Origin: a virus
IMG/VR virus record: IMGVR_UViG_3300009285_001736
Span: 1 to 44,061 of that record
DNA: 44,061 nt
Strand: one strand, 5' to 3'
Shown: positions 1 to 44,061 of the stretch, in pieces
How the letters are laid out: every line of letters begins with the position of its first letter
How positions within the stretch are numbered: position 1 is the first letter of the stretch
Notes under the pieces: model-generated
The model's input: the letters and a program-made list of their open reading frames with translations, nothing else
The model's database searches: none
Told to the model about the DNA's origin: nothing
Position numbers and translations under genes: made by a program

Positions 1-1
1 A

Positions 2-13
2 GGCAAACGGGCG
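2..13. repeat. 12-base terminal direct repeat (copy 1)
   Basis: GGCAAACGGGCG at 2-13 is identical to the last 12 bases of the window (44050-44061). Joined end to end the copies would be tandem with one A between them. The site lies just upstream of the terminase genes, where lambda-type phages have cos. It may be a cohesive end, a terminase-binding repeat or an assembly overlap; the sequence cannot decide. Confidence 0.6.
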
Positions 14-61
14 CGCAATATTTCGTCAGATTCTTGACGGCCCTAGGGGGCATTGGGCATC

Positions 62-643
62 GTGAGGTCACAGGGTAACTCGAAGCGAACCACTGCGGCA
101 GCCAGCGTGCTAGTGACGCGCCGGGAGCTCGCCTCACGCCTGTCCTGCGATCCGCGCACCGTGGCCAAGTGGCTGGAAGAGGGCCTCCCGGTGGCGAAGC
201 GCGGCCGCGGGGGGCGGCCCTCGTTGTATGACGAAGCCGCCGCGCGCGCCTGGCTCCAGGCCAGGGAGGAGGCGGCGCAGCAGACCCCGGACCTGCTGGT
301 CTCCCGGGCCCGGAAGGAACTCGCGCAGGCGATCGAGGCTGAGCAGCGGGTGGCCATCCGGGCCGGCAAGCTCATCGCCATCGAGGAAGTCGATCGCGTA
401 TGGTCCATGCAAGTGGCCGCCGTGCGCGCGCAGCTCCTGGCGCTCCCGACGTCGCTCGCCGATCGCTTGCATCGCGTGGCCGCGCTCGAGGGTGCCGCCG
501 GCGTCGAGCAGGTCCTCCTCGAGGCGGTGCATCACGCGTTACGGGAACTGGCGACCGGCGGCGCGGCGCTGCCAGCCAAGCCGAAACGGACCAGGGCCGC
601 GAAGCGGAAACCGGCGGCGCGGCGTTCGAAGAAGGCCTCATGA
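62..643 (+). CDS. terminase small subunit-like (Nu1 type)
   Basis: About 193 residues. The N-terminal 15-60 region reads as a helix-turn-helix (LVTRRELASRLSCDPRTVAK followed by a GRGGRPSLYD wing), as in the winged-helix DNA-binding domain of Nu1-type small terminases that recognise cos. The middle is alpha-helical and the C-terminus is a Lys/Arg/Ala-rich tail (about residues 165-193). It overlaps the large terminase by ATGA. The GTG at 62 has AGGGGG 11 bases upstream; a TTG at 53 is too close to that site. Function is inferred from fold and position directly before the large subunit. Confidence 0.75.
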   Translation: MRSQGNSKRTTAAASVLVTRRELASRLSCDPRTVAKWLEEGLPVAKRGRGGRPSLYDEAAARAWLQAREEAAQQTPDLLVSRARKELAQAIEAEQRVAIRAGKLIAIEEVDRVWSMQVAAVRAQLLALPTSLADRLHRVAALEGAAGVEQVLLEAVHHALRELATGGAALPAKPKRTRAAKRKPAARRSKKAS

Positions 644-2553
644 ATGTGGCGGCTGTGCCCGTGGCGTGTGACCCGACCGTGGCGCCCGCGCTGTTGGCGC
701 GCGTGGTGTCGCGCTTCGCCCCACCCTCCCGGCTCACGGTGTCGCAGTTCGCGGACCAGGAGATCGTGGTGACCACGGGGCCACTCGCCGGCACGCATTG
801 GCAGACGGACTTCGCCCCGTATCAGCGCGGCCTGCTCGACGCCTTCCATGAGCCCGGCGTGCAGATCGTCGTCATCATGGGCAGCTCGCAGTTCGGCAAG
901 ACGTCGATCGCGGTGAACGTGGTGGCGTACCACATCGCCCACGACCCGTGCACCATCCTCGTGGTCGAACCCACGGTCGACCCGATGGCGAAAGACTTCG
1001 CGCGGAATCGCCTCGAGCCGATCATCGGGGCCACGAAGGTGCTGGCGGAAGTCGTCAGCAAGAAACGCGCGAAGGATTCGAGCAGCACCATTCTCGCCAA
1101 GTCCTTCCGCGGCGGGTCGATCGCGATCGGTGGCGCGAATTCCGCCGCGTCCCTCGCCGCGCGGTCCGTGCGGCTGCTGGTCCTCGATGAGATCGACCGG
1201 TATCCGGCCGAGCTCCCCGGTGAGGGCTCGACGATCTCGATCGCGCTCAAGCGCACCACGGCCTACGGCCGCCGCCGGCGCATCCTCATCACCAGCTCAC
1301 CCACACTCCGGGACGGGCCCATTCATGCCTGGTTTCAGCGCGGCGACCAGCGACGGTTTCAGGTGCCGTGTCCGAGCTGTGGGGCCCTCTTCGCCTATGC
1401 CTGGTCGCAGGTGCGGTGGACGGACGGCGATCCCTCGACCGCGCGCATCCATTGCCCAGCCTGCGACCACGGCCTGGACGATGTCGAGCGGGTCGCCGTG
1501 TTGAGTCGCGGACACTGGGTCGCCGACAACCCCAGCCGGGCAGACCGGTCGATCGTGTCGGCCCACGTGTGGGAGGCATATTCCCCGCTGTCGTCGCTGC
1601 CGGCCATCGTGACGGCGTTCCTGCAGGCCCGACACGACCAGAAGCACGGCGACCCCAGCACGATGCACACCTGGGAGAACACGACCCTGGGTGAGCCCAT
1701 CGAGCCAGACCGGGGCGAAGGGGTCGAGCCACACGCGCTGCTGATGCGCCGGGAGATCTTCGCCGCGCCCGTGCCGGAGGGGGCGTGCCTGCTCACGATG
1801 GGCGTCGACGTGCAGGATGATCGCCTCGAGCTCCTGGTGATCGGGTGGGGCCCGGGCGAGGAATCCTGGATCGTCGATCGCGACACGCTCGCCGGCGACA
1901 CGTCGCAGCCGGATCCGTGGTCGGCGCTCGATCTCGCGCTCGACCGGGAGTACCTCCACGCCAGCGGCGAACACTTGACCATCCAGGCCACATGCATCGA
2001 CTCGGCCGGCCATCGGACCACGATGGTGTACGACTACGCCGGCCGCAAGGCGGCGCGCCGGGTCTACGCCATCATTGGCCGCGACGGGCAGCGGCCCATC
2101 GTCTCGTCGCCATCCCCGCGGCAGTGGGGCCGGCATCGCCGCAAGGTGCCGCTCTACACCATCGGCGTCGACGCGGCGAAAGCGCTCTGGGTGTCGCGCC
2201 TGGCCATGATCGAGCGGGGCCGCGGGTTCGTGCATCTGCCGGCGACGGACTGGTGCGACGACGAACTCGCCGCGCAACTCACGAGCGAGCGCCTGGTGAG
2301 TCGGTGGGTGAAGGGCATCCCCGTTCAGACGTGGAAGAAGATCCGGCCACGGAACGAAGCCCTGGACTGTGCGGTCTACGCCCTGGCCGCGCTGCGCCTG
2401 GTGCATCCCGACCTTGAGGCGCTGGCGTCGCGCCTGCAAAAGCCCGCGCGTCCGCCGGGCGTGACCCCTCCTGTCACAGACGCACCCGCCGCGCCCGCGA
2501 AGAAGTGGATTCCGCCACGGGCTGGGAGCTGGCTGCGTGGGAGACGCCGGTGA
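640..2553 (+). CDS. terminase large subunit, lambda gpA family
   Basis: 637 residues; packages DNA into the procapsid. A Walker A-like P-loop, GSSQFGKT, is at residues 81-88 and the Walker B/DExx motif DEID at 183-186. A CPSCGALF...CPAC zinc-ribbon-like segment follows near residues 246-275, as in many gpA proteins. The C-terminal nuclease half starts around GVDVQDDRLELLVIGWG, the typical gpA-family nuclease motif. The ATG at 640 overlaps the small subunit stop. The gpA family usually makes cohesive ends, consistent with the short terminal repeat of the window. Confidence 0.93.
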   Translation: MNVAAVPVACDPTVAPALLARVVSRFAPPSRLTVSQFADQEIVVTTGPLAGTHWQTDFAPYQRGLLDAFHEPGVQIVVIMGSSQFGKTSIAVNVVAYHIAHDPCTILVVEPTVDPMAKDFARNRLEPIIGATKVLAEVVSKKRAKDSSSTILAKSFRGGSIAIGGANSAASLAARSVRLLVLDEIDRYPAELPGEGSTISIALKRTTAYGRRRRILITSSPTLRDGPIHAWFQRGDQRRFQVPCPSCGALFAYAWSQVRWTDGDPSTARIHCPACDHGLDDVERVAVLSRGHWVADNPSRADRSIVSAHVWEAYSPLSSLPAIVTAFLQARHDQKHGDPSTMHTWENTTLGEPIEPDRGEGVEPHALLMRREIFAAPVPEGACLLTMGVDVQDDRLELLVIGWGPGEESWIVDRDTLAGDTSQPDPWSALDLALDREYLHASGEHLTIQATCIDSAGHRTTMVYDYAGRKAARRVYAIIGRDGQRPIVSSPSPRQWGRHRRKVPLYTIGVDAAKALWVSRLAMIERGRGFVHLPATDWCDDELAAQLTSERLVSRWVKGIPVQTWKKIRPRNEALDCAVYALAALRLVHPDLEALASRLQKPARPPGVTPPVTDAPAAPAKKWIPPRAGSWLRGRRR

Positions 2554-2762
2554 CCACGGAACGCCGCCGGGGTGGCCGGCCCCGTAAGCCGTTTCCCACG
2601 GTGTCGACGAGCATCCACATTCCCACGCCCGTCTACGATGCCATCTGTCGTCGCGCGCTGCGCCGCGGGTGTTCGGTGCACCGTCTCCTGCTCGAGATGA
2701 TCCGCCAGGGCGCGGGCGCGTTCGAACGTATACCTAGTCAGAAAACCGAAAGTCAGACCTGA
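2550..2762 (+). CDS. small ribbon-helix-helix / AT-hook-like protein (copy A)
   Basis: 70 residues from GTG 2550, overlapping the large terminase stop (GTGA). It starts with a basic RRRGGRPRKP stretch that resembles an AT-hook. A strand-like TSIHIPTPVYDAI and two helices follow, as in ribbon-helix-helix proteins. A paralogue lies at 4482-4721 on the other side of the portal gene (shared pattern RRGGRPR...PT...TS...P.PV.DA.C..A.RR...VH). Role unknown; perhaps DNA binding or regulation inside the head operon. Confidence 0.6.
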   Translation: MTTERRRGGRPRKPFPTVSTSIHIPTPVYDAICRRALRRGCSVHRLLLEMIRQGAGAFERIPSQKTESQT

Positions 2763-2793
2763 ACCTGCCATCCTGAGGGCCAGCGGAGGACCC

Positions 2794-2997
2794 GTGGCCT
2801 TCACCTCGGCAGACATCGATGCGCTCAAGCGCGCGATCGCGGACGGCCGCGGAGCTCGCACCATCTCGTTCTCGGACCAGTCCGTCACCTTCAATTCCAT
2901 CTCCGAGATGCTGAACCTGCTGGCGGTCATGCAGCAGGACGTCAACGCCAGCACGCGGCAGGGGTATCGGGTGGCCGCCGTCAGTAAGGGGGTCTAA
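2794..2997 (+). CDS. head-tail joining protein, gpW-like
   Basis: 67 residues. The layout matches lambda gpW: an N-terminal helix (TSADIDALKRAIADG), a short beta hairpin (RTISFSDQSVTFNS) and a C-terminal helix (ISEMLNLLAVMQQDV), then a basic tail. gpW-type proteins bind the portal ring and form the first head-completion connector. The GTG start at 2794 has a GCGGAGGA ribosome site just upstream. Position between terminase and portal is as in lambda. Confidence 0.8.
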   Translation: MAFTSADIDALKRAIADGRGARTISFSDQSVTFNSISEMLNLLAVMQQDVNASTRQGYRVAAVSKGV

Positions 2998-3000
2998 CCC

Positions 3001-4485
3001 GTGCAGGCCACCTGGCTGGACCGGGCCCTCGGCTACCTCGCCCCACACGTGCAGCTCCGTCGACTCCGGGCCCGAACGGCCTACGCCATGCTGGCGAGAC
3101 ATTACGAAGCTGCTGCCACCGGCCGACGCACGCAGAACTGGTATCGCACGACGACGGACGCGAATGCGGCGATCGGGCCCAGCCTGACGTACCTGCGCAA
3201 CGCGGCCCGCGACCTGGTGCGGAACAACGGCTACGCAGAAGCGGGCCTGAACGCGATCGTCGACCACACCATCGGCTGGGGCATCCGGGCGTCAGCAAAG
3301 CATGAGGCGTGGAAGCGGTGGACGGAGTCCACCGAGATCGACGCCGAGGGGCGCCTGGACTTGGCGGGCCTGCAGAAGCTGGTCACCCGCACCATGGCCG
3401 AGTCCGGCGAGGTGCTCATCCGTCGTCGGTGGCGGCGGCCCGAAGACCATCTGACCATTCCCATCCAACTGCAGGTGCTCGAGCCGGATTTCCTCGACAC
3501 CGCGCGCGATACGGCGTCACTCCCCAATGGCGGAAAGATCGTGCAGGGCGTCGAGTTCGACGCGATCGGCCGGCGGGCGGCGTACTGGCTGTACAGCTCA
3601 CACCCGGGCTCGACGGTCTCTGTGACGAGCATGACGTTCTCGGGCGCGTCCACACGGATTGACGCGAAAGACGTGCTGCACGTGTTCGACACGAAGCGGC
3701 CGGGCCAGGTGCGCGGGCCGTCCTGGTTCGCGCCGGTGCTGCTGCGCTTCAAGGACTTCGACGAGTACGAGGACGCCACGCTGATGAAGCAGAAGATCGC
3801 GGCCTGCCTGGCCGTGATCACCAGCGACGTCGATGGCAGCGCGCAGCCGCTGGGCACCGCGGACGATACCGAATCCCCGGCGGTCGATTCGCTCGAGCCC
3901 GGGATGATCATGAATGTCCCACCGGGCCGAGACATCCACGTTGTGCAGCCGCCCTCGGCGACCGACTACGACCCGTACACGAAAAACTTGCTCCGCGCGA
4001 TCGCGACCGGCCTGGGCGTGGGCTACGAAGACCTGACGGGCGACTTCTCCCAGACGAATTTCAGTTCAGCGCGCATGGCTCGCCTGCGCCGCTGGGAGCG
4101 CGTCTACCACACCCGGTGGATCGTGCTGGTGCCCCAGTTCCTGAACCCGCTGTGGCGCTGGGCGATGGAGGCCATGGAGATCGCGGGCCAACCCGTGATC
4201 GCCACCACGGAGTGGACCGCGCCGCCGATGCCGATGATCGAGCCCGACAAGGAAGGGCTGGCCATTCAGCGGAACATCCGCAACGCGATCACCACGCCCA
4301 GCGAAGAGATCCGGGCCCGCGGCTACAACGTCACGGACTTCCTGGATGAGCTGCAGGCCGACTTCGAAGAGTTCGACCGCCGCGGACTGATCCTGGATTG
4401 CGACCCGCGGAAAATGACGCAGGCCGGCCAGCTCCAGGGCACGGGCGCCATAGCGGAACGCACCGCGCCGGCGGGGGACACATGA
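3001..4485 (+). CDS. portal protein, lambda gpB family
   Basis: 494 residues, usual length for the family. It begins with helices, then RTQNWYRTTTDANAAIG, a typical family N-terminus. Later signatures are LRNAARDLVRNNGYA, LEPDFLDT, DVLHVFDTKRPGQVRGPSWFAPVL, a helical stem, and GLGVGYEDLTGDFSQTNFSSARM. The portal forms the dodecameric DNA channel at the head vertex. GTG start at 3001 after AAGGGGG; the end overlaps the next gene by ATGA. Confidence 0.93.
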   Translation: MQATWLDRALGYLAPHVQLRRLRARTAYAMLARHYEAAATGRRTQNWYRTTTDANAAIGPSLTYLRNAARDLVRNNGYAEAGLNAIVDHTIGWGIRASAKHEAWKRWTESTEIDAEGRLDLAGLQKLVTRTMAESGEVLIRRRWRRPEDHLTIPIQLQVLEPDFLDTARDTASLPNGGKIVQGVEFDAIGRRAAYWLYSSHPGSTVSVTSMTFSGASTRIDAKDVLHVFDTKRPGQVRGPSWFAPVLLRFKDFDEYEDATLMKQKIAACLAVITSDVDGSAQPLGTADDTESPAVDSLEPGMIMNVPPGRDIHVVQPPSATDYDPYTKNLLRAIATGLGVGYEDLTGDFSQTNFSSARMARLRRWERVYHTRWIVLVPQFLNPLWRWAMEAMEIAGQPVIATTEWTAPPMPMIEPDKEGLAIQRNIRNAITTPSEEIRARGYNVTDFLDELQADFEEFDRRGLILDCDPRKMTQAGQLQGTGAIAERTAPAGDT

Positions 4486-4721
4486 TCATCTCCCCCGAGA
4501 ACCGCGCGGTGTTCACCGACCAGTTGCGCCAACGGCGCCGGGGTGGCCGCCCGCGATCCACGCCCACGGTGCCCACCAGTGTCCGGCTGCCGGCGCCGGT
4601 GTTCGACGCCGCCTGCGCGTACGCGTCTCGTCGTCACATGACCGTGCATGCCGCGCTGCGCGACATCGTCACGACCCATGCCGGCTGTCCCGTTCAGGAG
4701 TGCGACCATGAGTTCTCCTAG
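4482..4721 (+). CDS. small ribbon-helix-helix / AT-hook-like protein (copy B)
   Basis: 79 residues from ATG 4482, coupled to the portal by ATGA. Residues about 16-70 match the protein at 2550-2762: a basic RRRGGRPRS arm, TSVRLPAPVFDAAC, and a helix-turn-helix-like end. It has a longer N-terminus (MIISPENRAVFTDQLRQ). The C-terminal CPVQECDHEFS could bind metal. It overlaps the prohead protease start by 14 bases. Function unknown. Confidence 0.6.
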   Translation: MIISPENRAVFTDQLRQRRRGGRPRSTPTVPTSVRLPAPVFDAACAYASRRHMTVHAALRDIVTTHAGCPVQECDHEFS

Positions 4722-5400
4722 CCAAGAAACCGGAATGCCGTCGCGAATCGGCGATCCTTCTTCCATGAGCGCGCCACGCACCATCACCATGGCCCCGCTG
4801 GACCTGCGGGCCGACATCGGCGCGGTGCACGAGGACACGCGCACAGTCGACCTGGTCTTCACGACCGGCGCCGACGTGCTGCGGTACGACTGGGCGACCG
4901 GCCGGAAGTACCTCGAGCGGCTGTCGCTCGACCCGAAACACGTGCGGATGAACCGCCTCAACCAGGGCGCGCCGCTGCTCAACGCCCACAGCGCGTGGGC
5001 CTTGGCCGATCAGATCGGCGTCGTCGAGGACGGCACGGCCGTGCTCGACGGCAAGCAGGGCCGGGCCACGGTGCGGTTCTCGAAGCGCGCGGACGTCGAG
5101 CCGATCTACCAGGACGTGCGCGACAAGATCATCCGCAACGTCAGCGTCGGCTACCGCGTGCACAAGTTCGAGGAATCCGAGGGCGGCAAGGCGGGACTCC
5201 CCGTCCGAACCGCCATTGACTGGGAACCCTACGAGATCAGCATGGTGCCGATGGGCGCTGATGCTGGGGCCGGGGTGCGCCAGCGCAGCTCGAAGGACGT
5301 GGAGACCAATCCGTGCGTCGTGGTGCGGACGGAGACCGCCGTGCACATCATCGATGCCGATCGGACGCGCCGATTCAGGCTCGTCAGTGCTCGTCGTTGA
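4708..5400 (+). CDS. prohead protease, HK97 family (peptidase U35)
   Basis: 230 residues. It matures the procapsid by cutting capsid or scaffold proteins. Family motifs are clear: PLLNAHS with the probable catalytic His94, GRATVRFSKRADVEPIYQDV, and IIRNVSVGYR with the probable Ser146, then DWEPYEISMVPMGADAGAGV. The ATG at 4708 is preceded by AGGAG with 7-base spacing. It is directly followed by the capsid gene. In some phages the two are fused in one polypeptide; here they are separate. Confidence 0.92.
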   Translation: MSSPSQETGMPSRIGDPSSMSAPRTITMAPLDLRADIGAVHEDTRTVDLVFTTGADVLRYDWATGRKYLERLSLDPKHVRMNRLNQGAPLLNAHSAWALADQIGVVEDGTAVLDGKQGRATVRFSKRADVEPIYQDVRDKIIRNVSVGYRVHKFEESEGGKAGLPVRTAIDWEPYEISMVPMGADAGAGVRQRSSKDVETNPCVVVRTETAVHIIDADRTRRFRLVSARR

Positions 5401-5415
5401 CCAAAGGAGAGAGCC

Positions 5416-6942
5416 ATGAAGATCACCATCAAGACGGCCGCCGAGCGCGAGACGCTCCTGCGTGAGGCGGAAGCCCTGCGCAGCGCCGACGGCACCTTCA
5501 AGGACGACGAGGCGCGGGCCGCCTTCGACGCCCGGATGGAGGCGATCGAGGCGTACGACCAGAGCCAGCAGCGCGCCGCGCCCAAGCCGGACGACGCGGA
5601 GGCGATCCGCGCCGCCGCGGCGCAGGCCGAGCGCGATCGCATCACGGGCATTCAGCGCATCGTGCGCACCGCAAAGCTCAATCCCGAGCTGGCGGACGAC
5701 ATGGTCAAGCGCGGCATCACGCTCGATCAGGCGCGCGCCGAAGTGCTCGACGCGATGGCGAAAGCCGACGAGCAGAAGCCGACCGACCAGGTCGTGCGGG
5801 TCGAGGGCGGCGAGGACGCCCGCGATCGCTTCCTGCGCGGCGCCACGAACTGGCTGCTCGTGAAGGGCGGCACGGCCGACCTGGTGGCGCAGGCCGAGAA
5901 GCGGCAGGCGCGGGAGTTCGACCCGGGCGAGTTCAGGGGCATGACCCTGCTCGACCTGGCGCGGCACTGCCTGGAGCGGATGGGCGTGCGGACGCGGGGG
6001 ATGGACAAGATGCAGATCGTGTCCACCGCGTTCCTCAAGCGCGACATCACCCAGTCGATTTCGGACTTCACCACGCTGCTCGAGAACACCATGCACAAGG
6101 TGCTGTCGGCCGGCTACGTGACCACGCAGGACACCTGGTCGAAGTGGGCCGCCCGCGGCACGGTGAGCGACTTCCGGGCCCACAACCGGTACCGAATGGG
6201 GTCGTTCGGCGCCCTCGACGCCGTCGCCGAGAACGGCGAGTTCAAGAACAAGGCAATCAGCGACGCCGAGAAGGGCAGCATCACGGCGACCACGAAGGGC
6301 AACATCATCAACGTGTCGCGCCAGATGATCGTGAACGACGACATGGGCGCGTTCAGCCGGCTGCTGACCATGCTCGGCCGCGCGGCCGCCCTGTCGGTCG
6401 AGGTGGACGCCTACGCGTCCCTGGCCGAAAACAGCGGCCTCGGGCCGACGGTCGGATCCGTGCCGATGTTCGACGCCACCCACAGCAACCTGGGCGCCGG
6501 CGCCGCCCTGTCAGCCGCGGCCCTCGACGCCAACGCGGTGATCATGGCGTCGCAGACCGACCCGTGGGGCAACGAGTACCTCGACCTGCGCCCGGCTGTG
6601 CTGCTCGTGCCGCTCAGCCTGCGTGGCCAGGCGCTCATCATCAACCAGTCGCAGTACGACCCCGACACGGTCGCCAGCAAGGCGCAGATGAAGCCGAACG
6701 TCGTCAACGGCATGTTCCGCGACGTCGTCGGCACGCCGCGGCTGACCGGCACGCGCCGGTACCTGTTCGCGGATCCGGCCATCGCCCCGGTCTTCGAGGT
6801 CGCGTTCCTCGAGGGCCAGGAGAGCCCGGTCCTCGAGACGCAGGACGGCTGGCGCACGGATGGCGCCGAGATGAAGGTGCGCTTCGACTACGGCGTCGCG
6901 GGCATCGACTACAGGGGCGCCGTCACGGACGCCGGGGCGTAA
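5416..6942 (+). CDS. major capsid protein, Mu gpT-like
   Basis: 508 residues. The first about 110 residues are charged and helical (AERETLLREAEALRSADG...), likely a scaffold-like delta domain removed by the protease. The rest, from about FRGMTLLDLARHCLERMG, resembles Mu gpT-type major head subunits with the HK97 fold (TTQDTWSKWAARGTVSDFRA, NVSRQMIVNDDMGAFSR, DLRPAVLLVPLSLRGQA). AAAGGAGAG at 5402-5410 is a strong ribosome site. A 9-bp hairpin follows the stop. Confidence 0.88.
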   Translation: MKITIKTAAERETLLREAEALRSADGTFKDDEARAAFDARMEAIEAYDQSQQRAAPKPDDAEAIRAAAAQAERDRITGIQRIVRTAKLNPELADDMVKRGITLDQARAEVLDAMAKADEQKPTDQVVRVEGGEDARDRFLRGATNWLLVKGGTADLVAQAEKRQAREFDPGEFRGMTLLDLARHCLERMGVRTRGMDKMQIVSTAFLKRDITQSISDFTTLLENTMHKVLSAGYVTTQDTWSKWAARGTVSDFRAHNRYRMGSFGALDAVAENGEFKNKAISDAEKGSITATTKGNIINVSRQMIVNDDMGAFSRLLTMLGRAAALSVEVDAYASLAENSGLGPTVGSVPMFDATHSNLGAGAALSAAALDANAVIMASQTDPWGNEYLDLRPAVLLVPLSLRGQALIINQSQYDPDTVASKAQMKPNVVNGMFRDVVGTPRLTGTRRYLFADPAIAPVFEVAFLEGQESPVLETQDGWRTDGAEMKVRFDYGVAGIDYRGAVTDAGA

Positions 6943-6961
6943 GCCTGACAGCTTACCAGTA

Positions 6962-7000
6962 GGGCGCCGGCCCGACGCTGACGGACAGCATCCGGCGCCC
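6962..7000 (+). terminator. perfect 9-bp GC hairpin after the capsid gene
   Basis: GGGCGCCGG (6962-6970) pairs perfectly with CCGGCGCCC (6992-7000) around a 21-base loop. There is no T-run, so it is not a standard rho-independent terminator. It may be an attenuator or a 3' RNA stabiliser for the abundant capsid message. A hairpin with the same arm length follows the tail tube gene (10732-10759). Confidence 0.55.
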
Positions 7001-7053
7001 GTTCGTTCCCACGGCCACGGGGGGCCTCAATCCCCGCAGAAGGAGAGTCAGAC

Positions 7054-7899
7054 ATGGCGACGAACTACGTGCAGGAGGGCAAGGTCCTCGACCTCACCGC
7101 GCCCTACGACCGCACCACCGGCCAGGGCTTTCAGGTCGGCTCCATCTTCGCGGTGGCCCTGGGCACCGCGCTGAGTGCCGCGGCCATCCGCGGCCAGGTC
7201 AACGGTGTCTGGACCCTCGCGAAGACGAGCGCCCAGGCGTGGACCGTCGGCCAGAAAATCTACTGGGACAACACCAACAAGCGGTGCGACTCCGACTCCA
7301 CGGTCGGCATGCTCATCGGCATCGCCACCGCGGTGGCCGCGAACCCGTCGAGCACGGGCACGGTGCGCCTGAACGGCACGTCGCCGGCGACCTCGGAAGG
7401 CCCCCAGGCGGCCGAGGCTGACCTGACGGACAACAGCGGCGGCGCGGCGGCGGACGGCACCATTGGGGTGGTGACCGCGCCCACGGCGATCGGCGCCACG
7501 CTGACGGACAGCACCGGGGGATCCGGGACGCACGACGACACTGTCGCCGACGGGCTGACCGCGACGGCGCTGACCGAGAACTCCGGGGCGATCGGCGGCA
7601 CGAACGACGGTGACCTGCCGACGATCCCGACGTGCACGAACCCGGTGACCAACACCGAGGGCGACACGCTGGGCGCGGCGATCCGCGAGTGCGCGGCCAG
7701 GATCAACACCTGCATCACAGATCTGGCGGTGCAGAACCAGAACGACAGTGATCTGGCGCAGAAGGTGATCGAGCTGGTGACGGCACAGGGCGAGGATCGG
7801 ACCGCCATCGTGGCCCTCACCGATGCAGTGAAGGAGCTGTCGACCAAGCAGAATGCGCTGCTGGCGAAGCTGCGGATCGCCGGCATCATCACCCCGTAG
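7054..7899 (+). CDS. DUF2190-like capsid decoration protein with repeat extension
   Basis: 281 residues. The N-terminal about 110 residues (YVQEGKVLDLTAPYDRTTGQGFQVGS...VGQKIYWDNTNKRC...GMLIGIATA...VRLNG) match DUF2190, a family of head decoration or fibre proteins. A low-complexity Gly/Thr/Ala/Asp segment with repeated DLTDNSGG / LTDSTGG / LTENSGA units follows (about 120-200). The end is a helical, coiled-coil-like domain. It sits after the capsid gene with ribosome site AGAAGGAGAG. Confidence 0.8.
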   Translation: MATNYVQEGKVLDLTAPYDRTTGQGFQVGSIFAVALGTALSAAAIRGQVNGVWTLAKTSAQAWTVGQKIYWDNTNKRCDSDSTVGMLIGIATAVAANPSSTGTVRLNGTSPATSEGPQAAEADLTDNSGGAAADGTIGVVTAPTAIGATLTDSTGGSGTHDDTVADGLTATALTENSGAIGGTNDGDLPTIPTCTNPVTNTEGDTLGAAIRECAARINTCITDLAVQNQNDSDLAQKVIELVTAQGEDRTAIVALTDAVKELSTKQNALLAKLRIAGIITP

Positions 7900-7911
7900 G
7901 CGGCGGCTGAC

Positions 7912-8259
7912 ATGGATCTGGGACCGTTGCGGACACTCGCGCTCGAGATCAATCTCGCGGCGCACGGGGTCTCCGCAACGGTCACCCGACCCGCACCTGA
8001 TGACACCCCCGTCAGCACGACGGGGATCTGGTACACCCAGCCGCTGGACGAGACGCGGCCCTTCGGCACGGACTTCCAGCGGCGGGAACCGCGGCGGGTG
8101 ATGGCCTTGCCGCGGGCGGATCTGTCGACGCTACCCCGGGGCACCACAATTGTGGCGCCTGAGACGATCGGCGGGACAGACAAGACCTGGGTCGTGGATG
8201 GCCTCGAGCGCGTCGAGGCGGATACCTGGCGGGCCATTGTGAGGCAGGCGGAGACCTAG
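7912..8259 (+). CDS. putative head-tail connector (gpFII-like position)
   Basis: 115 residues, mostly beta-rich: GVSATVTRPAPDD, TTGIWYTQPLDE, RRVMALPRADLSTLPRGTTIV, KTWVVDGLERVEADTWRAIV. Size, beta content and place between capsid decoration and the gpZ-like gene fit a head-closure or tail-attachment protein of the lambda FII type. The assignment rests mainly on order. Confidence 0.6.
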   Translation: MDLGPLRTLALEINLAAHGVSATVTRPAPDDTPVSTTGIWYTQPLDETRPFGTDFQRREPRRVMALPRADLSTLPRGTTIVAPETIGGTDKTWVVDGLERVEADTWRAIVRQAET

Positions 8260-8823
8260 ATGTTCAGTGTGGCCCTAGAAAACATGGACGCCGTGGTGGC
8301 GGATCTGGCGGGCGTGCCCGCTGGGATCAACCGCGCCGCCGTGCGCGCGATGAACCGGGCCATGACCAGCGGCCGGGCCGAGGTCGCCAGCCAGGTGGGC
8401 AAGGACGTCGGCCTGCGCGTGGGTGTCGTCAAGGACGCGCTTCCGATTCGCAAAGCGTCGGTGGGTCGGCTCGAGGCGGCGTTCGGTACTGGCCTGAAGC
8501 GGATCCCGCTCGTGGATTTCGGCGCGACCGGTCCGGAGCCGTCGCGCGGCCGCGGCCGGGGGGTCAGCTACAAGCTGGGGGCCAAGCGCGGGCGAATCCC
8601 GAATGCGTTTCTGGCGACCATGGCCAGCGGCCACCGTGGCGTCTTCCGGCGCAAAGCTGTCGCCCGGCTCAAGATCCTCGAGCTGTACGGGCCCTCGCTC
8701 GGGCACGTGCTCGCCAAGTATCGCCCGGCCGGGCTTGCGCGGGTCCGCGATGCGTTCGAGACGAACTTCACGCATGAGCTGTCGCGGCTGAAGGAAGGGG
8801 CCGGCGATGCCGGAACCGATTGA
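8260..8823 (+). CDS. minor tail protein Z-like (tail completion)
   Basis: 187 residues. Family features: VRAMNRAMTSGRAEVASQVG with an N-terminal amphipathic helix, KRIPLVDFGA, a GV.YK beta segment, IPNAFLATMASGHRGVF and ILELYGPSLGHVL. These are characteristic of the prophage minor tail protein Z family. It starts right after the previous stop and overlaps the next gene by 17 bases. Confidence 0.82.
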   Translation: MFSVALENMDAVVADLAGVPAGINRAAVRAMNRAMTSGRAEVASQVGKDVGLRVGVVKDALPIRKASVGRLEAAFGTGLKRIPLVDFGATGPEPSRGRGRGVSYKLGAKRGRIPNAFLATMASGHRGVFRRKAVARLKILELYGPSLGHVLAKYRPAGLARVRDAFETNFTHELSRLKEGAGDAGTD

Positions 8824-9283
8824 TTATCAGATCGTGCTGAACCTGCAGGCCGCGCTGCAGGCCATCAGCGTCGCGTCGGGCTACTACTACAACGTGGCCG
8901 GCGCGGCGGTGAAGCTCGATCCCAACCAGGGCGTCGACGCACTGATCGCGCCGGATGGCCCGCGGCCATTTGTGGTGCTCGAGCTGCTGCCGGAGCGATG
9001 GGAGTACTTCCCGGCCAACGAAGTGCGGATCGTGCACCCGGTGACCATTCACTGGGTGAGCACCTCGTCGCCGACGACGGACGAAAGCCGGCTGCAGACG
9101 TTCCTGCGTGGCTGCGCGGACGTGGAGCAGGCCATTGCCGTGGACACGACCCGGGGCGGCCTGGCCACGGACACGCGGATCGCGCGCCGCACGTTTGACA
9201 CCGCGCTCGACGGCGCCCAGGTCTGGGCGATGGTCGAGACTGAAATCCTGGTGCACCGCACGTTTGGCGCGCCGGCGGGCTAG
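8807..9283 (+). CDS. putative tail terminator (gpU-like position)
   Basis: 158 residues. An N-terminal helix (YQIVLNLQAALQAI) is followed by beta strands including PFVVLELLPERWEYF, VRIVHPVTIHWV and VWAMVETEILVHRTF. That arrangement and the position between gpZ-like and tail tube genes suggest a tail terminator or completion protein. GAAGGAAGGGG lies before the ATG at 8807. Confidence 0.6.
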   Translation: MPEPIDYQIVLNLQAALQAISVASGYYYNVAGAAVKLDPNQGVDALIAPDGPRPFVVLELLPERWEYFPANEVRIVHPVTIHWVSTSSPTTDESRLQTFLRGCADVEQAIAVDTTRGGLATDTRIARRTFDTALDGAQVWAMVETEILVHRTFGAPAG

Positions 9284-9297
9284 GGAGGAGTACCCAC

Positions 9298-9537
9298 ATG
9301 GCTCACCTCATGCGAGCGATCGCGTCGACCGCCGTGCTGGCGCGGGAGTATGGCCGCACGATGCGCCCGGGCCAGGTGGTCGACTTCGAGGAGCGTCTGC
9401 CGTGCGGCGGGACGCTTGGCGACCAGGTGCGGCGTGACTGTTTCGTGCCAGTCGAGCCGGCGGGCGACGCGGCCCCGCCCCCCGTGCGGGCACACAAGCG
9501 CGGGCCCTCGGCCGCGCCTGATTCGGCGAAGGAGTGA
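9298..9537 (+). CDS. small conserved-position tail module protein
   Basis: 79 residues, not recognised. It has a short beta-like centre (GQVVDFEERLPCGGTLGDQVRRDCFVPV) and a Pro/Ala-rich C-terminus. GGGAGGAG lies 7 bases before the ATG, so translation is likely. It sits between the terminator-like and tail tube genes. Confidence 0.6.
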   Translation: MAHLMRAIASTAVLAREYGRTMRPGQVVDFEERLPCGGTLGDQVRRDCFVPVEPAGDAAPPPVRAHKRGPSAAPDSAKE

Positions 9538-9543
9538 CGCATC

Positions 9544-10695
9544 ATGGCTGAAACACTGGTTCTAGGCCGGAAAGGCCAGGTCTACGTGGCGACCGAGTCG
9601 CCCTTCGGGACGGCGACGTTCGCCTCCGCGGACGCGGTGCGCCACCTGAACTTCCGGGCGATGCGCAACCCGTTCAATCGGGTCGCCAGCGCCGAGAAGA
9701 AGCAAAGCCCGGGCACGGCGGTCCGGTTCGACCGCCGCGAAACGGCCGAGTGGTCCCTCGAGGCGCTGCTGCGACCCAGTGGCACTCTCAACACGCTATG
9801 CGAGGCCTCCGAGATTCTGGAGGCGGCGTTCGGGTCCAAGTCGAACATCACCCTGTCGACGACCGTGTCGGCCTCCCCGGCGCCGACGACCACCGGGTGC
9901 ACGGTGGCCAGTGCCACCGGCCTGGCCGCCGGCCAGGCGATCCTCGTCACCGTCGGGGCGATCCAGTATCTCCGCTGGCTGACGGACGTCACGGCGTCGG
10001 CGCTCACGTGGGCGCCGGCTTTGAGTGGGGCGCCCTCGGCTGGGGCCGCCGTGAAGGGGGCGTGCACGTACGTCCTCACCACGGATCTGGCCATCTCGCT
10101 GGGCCTCTCGCACTACCTCACCGCCGACACGACGCATTCGAAGGTGGTCAAGGGCGGCGTGGTCGATCGCTTCGGTCTCGCCTTCGCGCAGAACGACGAG
10201 CCGCGGTTCACGGCCAGCGGGCCCGCGAAGACGGTCACGACGCCGGCCGCGGCGAAGCCGGCGGCGTTCACCACGGTGGGCGGCACGCCCCCCTCGGGGT
10301 TGACGGGGGAGCTGCTGATCGGGGACGCGGCGTACAAGTTCATCAAGCTGGACCTGGAGATCCAGAACGGGCTGGCGCTGCGCAACGACACCTACGGGTA
10401 CGCCAGCGCCGAGGCGATTCTGCCCCGCGGCCGGCGGGTCATCACGATGGGCCTCGATGCCCGCGTGGGCGATGAGGCGGTCATCTACGACCTGGCGGAA
10501 GCCGGCACCACGGTGGCGGTGCACAAGCAGACAGGGTTCACCGAAGGCAAGATCATCGGGATCTACGCCCCGCGCGTCGACTTCCAGGTGCCGGACCTGG
10601 ACGACCCCGACGAGGTGCCGACCTGGCCGTTCAAGGGTGTGTGCCTCGAGTCGGCGGATGGACAGAACGACGAACTCCGGATCGCCCTGGCCTAG
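9544..10695 (+). CDS. major tail tube protein
   Basis: 383 residues. It starts MAETLVLGRKGQVYVATESPFGT, typical of siphovirus tube proteins, and ends CLESADGQNDELRIALA, a common end for this family. The middle holds an inserted Ala/Thr/Gly-rich segment (about residues 98-178) that may be an extra surface domain. AAGGAG lies 6 bases from the ATG. A perfect hairpin follows it, then the tail assembly chaperone, the usual order. Confidence 0.8.
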   Translation: MAETLVLGRKGQVYVATESPFGTATFASADAVRHLNFRAMRNPFNRVASAEKKQSPGTAVRFDRRETAEWSLEALLRPSGTLNTLCEASEILEAAFGSKSNITLSTTVSASPAPTTTGCTVASATGLAAGQAILVTVGAIQYLRWLTDVTASALTWAPALSGAPSAGAAVKGACTYVLTTDLAISLGLSHYLTADTTHSKVVKGGVVDRFGLAFAQNDEPRFTASGPAKTVTTPAAAKPAAFTTVGGTPPSGLTGELLIGDAAYKFIKLDLEIQNGLALRNDTYGYASAEAILPRGRRVITMGLDARVGDEAVIYDLAEAGTTVAVHKQTGFTEGKIIGIYAPRVDFQVPDLDDPDEVPTWPFKGVCLESADGQNDELRIALA

Positions 10696-10731
10696 TGGCC
10701 GGGCTCACGCCGCGCATGCGGCTCTGCCTCA

Positions 10732-10759
10732 TGGGACCGGGAGGCGAAGTCCGGTCCCA
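10732..10759 (+). terminator. perfect 9-bp hairpin after the tail tube gene
   Basis: TGGGACCGG (10732-10740) pairs with CCGGTCCCA (10751-10759) around a 10-base loop. There is no T-run. The surrounding 10696-10903 gap (208 bases) holds no convincing gene. It may stabilise the tail tube mRNA or reduce read-through into downstream tail genes. Confidence 0.55.
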
Positions 10760-10903
10760 CCCCTGCATCTCGCGTCACCGCATGACTGGCGGGCCTCCGT
10801 ATTCAGACGGCCGGCTGGCCGGTCCCACTCCGCGGGGCGCCTCGAACGTCGCTGGGTGGGCCGCGTGGGCGGTCCGGCTGTTCTCTCATCCAGAGGTTCG
10901 ACG

Positions 10904-11455
10904 ATGCTTGAGCTCTTCAGTTACCGGGACGTCCCCGTCGAGATCGAGGGGCAGGCGATCACACTCCAGATCAAGCGGCTGACGTTCGACGAGTCCGAGG
11001 TCTATCGGCGACAGCTCGACTGGTTCACCGCCATCCGCAAACAGCCGAAGCCGTCCACGCTCGAGGAGGCGTCCAAACGCGACGACGATCTGAGTGCGTT
11101 CGTGACGCAGGCGATTGGCGACTACGTGCGGGTGAAGCCGGGGCAGATGACGTTCGACGGGGCGCCGGTCAGCACGGGGCTGGAGTTCGTGCGGGCCTAC
11201 GGCGGCAGTCCGACCGTCGTGATCGCATTGTTGATGGCGATTTCCGCCTACAACGAGGTGAGTGACGACGAAAAAAAAGCCTGGCTGTCGCTGTCCGATT
11301 CGAAGGCTTCCTCGCCCGCGCCGACCGCGACAGCGAGTGGGGGCAGACCGGGCGCGACTGCCGACGCTGCCGTGCCCGCGGGCTCTGCGCCGACCGCAAT
11401 TGCGCCGGTGAGCGACGAGACCAGCTCGTCTGGGTCGACGGCGAGCTCGAGCTGA
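10904..11455 (+). CDS. tail assembly chaperone, short form (gpG-like)
   Basis: 183 residues if read without frameshift. The first about 125 residues are a compact domain (LFSYRDVPVEIEGQAITLQIKRLTFDE...VIALLMAISAYNEVSDDEKK). The last about 58 are Ser/Ala/Thr/Pro-rich and look like out-of-frame translation of the overlapping real sequence. The position before the tape measure and the A8 slippery run match the G/GT chaperones of lambda-like phages. ATG 10904 was chosen because upstream in-frame codons lie in the hairpin region. Confidence 0.8.
   Translation: MLELFSYRDVPVEIEGQAITLQIKRLTFDESEVYRRQLDWFTAIRKQPKPSTLEEASKRDDDLSAFVTQAIGDYVRVKPGQMTFDGAPVSTGLEFVRAYGGSPTVVIALLMAISAYNEVSDDEKKAWLSLSDSKASSPAPTATASGGRPGATADAAVPAGSAPTAIAPVSDETSSSGSTASSS
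11271..11278 (+). promoter_or_regulatory. programmed -1 frameshift slippery site (A8)
   Basis: Eight A residues read GAA AAA AAA GCC in the chaperone frame, so 11272-11278 is an A AAA AAA heptamer. A -1 slip gives ...DDEKK followed by SLAVAVRFEGFL, and this frame stays open to 11733. Frameshifting at this point is the known rule for tail chaperones of the lambda G/GT type. Confidence 0.8.
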
Positions 11456-11733
11456 CCGATTGCCCGGTGCGCTATCTGTCGGCCGAGACCGACAGCGTGC
11501 TCCGGTGGTTCGAGGCGACGCATGAGCAGGCGGCGACGATGGGGGCGAGCTGGTGGCGCGTGGCGCACCTGCCGCGGGCTGGCGGGATCGGGGATCAGGA
11601 CGCGTGGCTCTGGCGTGCGTTGACTGTGGTGAGGGCGGAGATGAATGCCGTGTTGTGGCGCCAGTTACGGGAGCAGGCCGACGACGATCGGCTCCAGCGC
11701 TGGCGCGATCGCGTGCGTGAGGAACGAGGCTGA
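11278..11733 (+). CDS. C-terminal extension of the chaperone (gpGT-like), reached by -1 frameshift
   Basis: 151 residues in the -1 frame. It contains a Cys-rich patch (CRRCRARGLCADRNC, then CPVRYL), possibly a metal site, followed by a helical domain rich in Trp (SWWRVAHL, DAWLWRAL). The fusion from 10904 would be about 276 residues. An independent start at GTG 11467 is possible but would drop the Cys patch. The frame is open and protein-like throughout, while the competing frame is low complexity. It ends 2 bases before the tape measure. Confidence 0.75.
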   Translation, partial: SLAVAVRFEGFLARADRDSEWGQTGRDCRRCRARGLCADRNCAGERRDQLVWVDGELELTDCPVRYLSAETDSVLRWFEATHEQAATMGASWWRVAHLPRAGGIGDQDAWLWRALTVVRAEMNAVLWRQLREQADDDRLQRWRDRVREERG

Positions 11734-11735
11734 GC

Positions 11736-14504
11736 GTGGCGGATAGCCGAACCATCGAGATTCGGATCACGGCCAAGAACCTCGCCGACCCCGAGGTCGC
11801 AAAGGCGCTCGCCCAGTTGAAGGGCGTCACCGACGGGACCGTCAAGGTTAAGCAGGCGACCGAGGAATCGACAGGCAGCCTCACGAAGAACGTCGCGTCG
11901 TACGCGGCTGGCCTGGCGACCTGGGAGGGAGCCAAGCGGCTCTGGAGTGGTCTGACTTCCTTCGTGGGGTCGTCGATCGCGGCGTTCGCGGAGCAGGAGT
12001 CGGCGCAGGTCAAGCTGACCGCGGCGCTGCGAAACCAGAGCCTCGCGATCCCGTCAGTGATTCGCGAGTACACCGCGATGGCGTCCGCCATGCAGCGGAT
12101 GAGCGTGTTCGGGGACGAGGCCGTGCTCGGCGTCCAGGCGATGCTGATCCAGGTCGGCGGGGTGATGCCGTCCCAGATGCAGCGGGCGACGCAGGCCACC
12201 CTTGATCTGGCCGCCGGCTTGGGGATGGACCTCAACGCGGCCGGAATGCTCGTCGCCAAGGCGATGAGCGGGAACACGGACACGCTCGGTCGTTATGGGA
12301 TCACCCTGAACAAAGCCAGGATCGAAGCCGAAGGCACGTCCTACGTTCTGGGAGAGCTGAACAAGCGGTTCGGGGGGCAGGCGGAAGCCCAGCTCGAGAC
12401 CTACGCCGGGCGGACCGCCCAACTCAGCAACGCCTGGGGGGACTTCAAGGAACAGGTCGGCGCGTTCATCGTCACGAATCCGCTCGTCATCAAGCATCTC
12501 AACGATGCGGCCGACTCAGCGACCGAGGCGTCGGGGTCGGTTGACGGGATGTCGCTGTCGTGGGCGTCGTTCTTCGTGAACGCCGCGGGCAGTAACACCG
12601 TCCTGGTCGACCTGATTCGCTCCATGGAGAACAGCGCCGACGCGGCAAACGAGGCGCGATCGATGCTGCGGCAGGCGACGGCTGGCCTGCAGGAGTATCG
12701 CGGCTCCATTCAGGACGCGTCTGGGGCCCAGGACGTCGCCGCGCGCGGCCTGGCAGTGTTCAACAGCGCCCAGGAACAGTTCGAAGCCCGGGTCCGATCG
12801 GCCAAGACGGCCACCGCGGGCCTGACCACCGAACAGAAGTCGCAGATCCGGACCCTCTTGGATCTCGGTGATTCCGTGGGCGGCGTGTCGTCGACGCTTA
12901 ACTTGTCGGAGCGCGCCGTGAAGGCGTACGCGGATCAGGTGAAAGCGTCGGAGCAGGCGCAGAAGAAAGCGGCGGAAAAGGCCAAGGCCCTCGCCGAGCA
13001 GATGGTGAAGCTCGATGACGCGCTCTACAAGACGGCGCAGGAGGGCATGGCGGCCGTCATCAAGGGGGCGCGCGAGGCCGACACCTCCTTCGATGACCTG
13101 CTCCAAACCACGATCGACCTGACGGCGGCGCTCCCGCGGGCGAAACAGGTGAGCGCCGGGCTCGGCTCAGAACTGCTGAAGATGGGCGAGCAAGGCGCGC
13201 AGACCGGCGTCAAAATCGAGGACGCCTCCGGCCGGATCGCATCTGGCATCAGCAGGGCCGCCGACGTCATCGAGAACCTCTCGCGCGTGGCTGAGATGTC
13301 TGGGCACAAGACGACGGCCGCCCTGCTCAGCGTGGCGTCGAGCACCGCGAAGGCGTTTGCAACAGGCGGCCCGTTTGCGGCAGCCATGACGGCGGCCATG
13401 GGTCTGATCACGACCTTCGCCAACAAGCTCTTCAAGCTCGAGGGCAAGAAGGTAAACGACCTCCGTGACGACTTCATCGCGGCCGCGGGTGGGTTGCACG
13501 CCCTGAACGTCAAGGCCCACGAAGCGGGCATGACGCTCGACGCCCTGCTGCGGGCCAGCACGGTCAAGGACTACGAGGCGGCGGTCAAGAGTCTCACGGA
13601 TGCGTTCGCCGCGCAGAACGCCAAGCTCGAGGAGCAGAAGCGCCTGCAGGGCGAGATCGCCGGCGTCGAAGGGCAGCTCGCCGCGCTGCGCGCGTCCGCC
13701 GTGCCCTCGTGGGAACAGGTCAACGCGATCGTTGAGAAGTACGGCATCTCGATCGACGGCGTCGGGCAGCAACTTCAGCAACTGTCCGTGACCGACGCGG
13801 CGACGAAGATCATCAACGACTTCGACACGCTCATCCGCGCCGGTGGTGACGTGAACGGCGTTCTCGTCGGCATGCAGGAGGAAATCTCGGAGATCGTCCA
13901 GCGGTCGATCAGGTTCGGCACGTCGATTCCCGAGAACATGCGGCCCCTGGTGGAGCAACTGGCAAAGAGCGGACTCCTGCTTGGCGAGAACAAGGAGAAG
14001 ATCACCGACCTGTCCGGGCTCAAGTGGGGCGCCCCGGTTGAGACCGAGGCCGACAAGATCACCACGGCGATCGGGGGACTGGTGACGAAGCTCGACGAGC
14101 TCATCACCAAGCTCGCTGGTCTGACGAGCGTGTCGGCCGGGGTGGCGACCGAGGTCGGCAAGCAGTGGGCCCGTGAGCCGTGGGCCGACTGGAAGATGCC
14201 CAAGTTTCCGGCGGGCGAGGGCGGCAGCGAGCCCATCCCCGGGCACGCCGCCGGCGGGGTCTTCAATCGGCCGCATCGCGCGTGGATTGCGGAGGGCGGC
14301 CAACCCGAGATCGTCGGATCGGTGACCTTCATTGAGCGAGCCCTCGTCGGCGCGCTCCGCCGCGTACAGGGGATGGCCACGAACGCTGGGACTGTCGGCG
14401 GCCGCACGGTCATCGAGAACCGGATCTACCTGGACGGCCGGGAGCTGAGCGGGGCTATGGCGCGCTGGCTGCCGGACGTGCTCGCCGCGCAAGGGGTGCG
14501 CTGA
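11736..14504 (+). CDS. tape measure protein
   Basis: 922 residues, the longest gene. It sets tail length and helps DNA entry. The N-terminus (IEIRITAKNLADPEVAKAL) and the long helical body with QMQRATQATLDLAAGLGMDLNAAGMLVAKAMSGN and LGRYGI are typical of phage tape measures. A hydrophobic stretch near residues 540-570 (AFATGGPFAAAMTAAMGLIT) may insert into membrane. Coiled-coil segments rich in K, E and Q lie around 400-440 and 620-655. The C-terminus carries a glycine-rich AAGGVFNRPHRAWIAEGGQPE motif. Confidence 0.92.
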   Translation: MADSRTIEIRITAKNLADPEVAKALAQLKGVTDGTVKVKQATEESTGSLTKNVASYAAGLATWEGAKRLWSGLTSFVGSSIAAFAEQESAQVKLTAALRNQSLAIPSVIREYTAMASAMQRMSVFGDEAVLGVQAMLIQVGGVMPSQMQRATQATLDLAAGLGMDLNAAGMLVAKAMSGNTDTLGRYGITLNKARIEAEGTSYVLGELNKRFGGQAEAQLETYAGRTAQLSNAWGDFKEQVGAFIVTNPLVIKHLNDAADSATEASGSVDGMSLSWASFFVNAAGSNTVLVDLIRSMENSADAANEARSMLRQATAGLQEYRGSIQDASGAQDVAARGLAVFNSAQEQFEARVRSAKTATAGLTTEQKSQIRTLLDLGDSVGGVSSTLNLSERAVKAYADQVKASEQAQKKAAEKAKALAEQMVKLDDALYKTAQEGMAAVIKGAREADTSFDDLLQTTIDLTAALPRAKQVSAGLGSELLKMGEQGAQTGVKIEDASGRIASGISRAADVIENLSRVAEMSGHKTTAALLSVASSTAKAFATGGPFAAAMTAAMGLITTFANKLFKLEGKKVNDLRDDFIAAAGGLHALNVKAHEAGMTLDALLRASTVKDYEAAVKSLTDAFAAQNAKLEEQKRLQGEIAGVEGQLAALRASAVPSWEQVNAIVEKYGISIDGVGQQLQQLSVTDAATKIINDFDTLIRAGGDVNGVLVGMQEEISEIVQRSIRFGTSIPENMRPLVEQLAKSGLLLGENKEKITDLSGLKWGAPVETEADKITTAIGGLVTKLDELITKLAGLTSVSAGVATEVGKQWAREPWADWKMPKFPAGEGGSEPIPGHAAGGVFNRPHRAWIAEGGQPEIVGSVTFIERALVGALRRVQGMATNAGTVGGRTVIENRIYLDGRELSGAMARWLPDVLAAQGVR

Positions 14505-15943
14505 TGTCCCAGTGGACCCTGACCACGGCCGGCGTCGCCCGAGCGATCGAGGTCCCGTCGCTGCGGTGGGAGGACCAGCTCAACGCCCGGTCGGCGCTCA
14601 GCTTCGACCTCCTGACGGCCGTGTCGGGCGGCTACCGACCCGTGGACGGGGATGCGGTGGTCCTCACCGATGCGGATGGCAGCACCGTGATCTTCGCCGG
14701 CCTCCTCGAGGAGCCACGCGAGGAATTGGCGTTCGCCGGCGACTGTCTGACGCACAACCTGCATCGGTGTCGCGCGGTGAGCTACGACGCCCTGGCCGAT
14801 CGGGTGATGGTGGCGGCCGCGTATACCGCGCAGACGGTCCAGGCGATCGCCCAGGACATCGTCGCCACCACCGCGTTGGCCGCGGCCGGCGTCACCGCCA
14901 CGGACTACGTGGACGTGGGGCCGACCGTCACCATCACGTTCAACTATCGCCCCGCGTCGGCGTGCTTCGCCGAACTGTGCGAGATCGCCGGGTTCGCCTG
15001 GTGGATCGACGCCGACAAGAAGCTGCATCTGCAGACGCGCGCGGCGGTGGCGGCGCCCTTCGCTATGAGCGACGCTGATCCGCGGTGCTCCTGGTTGCGC
15101 GTGGCCAAGCGCAAGACGAACTATCGCAACATCCAGTACGTGCGCGCTGGCCTCGAACTGACGGCGTCACGGACGGAATCGTTTGTGGGAGACGGCACCC
15201 GCAAGGTGTTCACCCTCGCGTATCCCGTGGGGGTGGTGCCGACCAGCATCACCGTGGACGGCACCCCGAAGACGATCGGGATCCGCGGGGTCGAGACCGG
15301 CAAAGACTGGTACTGGAACAAGGCGTCGACCGAGATCCAGCAGGACGATGGCGGGACGGCCCTGTCTGACGCGGAAACCCTGGCGGTCACCTATCAGGGC
15401 CAGTACCCCATCATCGTCTCGGCGCGGAACGAGAGTGAGATTGCCGCGCGGGCCGCGATCGAGGGCGGCACCGGCGAATATCCGCACGTGGAGGACGATC
15501 CCACGATCGACAGCTCGTCTGTGGCGCTGGAGAAGGCGACGGCCCTCCTGTCGCGCTACGGGACGATCGAGGACGTCGTCGAGTGGCAGACCGACGAGGG
15601 CGGGCTCCGGGCGGGGCAGTTGATCTCGTTGGACTTCACGAAGCACCAGGTCGCGGGCGAATACCTCATCGAATCCGTGTCGGCCAGCCCGCGCGACGAT
15701 GTGGAGTGCACCCTGCAGTACACCGTCCGCGCCCTGTCGGGCGACGGGGTCGGCGGCTGGGTGTCCTTCTTCCAGCGCCTCCTCGACACGCGCCGGTCGT
15801 TCGTCGTCCGCGACAACGAGGTGTTGCTGCTGCTTCGGACGTTTGCGGAAAGCTTGGTGCTCGGGGACAGCCTGGCCGCGTCGTCCGCGGCGCCGGAATC
15901 ACGGATCGGGACCGCCATGATCGGGTTTGCGGAGGTGGCGTGA
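14504..15943 (+). CDS. putative tail hub / baseplate protein
   Basis: 479 residues, overlapping the tape measure by TGATG. The first half looks like a beta-rich hub domain (SFDLLTAVSGGYRPVDGDAVVL, IFAGLLEEPREEL, a helix YTAQTVQAIAQDIV, FNYRPASACFAELCEIAGFAWWID). That pattern resembles gp27/Tal-like hub proteins of siphophages. The middle contains FVGDGTRKVFTLAYPV, a beta segment common in tail proteins. Position after the tape measure supports the call. Confidence 0.7.
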   Translation: MSQWTLTTAGVARAIEVPSLRWEDQLNARSALSFDLLTAVSGGYRPVDGDAVVLTDADGSTVIFAGLLEEPREELAFAGDCLTHNLHRCRAVSYDALADRVMVAAAYTAQTVQAIAQDIVATTALAAAGVTATDYVDVGPTVTITFNYRPASACFAELCEIAGFAWWIDADKKLHLQTRAAVAAPFAMSDADPRCSWLRVAKRKTNYRNIQYVRAGLELTASRTESFVGDGTRKVFTLAYPVGVVPTSITVDGTPKTIGIRGVETGKDWYWNKASTEIQQDDGGTALSDAETLAVTYQGQYPIIVSARNESEIAARAAIEGGTGEYPHVEDDPTIDSSSVALEKATALLSRYGTIEDVVEWQTDEGGLRAGQLISLDFTKHQVAGEYLIESVSASPRDDVECTLQYTVRALSGDGVGGWVSFFQRLLDTRRSFVVRDNEVLLLLRTFAESLVLGDSLAASSAAPESRIGTAMIGFAEVA

Positions 15944-16401
15944 TGAGCCGTGCGACGCAAGGGCTTCGGCTGCGGGTCAATCTGACCGTGGACGTGCACG
16001 ATGCAGTGACCGGCCAGCTCCGGAGCCGGCAGCAGATGCACAACCTGGTCGTGACCGCCGGCCGCAACCTGGTGCGGGACCTGCTCAAGGGCGACTCGAG
16101 CGCGATCCTGACGCACCTGGCCCTGGGGACGGGCACCACCGCCGTGGCCGCGGCGGACACGACGCTCGACACCGAGGTCTTCCGGGATGCGCTGACCTCG
16201 TTGACCGCGGGCGCGTCGACGCTGACCTGCACCTACTACCTCGCCACCGGCTCGGCCAACGGAAACACCCTCGCCGAGGCGGGGCTCCTGACGGCGGCCA
16301 GCGGCGGCACCCTGTACGCCCGGGCGCTGCTGGCGTCGACGATTGCGAAAACCGCGGCGATTTCGGTCACGTTCGCCTGGACGCTGGCCTTCGGAGTGTG
16401 A
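15943..16401 (+). CDS. tail fibre/baseplate-associated protein, hypothetical
   Basis: 152 residues, starting in the overlap TGATG. It has a beta-rich N-terminus (LRLRVNLTVDVHDAVTG), then HNLVVTAGRNLVRDLLKGD and LTHLALGTGTTA. This 'N.vv..g.n.v...l.g......hla.GtGtta' pattern is frequent in phage tail fibre-associated proteins. The rest is Ala/Thr/Ser-rich beta sequence. Exact role unknown. Confidence 0.6.
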   Translation: MSRATQGLRLRVNLTVDVHDAVTGQLRSRQQMHNLVVTAGRNLVRDLLKGDSSAILTHLALGTGTTAVAAADTTLDTEVFRDALTSLTAGASTLTCTYYLATGSANGNTLAEAGLLTAASGGTLYARALLASTIAKTAAISVTFAWTLAFGV

Positions 16402-16406
16402 GGACG

Positions 16407-16781
16407 ATGCCGGACGCACGCGCGATGCCCCCCCCGCTGAAGCCCGTGAAGGCCGAGACGGCGATCCGGGCGAAGGCGGACCATATCGCCGAGCAGCAGG
16501 CGATGCTGCAGCGGAACCAGCGCATTGTGCGCCGGCTCGGCGGCCAGGACACGGTGGATCTCGGCGACGAGCTCGCGTTTCAGCAGGGCCGCGCGGACGT
16601 GGTGGCCTGGTGTGAAACGCACACGGCCAAGGAGATCGCCGCCCGGCGGACCGCGCTGCATGCCCGGCTGGGGCCGGATGGGGTGGCCGCGAAGGGCGGC
16701 AGCATGATCGGGCTGCCGCGCGAGATCGTGGCGCTGATTGCCGAGGCCGAACTGCTCGACCTCGCGCTCGGGGACTTGTGA
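16407..16781 (+). CDS. hypothetical tail-region protein
   Basis: 124 residues, mostly helical (AIRAKADHIAEQQAMLQRNQRIVRRLG), with Met/Pro-rich start and Leu/Ala-rich end. Not recognised. It lies between two fibre-like genes and ends in the start overlap of the next one. Confidence 0.6.
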   Translation: MPDARAMPPPLKPVKAETAIRAKADHIAEQQAMLQRNQRIVRRLGGQDTVDLGDELAFQQGRADVVAWCETHTAKEIAARRTALHARLGPDGVAAKGGSMIGLPREIVALIAEAELLDLALGDL

Positions 16782-17521
16782 TGGCGGCTCCCTATTCGAA
16801 AACCGTGTGGACCACCGGCGACGTCATCATCCAGACCAAGGCGCGGAACTGGGAGGACGGGATCGAGAGCCTGTCGGGTGGCGGTATCGCGCTGGCCAGT
16901 CAGGCCCAATACGACCTCATGCAAGCCAGTGGGGCCGCGGCGTGGGCGCGCATCGCGGGCGCGGCCCTGGGCATCCTCGGGACGGACAGCAGTAAGGTGC
17001 CGACGATCAAGGTGGCCACGGCGCTGCAAAGCTGGCGCGTGAACGCCGGCGGCACCGACGTGGAGGCGTACACGCCCATATCACCGGGGCTGGTGTTGCT
17101 CGGGTCCGCGGATGCCGCTGCTGGTGCGCTCAGTGTGTCCATCGCGTCTGATCTGAGCGACGACTACGACACACTGCTGGTGGTCATTGAGCAGGGACGC
17201 GGGTCGGCACATGGCACGGCCGGATACGTCAAGCTGAACGGCGACACCGCGATCACAATTGCGGGCAGCGGCACCATCGGCAACAACAGCGATCAGGATG
17301 CGGTGCAGTGTGCGTACTACGTGCGAAACAACTTCACCTACCATTTCTTCTACGGGAACGGAGTCTACGCGGACTCGGCGCACGCCGCGGCGGCGTTTGC
17401 GACTGGCGGGTACGGCCAGTACGTCGGAGCGTCTGCCATCATCACGTCGGCCTCGTTGGTATATGGGTCCGGCACCGTCGACCGTGGGCGGATCGCTATC
17501 TACGGCGTGAGGACAGGATAG
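16781..17521 (+). CDS. putative tail fibre / receptor-region protein
   Basis: 246 residues from ATG 16781 (GTG 16778 is an alternative in the same frame). It is Gly/Ala/Thr/Ser-rich with repeated beta-like segments (GYVKLNGDTAITIAGSGTIG, aromatic NNFTYHFFYGNGVY). Such composition is usual in phage fibres. The family is not recognised; the role comes from location among tail genes upstream of the DGR target. Confidence 0.55.
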   Translation: MAAPYSKTVWTTGDVIIQTKARNWEDGIESLSGGGIALASQAQYDLMQASGAAAWARIAGAALGILGTDSSKVPTIKVATALQSWRVNAGGTDVEAYTPISPGLVLLGSADAAAGALSVSIASDLSDDYDTLLVVIEQGRGSAHGTAGYVKLNGDTAITIAGSGTIGNNSDQDAVQCAYYVRNNFTYHFFYGNGVYADSAHAAAAFATGGYGQYVGASAIITSASLVYGSGTVDRGRIAIYGVRTG

Positions 17522-17559
17522 GCAACCGGCGCGGCCTGGGAACCGCCAGGGGACATGAG

Positions 17560-17859
17560 ATGCCCGAGAACGGCAACAACAACGGCGCCGGTTGGCTGCG
17601 GAAGAACTTCACGGTCGGGAATGCCGTGACGATCGTGGTGTTGCTCGTGGCGGTCATCACGTGGGCGAAGACCACAGAGCAGATGCCCGTGACCAACGCG
17701 AACCGGATCGCCGGCGCCGAGCGGGAGATGGACGAAGTGAAGGCGGACCTCAAGGTGCGCGTGACCAACGAGATGTTGGACGCCAAGATGGCCACGATCC
17801 TCGCCAAGTTGGATGCCATCGACCAGCGGCTGGCCCGGATCGAGCGGAAGCAGGAGTAG
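17560..17859 (+). CDS. membrane-anchored coiled-coil protein (copy A)
   Basis: 99 residues. One membrane segment (about residues 21-37, VTIVVLLVAVITWA) is followed by a charged coiled coil (AEREMDEVKADLKV...ILAKLDAIDQRLARIERKQE). The pattern WLR.N.T.GN....V...L.A...W...TE, then a coiled coil ending in RL.RIER, is shared with the protein at 22728-23111. Possible roles are spanin- or holin-like, or a membrane partner of the tail. Unproven. Confidence 0.65.
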   Translation: MPENGNNNGAGWLRKNFTVGNAVTIVVLLVAVITWAKTTEQMPVTNANRIAGAEREMDEVKADLKVRVTNEMLDAKMATILAKLDAIDQRLARIERKQE

Positions 17860-17950
17860 GGAGACAGCACCCGGCGGCGGCGGCACGGGCGGAGCTGGCG
17901 CCCTGTCGATTGCGCTGGGCTGAGATGGGGCAATGGAAGGAGCGATTCCT

Positions 17951-18403
17951 ATGAACACGAAACGCATGACAGGGCTGCTCGCGGGGCTGTGTGTCGTCGG
18001 CGCCATGGCGGCGGTGCTGGCCGCCGGGTCGGTGACGGTGACGCGGATCCAGTCCATTCCGGGCATTGAGCGGATCGATCTGGCCTGGACGAGTTCGGCC
18101 GGCGGGGCCGTGTCCGGCAACACGCTCACGCTCAATGGGCGCGTGCTGCAGGTGAAATTCGTCCCTGGGTCGGGAGCTTCGCAGCCCGACGACCTGTATG
18201 ACGTGACCCTGGTGGACGCCGCCGGCGTGGATCTGCTGACGGTCGACGGGGTCTCCTATGGCGCGAATCTGTCGAATGCCGCCGCATCCGTGTTGAGCTT
18301 TGATGCCCCTGTGGCCGTTGATGGGGCGAGCGTCGTGGATCTGCAGGTCGCCAACGCTGGGGCGGCCAATGGTGGGACGGTGTCGCTGTGGGTGCTCCGA
18401 TGA
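17951..18403 (+). CDS. putative exported fibre-like protein
   Basis: 150 residues. The N-terminus (MNTKRMTGLLAGLCVVGAMAAVLAAG) looks like a signal peptide or membrane anchor. The rest is beta-rich (VTVTRIQSIPGIERIDLAWTSSAGG, LTLNGRVLQVKFVPGSG, YDVTLVDAAGVDLL) and could fold as a small beta domain. AAGGAG is 7 bases before the ATG at 17951, which favours it over ATG 17933. A signal peptide is odd for a virion protein. Confidence 0.6.
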   Translation: MNTKRMTGLLAGLCVVGAMAAVLAAGSVTVTRIQSIPGIERIDLAWTSSAGGAVSGNTLTLNGRVLQVKFVPGSGASQPDDLYDVTLVDAAGVDLLTVDGVSYGANLSNAAASVLSFDAPVAVDGASVVDLQVANAGAANGGTVSLWVLR

Positions 18404-19278
18404 CCGCCAAGACACTACCAAAGACGCCGGCGGGTGATCCGCCAAAGAAGCAGGGGGACGCCATGCTGCGTCGTGCATACACGTTCGTGGTGCTCTTTGT
18501 CGCGCTGTCGGTTCCAGCGGCGGCCCAGGTGACACGGGTGCCACAGCCCTGGGCCTCGTCGTCGGGGGTGGCGCGAAGCACGCTCACCGTGCCCGCCGGG
18601 TCAGATGTGCGGATTCTCATGGCGACACCCTCGAGCGTCGCGGCGACCCCCTCGGCCCTCGGCACCGACCTCGCGGACGGGGTCTACACGCTGACCGTCA
18701 CCGCGCTCGACGCCGGCGGCGGCGAGACCATCGCCCCGACGGCGATCACGTGCACGGTCGCGAATGCCCCCGCGACGACCGGCCGGTGTGCGGTCACCTG
18801 GTCGGCCGTGCCGGGCGCGGCGTCGTATCGGGTCTGGACGTCGCTCGCCGACGGGGCGACCCCGTCGCGGTACTTCGCGAGCGCGACGACCAGCTATAAC
18901 CTCGACACGCTGACCGCCGCGACGGTCGCGACCCTGCCGGCCGCGGCGGCCGCGTACGTCGTGAACCTCGACAGCAACGGTGCATCCTGGCTGTTTGGCG
19001 GATCTCTCTCGCTGCCCTATGTGTCGAAGTCGGCCCATTACACCGCGACAATGACCGACTACGTGATCGACTGCACGACGAATTCCTTCACGGTCACGCT
19101 GCCCACGGCCGTCGGCGTGCCCGGGCGCTTGTACATCATCAAGAACTCTGGCGCCGCGACGACGATCACGCTCGACGGCGACGGCGCGGAGACCATCGAC
19201 GGCGCGGCGTCACAGGCGCTCACCGGCGGCATGTCGCTGACGGTGCAGAGCACCGGCGCCGCCTGGATCATCCTCTAA
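18400..19278 (+). CDS. putative exported fibronectin-type tail fibre protein
   Basis: About 292 residues from ATG 18400, coupled to the previous stop by ATGA; ATG 18463 would give a clean signal peptide (MLRRAYTFVVLFVALSVPAAA). A fibronectin III-like stretch (GVYTLTVTALDAGGGETIAP...VTWSAVPGAASYRVWTS) is followed by a beta-rich C-terminus (YTATMTDYVIDCTTNSFTVT, GRLYIIKNSGAATTITLDGD) resembling phage fibre tips. It is the gene just before the DGR target. Confidence 0.65.
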   Translation: MTAKTLPKTPAGDPPKKQGDAMLRRAYTFVVLFVALSVPAAAQVTRVPQPWASSSGVARSTLTVPAGSDVRILMATPSSVAATPSALGTDLADGVYTLTVTALDAGGGETIAPTAITCTVANAPATTGRCAVTWSAVPGAASYRVWTSLADGATPSRYFASATTSYNLDTLTAATVATLPAAAAAYVVNLDSNGASWLFGGSLSLPYVSKSAHYTATMTDYVIDCTTNSFTVTLPTAVGVPGRLYIIKNSGAATTITLDGDGAETIDGAASQALTGGMSLTVQSTGAAWIIL

Positions 19279-19296
19279 CCCTGGAGCTCGAGCAGC

Positions 19297-20625
19297 ATGG
19301 CTTACCTTCCGTTTCCCAACCTCACGGCGCTCCAGTCGGTCCGGATGAACGCGGCCGGGACCGCGCTGGAAGGCTTCACGCCGGTGACCTCCATCATCAA
19401 CAACATCGGCGTGCCGGGCGCCGTCGGCTTCGGCGTGGGCGTGTGCCCGGCGCCGCCAGCCGGCTTCAGCCGCATGGCGGGCACCGAAGATCCCGCGAGC
19501 GACAACTACGGCACCTACCAGTACAGCGATGGCTCGGTCATGTGCTGGATCCCAGCCTTCTACTACAAGGTCGGGACCGGCGCAAACGGCCTGGCTGTGA
19601 ACATCGTGGCGATCGCGCCGCTGGCGTCGTTCGCCACTGAGGCATCGGCCAACGCGTCCGGCTACGCGCTGCACCGCGCGTTCTACGACCTGGTCGCGCA
19701 GCCCGGGGTGTTCGTCGACAAGTACCAGTGCAGCAACAACTCGGGCACGGCCTCGAGCCTACAGCTCGGCAACCCGCTGTCCTCGGCGGCCGCGCACAAC
19801 CCGTTCGCGGGTCTGACCGGCGCGCCTGCGAACGCCTACTACGGCGCCATCGCGGCGGCGAAGACGCGCGGGGCGAACTTCTTCTGCAACTCGCGGTTCA
19901 TTTACGCCGCGCTGGCGCTCCTGTCCGTCGCGCACGCCCAGGCGTCGTCGGCCACCACCTGGTGCGCCTGGTACCACGCGACGAACAACTTCCCCAAGGG
20001 GTGCAACAACAACGCCCTCGGGGACCAGCAGGACGCCGCGATCCTCTACGTAAGCGACGGCTACTCCAACGCCGCGAAGACCGGGTCCGCGAACCTCTTC
20101 GCCCGCTGCACCCATAACGGGCAGAACAGCGGGGTGGCCGACCTGAACGGGGGCATGTGGGAGATCACCCCCGGCCTAGCCACCAACGACGCCGGCACGG
20201 AGTACTTCGTCCTCAAGACCGCCACGCGCATGACGGGGGTCACGGGGGGCACGGGCGGGGCCACGGACCTGTGGGGCGCCGCGGGGCTTGCGGCCCTGTA
20301 CGATTCCCTGGGGGCGACCTGGGGCGCGGCGGTGGTGAGCGATTCCACCAAGACATACGGCAGCGCCACGCAGGTGCTCTCGGAAGCGACCAGTGGGACC
20401 GCGTGGCAAGCGGCGGGCCTGGGCATCCCCCTGGTGGGCGGCGTCGGCGGGACGAACCTGTTCGGCAATGACGGCTTCTGGGATTACCGGCCGGCCGCCA
20501 TGTGCCCGATTTCCGGCGGTGACTGGGACAACACGTCGACTGCGGGCGTCTGGGCGTTCGGCTTGGCCACCGTGCGCGGCAGCTCGAGCAACTCCGTCGG
20601 GTTCCGGGCTGCCTTGTATTTGTAA
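19297..20625 (+). CDS. DGR target protein, C-type lectin-fold tail protein
   Basis: 442 residues. The C-terminal part (about 150-442) has features of formylglycine-generating-enzyme/C-type-lectin-fold proteins used by DGRs: NGGMWEITPGL, FWDYRPAAMCPISGG, and the final GVWAFGLATVRG...SVGFRAALYL. The last 38 residues (402-439) are encoded by the variable repeat. Residues differing from the template version are Asp409, Asp411, Thr415, Gly422, Ser429, Ser431 and Ser433. No signal peptide is seen. Location at the end of the fibre genes suggests a receptor-binding tip. Confidence 0.92.
   Translation: MAYLPFPNLTALQSVRMNAAGTALEGFTPVTSIINNIGVPGAVGFGVGVCPAPPAGFSRMAGTEDPASDNYGTYQYSDGSVMCWIPAFYYKVGTGANGLAVNIVAIAPLASFATEASANASGYALHRAFYDLVAQPGVFVDKYQCSNNSGTASSLQLGNPLSSAAAHNPFAGLTGAPANAYYGAIAAAKTRGANFFCNSRFIYAALALLSVAHAQASSATTWCAWYHATNNFPKGCNNNALGDQQDAAILYVSDGYSNAAKTGSANLFARCTHNGQNSGVADLNGGMWEITPGLATNDAGTEYFVLKTATRMTGVTGGTGGATDLWGAAGLAALYDSLGATWGAAVVSDSTKTYGSATQVLSEATSGTAWQAAGLGIPLVGGVGGTNLFGNDGFWDYRPAAMCPISGGDWDNTSTAGVWAFGLATVRGSSSNSVGFRAALYL
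20500..20611 (+). repeat. DGR variable repeat (VR)
   Basis: 112 bases, aligned without gaps to the template at 21090-21201. Eight differences occur, at 20521, 20527, 20540, 20560, 20582, 20588, 20593 and 20594. All eight are adenine in the template. The final 17 bases (20595-20611) have no A and are identical, as expected for the initiation-of-mutagenic-homology region. Confidence 0.95.
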
Positions 20626-20634
20626 ACGTGTGAA

Positions 20635-20657
20635 GGGTGGCGCGACAGCGCCCACCC
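20635..20657 (+). promoter_or_regulatory. hairpin/cruciform downstream of VR
   Basis: GGGTGGCGC (20635-20643) pairs with GCG-c-CCACCC (20648-20657, one bulged C) around a GACA loop. In studied DGRs a hairpin with a GRNA tetraloop just after VR is needed for efficient retrohoming; GACA fits GRNA. It lies 10 bases after the target stop codon. Confidence 0.75.
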
Positions 20658-20689
20658 GCGTTTTCTTGTGGTGCGTGAGGGTCGACCCC

Positions 20690-21088
20690 GTGGGCCTGCA
20701 CTCTGAAGCAGAACTCAACCGGAAATTCGTGGCGATGGCGACGCTGATGAACCTGTACTTGAATCACTTCCCCAAGCACGAAAAGTACGCCCTCTGCCAG
20801 GTGATCCGGCTGGCCATGTACGGCCTATACGGGCTCATCGTCGAAACCCAGAAGCGCTACCACAAGAAGACGACGTTCGTGAGTCTCGACATCCAGCACG
20901 AGCAGCTCCGGATGTTCGTGAATCTGGCTCACAGCCTGGGGTACTTCGGCTTCAAAGATGGGAAGGGCGACACAGGAGGCGCCGTCGGGGAGCATCGGTT
21001 TCTCGCGATTAGCAAGCTCGTCGACGAGATCGGTCGGATGATCGGCGGGTGGATGGTCTTCGACCGCCACCAACGGGACGCGTCTTAA
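20690..21088 (+). CDS. avd: DGR accessory variability determinant Avd
   Basis: 132 residues. Avd forms a barrel-shaped pentamer that binds the reverse transcriptase and template RNA. The sequence is a helical bundle with basic and hydrophobic helices (MATLMNLYLNHFPKHEKYALCQVIRLAMYGLYGLIVETQKRYHKKTT split over two helices, then a four-helix pattern ending SKLVDEIGRMIGGW). The GTG at 20690 has GAGGG 8 bases upstream. It lies between VR and TR, the classic order. The family call rests on size, helicity and context. Confidence 0.88.
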   Translation: MGLHSEAELNRKFVAMATLMNLYLNHFPKHEKYALCQVIRLAMYGLYGLIVETQKRYHKKTTFVSLDIQHEQLRMFVNLAHSLGYFGFKDGKGDTGGAVGEHRFLAISKLVDEIGRMIGGWMVFDRHQRDAS

Positions 21089-21089
21089 G

Positions 21090-21201
21090 ATGTGCCCGAT
21101 TTCCGGCGGTAACTGGAACAACACGTCGAATGCGGGCGTCTGGGCGTTCAGCTTGGCCACCGTGCGCGGCAACTCGAACAACAACGTCGGGTTCCGGGCT
21201 G
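21090..21201 (+). repeat. DGR template repeat (TR)
   Basis: Contains 21 adenines among 112 bases, concentrated in AAC (Asn) codons; read in the VR frame the variable codons are mostly Asn, which lets adenine change yield many residues. It starts one base after the avd stop and matches the VR at all 91 non-adenine positions. Confidence 0.95.
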
Positions 21202-21340
21202 ACTCGGCTTCACCTCACATCGGGCAACCGAAGGGTGGAACCAAGGGAGGCGCGTTCCGGCAGCCCTGGGCTGCGAAATCGGTCGGCCACTCCGGCACCA
21301 GTAGGGCCCGTGCGGGTCTCGACCGTCACGGAGTGGGGCT
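21090..21340 (+). ncRNA. DGR template RNA with spacer up to the RT start
   Basis: The TR and the following 139 bases lie between avd and RT and contain no convincing gene. The spacer holds a 6-bp hairpin GCAGCC-ctg-GGCTGC (21260-21274). In characterised DGRs this downstream spacer is part of the template RNA used to prime cDNA synthesis. Exact RNA ends are unknown. Confidence 0.7.
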
Positions 21341-22297
21341 ATGAAGCGCGTCGGCTACCTCTTCGAGCAGGCCTTCACGCTCGAGAACCTGTACGGGGCG
21401 TACGTCGACGCCAGTCGACACAAGCAGGGCACGCGCGCCTGCTTCCAGTTCGCGCGCCGGCTGGGCTGGCATCTCGACCAGCTCCACACCGAGCTCCAGG
21501 CGGGCACCTACCGGCCCCAGCCGTACTACGCCTTCATGGTCTACGAGCCGAAGCCGCGGCGGATCTACGCCCCCGCCTTTCGCGACCTCGTCGTCCAGCA
21601 CGCCATCTATCGTGTCGTGTATCCGTTGTTCAACCGGACGTTCATTGACCAGTCGTTTGCCTGCCGGCGCGGGAAGGGCACGCATGCGGCCGCCGACTAC
21701 GCCCAGGCGGCCCTCCAGGCGTCCCCGCGCGATCGTGTCACCCTGAAACTGGACATCCGAAAGTTCTTTTCTCGAATTGACCGGGCCGTGCTCCGCGCCC
21801 GAATCGAGCGAAAGGTCAAAGACCGCCGGTTCGTCGACGTCCTGATGCAGTTCGCCGACCACGGCGAGCCCACCGGCATCCCGATCGGCAATCTCCTGTC
21901 GCAACTCTACGCCCTGATCTACCTAAATGGGCTCGACCACTGGCTCACGCGCGAACAGCAGGTCCCAGGGTACTGCCGGTACGTCGACGACTTCCTGGTG
22001 TTCGGCCTCTCGCGCGCCGAGGCCCGCGTGCTGCTCGCCCGCGTCGTCACCTACCTCGGGGTGATCGGGCTGGAGCTCTCACGCGCCACGATCGCGCCCG
22101 TGTCGCGCGGGGTGAACTTCGTCGGGTTCCGGACCTGGGCCAGTAAGCGATTCATCCGCAAACGCAGCCTGTTCGTCTTTTCCCGCGCGCTCCGTGCCCA
22201 CCGGCGCGACGCCGCGCAATCCGTCCTGGGGCATGCGCGCCGTACCCACAGCGCGCGACACCTGACCGTCGCTTTCAAGGAGGCGTTCCCATCATGA
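21341..22297 (+). CDS. DGR reverse transcriptase
   Basis: 318 residues. Catalytic aspartates are at Asp138 (LKLDIRKFF) and Asp216/Asp217 in YVDDF (214-218). The IGNLLSQ motif (182-188) is the DGR-type form of motif 4 ((I/V/L)GxxxSQ), which separates these from group II intron and retron enzymes. It makes error-prone cDNA from the template RNA, misreading adenines. It overlaps the next gene by ATGA. Confidence 0.95.
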   Translation: MKRVGYLFEQAFTLENLYGAYVDASRHKQGTRACFQFARRLGWHLDQLHTELQAGTYRPQPYYAFMVYEPKPRRIYAPAFRDLVVQHAIYRVVYPLFNRTFIDQSFACRRGKGTHAAADYAQAALQASPRDRVTLKLDIRKFFSRIDRAVLRARIERKVKDRRFVDVLMQFADHGEPTGIPIGNLLSQLYALIYLNGLDHWLTREQQVPGYCRYVDDFLVFGLSRAEARVLLARVVTYLGVIGLELSRATIAPVSRGVNFVGFRTWASKRFIRKRSLFVFSRALRAHRRDAAQSVLGHARRTHSARHLTVAFKEAFPS

Positions 22298-22692
22298 TCG
22301 TCCGGTACCTGAAGCACGTAGACGCGATTCGCACAACTGAACTGGCGCTGCCGATGGCTGGCGCCGACCGGCTCGGGACGGAGCTGGCCACTATCGACGG
22401 CCTGACGTACGTCCACATCCCGGCCGGCGCGAAACTGCCACCCCAGGCGGCGGACATCGCCCCCGAGCCCGTCGAGCTGACACCCGAGCTGGCCCGGGCC
22501 ATCAAGACGGCCAGCCCGCACGTGCGGCTGATCCACGCGCGCGTGGTCGCGAAGATCCGCGAACGCTACAGCGTGGACGACGAATTCCAGATGCTGAGGC
22601 TCCCCGACACGCCGGAAGCGCAGGCGTACCGCGCCTACACAGAGGCGTGCGTGGCGTGGGGGAAACAAGAGAAGGCGCGCCTGGGCTTATAG
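22294..22692 (+). CDS. tail fibre assembly-like protein
   Basis: 132 residues, coupled to the RT gene. The C-terminal half (ARVVAKIRERYSVDDEFQML ... AYTEACVAWGKQEKARLGL) resembles a C-terminal pattern frequent in fibre-assembly or chaperone-like phage proteins. The N-terminus is a small beta domain. Its place right behind the DGR suggests it helps fold or attach the variable protein; this is inference. Confidence 0.55.
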   Translation: MIVRYLKHVDAIRTTELALPMAGADRLGTELATIDGLTYVHIPAGAKLPPQAADIAPEPVELTPELARAIKTASPHVRLIHARVVAKIRERYSVDDEFQMLRLPDTPEAQAYRAYTEACVAWGKQEKARLGL

Positions 22693-22727
22693 GGCCGGGC
22701 GGGTGTCACGCGGAAAGGATGTTCCTG

Positions 22728-23111
22728 ATGTCGGTGCGCCGCGATACCCCTAACCAAGCCGTCGACCCCGAGCGGGATTCGGCGCGGACGCGCAACCCGT
22801 GCGTCCGCGAGCCGTACGAGCATGAGTGGCGCCTCCCGGGGTCGCCGAGCACGTGGCTGCGCCAGAACATCACGCTGGGGAACATCCTCGTCGTCATCAC
22901 TATGCTCCTGGCCGCGGGGGCGTGGGTCCGGTCGACAGAGGCGCAGGGCGTCGCATTGAAGGATCTCGTGCGCCAGGCGGAAGCGCGGGTGCAGCGGCTC
23001 GAGCGGGACACCATGAGCAAGGAGTTGTTTGTCGCGCGGCTGGACGCGATCTCGGAACGGTTGAAGGCGATCGAGGACCGGCTGACGCGCATCGAACGCC
23101 AAGCACAGTAA
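22728..23111 (+). CDS. membrane-anchored coiled-coil protein (copy B)
   Basis: 127 residues from ATG 22728 (GGAAAGG 9 bases upstream). An N-terminal hydrophilic part is followed by one membrane segment (ILVVITMLLAAGAWV) and a coiled coil (LVRQAEARVQRLERDTMS..., AISERLKAIEDRLTRIERQAQ). It aligns with the protein at 17560-17859 over WLR.N.T.GN through to RL.RIER. The two paralogues bracket the fibre and DGR genes. Confidence 0.65.
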   Translation: MSVRRDTPNQAVDPERDSARTRNPCVREPYEHEWRLPGSPSTWLRQNITLGNILVVITMLLAAGAWVRSTEAQGVALKDLVRQAEARVQRLERDTMSKELFVARLDAISERLKAIEDRLTRIERQAQ

Positions 23112-23117
23112 TCACGC

Positions 23118-23182
23118 CGGCGGCGCCTGGCGCGGCCTGATCAGCCGCGCGACACAAGCTGTGGCCCAGCCTGGCGCCGCCG
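23118..23182 (+). ncRNA. three-helix-junction-like structured element 1
   Basis: Outer arms CGGCGGCGCC (23118-23127) and GGCGCCGCCG (23173-23182) are a perfect 10-bp pair. Inside are a 7-bp hairpin GCGCGGC/GCCGCGC (23130-23136, 23144-23150) and a 4-bp hairpin GCTG/CAGC (near 23159-23171). It lies in the 165-base gap after the coiled-coil gene. It could be a terminator, RNA stabiliser or DNA cruciform. Confidence 0.5.
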
Positions 23183-23276
23183 ATAAGGGCCGTGACGACG
23201 AGGCCACGTCACTGTTCGCAGGCAATCCCTGCGGATGGGGCGTGGCTTTCGTCGTCACGGCAGCAGCGAATCGCCT

Positions 23277-23666
23277 ATGGACCTGGCCACGATCGGCACA
23301 CTCGTCGCGCTCGCGGTGGGACCGCCCGCCGTCGTGCCGCCGTGTGCCGTGTCGCCCCTACCCCCGGCCGTGACGCTATCACTGGCCGCGCTGGATGGGG
23401 CCCTGTCTGGCGCGGATCTCGCCATCACGATGTACGGGCGCGGCGCCGGCCGCGTGCGTGAGATCAACCCGGCGCTGTCGTGGGCGCAGGATCGCCCGCT
23501 GGCGTTTGGGCTGCTCAAGGGCAGCCTTGACACGCTGTCGATCCTGGCGTGCTCGTATGTGGCCAGACGTGACTGGCGGTACGGGTTGGCGTGCTTCGGG
23601 GTGCATCTCGGCATCAAGTCCTGGGTGGTTTGTTCGAACCTGCGCGCCCTGCGAGGCGAGAGATGA
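23277..23666 (+). CDS. small membrane protein, hypothetical
   Basis: 129 residues with several hydrophobic stretches (LATIGTLVALAVGPPAVVPP, TLSLAALDGALSGADLAIT, FGLLKGSLDTLSILACSYV, YGLACFGVHLGIKSWV). Probably an inner-membrane protein. It precedes the M15 peptidase with an ATGA overlap, so a lysis role is possible but unproven. Confidence 0.55.
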   Translation: MDLATIGTLVALAVGPPAVVPPCAVSPLPPAVTLSLAALDGALSGADLAITMYGRGAGRVREINPALSWAQDRPLAFGLLKGSLDTLSILACSYVARRDWRYGLACFGVHLGIKSWVVCSNLRALRGER

Positions 23667-24091
23667 GCTATCCCACCACCACGCACGCCAGCCGGCATCT
23701 GCGCTGGTCGGAACTGGCCTGTCACAACCGGGCCCGCACGCCGTACCCGGAGGACTGGCGCGCGGATCGCGGGGCCACGTTGGCGCACGTGTTCGAGACC
23801 CTGCGCGCGGCGGCTGGTGGTCCGCTCGCGGTTCTCTCGGCCTATCGCACGCCGGAACACAACGCGGCCGTTGGCGGCGCACCCCAGAGCCAGCACGTCG
23901 AAGGGCGGGCGCTGGACGTGACGGGCGCCACAGCCAGCCCGCTCGAGCTCTTCGGCAGGGCTCGGCTCCTGGCTGAGACGATGTCCGAGATCGGGGGCCT
24001 CGGGCTCTACGACCACTTTATTCACATCGACACGCGGCCCCGGCCAGCCGATGGGCACGTGGCGACCTGGGATCTACGGAGGCGGCGATGA
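23663..24091 (+). CDS. M15 family peptidase, putative endolysin
   Basis: 142 residues. Contains LSAYRTPEHNAAVGG, SQHVEGRALDV with zinc ligands His78 and Asp85, and FIHIDTR with His121, the M15A pattern of D-Ala-D-Ala carboxypeptidase-like enzymes that cut peptidoglycan cross-links. No signal peptide, so it would act with a holin. The holin candidate is 2.4 kb downstream. Alternatively it is a virion-associated wall enzyme. Confidence 0.85.
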   Translation: MSYPTTTHASRHLRWSELACHNRARTPYPEDWRADRGATLAHVFETLRAAAGGPLAVLSAYRTPEHNAAVGGAPQSQHVEGRALDVTGATASPLELFGRARLLAETMSEIGGLGLYDHFIHIDTRPRPADGHVATWDLRRRR

Positions 24092-24861
24092 TGACGCCTC
24101 CGACTGACGGCTTCCTCCGCGGCCTGGTCGCGGGCTTCGGCGACCCGCTGGGCACACTGCTGCCCGAGCTCGCGGCCCGCGGCGTGCAGCTCGTCCGCGA
24201 CGACCTGCAGCACATCCGGGATCGGGCGGTCTTCGACGCCCGCGTCGAGGAGTTCCTCGAGGTCGCGGCGCCCTGGCCGCTCTTCATCGTCACGGCTGGC
24301 CAGGTGGGCTGGCTCCCACGCGGCTGCTGGGCGGAGTTGCGCAACGAACCGGACTTCGACACCCCGCCCGCCTCGTACGCCAGTGAATGTCGCGCCGCGC
24401 TCCACGAGGCCGCCAGACGCGGCATGACGCTCTGGTGTGGGTCGGTCTCGAATCTCGACCAGGACTCGCTGGCGTGGCTCGAGCAGCTACTGCGAGCCTG
24501 TCCCGAGATCCCCCGCGTGAGCGTGCACCGCTACAGCCCGGACAAACACCAGACGCTCTGGAAGCCGCATGCGGGCTTCGTTGACCGCAACGAGGAGCTG
24601 CTGCGCGCCTTCGCCATCCTGCAGGGTCGGCCGTATCTCGTGACGGAGATCGGCTACCACGTCGCGAGTGGGCTCAGCGAAGCCGACCAGGCCGCCAACC
24701 TGGCGGCCGAACTGGGCTACTGGGAGCAGGCCGGCGCCCGGGGCGTGTGCATCTACCAGTTGAACGACGGAGCCTCGCCACAGCCGATCGACCGCTACGG
24801 CATGCGCCGCACTGACGGGACGTGGCGGCCGGCCATGGACATCTTCAAGGAGGTTGCCTGA
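24088..24861 (+). CDS. glycoside hydrolase-fold protein, clan GH-A-like
   Basis: 257 residues. It looks like a TIM barrel with LRNEPDF (Glu87, possible acid/base after strand 4), SVHRY (147-149 region), and VTEIGYH (Glu187, possible nucleophile after strand 7), the pattern of clan GH-A glycosidases. A sugar target cannot be named. It may degrade capsule or act on exopolysaccharide. It is coupled to the M15 gene by ATGATGA. Confidence 0.65.
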   Translation: MMTPPTDGFLRGLVAGFGDPLGTLLPELAARGVQLVRDDLQHIRDRAVFDARVEEFLEVAAPWPLFIVTAGQVGWLPRGCWAELRNEPDFDTPPASYASECRAALHEAARRGMTLWCGSVSNLDQDSLAWLEQLLRACPEIPRVSVHRYSPDKHQTLWKPHAGFVDRNEELLRAFAILQGRPYLVTEIGYHVASGLSEADQAANLAAELGYWEQAGARGVCIYQLNDGASPQPIDRYGMRRTDGTWRPAMDIFKEVA

Positions 24862-26447
24862 TGCGCCGCGCTGTTCTACTCCTCGTGCTCGCGCTCGCCG
24901 TGGCCGGGTGCCCCCGCCCCCTGCCGCCACCGAAGCCACCGACCCCCCCGACCCCTGGGCCGGTCATGCACCACGACTTCACGTGGGAGGTCGTGGCCGA
25001 GAACGGCGGCCCTGTCGTGGACGCTCTCATCACGGTCGACCCCGATCCTGGTAACGGAGGCACGCGCCTGACCGACGGCAACGGACGCGCTCACTTCGGC
25101 GCGCCGTTCAACATCTACCTCGTCCGTGTCACCAAGACGGGGTTTGTGTCCTGGGAGGACACCGTGGCGGTGGGCGGCCCCATGCACACCGTGGTGACTT
25201 TGCGAGGCGACCTGCCGCCGCCGCCAGACCCACCACACGGGCGCGTGCGCCTCCATGAGCGGGTGTTCACGGACGACGACGGCCCGCGTCCGATGGTGGG
25301 GGCATCCCTGTTCTGGCTGGCCTGGGGGTACAAGCACGACCGGGATCGACTTGCACAGAACTTGCAGTGGCTGGCCGAGCGGGACGTGGACTTCGTGCGG
25401 GCGTTCGCGGAGGTCTGTGCTCGGCACGGATACCAGGTGTGGGCTGACCGGGAGGTGGACCCGGAGTGGCCCGACTACGCCGACGTCATCCAGGGGAGCA
25501 CGCGGCTGGCGATGGCGCACGGCCTCCGTGTGGAGTGGACCCTGTTCGCGGGCGGCTGCTACGACACGCCGCACGAGTGGCTGGCGGCCGGCGGTCGCAT
25601 GATCGACGCGCTCCGCCCCGTCCTTGACGGCGTGCAGTTCGTCGAGGTGACCAACGAGGAGCAGTTGCCCGACCGGTCCGTCGTGCGCGAGCTGGCCCGT
25701 CGCGTCCGAGACCGCCTCGGTATCGAGGTGGCCCTCACCTCGCCCTATAGCGACTACAGCGCGTGGTACGACGGCAGTGCCGCGACCCTTGGGACCTATC
25801 ACCCGGACCGCGCCTACGGCGACTATGGGTGGCGGTTTGCTCGCCAGATGTGGGGCTACCCGGACGAGCTCGGCTCCGGCCTGCCGCGGCCGTGCGTGAA
25901 CAACGAGCCCATCGGGATCGACTCGTCCGTGCGCCCAGAGTCCGACCCGGTCAAGCTGGCCTCCGACGCCTTGGTGACGTGGGTCAGTGGGTGCGCGGCC
26001 TACGTCTGGCACTCCGGCGCCGGCATCTTTGGGCGGTTCCAGGACGACGGTCACGGGCGCGTGGTCCAGGCGAACGTCTACGACCAGCCGGAGGCGGATG
26101 CGGGGCTGCGCCTCATTGACCGCGTGCGCGACGAGCTGCCGAATGACTTGCCGAACTGGAGCCGGGCCAACAACGGGTGGACGGCGCCGAACCCGGTGCC
26201 GCCGTTCCGGTTCACCCAGGACGACGTGGGCGAAGGCGCCACGGCCGCCCGCGGGGTTGTTCGCTCGTATAGCGCACTGCGCGGCGATCGGTTCTGCACG
26301 GTCGTCCTTGGCGCGCGCGGCGCCCTGACAACCACGCCGACACGGCCGGTGACGGCGACCATCTGGAACTTCAGTGATTGGGTGGCGAGGCCGTGGACGG
26401 GTCGCGTCGACGGCCCAGTGACAACCTATCTCGTGATCGGGAGGTGA
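24861..26447 (+). CDS. lipoprotein with glycosidase-like barrel
   Basis: 528 residues. A signal sequence ends in the lipobox VAGC (Cys17), then a Pro-rich linker (PLPPPKPPTPPTPGP), a small beta domain (VVDALITVDPD...KTGFVSWEDTV), and a barrel-like region with VEVTNEEQ (Glu266) and CVNNEPIGI (Glu349) as possible catalytic pair. AAGGAGG lies 7 bases from ATG 24861. A lipoprotein in a lysis/late region is unusual; it may decorate the host envelope rather than the virion. Confidence 0.65.
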   Translation: MRRAVLLLVLALAVAGCPRPLPPPKPPTPPTPGPVMHHDFTWEVVAENGGPVVDALITVDPDPGNGGTRLTDGNGRAHFGAPFNIYLVRVTKTGFVSWEDTVAVGGPMHTVVTLRGDLPPPPDPPHGRVRLHERVFTDDDGPRPMVGASLFWLAWGYKHDRDRLAQNLQWLAERDVDFVRAFAEVCARHGYQVWADREVDPEWPDYADVIQGSTRLAMAHGLRVEWTLFAGGCYDTPHEWLAAGGRMIDALRPVLDGVQFVEVTNEEQLPDRSVVRELARRVRDRLGIEVALTSPYSDYSAWYDGSAATLGTYHPDRAYGDYGWRFARQMWGYPDELGSGLPRPCVNNEPIGIDSSVRPESDPVKLASDALVTWVSGCAAYVWHSGAGIFGRFQDDGHGRVVQANVYDQPEADAGLRLIDRVRDELPNDLPNWSRANNGWTAPNPVPPFRFTQDDVGEGATAARGVVRSYSALRGDRFCTVVLGARGALTTTPTRPVTATIWNFSDWVARPWTGRVDGPVTTYLVIGR

Positions 26448-26452
26448 GCGCC

Positions 26453-26776
26453 ATGGAAGCCTTTGAGTGGTACGGCAGCGTCGCCGGGATCGTGGTCGCC
26501 ACGGTCCTGCTGGTGGAGATCCTGAAGCGCACGCTCGGCAACCAGCCCTGGTTCGGGCGCGTGCCGACCTGGCTCTACGCCATCGTCGTCAGCGCCGTGC
26601 TCACCGCGACGGCCCGGTACGGGCTGCACACCCTCGCCGGGGACTGGCTGCCGCTGTTCAACCAGGCTGTCCTCTCTGCCGCGGTCGCCTCCGGGTTCAA
26701 GGAATGGATCAGCAACGGGACGAAGCCGCTCTCCGCGTCCACGGCAGCGCGGACCCAACGCGGCGAGCTGCCGTAG
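26453..26776 (+). CDS. holin-like small membrane protein
   Basis: 107 residues. Membrane segments at about 8-25 (SVAGIVVATVLLVEIL) and 40-57 (WLYAIVVSAVLTATARYG), perhaps a weak third (PLFNQAVLSAAVASGF). Size and segment number suit a class II-type holin. GGGAGG lies before the ATG. The lysis role is by context with the M15 enzyme. Confidence 0.6.
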   Translation: MEAFEWYGSVAGIVVATVLLVEILKRTLGNQPWFGRVPTWLYAIVVSAVLTATARYGLHTLAGDWLPLFNQAVLSAAVASGFKEWISNGTKPLSASTAARTQRGELP

Positions 26777-26794
26777 ACAGAAGGGGAGACCCAT

Positions 26795-27178
26795 ATGAAA
26801 CTGCTCAAGAAGATCGGGCTCATCGTGCTCAAGGCGACCGAAATCGTGACGGGCTTCGGTCCCGGCCTGGCCGCCATCATTCCGGGCGACAAGGACGATC
26901 GGATCATTCAGACGGCCTCGGCGGACCTCTCGCAGGTGGCCGGCATCATCACCCAGGTCGAAGTATTCGGCGCGGCACTCGGCATTGCCGGGCCCGACAA
27001 GCTCCGGGCCGCGGCGCCGGCGGTGGCCCAGGTCATTCTGCGGTCGACGGTCCTCGCGGGCCGGAAGATCCACGACCCCGTGCTGTTCCAGGCGGGCTGC
27101 ACCCAGGTGGCGGCTGGCATGGCTGACATTCTCAACAGCCTCAAGGACGACGTGCCGACCATCGACATGAAGGACTGA
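26795..27178 (+). CDS. hypothetical protein after the holin candidate
   Basis: 127 residues; AAGGGGAG precedes the ATG. It starts with a basic hydrophobic helix (MKLLKKIGLIVLKATEIVTGFG) and continues with Ala/Val/Ile-rich helical sequence and one Cys. Might associate with membrane. Not recognised. Confidence 0.55.
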   Translation: MKLLKKIGLIVLKATEIVTGFGPGLAAIIPGDKDDRIIQTASADLSQVAGIITQVEVFGAALGIAGPDKLRAAAPAVAQVILRSTVLAGRKIHDPVLFQAGCTQVAAGMADILNSLKDDVPTIDMKD

Positions 27179-27184
27179 GAGAGC

Positions 27185-27252
27185 GGGCCGGGCCGCCCAT
27201 CCGCTGGGCGGCGCAGCAGCCCCGCTGCGCTGAGGGGATGGTCGCCCGGCCC
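27185..27252 (+). ncRNA. three-helix-junction-like structured element 2
   Basis: Perfect outer arms GGGCCGGGC (27185-27193) and GCCCGGCCC (27244-27252) enclose CGCCCA-tccgc-TGGGCG (27194-27210) and GCGCAGC-agcccc-GCTGCGC (27211-27230). This forms a three-way junction with no mismatches in any stem. It sits at the end of the late operon, facing the - strand lysogeny genes. It may end late transcription without a T-run or be a small RNA. Confidence 0.6.
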
Positions 27253-27262
27253 CTGTCGCCCC

Positions 27263-27640
27263 ATGCCTGAGCATTGCCCCGCACACGTGACCGATCCCCT
27301 CCACTGCCCGTTCTGCGGAGAGATGCGTCTGATCGACACCTGGGCGGTCCCGGGCCGGCCGGTGGAGCTCTACTGCAACGCCTGCGGACGCATCAGTGGC
27401 GGTGCCGTCGGAAACGACCTCGAAAAGAGGTCACATGACCACGAAAGCGGTCCGGACTGTCGGTGGTCCCACCCAAGTGCCGACACTTCGGAACACGCCG
27501 AGATCGAGGTGGTGCCTCCGGTGGTGCCTCCGATAGCCGTCTATGTCGGTATCTGTCGGTTTCCGTGGGGCGAACATTCGCAGGAACCCTCGGAAAAGTG
27601 GCGCGCCCGCCGCGACTCGAACGCGGGACCCCCGGCTTAG
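27263..27640 (+). CDS. possible zinc-ribbon ORF overlapping attP
   Basis: 125 residues. The N-terminus has two CxxC knuckles (HCPFCG ... YCNACG). The end (RARRDSNAGPPA) is translated from the tRNA-like attP core, a common source of false or shared C-termini. No clear ribosome site. It may be a real small zinc protein; the part after residue about 45 is doubtful. Confidence 0.35.
   Translation: MPEHCPAHVTDPLHCPFCGEMRLIDTWAVPGRPVELYCNACGRISGGAVGNDLEKRSHDHESGPDCRWSHPSADTSEHAEIEVVPPVVPPIAVYVGICRFPWGEHSQEPSEKWRARRDSNAGPPA
27510..27528 (+). repeat. integrase arm-type site candidate, P side
   Basis: TGGTGCCTCCGGTGGTGCC: two TGGTGCC heptamers 12 bases apart. The same 19-base unit, with one mismatch, recurs at 27693-27711 on the other side of the attP core. 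This fits paired arm-binding sites for a tyrosine integrase. Confidence 0.6.
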
Positions 27641-27648
27641 AAGGCCGG
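27599..27648 (-). other. attP core: 3' half of a tRNA-Arg(TCT) gene
   Basis: Read on the - strand it gives anticodon stem CCGGC, loop CTTCTAA (anticodon TCT), stem GCCGG, variable region GGGTC, T-arm CCGCG-TTCGAGT-CGCGG, acceptor CGGGCGC, discriminator G and CCA. The 5' half of a tRNA is absent. Phages that integrate in tRNA genes carry this half to restore the gene. It is 106 bases from the integrase stop. Confidence 0.88.
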
Positions 27649-27692
27649 TGGCCTTCTCCGTAAACATCTAGAGACAGGCTACTTACGTTGGC

Positions 27693-27711
27693 TGGTGCCT
27701 CAGGTGGTGCC
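27693..27711 (+). repeat. integrase arm-type site candidate, P' side
   Basis: TGGTGCCTCAGGTGGTGCC, the partner of 27510-27528 with one base changed. It lies between the attP core and the integrase gene. Confidence 0.6.
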
Positions 27712-27753
27712 GCGCGTAGACGATCGGGGCCGGTTGGACCCTGATTTCGACCG

Positions 27754-28824
27754 CTAGGCTGGCGTCTTCGACGTCCCCGCCCGCTGCGCGCGCTGGATCG
27801 CTTTCGCCGCCTGCTCGAGCGCCGGGTTGATCGCGGCCCGCGCGTACCGCTCGGTGAGCTTCGGCGTCGAGTGACCGAGCAGGAGCTGCGTCGCCCGGAG
27901 GTCCCCGGTCGCCTGCAGGGCGAGCGTCCCGTAGCTGTGCCGGAGGTCGTAGACCCGGACCTCGGGCACGTCCACTGCGCGACAGGCCCGGCGCCACGCG
28001 CGCCGGAGGCTACCCCGGCTGAACGGGCCCCAGGCGTCGTGTCGGGCCAGGGCCTTCAGCGCGTCGACGCCGTCTCGCGTGAGCGGCAGCAGCCGGCCGC
28101 GCGTCCCCTCGCCCTTCTGCCGGCCAGGCACCCAGAGCGTCTTGGCCTTCTGGTTCGCATGATCGGGCTGCAGGCGTGCCAGGCTGGCGTGCGGGAGACC
28201 GGTGTAGGCGAGCACGGCCAGGCGCGCCCTGGTCGCGGTGTCGGACATCGCCGCGAGCACGGTGCGGACCACGTCAAGCGGCACGGCCCGGATCTGGCGT
28301 TCGGTCTCGCGGGCCTCGGGCACCTCGCGGACCGGGTTGCGCGCGTGCCGGCCATCGAGCACGGTGTAGAGGTTCTCGAGGGCGCGCAGCCGGTGGTTGA
28401 CCGTCGAGGCGGCCAGCGGCTCGTCGACGAGCTCGTCGTGCCGCACGCGCTTCCCGGAGATCGGGTCGGTTACCCAGTGCTGTCGCCGGCGAGGCCCGAC
28501 CGTCAGCCAGCGCTCCCGGGCCGCGCGGATCTCGACGGCGGCGATCAGGGCGCGTGGCCGATCGCCGAAGAGATCCACCCAGATTGCAATGTCGCGGGCG
28601 CGGTCCTGGTAGCTGGGCATGGCCTGGGCGGCCTCGAGGTAGCGTCGGGCATCGGCCGCGAAGCCCGTCAGAGACGGAGGTGCCGCAGCGCGGAGCTGCG
28701 TGCGCATGGCCTCGCGCCAGGCGCGGATGTCCGCCGCCGGGGTGTCGGCGGGGAACCGGCGGGAGGCGCGCGGGCCGTGGCGGCCACCGACACGGACGAA
28801 GACGCGGCATGCGCCTGCGCGCAC
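27754..28824 (-). CDS. int: tyrosine recombinase integrase
   Basis: About 356 residues from GTG 28824, which lies 1 base after the upstream stop; a start at 28893 is possible. The C-terminal catalytic domain shows VYDLRHSYGT (RxxH-type core, with Tyr where His is usual), LLGHSTPKLTERYAR (His and nucleophile Tyr). The first catalytic Arg is not at its usual place (YTGLPHASLARL instead of TGxR). The N-terminus has the arm/core-binding layout. It should insert the phage at tRNA-Arg. Confidence 0.9.
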   Translation of the reverse strand: MRAGACRVFVRVGGRHGPRASRRFPADTPAADIRAWREAMRTQLRAAAPPSLTGFAADARRYLEAAQAMPSYQDRARDIAIWVDLFGDRPRALIAAVEIRAARERWLTVGPRRRQHWVTDPISGKRVRHDELVDEPLAASTVNHRLRALENLYTVLDGRHARNPVREVPEARETERQIRAVPLDVVRTVLAAMSDTATRARLAVLAYTGLPHASLARLQPDHANQKAKTLWVPGRQKGEGTRGRLLPLTRDGVDALKALARHDAWGPFSRGSLRRAWRRACRAVDVPEVRVYDLRHSYGTLALQATGDLRATQLLLGHSTPKLTERYARAAINPALEQAAKAIQRAQRAGTSKTPA

Positions 28825-28825
28825 C

Positions 28826-29146
28826 CTACCGCCCGGTCGACAGGAGTCCGGCGACGCAGGCCGACATGACGACGCTGGCCACCCCAACACCAACGGCGAC
28901 GATCAGCATGGCCGGAATCGACGCGAACAGCCATTTCAACGTGAACGCAATCATCGATCCGAACGGCATGTCGAAGTCGACGACCGTGACGCGCGTCGGT
29001 GCGGGGGGGGCGACCGGGGCCGCCGTCACCAACGCGGCCGGCAGGTCCTTCCCGCATTTCGCGCAGTAGGTCAGGGGGTACCCTGGCTTAACAGGGAACT
29101 CGCACGTGGGGCAGGCGCCGAGAACGACTTGGGTCAACGCAACCAC
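28826..29146 (-). CDS. zinc-ribbon membrane protein of the lysogeny operon
   Basis: 106 residues. An N-terminal zinc ribbon (CPTCEFPV...YCAKCGKDL), a Pro/Ala linker, then a long hydrophobic region (about 68-100, IPAMLIVAVGVGVASVVMSACVAGLL). The GTG start has AGAAGG upstream. It lies between repressor-side genes and integrase. Possibly a lysogenic conversion or exclusion protein. No known family named. Confidence 0.6.
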   Translation of the reverse strand: MVALTQVVLGACPTCEFPVKPGYPLTYCAKCGKDLPAALVTAAPVAPPAPTRVTVVDFDMPFGSMIAFTLKWLFASIPAMLIVAVGVGVASVVMSACVAGLLSTGR

Positions 29147-29158
29147 CTTTCCCTTCTC

Positions 29159-30031
29159 TCACGGCCCAACCAGAAGCCGGCCACACCACCCCAGCAGAGA
29201 AAGAGACCCAACCGCCAGGCCTAAGCCGATCAACACGTGCTTCGGCGTGGACCTGGCCGACGCGGCGACAGGCGACGCCGGAGACGGCGCCGTGCTCATT
29301 TCAAGGCGCGCCAAGTACTGGTTGCCGGCGCCGACGGGGACCAGTTCGATGGCGCCACCTGTGCGCGCGTTACTGCCCACCGTTTCGCGCTTCCACAGTT
29401 CCCAGGCTTCAAGCCGTCGCGGGTCCTCCGCGTACCACTGGTCCATCCACGCGCTAACCCCGTCGACGCCAGCCGACAGCAGATCGGGCCGATCCCAGAA
29501 ACGAAGCACCATCCGCTGCCGGGTAGTTGGCCGCGTCGCCAAGAGTTGCTCGATTAGGCGCGACGCGTCAGCCCTGGTGGCGCCGTCTGGGCAGGTGCTG
29601 CCAAGGTCTCGAATGTAGGCGATCTGGTTCGGTGTGGCCCATTGGTCGGCTTCTTCCTGCTCGGCAAACGCCCGGGCCCTGGTTTCCGTGCGGACCTTCG
29701 CCGTGGCGTCCGCGATGCGCACCTTCGCCCGGGCGCGCTGAGTGGTCGGCAGGACGCGAAGCACGGCGCCTTGTAGCAGTTTACGCTCGCCGGGCGAGAT
29801 CGTGCCGTCTGCTAGCACGCCGGCGACTTCCTCGCGAAGAAACTGCGCACCTGGGACCGTGGGGATAGTGGTGGCGGACCCTGCGAGCCAAGCCCGCAGC
29901 TCTTGGATTTCCTCGTCCGACAAGGCACCGTCGATAGTGACGCGCTCCAGTAGCTCGAGGAAGGCGGTGCCTGCCTCGGTCGATAGATCATCAGTGTTGA
30001 GCATTAGTGATCCGGCGCGTCGTTTGGCCAC
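29159..30031 (-). CDS. membrane-anchored TerB-like protein, lysogeny operon
   Basis: 290 residues from GTG 30031, chosen because GGAGG is 6 bases upstream. The N-terminus has ELLERVTIDGALSDEEIQELRAWL, a pattern seen in TerB-like or EF-hand-like phage proteins, repeated more weakly at VAGVLADGTISPGERKLLQG. A Lys/Arg/Ala-rich helix follows, then a domain with TPNQIAYIRDLG, and a C-terminal membrane helix (HVLIGLGLAVGSLSLLGWCG). It could be a prophage-expressed exclusion protein. Unproven. Confidence 0.6.
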   Translation of the reverse strand: MAKRRAGSLMLNTDDLSTEAGTAFLELLERVTIDGALSDEEIQELRAWLAGSATTIPTVPGAQFLREEVAGVLADGTISPGERKLLQGAVLRVLPTTQRARAKVRIADATAKVRTETRARAFAEQEEADQWATPNQIAYIRDLGSTCPDGATRADASRLIEQLLATRPTTRQRMVLRFWDRPDLLSAGVDGVSAWMDQWYAEDPRRLEAWELWKRETVGSNARTGGAIELVPVGAGNQYLARLEMSTAPSPASPVAASARSTPKHVLIGLGLAVGSLSLLGWCGRLLVGP

Positions 30032-30124
30032 GTGTTTCCTCCGTCGTCGTCTCCCCCCGCCCGGCAATCCGCGCGCCAGACCAGCCTCAGCCTGCGGCCG
30101 TGCGCGACATTTTCTGTGCAGCTC

Positions 30125-30511
30125 CTACGCCCCCTTCTTCGCGTGTTCCGCTTGTTCGCATACATAGCGAGCGAACGAGAGCACAGCGACGCGACCAGTT
30201 GGGTCGCAGCGTCGGAACGCCTCGAGGAGGTCGCGCTCCTGGCGCTCACTGGCAGAGGGCGGCGCGCCTCGCACCTGCGGCGGCGGATCCGCCAGGGCGG
30301 CGTTCAGCTCCGGCGCGGTGGTTCTGAGAGCCACGGCGATCAGGTGGATGGTGTCAGTTGTCGTCGTTCGGTTCTTTTCAACGCGGACGATGGTGTCGAC
30401 TGACACGCTGGCTTCCCGGGCCAGGTCAGCCTGGGTCCAACCCAACTCCTGCCGACGCTTCTTGATGACGTCACCCAAGGTGAACATCCCGTAATTGTGG
30501 GCTTCGGCCAT
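30125..30511 (-). CDS. XRE-family repressor
   Basis: About 128 residues from ATG 30511; ATGs at 30544, 30538 and 30484 are alternatives and no start has a clear ribosome site. Helix-turn-helix: TLGDVIKKRRQELGWTQADLAREASVSVDTIVRVEKN. The rest is a short C-terminal domain without a LexA/CI-like protease motif, so it is probably not self-cleaving. It is divergent from the early operon and is the likely lysogeny repressor. Confidence 0.85.
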   Translation of the reverse strand: MAEAHNYGMFTLGDVIKKRRQELGWTQADLAREASVSVDTIVRVEKNRTTTTDTIHLIAVALRTTAPELNAALADPPPQVRGAPPSASERQERDLLEAFRRCDPTGRVAVLSFARYVCEQAEHAKKGA

Positions 30512-30536
30512 ATCCGAGTCAACGGTAAGTGACTGC

Positions 30537-30608
30537 ATAGGCATAAGTTGGCAGAAACACAGACATGGCCTCACTTTTCAGGTTGACACAGTGAGGATAT
30601 GTGCCTAT
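30537..30608. promoter_or_regulatory. inverted ATAGGCA / TGCCTAT operator candidates
   Basis: ATAGGCA at 30537-30543 and its reverse complement TGCCTAT at 30602-30608 lie at either end of the divergent control region; the second overlaps the -10 of the rightward promoter and the first overlaps the likely repressor start. They could be two operator sites. Confidence 0.45.
30569..30596. promoter_or_regulatory. perfect 7-bp operator dyad over the promoter
   Basis: CCTCACT (30569-30575) and AGTGAGG (30590-30596) form a 14-base-spaced perfect dyad that covers the -35 hexamer. It is in the right place for repressor binding. Confidence 0.65.
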
Positions 30609-30611
30609 ATT
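30583..30611 (+). promoter_or_regulatory. strong sigma70-type early promoter
   Basis: TTGACA (30583-30588), a 17-base spacer and TATATT (30606-30611). The expected transcription start is about 30618, at or next to the ATG at 30619, so the message would be leaderless. Confidence 0.8.
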
Positions 30612-30618
30612 TACGGAC

Positions 30619-30852
30619 ATGTCAGAAGTCGTCAACAACCTCAGGACGATCCGTCGAGCGAAGGACGTCACCCAGGCTCAACTCGCCGACCTGGTCGGCG
30701 TTGATGTGACGACCATCAGCGACCTCGAGCGTGGCAAGAATCGGAACCCGTCCTGGGAGACCGTCGTGCGACTCGCCCGCGCGCTCGATGTCGCCCCCGA
30801 AGAGCTCTTCCCGGTCCCGGCGCCAACCGCCTCCACGGATGCCGCGGCATGA
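30619..30852 (+). CDS. small XRE-family regulator (Cro/CI-like), leaderless
   Basis: 77 residues. An XRE helix-turn-helix spans residues about 5-60: RRAKDVTQAQLADLVGVDVT, then TISDLERGKNRNPSWETVVR. No ribosome site precedes the ATG; the promoter places the 5' end on or beside it. A GTG at 30601 would lie inside the promoter. It is divergent from the - strand repressor and could act as Cro. Its stop overlaps the next start (ATGA). Confidence 0.85.
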   Translation: MSEVVNNLRTIRRAKDVTQAQLADLVGVDVTTISDLERGKNRNPSWETVVRLARALDVAPEELFPVPAPTASTDAAA

Positions 30853-31109
30853 GCCCGTTCCTGACCCCGGCGGAGGCGGCGGATCTGCTGCGCTTCCCGT
30901 CCGCCGACGCCCTGAACCTGTGGGCGAAGCGGAACCACGTGCCGTTCATCGCGAGTCGGACCGGCCGCAAGAAGCTGTTCGAACGCGACGTTCTCCTGGC
31001 CGCGTTCACGTCCTCGATCGACCGCCAGCCGGCTCGCATGCCTCCAATGTCGGCCTCGCTCACCAACCGCGCCACGCAATTCCCTTGCGCGCGCAGGCGG
31101 GCGTCATGA
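30849..31109 (+). CDS. excisionase-like helix-turn-helix protein
   Basis: 86 residues. The first about 50 (FLTPAEAADLLRFPSADALN, then an AKRNHVPFIASRTGRKKLFERDVL wing) match the MerR/excisionase-like 'helix-turn-helix 17' type. C-terminus is low complexity. Coupled by ATGA on both sides. Could be an excisionase or activator. Confidence 0.65.
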   Translation: MSPFLTPAEAADLLRFPSADALNLWAKRNHVPFIASRTGRKKLFERDVLLAAFTSSIDRQPARMPPMSASLTNRATQFPCARRRAS

Positions 31110-31336
31110 AGGCTTTCGCCCTCTACCTCGTCCAGGTGCGTGACCACGGCGGCGCGTGGAAGATCCTGCAGCCCTACGCCACGGCGGAACGCGCGAAGGC
31201 CGTGGCCGACCATCTCGCGACCCTACGCTGCGCCGCCACCGGCCCCAGCGCGATGTGCCCCCGTCATCCCTTCATCCGCGTGCGCTTGCGCGACGCGGTG
31301 GTCTACGACCCTCGTGTCCCGACGGGGCCGGCGTGA
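31106..31336 (+). CDS. small hypothetical early protein
   Basis: 76 residues, starting in the overlap with the previous stop. It has a beta/alpha start (FALYLVQVRDHGGAWKILQPY) then AERAKAVADHLATL, and two Cys. Not recognised. Confidence 0.55.
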   Translation: MKAFALYLVQVRDHGGAWKILQPYATAERAKAVADHLATLRCAATGPSAMCPRHPFIRVRLRDAVVYDPRVPTGPA

Positions 31337-31704
31337 CCTCCATCCTGACGCTCCTCATCGTTGTGGTCGCCGCCCCCCTGGTGGCCGATGCGATCGACCG
31401 CGCCCGGATGCGCGCGGGGTGCTCCCACAAGGAGCTTGCGCTGAGCCAGGGCATCCGCGAGACGCAGTGGAGCCAGCAACTGCACGGCGTCGGGAACCAG
31501 CATATTGCGCTCGATCGCCTGAGCGCCACGCCGCCGGCCTTTCGCCATGCCCTCCTCGAGGAACTCGCCGTCGCCTGGGACGTGCCCAGGCCCGCCCACA
31601 CCATCGACGACGTGTATCGGGTGCTCTTGACGCTGGTGCCGCTGCGCATGCGCCGGGCCGTACTGGCGTCGTCGGGATCGGGTGAGGAGGTGCGGCATGC
31701 GTAG
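31333..31704 (+). CDS. putative membrane or DNA-binding early protein
   Basis: 123 residues from GTG 31333 (GTGA overlap). A hydrophobic N-terminus (SILTLLIVVVAAPLVADAI) is followed by a helix-turn-helix-like part (GCSHKELALSQGIRETQWSQ) and LEELAVAWDVPRP. Not recognised; DNA binding is a guess from the second half. Confidence 0.55.
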   Translation: MTSILTLLIVVVAAPLVADAIDRARMRAGCSHKELALSQGIRETQWSQQLHGVGNQHIALDRLSATPPAFRHALLEELAVAWDVPRPAHTIDDVYRVLLTLVPLRMRRAVLASSGSGEEVRHA

Positions 31705-31879
31705 AACGTGGTCGGTCGTCACCGCGTCGAGCTGGTGGCGGGTCCTGCAGGCGGTCGGGGTGTCGGCGCTGCTCGCGGGGGGCGCGAGTGTGCTCTTCGG
31801 TGTGCCGATCAACGACACGTGCGACATCTGCGCGCAGAGCAGTCCCTGGTGGATGTGCCTACTGATCGGCTGCTGGTGA
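31697..31879 (+). CDS. small membrane protein
   Basis: 60 residues. GAGGAGG lies 6 bases before ATG 31697. One membrane segment (RVLQAVGVSALLAGGASVLFG) and a Cys-rich end (CDICAQSSPWWMCLLIGCW). Possible zinc or disulfide motif. Function unknown. Confidence 0.55.
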   Translation: MRRTWSVVTASSWWRVLQAVGVSALLAGGASVLFGVPINDTCDICAQSSPWWMCLLIGCW

Positions 31880-31887
31880 TCGGGATC

Positions 31888-32796
31888 ATGAGCGTTCACC
31901 CGAAGGCCGCCACCGACTGCCAGGATTGCGGCGCCACGTTCGTTGGCCAGGTCTCGCCACGGCCGCGCTGGTGCCCGGTGTGCCGGCCCGATCACCAACC
32001 AGGGAAGCGCCCCCTTTATGTCTGGACGCCCGAACGCGACGCCCTCCTGCGTGAGCGTTACGACAGCCGGATCCGTGGGCGGTCGACGGAGATTGCTCAA
32101 ACACTTGGGGGGCCGGCGTGGGCCATCAAGAAACGCGCTGGCAAGCTCGGCCTCGCCACGCCGTGGCCAAAGAGCCGCAAGGCATGGACGGTCCACGAGG
32201 TCGCCTTCCTTGCACAGTGGTCCGGCCGGCGCGACTCCGGCTGGATCGCGAAACGGATCGGACGGTCCACGACCTCTGTTGTGCTGCGTCAGAAGCGAAC
32301 GGACCTGCGTCGTCGCGTGCGTGATGGCTACACGCTCCGAGACCTGTGCGCTTGTTTTGGTGTCGACCATCACGTCGTGGAGCGGTGGGCCCGACAGGGC
32401 TGGCTCCAGGCGCCGCGCCGCGTGGCGGGACGGACAGATAAGCAGGGCGATCCGTGGCGCGTAGCGGAAACGGACATCGTGACGTTCGTCCGCGCACACG
32501 GCGTCGAGATCGACCTTCGCAAGGTTGATCAGGCGTGGTTCTTTGACGTCGTGGTCGGCGCAACCGTCGCGGGGCACCCCGATGTCTCGGCCGGCGTCAA
32601 GCGAGCTGTCCACGCCACGCGGCGGATCCTGGCCGAGTGCGAGCCGGACGAGACAGTGACGCTCGCGGAGATCCACGCGCGGGTGTCGGCGCAGGCGCAC
32701 GAGGTTCGCGCGGCCGTGCGTGCGCTACTGGCCTCACGGGAACTCGAGCGTGTCTACCGCATCGGGTCAGCGATCGCTACGCGGAGGACCGCATGA
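31888..32796 (+). CDS. multi-domain zinc-finger/helix-turn-helix protein
   Basis: 302 residues from ATG 31888 (GTG 31876 overlaps the previous stop and is an alternative). A zinc ribbon (CQDCG...RWCPVC) is followed by repeated SANT/Myb-like or HTH segments (WTPERDALLRERYDSRI, WTVHEVAFLAQWSGRR, ...WIAKRIGRSTTSV), then GYTLRDLCACFGVDHHVVERWA and a winged C-terminal part. Likely a DNA-binding regulator of early genes. Confidence 0.65.
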   Translation: MSVHPKAATDCQDCGATFVGQVSPRPRWCPVCRPDHQPGKRPLYVWTPERDALLRERYDSRIRGRSTEIAQTLGGPAWAIKKRAGKLGLATPWPKSRKAWTVHEVAFLAQWSGRRDSGWIAKRIGRSTTSVVLRQKRTDLRRRVRDGYTLRDLCACFGVDHHVVERWARQGWLQAPRRVAGRTDKQGDPWRVAETDIVTFVRAHGVEIDLRKVDQAWFFDVVVGATVAGHPDVSAGVKRAVHATRRILAECEPDETVTLAEIHARVSAQAHEVRAAVRALLASRELERVYRIGSAIATRRTA

Positions 32797-32891
32797 ACGA
32801 CAACAGCCACTGGCATCACGGCCCGGGGTCTGGGTGGGCCACGGCAGGCGAGGTTTGGCCTGGCACGGAGAGGTCAGGCGAATCGGTGTAG
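32793..32891 (+). CDS. tiny ORF leading into the repeat array
   Basis: 32 residues, ATGA-coupled to the gene before it. It contains HWHHGPGSGW and then runs into the pentamer array, so its latter half is repeat-derived. It may be spurious. Confidence 0.25.
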   Translation: MNDNSHWHHGPGSGWATAGEVWPGTERSGESV

Positions 32892-33170
32892 GGCATGGCA
32901 GGCATGGCAAGGCAAGGCAGGGTACGGCCAGGCTCGACATGACGCGCGTGGAGTGGCGAGGTGCGGCAGGCTCGGTTAGGCGAGGCGAGGCGAGGCAGGG
33001 CAGGCGTGGCCTGGCAGGGCGGGGCGCGGCGAGGCTTGGCAAGGCAGGCGTGGCCTGGCAGGGCGCGGCGCGGCGAGGCTTGGCAAGGCAGGGCGTGGCA
33101 GGCGAGGTGCGGCAGGCTTGGTCAGGCTTGGTTAGGCTGGGCAGGGCAGGCGAGGCGCGGCGGGCGCGTC
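32830..33170 (+). repeat. GGCNN pentamer array (about 340 bases)
   Basis: The + strand reads as dozens of consecutive units close to GGCNN (GGCAT, GGCAA, GGCAG, GGCGA, GGCTT, GGCGC...), so the strand is G-rich and period-5. Units are degenerate, not exact. No convincing gene lies in it; apparent reading frames give Gly/Arg/Ala/Trp-rich junk. It starts after the Myb/HTH gene and ends about 50 bases before the next gene. Roles could be protein loading, replication or RNA regulation. Confidence 0.85.
33001..33088 (+). repeat. 44-base tandem duplication inside the array
   Basis: 33001-33044 and 33045-33088 are identical except for one base (position 22 of the unit, G against C). A recent duplication within the pentamer array. 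Confidence 0.75.
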
Positions 33171-33221
33171 AGCGACGACGCCCACAGCATCACACACACA
33201 GCACGACGACGGAGGTAGGCC

Positions 33222-33827
33222 ATGACAGACATTCAGACGGTGCAGTTGAGGTTGACCGGGCGGCCGGGGTCGCCACTGGTGATCCATGCGTTCGCCGAGA
33301 AGGCGAAGCAGGAGATCCGCGACAAGCAGCAGAAGAAAGCCAAGAAAGCCAAAGCTGAGCGTCAGCCCGCGGCGGAATGCGAAGCCGCCAAGTATTTCGA
33401 TCACGCCGGCCGCGAGTGTGCGCCGATCACCGCCATCAAGAAGGCGATAGTGAGCGCCGGCACGGCCATGGACAACCTCACGAAGGTCGCCATCCGCCAG
33501 GCGGTGTTCGTGGCACCGACGCTGGCTCCGGCCTCCATGCTCGTCCCGATTCAGCGTCCGGACGGGTCGTTCGCTGTCGGGGTGATCCGCGAGGACGCCG
33601 TGACCATCGGCATCAACACGCGCGGGCTGTCCTACCGGCCTGAGTACTCCGAGTGGCAGCTTCGCGTCACCGTCGAGTTCAACGCCCGCCTCATTTCACG
33701 TGATCAGCTCATCGCGCTGGCCGAGCAGGCCGGCTGGGGCGTCGGCATCTGCGAGGGGCGGCCCGAGAAGACGTCGGCGCTCGGATGGGGCCGGTTTTCC
33801 GTGGGAGTTGAGGAGATCCCTGCATGA
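33222..33827 (+). CDS. conserved early phage protein, unknown function
   Basis: 201 residues; GGAGG precedes the ATG. It has a Lys-rich helix (KAKQEIRDKQQKKAKKAKAE), then KYFDHAGRECAPITAIKKAIVSAG, TAMDNLTKVAIRQAVFV, RPDGSFAVGVIREDAVTIG and WGVGICEGRPEKTSALGWGRF. A pattern of this kind occurs in other phage early regions; no function is established. It overlaps the ParB-like gene by ATGA. Confidence 0.65.
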   Translation: MTDIQTVQLRLTGRPGSPLVIHAFAEKAKQEIRDKQQKKAKKAKAERQPAAECEAAKYFDHAGRECAPITAIKKAIVSAGTAMDNLTKVAIRQAVFVAPTLAPASMLVPIQRPDGSFAVGVIREDAVTIGINTRGLSYRPEYSEWQLRVTVEFNARLISRDQLIALAEQAGWGVGICEGRPEKTSALGWGRFSVGVEEIPA

Positions 33828-35269
33828 GTCTCGATCGCACAGCCCAGCTCCGCGTCGCCACGCTCTTCGTCGGCGACAGCAACCCGCGTCGGTCGCAGAA
33901 CGCGACCAGCCTGGGCGAGCTCGTCGCCAGCATCCGCCAGCAGGGCGTTCTCGTGCCCCTGCTGGTTCGCCCTCACGACACCGACGACACGCCGCGCTAC
34001 GAGGTCATTGCCGGCTCGCGGCGGCTCGCGGCTGCCCGGGAGATCGGGCTCGGGGAGCTGCCGTGCATCGTGCGCACGTGCGACGACGCCGAAGCGCGCA
34101 CCCTCGCCCTGGTCGACAACCTGCAGCGCGAAGACGTCCATCCGCTCGAGGAGGCCGACGGCTACGCCGACCTGATGGCGGCCGACCCGCGCTGTACCCT
34201 CGAGGTCCTCGCGGCTCAGGTGGGCCGGAGCGTCACGTACCTCCGGCGCAGGCTGCGCCTGCGCGCGCTGATCCCGCCGGTCCGCGAGGCGTGCGCTTCG
34301 GGCGAGATCACAATCGCGCACGCCGAGGAACTCGCCGGCCTCCACCCGGACGTGCAGCACCGGGCCCTCGAGGAGGGCTGTTTCGATGACGTGCTCGACT
34401 GGGACGCCGACGATGACGAACTCGGCGCCGAGGCGCGCAAGCGCGAGCTCCAGCCGGTGCGTGAGCTGAAGCACTGGATCCGCCGGCACACCAAGATCGA
34501 TATTGCCCAGCCCGAGACCATCGAGTTGTTCCCACAACTCGCCGACCTGCAGGCCGAGCCGGAGGTCCTGCTCGAGATCAGCACCGCCATGTGTCGCGCC
34601 TCGGACGTGCCGGCTGGCGTGCTCCCGCCGACGAAGTGGCGCCCGGCTGAGGCGAAGCGCGACCAGTGTGACCACCGGCAGCGCGCCGTCGTGGTGCATG
34701 CCGGCGGCTACCGGAATGACGGGCTCGGTGAGATCCGGTGGGTGTGCGCGCACCGGAAGTGCGAGACGCACTTCCCGCCGAAGCCCAAGGCCGGCGCCGC
34801 GGCCACCAAGCAGCGCCTGTCCTGGGAAGAGCAGGCGGCCCAGCGGAAGCAGGCGCAGGCCGTCTACGACCGGATCCACGCCGCGGCCATCGATGCCTTG
34901 GCGGCGAAGACGAAGAACGTGAGGCTCGACGACACGATGCTGGTCGACCTCCTGGCAGAGCGGGTTTCCAGGGATGAGCTGTCCAGGATCGCCAGGTTGG
35001 TCGGCGGGGCCATCACCCTGAAGACGTTCGGCCAGGCCCTGGTGCTGATAGACGCCCTCGCGTTCGCCTGGCCTGGCGCGAAGCCAGACCTTGCCAAGCT
35101 CTGCAAGGCGCACGGCGTCGACCTGAAGAAGGTCGAGAAGGGACTTCCCGACCCCATGGCGCCGGCTAAGGCTGCCTCGGCAAACACGAAGAGCAAGAAG
35201 GTCGGCGGCAAGACGCCGGCCGAGAAGTCGATCGCACGACGGTCGAAGTCGCGGAGGCGTGCGGCATGA
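33824..35269 (+). CDS. ParB/Spo0J-like protein
   Basis: 481 residues. The N-terminal ParB domain is clear: PLLVRP, YEVIAGSRRLAAAREIG and LVDNLQREDVHPLEEADGYA; a helix-turn-helix follows (TLEVLAAQVGRSVTYLRRRL). The C-terminal half has a Cys/His zinc-like patch (CDHRQRAVVVH, CAHRKCETHF) and basic helices. No ParA is near, so a regulatory or DNA-processing role is more likely than partition. Coupled ATGA at both ends. Confidence 0.88.
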   Translation: MSLDRTAQLRVATLFVGDSNPRRSQNATSLGELVASIRQQGVLVPLLVRPHDTDDTPRYEVIAGSRRLAAAREIGLGELPCIVRTCDDAEARTLALVDNLQREDVHPLEEADGYADLMAADPRCTLEVLAAQVGRSVTYLRRRLRLRALIPPVREACASGEITIAHAEELAGLHPDVQHRALEEGCFDDVLDWDADDDELGAEARKRELQPVRELKHWIRRHTKIDIAQPETIELFPQLADLQAEPEVLLEISTAMCRASDVPAGVLPPTKWRPAEAKRDQCDHRQRAVVVHAGGYRNDGLGEIRWVCAHRKCETHFPPKPKAGAAATKQRLSWEEQAAQRKQAQAVYDRIHAAAIDALAAKTKNVRLDDTMLVDLLAERVSRDELSRIARLVGGAITLKTFGQALVLIDALAFAWPGAKPDLAKLCKAHGVDLKKVEKGLPDPMAPAKAASANTKSKKVGGKTPAEKSIARRSKSRRRAA

Positions 35270-35523
35270 CCCTCAGCCCCGCGGCCAGCGGTGCGCCGAT
35301 CTGCCCCCTGGCCACACAACCCCGCTCGCCGTGGCTCGACGCGGAGGGCCTGCGGGTCTACCTCAACCTCAAATCGCGGGCCGCGGCGTGCGAGTGGGTC
35401 CGCAAGCGCGGGATTCCCAAGGCGGACCACGCCAAGTTCCTCGTCCGCGTGGAGAACGTCGATCGGGTGCTCGCCGGCCTGGCCCCCATCCCACATTCCG
35501 GGTTTCTGCGGAAAGGACGGTAA
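35266..35523 (+). CDS. small HTH-like protein
   Basis: 85 residues, ATGA overlap with ParB-like gene. The part SPWLDAEGLRVYLNLKSRAA, then CEWVRKRGIPKADHAKFLVRVENVDRVL fits excisionase-type HTH proteins. Possible excisionase, or regulator. Confidence 0.55.
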   Translation: MTLSPAASGAPICPLATQPRSPWLDAEGLRVYLNLKSRAAACEWVRKRGIPKADHAKFLVRVENVDRVLAGLAPIPHSGFLRKGR

Positions 35524-35525
35524 CC

Positions 35526-35861
35526 GTGAGTGAGTTTCTGAAGACGTTCCAGGAGATCCGGCGCGGTGAGCTCGTGATGGAGCTCGGTGCGCACCTGACC
35601 GACCTGGTGATGGGTGTGCGGGAGACGGGCCGCGCGGGTGAGCTCGTCATCAAGATCAAGCTTGCCCCCGCCAGCAAGGGCAACATCGACACCCTACTCA
35701 TCACTGACGACGTGAAGGTGAAGCGGCCGACGCCGGAGCGGGGCGCCACCATCCTCTTCGCCACCAAGACCAACACCCTGCAGCGACACGACCCGCGCCA
35801 GCCCGAGCTCTCGGGCCTCCGGGAAGTCGTCGCCCTGCCTCGAAAGGAATCTGCTGTATGA
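35526..35861 (+). CDS. conserved hypothetical early protein
   Basis: 111 residues from GTG 35526. The helix FLKTFQEIRRGELVMELGAHLTDLVMGV and beta part GELVIKIKLAPASKGNIDTLLITDDVKVKRP are followed by ATILFATKTNTLQRHDPRQPE. The type is common next to DUF2303 genes in phages, though its job is unknown. It overlaps the DUF2303 gene. Confidence 0.65.
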   Translation: MSEFLKTFQEIRRGELVMELGAHLTDLVMGVRETGRAGELVIKIKLAPASKGNIDTLLITDDVKVKRPTPERGATILFATKTNTLQRHDPRQPELSGLREVVALPRKESAV

Positions 35862-36709
35862 CCCCAGACAATGACGGTCTGCAACTCGCGTGCGCCAATG
35901 GCGACGCTGAGGTCATTGCCAGGCTCGCGACGGCCAGCCTGGTGCCCCAGGGCGTACCAACGGACCAGCCGTCGTTCGTTGTCGTGCCACCCGGGCACAC
36001 CGTGCACTCGCTCGAGATACTCCTGCCAGCCCCGTTGCGTACGCAGCGCCGGCCGGTGTTTCAGACCGCCGCGGCCTTCGTGGCGTACGTCAACCGGTTC
36101 ACGCAGACACCAACCGGTACACCGTGGACGACCGCCCCGCTCATCTACGCCCACGAGGACACGGGCTGCATGACGGCGGTCCTCGACCATCCCACCGCCG
36201 CGCAACCGGCGTGGGGCCAGCACACGCCCGAGTTCAAGGTGAAGCTCACCCGTGAGTGGAAGGCCTGGCTGGCTGTGAACGGCAAGCGGTGCGACCAGGT
36301 GGCGTTCGCCGAGTTCATCGAGAACCACCTGCCCGAGATCGCGGAGCCCGTCGGAGCCGACCTGCTCACGATGGTGAAAGGCCTCGACATCCGCAAGGCG
36401 GTGCAGTTCCAGTCCTCCGTCCGGCTCGACAACGGCCAGGTGCAGCTCACCTACATCGAGGACGTCACCGGGACGGCCGCGAAGGGGACGGCGACCATCT
36501 ACGACACCTTCGTGCTCGGCCTCGCGCCGTTCGAAGGCGCCCCGCTATACCGCCTGACCGCGCGGCTGCGCTACCGCCTCGAGTCCGGCAAGGTCGTCCT
36601 GTGGCTCGACCTGCTCCGCCCCGAGGACGTCATGCACGACGCCTGGACGCACCTGGCGGCGCAGGTCGCGACCGACACCGGAGTGATGGTCCTGGCTGGC
36701 CAGCCGTAG
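35858..36709 (+). CDS. DUF2303 family protein
   Basis: 283 residues. Family-like features: FVVVPPGHTVHSLE, AAFVAYVNRFTQ, TAVLDHP, PAWGQH, WKAWLAVNGK, FAEFIENHLPEIAEPVGADLLTMVK, RLDNGQVQLTY, and LYRLTARLRYRLESGKVVLWLDLLRPE. DUF2303 proteins are common in the early regions of phages; the function is not known. Confidence 0.85.
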   Translation: MTPDNDGLQLACANGDAEVIARLATASLVPQGVPTDQPSFVVVPPGHTVHSLEILLPAPLRTQRRPVFQTAAAFVAYVNRFTQTPTGTPWTTAPLIYAHEDTGCMTAVLDHPTAAQPAWGQHTPEFKVKLTREWKAWLAVNGKRCDQVAFAEFIENHLPEIAEPVGADLLTMVKGLDIRKAVQFQSSVRLDNGQVQLTYIEDVTGTAAKGTATIYDTFVLGLAPFEGAPLYRLTARLRYRLESGKVVLWLDLLRPEDVMHDAWTHLAAQVATDTGVMVLAGQP

Positions 36710-36720
36710 GAGGGTCTTCG

Positions 36721-36987
36721 ATGCTGCCGGCGTGGATGCATCTCGACTGGTTCCTCTTCGGCGCGCTGGCCGGCAGCACGGCGGTGAGCGCGTTCTGGTG
36801 CTGGGTCATCGACCGCCGCGATCGGGTCGAGCGCGGACGTGAGCGGCACTACCGCGCCCTGGTCGGGGAGCAGGACGCGCAGCTCCGGGGCCTCTACCAG
36901 CAGACCGCCGTCACCCTGGCGCGCCTGGCCGCCCCGGAGCCGCCGCACCGCGCCTGCACGCTGACCTGGCCGAGGCAGGAGAGCTGA
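36721..36987 (+). CDS. small membrane coiled-coil protein
   Basis: 88 residues; AGGAGG is 7 bases from ATG 36721. One membrane segment (WFLFGALAGSTAVSAFWCWVI) is followed by charged helix (DRVERGRERHYRALVGEQDAQLRGLYQQTAVTL). Unknown role. Confidence 0.6.
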   Translation: MLPAWMHLDWFLFGALAGSTAVSAFWCWVIDRRDRVERGRERHYRALVGEQDAQLRGLYQQTAVTLARLAAPEPPHRACTLTWPRQES

Positions 36988-36988
36988 C

Positions 36989-37291
36989 ATGCCCTACACC
37001 GGCGACACCCTGCAGCTCCCGTTCTCTGGCCGCACGCCCATCAGCCGGCAGAACAGCTACCTCGCTGCCGAAGCGCAACGCAGTACCCGAGGCACGAAGA
37101 AGCTGCGCATGCTGGCCTACATCAGAGCGAACGGACCTGTGACCGACCAGGGGCTGGCCGACGCGCTGGGGTTGCCGCTGCAGTCGGTGTGTAGTCTGAG
37201 GTGCGCCCTGTCTCAGGAGCAATTGATTCGACATGCGGGGCACGCGATGGGTCGGTACAACAAGCGCGTATCCCTGTGGGAGGCCGCGTGA
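36989..37291 (+). CDS. winged-helix small protein
   Basis: 100 residues. KKLRMLAYIRANGPVTDQGLADALGLPLQSVCS, then RRALSQ-like LRCALSQEQLIRHAG fits a winged helix-turn-helix. It overlaps the next start by GTGA. Possibly a DNA-binding regulator. Confidence 0.6.
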   Translation: MPYTGDTLQLPFSGRTPISRQNSYLAAEAQRSTRGTKKLRMLAYIRANGPVTDQGLADALGLPLQSVCSLRCALSQEQLIRHAGHAMGRYNKRVSLWEAA

Positions 37292-38016
37292 CGAGCGAGG
37301 TTTGCCCATCGTGCGGTAAGACGTTCGTGCCGAAGAAGCGGAAGCCCGCTGGGACGGCGAGGTATTGCTCCCGCCAGTGTCAGCTCGCTAAGTTCCTGCA
37401 GCAACCCCGGCCGCGCGAGGTTCGGGTATGTGAAACATGCCGCCGGCCATTCCTGCCGAGACCATGGAGCACCAGGCGTGGATTGGGTAGGTTCTGCAGC
37501 CGCTCGTGTTTTTCGAAAGTGGCGGTGCAGACGATGTTGCGTAAGGTCCGCGCGCGCAAACCGCGCGTAGGTGACCACACGCCGTGTCCAACTTGCGGGG
37601 ACCTGGTTCTCGTCAGCGTTACACGAGCCCGTGACGGGCGGTACGCGTGCGTTCGCTGCGTCGCCGTCCGCGCACGCCAGACCAGAGACAAGCGCCGCGA
37701 CGACTTCAACGCGAGATTGCGCACGCGCCGCCGGAGCGACGAGTTTCGCGCTCGTGCTCGCCAACAGCAAGCCGCGGCCAGACGGACCCAGAAGGGCCAG
37801 GCGCGGTACCTCGTCAGTCGCGCGCTGCAGGCTGGCGAGTTGGTTAGGGAGTTATGCGAAACGTGCGGGGAGCGCCGCGGTGACGCACACCACGACGACT
37901 ACTCAAGACCCTTGGACGTGCGCTGGTTGTGTCGCCGATGCCATGGTGTGATTCATCGCAAGTACCGGGAGGCCGACCATGTGGACACTGCTGATCTGTC
38001 TGCTGCTCATCGGTGA
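37288..38016 (+). CDS. multi-zinc-finger HNH-like protein
   Basis: 242 residues from GTG 37288. Three CxxC modules (CPSCGKTF...CSRQC; CETCRRPF...CSRSC; CPTCGDL...CVRC), then a basic helix region and a C-terminal HNH-like domain with CETCGERRGDAHHDDYSRPLD and WLCRRCHGVIH. HNH proteins with this CxxC...HH.DY pattern occur widely in phages as endonucleases. Catalytic competence is likely but unproven. Confidence 0.75.
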   Translation: MTSEVCPSCGKTFVPKKRKPAGTARYCSRQCQLAKFLQQPRPREVRVCETCRRPFLPRPWSTRRGLGRFCSRSCFSKVAVQTMLRKVRARKPRVGDHTPCPTCGDLVLVSVTRARDGRYACVRCVAVRARQTRDKRRDDFNARLRTRRRSDEFRARARQQQAAARRTQKGQARYLVSRALQAGELVRELCETCGERRGDAHHDDYSRPLDVRWLCRRCHGVIHRKYREADHVDTADLSAAHR

Positions 38017-38248
38017 CGTCGTTGTCGGCTACTGCTGGTGGCGGGAGCGCCAGGCCCACCGGCTGAGCCGCAACGCCTTGCACTTCTGGCGCCGGTATCA
38101 CGGTCAACCGACGGGTGCACCGACGATCGTCCGCGCGTCGGATCTCGATACCGACCACGGCATGGCCGCGGTCCGCGAGGTTCTCCGGGCGAAGGTGGCG
38201 TCACACCGGGCGAGCCAGGGAGACGCGGCGCGAGGAACGCGCTCGTGA
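37979..38248 (+). CDS. small membrane protein
   Basis: 89 residues, overlapping the HNH-like gene by 38 bases; GGGAGG precedes ATG 37979. A membrane segment (LLICLLLIGDVVVGYCWW) is followed by a basic tail. Function unknown. Confidence 0.55.
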   Translation: MWTLLICLLLIGDVVVGYCWWRERQAHRLSRNALHFWRRYHGQPTGAPTIVRASDLDTDHGMAAVREVLRAKVASHRASQGDAARGTRS

Positions 38249-38760
38249 CGACGCCCATGCGCCTCGCGTTCACGGTGCCGGGCGAAGCCGCGCCCCAGGG
38301 CAGCATGAAAGCCTTCACGCCGAAGGGCTGGACACGCCCGGTGCTCACGAGCGACAACCCGCGTATGAAGCCGTGGCGGGCGATGGTCGCCGCCGCGGCG
38401 CTCGACGCGCAGTTCACGCAGGGCACTTGGCCGTGCGTCAGCACCCAGGCGATCCGCCTCGACATCGTGTGTGCCTTCGTGCGGCCGGCGTCGGTGAGCG
38501 TGCGCAAGCGGCCAGCCCACACCGTCAAGCCGGACGCCTCCAAGCTCCTGCGCGCCATCGAAGACGCGCTCACTACGATCCTCTGGCGCGACGACGCGCA
38601 GATTGTGACCGCCTGCATCAGCAAGGCCTACGCCCCGGCGACGGAGCCGGCGCATGTCGAGATTCGTATCCACGAGATCCTGGCACCGGATCGCGTGCCC
38701 GTGCCAGCCGTCCAAGCGTGCCGCCTGTTGCCACTCGAAGAGGAGGAGATTCGTGCCTGA
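38245..38760 (+). CDS. RusA-like Holliday junction resolvase
   Basis: 171 residues from GTG 38245 (ATG 38257 possible). It has the family pattern VKPDASKLLRAIEDALTTIL...RDDAQIV...K.YA, with Asp97, Asp107 and Asp116/117 as likely metal ligands and Lys127. RusA-type enzymes cut Holliday junctions made during recombination. It precedes the annealing/exonuclease pair, consistent with a recombination module. Confidence 0.85.
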   Translation: MTTPMRLAFTVPGEAAPQGSMKAFTPKGWTRPVLTSDNPRMKPWRAMVAAAALDAQFTQGTWPCVSTQAIRLDIVCAFVRPASVSVRKRPAHTVKPDASKLLRAIEDALTTILWRDDAQIVTACISKAYAPATEPAHVEIRIHEILAPDRVPVPAVQACRLLPLEEEEIRA

Positions 38761-40000
38761 AGCCGTGAACCCGTTCTCCAACGCGATCGCGCCGGCGGCG
38801 ACCGGCGCCTTGGCGCAGTCCGACGCACAGCGCGCGATCGCCGAAGTCCAGGCGGCGCTGATGATCGCCCGGATGAACCCGCGCGACCAGAAACGCGCGG
38901 TCGACCTCATTCTGCAGGACTGCGCGCGGCCGAGCCTGGCCGAGAAAGCCGTCTACGCGTACGCGCGCGGCGGCAGTGACATCAGCGGCCCGTCGATTCG
39001 GCTGGCCGAAGTCCTGGCCCAACGCTGGGGCAACATTAGCTATGGCGTGCGCGAGCTCGAGCAGCGCGACGGCGAGAGCGTCGTCCAGGCCTTCGCGTGG
39101 GACGTGGAGAGCAATACCCGGCGCGAGATGACCTTCACTGCCGCCCACGTGCGCGACACGAAGCGCGGCCGCGTCGCACTCACGGACGCCCGGGACATCT
39201 ACGAGATGACGGCCAACCAAGGGGCGCGCCGCGTGCGCGCCTGCATCCTCGGGATCATCCCTGGTGACGTCGTCGAGATGGCGCTCAAGCAGTGCGAGGT
39301 GACGGCGAGCACCAAGGCCGACATCACGCCCGATCGTGTCGCCGATATGCTCACGTTCTTCGTCGGCGTGGGCGTCACGAAGGAGATGGTCGAGAAGCGG
39401 ATTCAGCGCCGCGTCGACGCGATTACGCCGGCGTTGTTCCTGCAGCTCGGCAAGATTGCCAACTCGCTACGTGATGGCATGTCGAGCCCTGCTGACTGGT
39501 TCGAGACAGGCGGTGCCGCCATCCGGGAGGTGCAGCGCAAGCCGGCGCCCGAGACGAAGGCGCCCGATCCCGACACGGCACAGCCCACGGGAGACGCGAC
39601 GCCGGGGAAATCGGAGACGAAACCGACCTCCCGTGGAACGACCGCGTCCGCCGGCGAGTCGGTTGCCCAGGCGCTCGACGGCAAGTTCCCCACGGAGCCC
39701 ACAAACAACGCGTCCAACGCGCCGGCCGCCGAGGCCGGGGCCGGCTACGATCCTGCCGTCGCCTACAGGCTGGCGAAGGTCTGGCAACCGAACAAGGCCA
39801 AGCCCTACCACATGCTGCAGACGACGAGCGGGCTCACGTTGCACACCTGGTCAACGTCGGTCGCCGCCGGCGTGAAGGCGGCGTGCGACTCCGGGTTGGC
39901 GGTCTACTTGATCGCCGAAGCCGTGAACTTCGCTGCGGCGCCCTGGCGCGTGATCAAGATCGCGCTTGTCGAGGAACGCGAACCGGGCGCCGAGGGCTAA
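38753..40000 (+). CDS. putative single-strand annealing / recombination protein
   Basis: 415 residues; GAGGAGGAG upstream of GTG 38753. The N-terminal 230 residues carry a conserved phage pattern: GGSDISGPSIRLAEVLAQRWGN, AWDVESNTRREMTF, ALTDARDIYEMTANQGARRV and ACILGIIPGDVVEMALKQCE. This family sits next to exonucleases in other phages. The C-terminus is a Pro/Ala/Thr-rich linker and a small domain. Assignment as an annealing protein is inferred from context. Confidence 0.6.
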   Translation: MPEAVNPFSNAIAPAATGALAQSDAQRAIAEVQAALMIARMNPRDQKRAVDLILQDCARPSLAEKAVYAYARGGSDISGPSIRLAEVLAQRWGNISYGVRELEQRDGESVVQAFAWDVESNTRREMTFTAAHVRDTKRGRVALTDARDIYEMTANQGARRVRACILGIIPGDVVEMALKQCEVTASTKADITPDRVADMLTFFVGVGVTKEMVEKRIQRRVDAITPALFLQLGKIANSLRDGMSSPADWFETGGAAIREVQRKPAPETKAPDPDTAQPTGDATPGKSETKPTSRGTTASAGESVAQALDGKFPTEPTNNASNAPAAEAGAGYDPAVAYRLAKVWQPNKAKPYHMLQTTSGLTLHTWSTSVAAGVKAACDSGLAVYLIAEAVNFAAAPWRVIKIALVEEREPGAEG

Positions 40001-40048
40001 GTCGCTGATGTGCACGATTCGTCAACCTGACCAGGCTGCGTGACAACC

Positions 40049-40714
40049 ATGAGCCTGACCGCCGCCGCTTCGCCTCCCTTTGTCGCCCTCGACGAGCGGA
40101 CGCATGTCTACACCCACCGGGACGGGCACCGGTTGCCCGGGGTGACCACCATCCTCGGCAGTGTGCCGCCCTGGCTCGGGCGCTTCGACCGTGCGCAGGC
40201 CGAAGCTGTCGACTACAAGCGCGAGCGTGGGGAGCAGATCCACCGCGCGACGCAGTACTTCGACGAAGGCGTGCTCGACGAGGCGTCCGTGGATCCCACT
40301 GTGGCGCCCGGTCTTCGGGCGTGGCAGCGGTTCCGGACGGAGAAGCGGTTCGAGCCTCTGGAGATCGAGACGTTGGTCTGGCACCCGATCTACGGCTACG
40401 CCGGGAAGCTCGATCGGATCGGCCTGGCCGACACGGAGCGCGGGCGGGGGCTGGTGCTCGGCGACATCAAAACAGGCGACGCCAGCATGGCCGGTCCGCA
40501 GACGGCCGCCTACCTTGAGGCCTGGGTCGGCCTGATCAGGGCCGGCCTGACGCCACAACCGCCGTGGTTCACCCCCGCCGTCGACCGCTGGACAATCCAG
40601 CTCCACGCCGACGGGCACTACACCCTGACACCGCATCGCTCTCGCCGCGACTTCCGTGTCTTCCTCGCGGCCTTCGAACTCTACACCTACGCCCGACAAC
40701 CAGGAGCGCGCTGA
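40049..40714 (+). CDS. RecB-like PD-(D/E)XK exonuclease
   Basis: 221 residues from ATG 40049 (GTG 40040 also possible). It has RGEQIH (His65), GKLDRIG (Asp122), GDIKTG (Asp139, Lys141), and QTAAYLEAW (Gln151, Tyr155), the PD-(D/E)XK and QxxxY motifs of RecB/lambda-exonuclease-like enzymes. It follows the putative annealing gene, as an exo/annealing pair for recombination. Confidence 0.82.
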   Translation: MSLTAAASPPFVALDERTHVYTHRDGHRLPGVTTILGSVPPWLGRFDRAQAEAVDYKRERGEQIHRATQYFDEGVLDEASVDPTVAPGLRAWQRFRTEKRFEPLEIETLVWHPIYGYAGKLDRIGLADTERGRGLVLGDIKTGDASMAGPQTAAYLEAWVGLIRAGLTPQPPWFTPAVDRWTIQLHADGHYTLTPHRSRRDFRVFLAAFELYTYARQPGAR

Positions 40715-40715
40715 C

Positions 40716-41567
40716 GTGGTGACAATTCCCCTGACCGATCCGCCCTTGCCGCCGGATCTCGACACGGTCGACGATCCGCCGGCGCCTGACCCCGCGGCGG
40801 CGGTGACCGCTGAGCTCGTGCCCGAGCCGACGATGTTGATTCCCACGTCGGCGATCCTCCAGCGCATGGAGGGCATCACGGCCGCTGACCGCGCGCGCGC
40901 CGTCGTCCTGGGGCAACAGGCCCTAGCCATCCGCGCCATCACCGACGATGCCACCGAGATCGTGGCCGGCGAGCTGATCGACCAGCTCGCCGAGCACCAG
41001 GAGCACATCGGGCGCAAGGTCCGGCCCTTCGCCGACCTGGCGTTCCGCCTCCATCGGGGGCTGACGGGGTTTCTGGGGTCGGCCACGCAGGAACTGACCG
41101 ATGGGCTCGCCCATCTGCGGCCGCTGTTGGCGAAGCGGCTCAAGGCCAAGAAGGACGCCGAAGAACAGCGCCAGCGCGAGGAACGCGAGAAGGCACGCAA
41201 GGCCGAGCAGGAGCGCCTCATGGCGGAAGCGACGCACGCCGAGGCGGTGGGCGAGGCCCCTGAAGTCGTCCGACAGATCCGCCAGGAGGCCGAGACGCTG
41301 CCGGCGCCTCCTGTGGCGACGCGACCCATCTCGGCCGTCTCCGGTGCGAGCACGCGTGACAACTGGAAGGCGGAACTGATCGACAAGCGGCAAGTCGTGG
41401 TGCATGTGGCTGAGCGGCTGCGGGCCGGCGACGATTCCCTTCTCAACCTGCTCGATGTCTCGACGACGACGGCGAACCAACTGGCACGCGCGCAGAAGTC
41501 CACGATGAAGATCCCCGGGCTGCGCGCCGTCAACGATGTTACCTTCACGAAACGGAGGAGTGCATGA
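40716..41567 (+). CDS. coiled-coil early recombination-operon protein
   Basis: 283 residues; AGGAG is 9 bases before GTG 40716. It has an N-terminal Pro/Asp-rich segment, a helical body (ADRARAVVLGQQALAIRAI...) and a long charged coiled coil (KAKKDAEEQRQREEREKARKAEQ split). The C-terminus ends KIPGLRAVNDVTF. Similar proteins sit beside phage exonucleases; role unknown. Confidence 0.65.
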   Translation: MVTIPLTDPPLPPDLDTVDDPPAPDPAAAVTAELVPEPTMLIPTSAILQRMEGITAADRARAVVLGQQALAIRAITDDATEIVAGELIDQLAEHQEHIGRKVRPFADLAFRLHRGLTGFLGSATQELTDGLAHLRPLLAKRLKAKKDAEEQRQREEREKARKAEQERLMAEATHAEAVGEAPEVVRQIRQEAETLPAPPVATRPISAVSGASTRDNWKAELIDKRQVVVHVAERLRAGDDSLLNLLDVSTTTANQLARAQKSTMKIPGLRAVNDVTFTKRRSA

Positions 41568-42125
41568 GTGAACCACGAGTGTCCTTCGTCACGTTGAACG
41601 CGGCGATCGACGAGATCGGCCATTGCGTTGGCCTGGGTGGACGGGCCCTCCAAGCGCTCTTGGCGTTCAAGGTGTTCCTGTACGGCGATGCCGTTGTCGC
41701 CGGAGTCCAGTTCGGCCAGCCGCGGCCAGCGCCGGCGCGACGTACGACGAAGGCTCGCGCGACGTCGAAGGTGAGGAAGCCGAAACCCTCACCCCCCCCC
41801 TACAAAGCCCGTGCCGTCCGTGAGCGGCGCCGCGAAAGCGGCCGTGTTGAACGCGCTCACGACAACCGGGAAGCCCATGCGCACCACTGAGATCGTCGCG
41901 CAGACGAAGACGAAGACCAGCGCGCGCCTGGTGAAGCGCGCACTCACGGCGCTCGTGGCCGAGAAGCGCGTCGTTCACTCCGGCGCGACGCTGAGTTCCC
42001 GGTGGGTGTTGGCGTCGGCTGGCAGCAGGCCCGCGCCGGGCTTCGAGACCGTTTGGAACGGGACCAAGGAACGCGCGGGCGAGGCCCCGTCCTTGGTGCC
42101 GCCGCGCGAAAGGAAGGCCGGGTGA
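41564..42125 (+). CDS. split winged-helix protein joined at a C9 run
   Basis: ORF 41564-41890 encodes an N-terminal domain (SFVTLNAAIDEIGHCVGLGG...) and a K/P/A linker, then becomes Arg/His-rich. The following frame (stop at 42125) gives PSVSGAAKAAVLNALTTTGK, RTTEIVAQTKTKTSARLVKR and ALTALVAEKRVVHSG, a winged-helix pattern. The frames meet at C9 (41792-41800); one fewer C would make a single 186-residue protein. Either sequencing error, phase variation or true overlap. Confidence 0.55.
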
Positions 42126-42526
42126 GTGCGCGCGCGTGGGCGCTGGCGGCACAGACGAACCAGCCGCGCCTCATCCCGCCGCACCTCTGGGCGCCCACGG
42201 TGGACGAGGTGCCGCCCGACGACCCCGGCAACGAGGACGGCCCTGCAATCCTCGAGGGCGAGTCGGCGGTGGCCTACGCGCACCGGCGCATGGGTGAACT
42301 GGCCGCCGAGGCCGAGACGCCCCCGGAGCCGCCACAGGACGAGGCAGGGGAGGCGCCGGAGCCTGAGCCCGAGCATCGCTATCCCCGACGCGCGAAACGC
42401 GCCACGCGGGCAGCGGTCTCGCTGCTCGATGGTGTAGCTCATGGTGGTCCTTTCTGCGATCCGGCCACAGCCTATCGCGGGGGGCTCGTCGCGTTCAAGC
42501 CTGGCTGGCGAAGGGGTCGACCATGA
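42122..42526 (+). CDS. hypothetical early protein
   Basis: 134 residues from GTG 42122 (GTGA overlap). Middle is acidic and Pro-rich (ETPPEPPQDEAGEAPEPEPEH), with HRYPRRAKRATRAAVSLLDG after. It ends in the overlap with the replication gene. Not recognised. Confidence 0.5.
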   Translation: MSARAWALAAQTNQPRLIPPHLWAPTVDEVPPDDPGNEDGPAILEGESAVAYAHRRMGELAAEAETPPEPPQDEAGEAPEPEPEHRYPRRAKRATRAAVSLLDGVAHGGPFCDPATAYRGGLVAFKPGWRRGRP

Positions 42527-43383
42527 CCGATGCTCGGTATCGGAAGCTCTATCCGCGCCTCTGGCGGGACCGAGATTTCCTCCAACTCGACTACCAAAAT
42601 CGCTTGCTCGCGCTGTATTTGCTCGCGGGTCCGCAGGGAAATCGTGTGGGCTGCTACGTTTTCTCTCTGGGAACAGCCTCAGAGGACTTCGGTTTCTCGC
42701 TCGGCATCATCACGCGACGCTTCAAAATGGTTTGTGCGCAGTTCGGCTGGCAATACGATCCGGCCTCGCGCGTCCTCTTCATCCCGTCCTGGTGGAAGTG
42801 GAACAAGCCCGAAAACGCCAATGTTCTCAAGGGTGCACTGAAGGACTGCCACGAACTCCCCGAGACGCCGCTGTACGAAACGTTGGCGGCGTGTTCGCGG
42901 AACGTTTGCGAAAGGTTAGGGGTAACGTTCCCGAAACGTATACCCGAACCCTCGCCAATTCAGGAGCAGTACAGTAACAGGAGCAAAGCAGTACAAGAAG
43001 AAAGAACAGTGGCTGCGCCACGGCCGCCTGTGGAAAACTCTGTGGAAAACCCAGAGCCCCCAGACCCGCCGGAGCCGACGGCGGACGCTCCTCCTGTGCG
43101 GTCGCGGGCGCCGAGTTCGACGCCCCACGTCCCCGTGACGCCTCCCGGCCAGGTCGGCGACTGGACCCCCACGCGTGTCCTTGCCCCCTTCGCGGTGGTC
43201 GCCGCCTTGGTCCGCGCCGTGCTCGCCGACGGGCAGGACTGGTCGCACCCCGGCGGGGAGGCGGACCTGCTCGAAGAGCTCAAGACGCACTGCGCGAAAG
43301 CGAGGCTCGGCTACGACACCGAGCTGCTACGCAAGGCGCTCGACTCCGAACGCCACAAGGCCAAGACTCGGAGGACCGCATGA
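42523..43383 (+). CDS. replication initiator, lambda O-like/replisome organiser
   Basis: 286 residues. The N-terminal domain (YRKLYPRLWRDRDFLQLDYQ, LLALYLLAGPQGNRVGCYV, LGIITRRFKMVCAQFGW, LFIPSWWKWNKPENANVLKG) fits phage replisome organisers with winged-helix folds. A disordered linker from about residue 145 to 225 is rich in Pro/Glu/Ser. The C-terminal domain (VVAALVRAVLADGQDW...) may contact a helicase loader. The linker DNA contains iterons and an A-rich tract, as in lambda O. Confidence 0.8.
   Translation: MTDARYRKLYPRLWRDRDFLQLDYQNRLLALYLLAGPQGNRVGCYVFSLGTASEDFGFSLGIITRRFKMVCAQFGWQYDPASRVLFIPSWWKWNKPENANVLKGALKDCHELPETPLYETLAACSRNVCERLGVTFPKRIPEPSPIQEQYSNRSKAVQEERTVAAPRPPVENSVENPEPPDPPEPTADAPPVRSRAPSSTPHVPVTPPGQVGDWTPTRVLAPFAVVAALVRAVLADGQDWSHPGGEADLLEELKTHCAKARLGYDTELLRKALDSERHKAKTRRTA
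42877..42940 (+). repeat. four iteron-like AACGTT repeats (candidate origin)
   Basis: GAAACGTT 42877, GGAACGTT 42899, GTAACGTT 42922 and GAAACGTA 42933, spaced 22, 23 and 11 bases, close to one or two helical turns. They lie in the replication gene and are followed by an A-rich stretch (about 42955-43012). Confidence 0.6.
42955..43012 (+). other. A-rich, low-GC tract next to the iterons
   Basis: A run rich in A and AG (...CAGTACAAGAAGAAAGAACAG...) stands out from the high-GC genome. In lambda the A-rich strand next to the O-binding iterons is where DNA opens. Here it encodes a linker. Confidence 0.55.
43029..43050 (+). repeat. two DnaA-box-like repeats
   Basis: TGTGGAAAAC at 43029-43038 and again at 43041-43050, 12 bases apart. 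TGTGGAAAA differs by one base from a DnaA box TGTGGATAA. They may help initiation at the neighbouring candidate origin. Confidence 0.4.
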
Positions 43384-43694
43384 CCCTCGGTCTGCTCTGG
43401 CATCGGCTCGTCCAGCTCGTACGCGATGCTCAGCCCATGGACGCAGCCAAGCGCGTGGACGTCTACCGGCGCCTGTGTGCGGCCCCCGTCATCGGCGTGG
43501 TCGGCCATCGCCTAACGTGTTCGGGTGCGCCTGATGCCGACCAGGTCAAGCGCCGCGTCCACCTGGCGCACCTGACCCACCTGATGCACGAGCTGCGGCC
43601 CGGCGACGATGGCGTCGTGCGTGTCGCTCGGAAGGCACGTGCACGTCGGCGTCCAGGGCGCGTGGTGACGATGGCCCAGCGGAGGACAGCTTGA
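43380..43694 (+). CDS. hypothetical early protein
   Basis: 104 residues, ATGA-coupled to the replication gene. It begins with helices (LGLLWHRLVQLVRDAQPMDA, AKRVDVYRRLCAAPVIGVVGHR) and ends in Arg-rich sequence (ARKARARRRPGRVV). Not recognised. Confidence 0.5.
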   Translation: MTLGLLWHRLVQLVRDAQPMDAAKRVDVYRRLCAAPVIGVVGHRLTCSGAPDADQVKRRVHLAHLTHLMHELRPGDDGVVRVARKARARRRPGRVVTMAQRRTA

Positions 43695-43999
43695 CGAATC
43701 GCTCGCTCTTCGAACCAGACGATCCGCCCGAGCCGCCCCGCGACACCCCGACGCCTCAGCGGCTCCTGTTCGTCTGGAGCCGCTCGCGTCGCTCCGCCAG
43801 GCGTCGATCGTGTGACGCGCCGCTGACCTTCGCGCAGCTCGTCAGCAGCGGGAAGTGGATGCCGTTCGATGCCGACCCGGTCGCCCTCAAGACCAGCCAG
43901 GATCCGGCGACCCGCAACCTCATCGAACACCTCGACGCCGCCGACGTGCACTTCCGGACGTGCCCGCAGGCGGAAGAGTTTCGGCGGGGGCGCGCGTGA
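43691..43999 (+). CDS. hypothetical zinc-binding-like protein
   Basis: 102 residues from TTG 43691 overlapping the previous stop. The C-terminal part (SCDAPLTFAQLVSSGKWMPFDADPV...VHFRTCPQAEEFRR) has the C...HF..CP.A..FR pattern of small phage zinc-binding proteins. N-terminus is Pro/Asp-rich and unlikely to be ordered. Confidence 0.6.
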   Translation: MTNRSLFEPDDPPEPPRDTPTPQRLLFVWSRSRRSARRRSCDAPLTFAQLVSSGKWMPFDADPVALKTSQDPATRNLIEHLDAADVHFRTCPQAEEFRRGRA

Positions 44000-44033
44000 G
44001 GCGAGGGAGGGGGGGCGCCATAGGTTCTTCCGG

Positions 44034-44049
44034 CGCTTGGCCCCAAGCG
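44034..44049. promoter_or_regulatory. palindrome beside the right terminal repeat
   Basis: CGCTTGG-CC-CCAAGCG, a perfect 7-bp inverted repeat, directly abuts the terminal 12-base repeat. It may be part of a cos/packaging signal or a terminator for the early operon. Confidence 0.5.
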
Positions 44050-44061
44050 GGCAAACGGGCG
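44050..44061. repeat. 12-base terminal direct repeat (copy 2)
   Basis: GGCAAACGGGCG, identical to bases 2-13. See that entry for interpretations. Confidence 0.6.

What the first reader, a model, noticed from the sequence alone, without database searches (positions are those of the whole stretch)
20500..22297. Complete, recently active diversity-generating retroelement in a phage tail locus
VR (20500-20611) and TR (21090-21201) align over 112 bases with 8 differences, every one at a TR adenine (8 of 21 adenines changed, 0 of 91 other positions). avd and an RT with YVDDF and IGNLLSQ complete the set. Adenine-only change is the accepted mark of DGR mutagenesis. The target protein and its phage context are not something I can name from memory, so the receptor being tracked is unknown.
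Basis: partly seen in the sequence, partly recalled or inferred. Interest (0 to 1): 0.93.

Follow-up and report, generated by a model that had tools for sequence, protein, structure and literature searches.

The report
Phage tail-adhesin mutating retroelement (DGR)
This uncultured phage carries a complete, textbook mutation machine, a diversity-generating retroelement like that of Bordetella phage BPP-1, that rewrites the tip of its probable tail adhesin; it is a clear new example of a well-known system rather than a new kind of system.

Summary
VR (20500-20611) and TR (21090-21201) differ at 8 of 112 positions, all TR adenines (chance about 4e-7). Order is target, avd, TR, RT, as in BPP-1, with similar avd-TR and TR-RT spacings. 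Family models confirm Avd and RT; a tree puts the RT among DGR RTs, away from group II introns. Both target-site elements are present: a fixed IMH/IMH* difference (VR GCCT, TR GACT, 70 of 71 pairs) and a GRNA-loop hairpin (20635-20657; such a loop in 52 of 52 sites examined). Variation data come from relatives: 42 contig pairs with identical flanks (1.6-2.2 kb) show 519 VR differences, 506 at TR adenines. No second copy of this phage was found, so its own recent activity is inferred. Side finding: in 10 relatives the avd-TR-RT slot is empty, and in two TR and RT are replaced by an HNH endonuclease-like gene; the target tree needs at least eight gains or losses. Verdict: canonical new member of a known kind.

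The parts
19297..20625 (+). target gene: 442-aa predicted C-type-lectin-fold variable protein, probable tail adhesin
   Evidence: intact frame; predicted fold closest to TaqVP, then Mtd and TvpA
20500..20614 (+). variable repeat (VR); mutagenised part 20500-20611, fixed IMH marker at 20612
20590..20614 (+). approximate IMH-like 3' end of VR (...GTCGGGTTCCGGGCTGCCT); 5' limit not defined
   Evidence: VR GCCT versus TR GACT fixed in 70 of 71 distinct pairs; role by analogy with BPP-1
20635..20657 (+). hairpin GGGTGGCGC-GACA-GCGCCCACCC (one bulge) with a GRNA loop, downstream of VR
   Evidence: comparable GC-closed GRNA loop in 52 of 52 distinct sites versus 3.4% of random segments; BPP-1 requirement in PMC3240598
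20690..21088 (+). avd, accessory variability determinant (132 aa, GTG start)
   Evidence: PF22296 E 6e-17 above cut-off; phrog_3206
21090..21204 (+). template repeat (TR), starting 1 nt after the avd stop; IMH* marker GACT at its end
21205..21340 (+). 136-nt spacer between TR and RT, the counterpart of BPP-1's 144-nt spacer
   Evidence: any role in priming is by analogy
21341..22297 (+). DGR reverse transcriptase (318 aa)
   Evidence: PF00078, phrog_1423, best solved match BPP-1 bRT; tree
22294..22692 (+). small conserved gene that marks the downstream end of the cassette slot; kept in relatives that lack the DGR
   Evidence: no family match

Best explanation
A BPP-1-type diversity-generating retroelement of a tailed phage. 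The TR region is transcribed; the RT with Avd copies it into cDNA with errors at adenines; the cDNA replaces the VR at the 3' end of the adhesin gene, guided by the IMH-like end and the downstream GRNA hairpin, while the differing IMH* keeps the TR unchanged. Each event re-randomises mostly AAC codons in the last 35 or so residues of a C-type-lectin domain, changing what the tail tip binds. Shown here: the repeats, the adenine-only differences, the gene families, the predicted target fold, the cis elements, and adenine-confined variation in relatives. Inferred from BPP-1: transcription, mutagenic copying, retrohoming and altered binding in this phage.
For: 8/21 A versus 0/91 non-A changes. avd and RT families. 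RT on the DGR side of a 100/100 split from group II introns. 71 distinct family VR/TR pairs: 1028 of 1883 adenines changed versus 44 of 6042 other bases. 42 contig pairs with identical flanks but 519 VR differences, 506 at TR adenines. Target predicted as CLec fold next to TaqVP, Mtd, TvpA. IMH/IMH* and GRNA hairpin present, as required in BPP-1 (PMC3240598). avd-TR and TR-RT spacings match BPP-1.
Against: No second record of this phage was found, so activity of this very element is not seen directly. 13 of 519 pairwise VR differences and 44 of 6042 template positions in relatives are non-adenine; point mutation, change after homing or assembly error could explain them. The target's place in the virion is not shown. 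The record is linear and may be incomplete.
Confidence: 0.96

Rival explanations
1. A complete-looking DGR that is no longer active in this phage: the VR was diversified in the past and is now fixed, and the cassette persists by inertia.
For: No population data exist for this phage; related lineages have repeatedly lost the cassette.
Against: All parts and cis elements are intact; no non-adenine difference has built up between VR and TR over 91 positions; close relatives are variable in nature.
Confidence: 0.1
2. An ordinary gene-fragment duplication next to a non-DGR reverse transcriptase (group II intron, retron or defence RT), with differences by chance.
For: RTs of these classes share the RVT_1 domain and give weak hits here.
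Against: Adenine bias p 4e-7 repeated across 71 family pairs; avd present; tree position; scores far below the cut-offs of the group II, retron and DRT models.
Confidence: 0.005
3. A DGR whose target is not a receptor-binding tail protein but another phage-encoded surface or secreted protein of the same fold, since CLec/FGE folds serve many roles.
For: The fold is shared with formylglycine-generating enzymes and other proteins, and virion location is not shown.
Against: The gene lies behind the tape-measure and other tail-region genes; the nearest predicted viral folds include many named tail collar fibre proteins; phage DGR targets are mostly tail proteins (PMC8144416).
Confidence: 0.08

Closest known systems
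Bordetella phage BPP-1 DGR (mtd-avd-TR-brt)
   Same: Gene order, VR at the 3' end of the target, TR directly after avd (0 versus 1 nt), TR-RT spacer 144 versus 136 nt, GRNA hairpin after VR, adenine-specific changes.
   Different: RT only 40% identical; predicted target fold is far nearer to TaqVP than to Mtd; the hairpin stem has one bulge.
Pseudomonas phage Bise DGR
   Same: Closest cultured phage by RT (56% identity); same order; VR/TR with 9 of 25 adenines changed and no other change; its record names only hypothetical, four-helix bundle and RT proteins.
   Different: A phage with contractile-tail genes; target about 30% identical over its C-terminal half; VR-TR offset 714 versus 590.
Thermus aquaticus DGR variable protein TaqVP (5VF4, PMC6328139)
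   Same: Closest solved fold of the target over residues 57-442 (Z 28.5, rmsd 3.0, 296 aligned).
   Different: 21% identity; the phage target has an N-terminal stretch of low model confidence.
Environmental DGR catalogue of Roux et al. 2021 (PMC8144416)
   Same: Virus-encoded DGRs with C-Lec targets, broadly active in nature, are described there in bulk.
   Different: This element was not assigned to one of that study's six clades here.

Membership tests
Diversity-generating retroelement (DGR) | RT of the DGR clade, separate from group II introns and retrons | tested here: met
   retrons were not in the tree, only compared through family and structure libraries
Diversity-generating retroelement (DGR) | TR and VR near-repeats that differ at TR adenines | tested here: met
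   8/21 A, 0/91 non-A
Diversity-generating retroelement (DGR) | VR at the 3' end of a target gene with a CLec-fold product | tested here: met
   Predicted model and its solved relatives, (a prediction, not an experimental structure)
Diversity-generating retroelement (DGR) | Accessory gene (avd) | tested here: met
   PF22296 above cut-off, phrog_3206; NF033474 hit lies below its cut-off
BPP-1-type phage DGR | IMH at the VR 3' end and a differing IMH* at the TR | tested here: met
   GCCT versus GACT in 70 of 71 distinct pairs; function not tested
BPP-1-type phage DGR | Hairpin or cruciform with a 4-nt GRNA loop downstream of VR | tested here: met
   20635-20657, GACA loop; GC-closed GRNA loop in 52 of 52 sites examined
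BPP-1-type phage DGR | VR variation in populations confined to TR-adenine sites | tested here: inconclusive
   Met in relatives (506 of 519 differences); no data for this phage
BPP-1-type phage DGR | RT-dependent mutagenic retrohoming and receptor switching | not testable with these tools
   Needs an experiment

The most novel reading that the evidence does not exclude
In this phage-adhesin lineage the avd-TR-RT cassette behaves as a removable module: it is repeatedly lost from one fixed slot, by deletion or by replacement of TR and RT with an HNH endonuclease gene, leaving an intact adhesin frozen at one specificity, so that phages move between diversifying and fixed-receptor states.
Probability: 0.6. 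Interest if true: 0.5.

Novelty: new member of a known kind. Interest (0 to 1): 0.33.

Why it matters
It adds a complete, well-delimited BPP-1-type DGR with a TaqVP-like adhesin, and places it in a family large enough to see DGR action directly in nature: phages with identical flanking DNA that differ only in the adhesin tip. The empty and HNH-occupied slots give a natural comparison of diversifying and fixed adhesins, which could be used to ask when hypermutation pays.

Tried and rejected
An exact-pattern scan for other records with the same TR/VR 5' half found none. Pfam and NCBIfam gave no domain for the target; fold comparison did. DNA folding of the 91-nt stretch after VR is not more stable than shuffles (z -0.25), so the hairpin rests on conservation of the GRNA loop, not on energy. 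The first hairpin finder missed stems with internal loops; the motif count replaced it. L108's 321-nt repeat is unrelated and was dropped; counts include duplicate contigs, and the dereplicated figures are. Retron RTs were not put in the tree because no retron sequence was fetched. The HNH assignment for L087 is not seen in Pfam but is strong in PHROGs; L097's frame was not scanned in PHROGs and is judged by likeness and place only.

Full report
Observation. VR 20500-20611 and TR 21090-21201 match over 112 nt except at 8 positions, each a TR adenine (5 A to G, 2 A to C, 1 A to T); none of the 91 other positions differs. If 8 differences fell at random, the chance that all hit the 21 adenines is 4.3e-7. 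All eight lie at first or second codon positions, and seven codons change residue: N409D, N411D, N415T, S422G, N429S, N431S, N433S (TR to VR). The ungapped match continues to 115 nt with a ninth A-site difference. That ninth site is GACT in TR and GCCT in VR in 70 of 71 distinct family pairs, so it is a fixed marker that sets IMH* apart from IMH and not a mutation event.

Genes. The target is an intact 442-aa frame (19297-20625). avd is 20690-21088 (GTG start): PF22296 bAvd, E 6e-17, above cut-off, and phrog_3206 'Avd protein of DGR'. The RT is 21341-22297: PF00078, phrog_1423; among solved structures its best match is the BPP-1 bRT (8ub7, E 1.6e-53, 185 bits), well ahead of a group II intron RT (GsI-IIC, 85 bits) (that 8ub7 is the BPP-1 enzyme is my own knowledge, the table says only 'Reverse transcriptase'). 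NCBIfam's group II intron model scores 116 bits against a cut-off of 300. In a tree of 43 RTs, three group II intron RTs split off with 100/100 support and the window RT sits among phage DGR RTs with L003 as sister (99/97). BPP-1 is on a long branch and its exact place is unsettled. Retrons were not included.

Context. Upstream lie terminase, portal, head protease and major head, decoration, neck and tape-measure genes, then unassigned tail-region genes and the target. Downstream are a possible Rz-like spanin (24822-26447, weak) and a ParB-like protein (33824-35269). The record is a 44,061-base viral contig. RT relatives occur in MAGs of Rhodocyclales, Nitrosomonadales, Methylococcales, Mariprofundaceae and others, so a Pseudomonadota host is likely but not shown.

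Target fold. No Pfam or NCBIfam domain was found. An alignment of 44 relatives gave a model with mean pLDDT 81.8 and pTM 0.86; residues 1-31 and two loops are of low confidence. A profile of the family matches one solved protein only, the Thermus aquaticus DGR variable protein (5vf4, profile positions 392-442, E 4e-6). Foldseek ranks the same protein first (E 3e-13). The structural aligner gives it Z 28.5 over 296 residues, followed by Mtd (about 12), TvpA (11.4) and formylglycine-generating enzymes (about 10). The target is therefore predicted to be a C-type-lectin-fold DGR variable protein. Many of its best predicted viral matches are named tail collar fibre proteins, consistent with a tail adhesin; its place in the virion is inferred.

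Target-site elements. In BPP-1 a hairpin or cruciform near the VR end is needed for efficient homing; in phage DGRs it has a 7-10 bp GC-rich stem and a GRNA loop, 4-34 bp after VR (PMC3240598). The window has GGGTGGCGC-GACA-GCGCCCACCC, with one bulge, at 20635-20657. A GC-closed GRNA tetraloop lies in the 60 nt after VR in 52 of 52 distinct sites, against 3.4% of random segments of the same loci. The fold energy of the region is not unusual. Spacings are close to BPP-1: avd-TR 1 versus 0 nt, TR-RT 136 versus 144 nt; target-avd differs more, 64 versus 30 nt.

Activity in relatives. Eighty IMG/VR loci with RT relatives and 45 with target relatives were collected. Over 71 distinct VR/TR pairs, 1028 of 1883 adenines differ versus 44 of 6042 other bases; the replacements are G 579, C 256, T 193. 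The best test is between near-identical contigs: 42 pairs have no difference in the 1.6-2.2 kb compared around VR, yet their VRs differ at 519 positions in all, 506 of them at TR adenines. These pairs are not independent, since they come from a few clusters of contigs. For the window phage itself no second record was found, so its activity is inferred from intact parts and zero non-adenine divergence.

Cassette loss. In contigs that hold both the target and a homologue of the gene at 22294-22692, the gap between them is 1633-1733 bp when avd, TR and RT are present. It is 28-172 bp in ten contigs without them (L086, L088, L089, L095, L096, L107, L111, L115, L123, L124; L095 and L096 are near-identical), and 1124 and 889 bp in L087 and L097. 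No RT was found in ten such records, including ones of 64, 65 and 99 kb. L086 keeps a weak match to the first 15 codons of avd, and L088 a weak match to RT residues 290-308, which points to deletion. In L087 avd is whole and in L097 truncated, and each is followed by a minus-strand frame in place of TR and RT; that of L087 is an HNH endonuclease (phrog_374, E 1e-65). On a tree of the targets without the VR, RT presence changes at least eight times even when only well-supported branches are counted. Loss is favoured over gain by the stubs and truncations, but ancestral absence cannot be excluded for the clean empty sites. One literature search with a few terms found no description of this, which is a limited check.

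Conclusion. The finding is right and complete; it is a canonical phage DGR and therefore a new member of a well-known kind. The more interesting aspect is the repeated emptying of the cassette slot in its relatives.

Noticed in passing
L086, L088, L089, L095, L096, L107, L111, L115, L123, L124 (between target and downstream gene): The avd-TR-RT slot is empty (28-172 bp instead of about 1650 bp), with weak avd or RT stubs in L086 and L088; the target tree needs at least 8 changes of RT presence.
   Followed up: partly
L087:4560-5220 and L097:5450-6075, minus strand: A frame of HNH endonuclease type replaces TR and RT; avd is whole in L087 and cut short in L097. L087's frame matches phrog_374 (E 1e-65); L097's is judged by likeness and place only.
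   Followed up: partly
window 22294-22692: Conserved small gene of unknown function right after the cassette, overlapping the RT stop by 4 nt and kept also in relatives that lack the DGR, so it probably belongs with the adhesin rather than with the retroelement.
   Followed up: partly
window 21090-21344: The TR is part of an 84-aa open frame that starts with ATG and ends at the RT start; probably a by-product of TR mirroring the coding VR.
   Followed up: no
L083:6042-9032 (Pseudomonas phage Bise, OR683401.1): A cultured phage with an evident DGR (9 of 25 adenines changed, no other change) whose record names only hypothetical, four-helix bundle and RT proteins.
   Followed up: partly
Campylobacter phages such as CP220 (BFVD D5GV96; hits H23-H38): A hypothetical protein is the closest predicted viral fold to the target (E 1e-21) and aligns in sequence to residues of about 60-293, outside the VR. 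Whether these phages carry a DGR was not checked.
   Followed up: no
window 33824-35269: ParB-like partition protein, which may hint at a plasmid-like prophage state.
   Followed up: no
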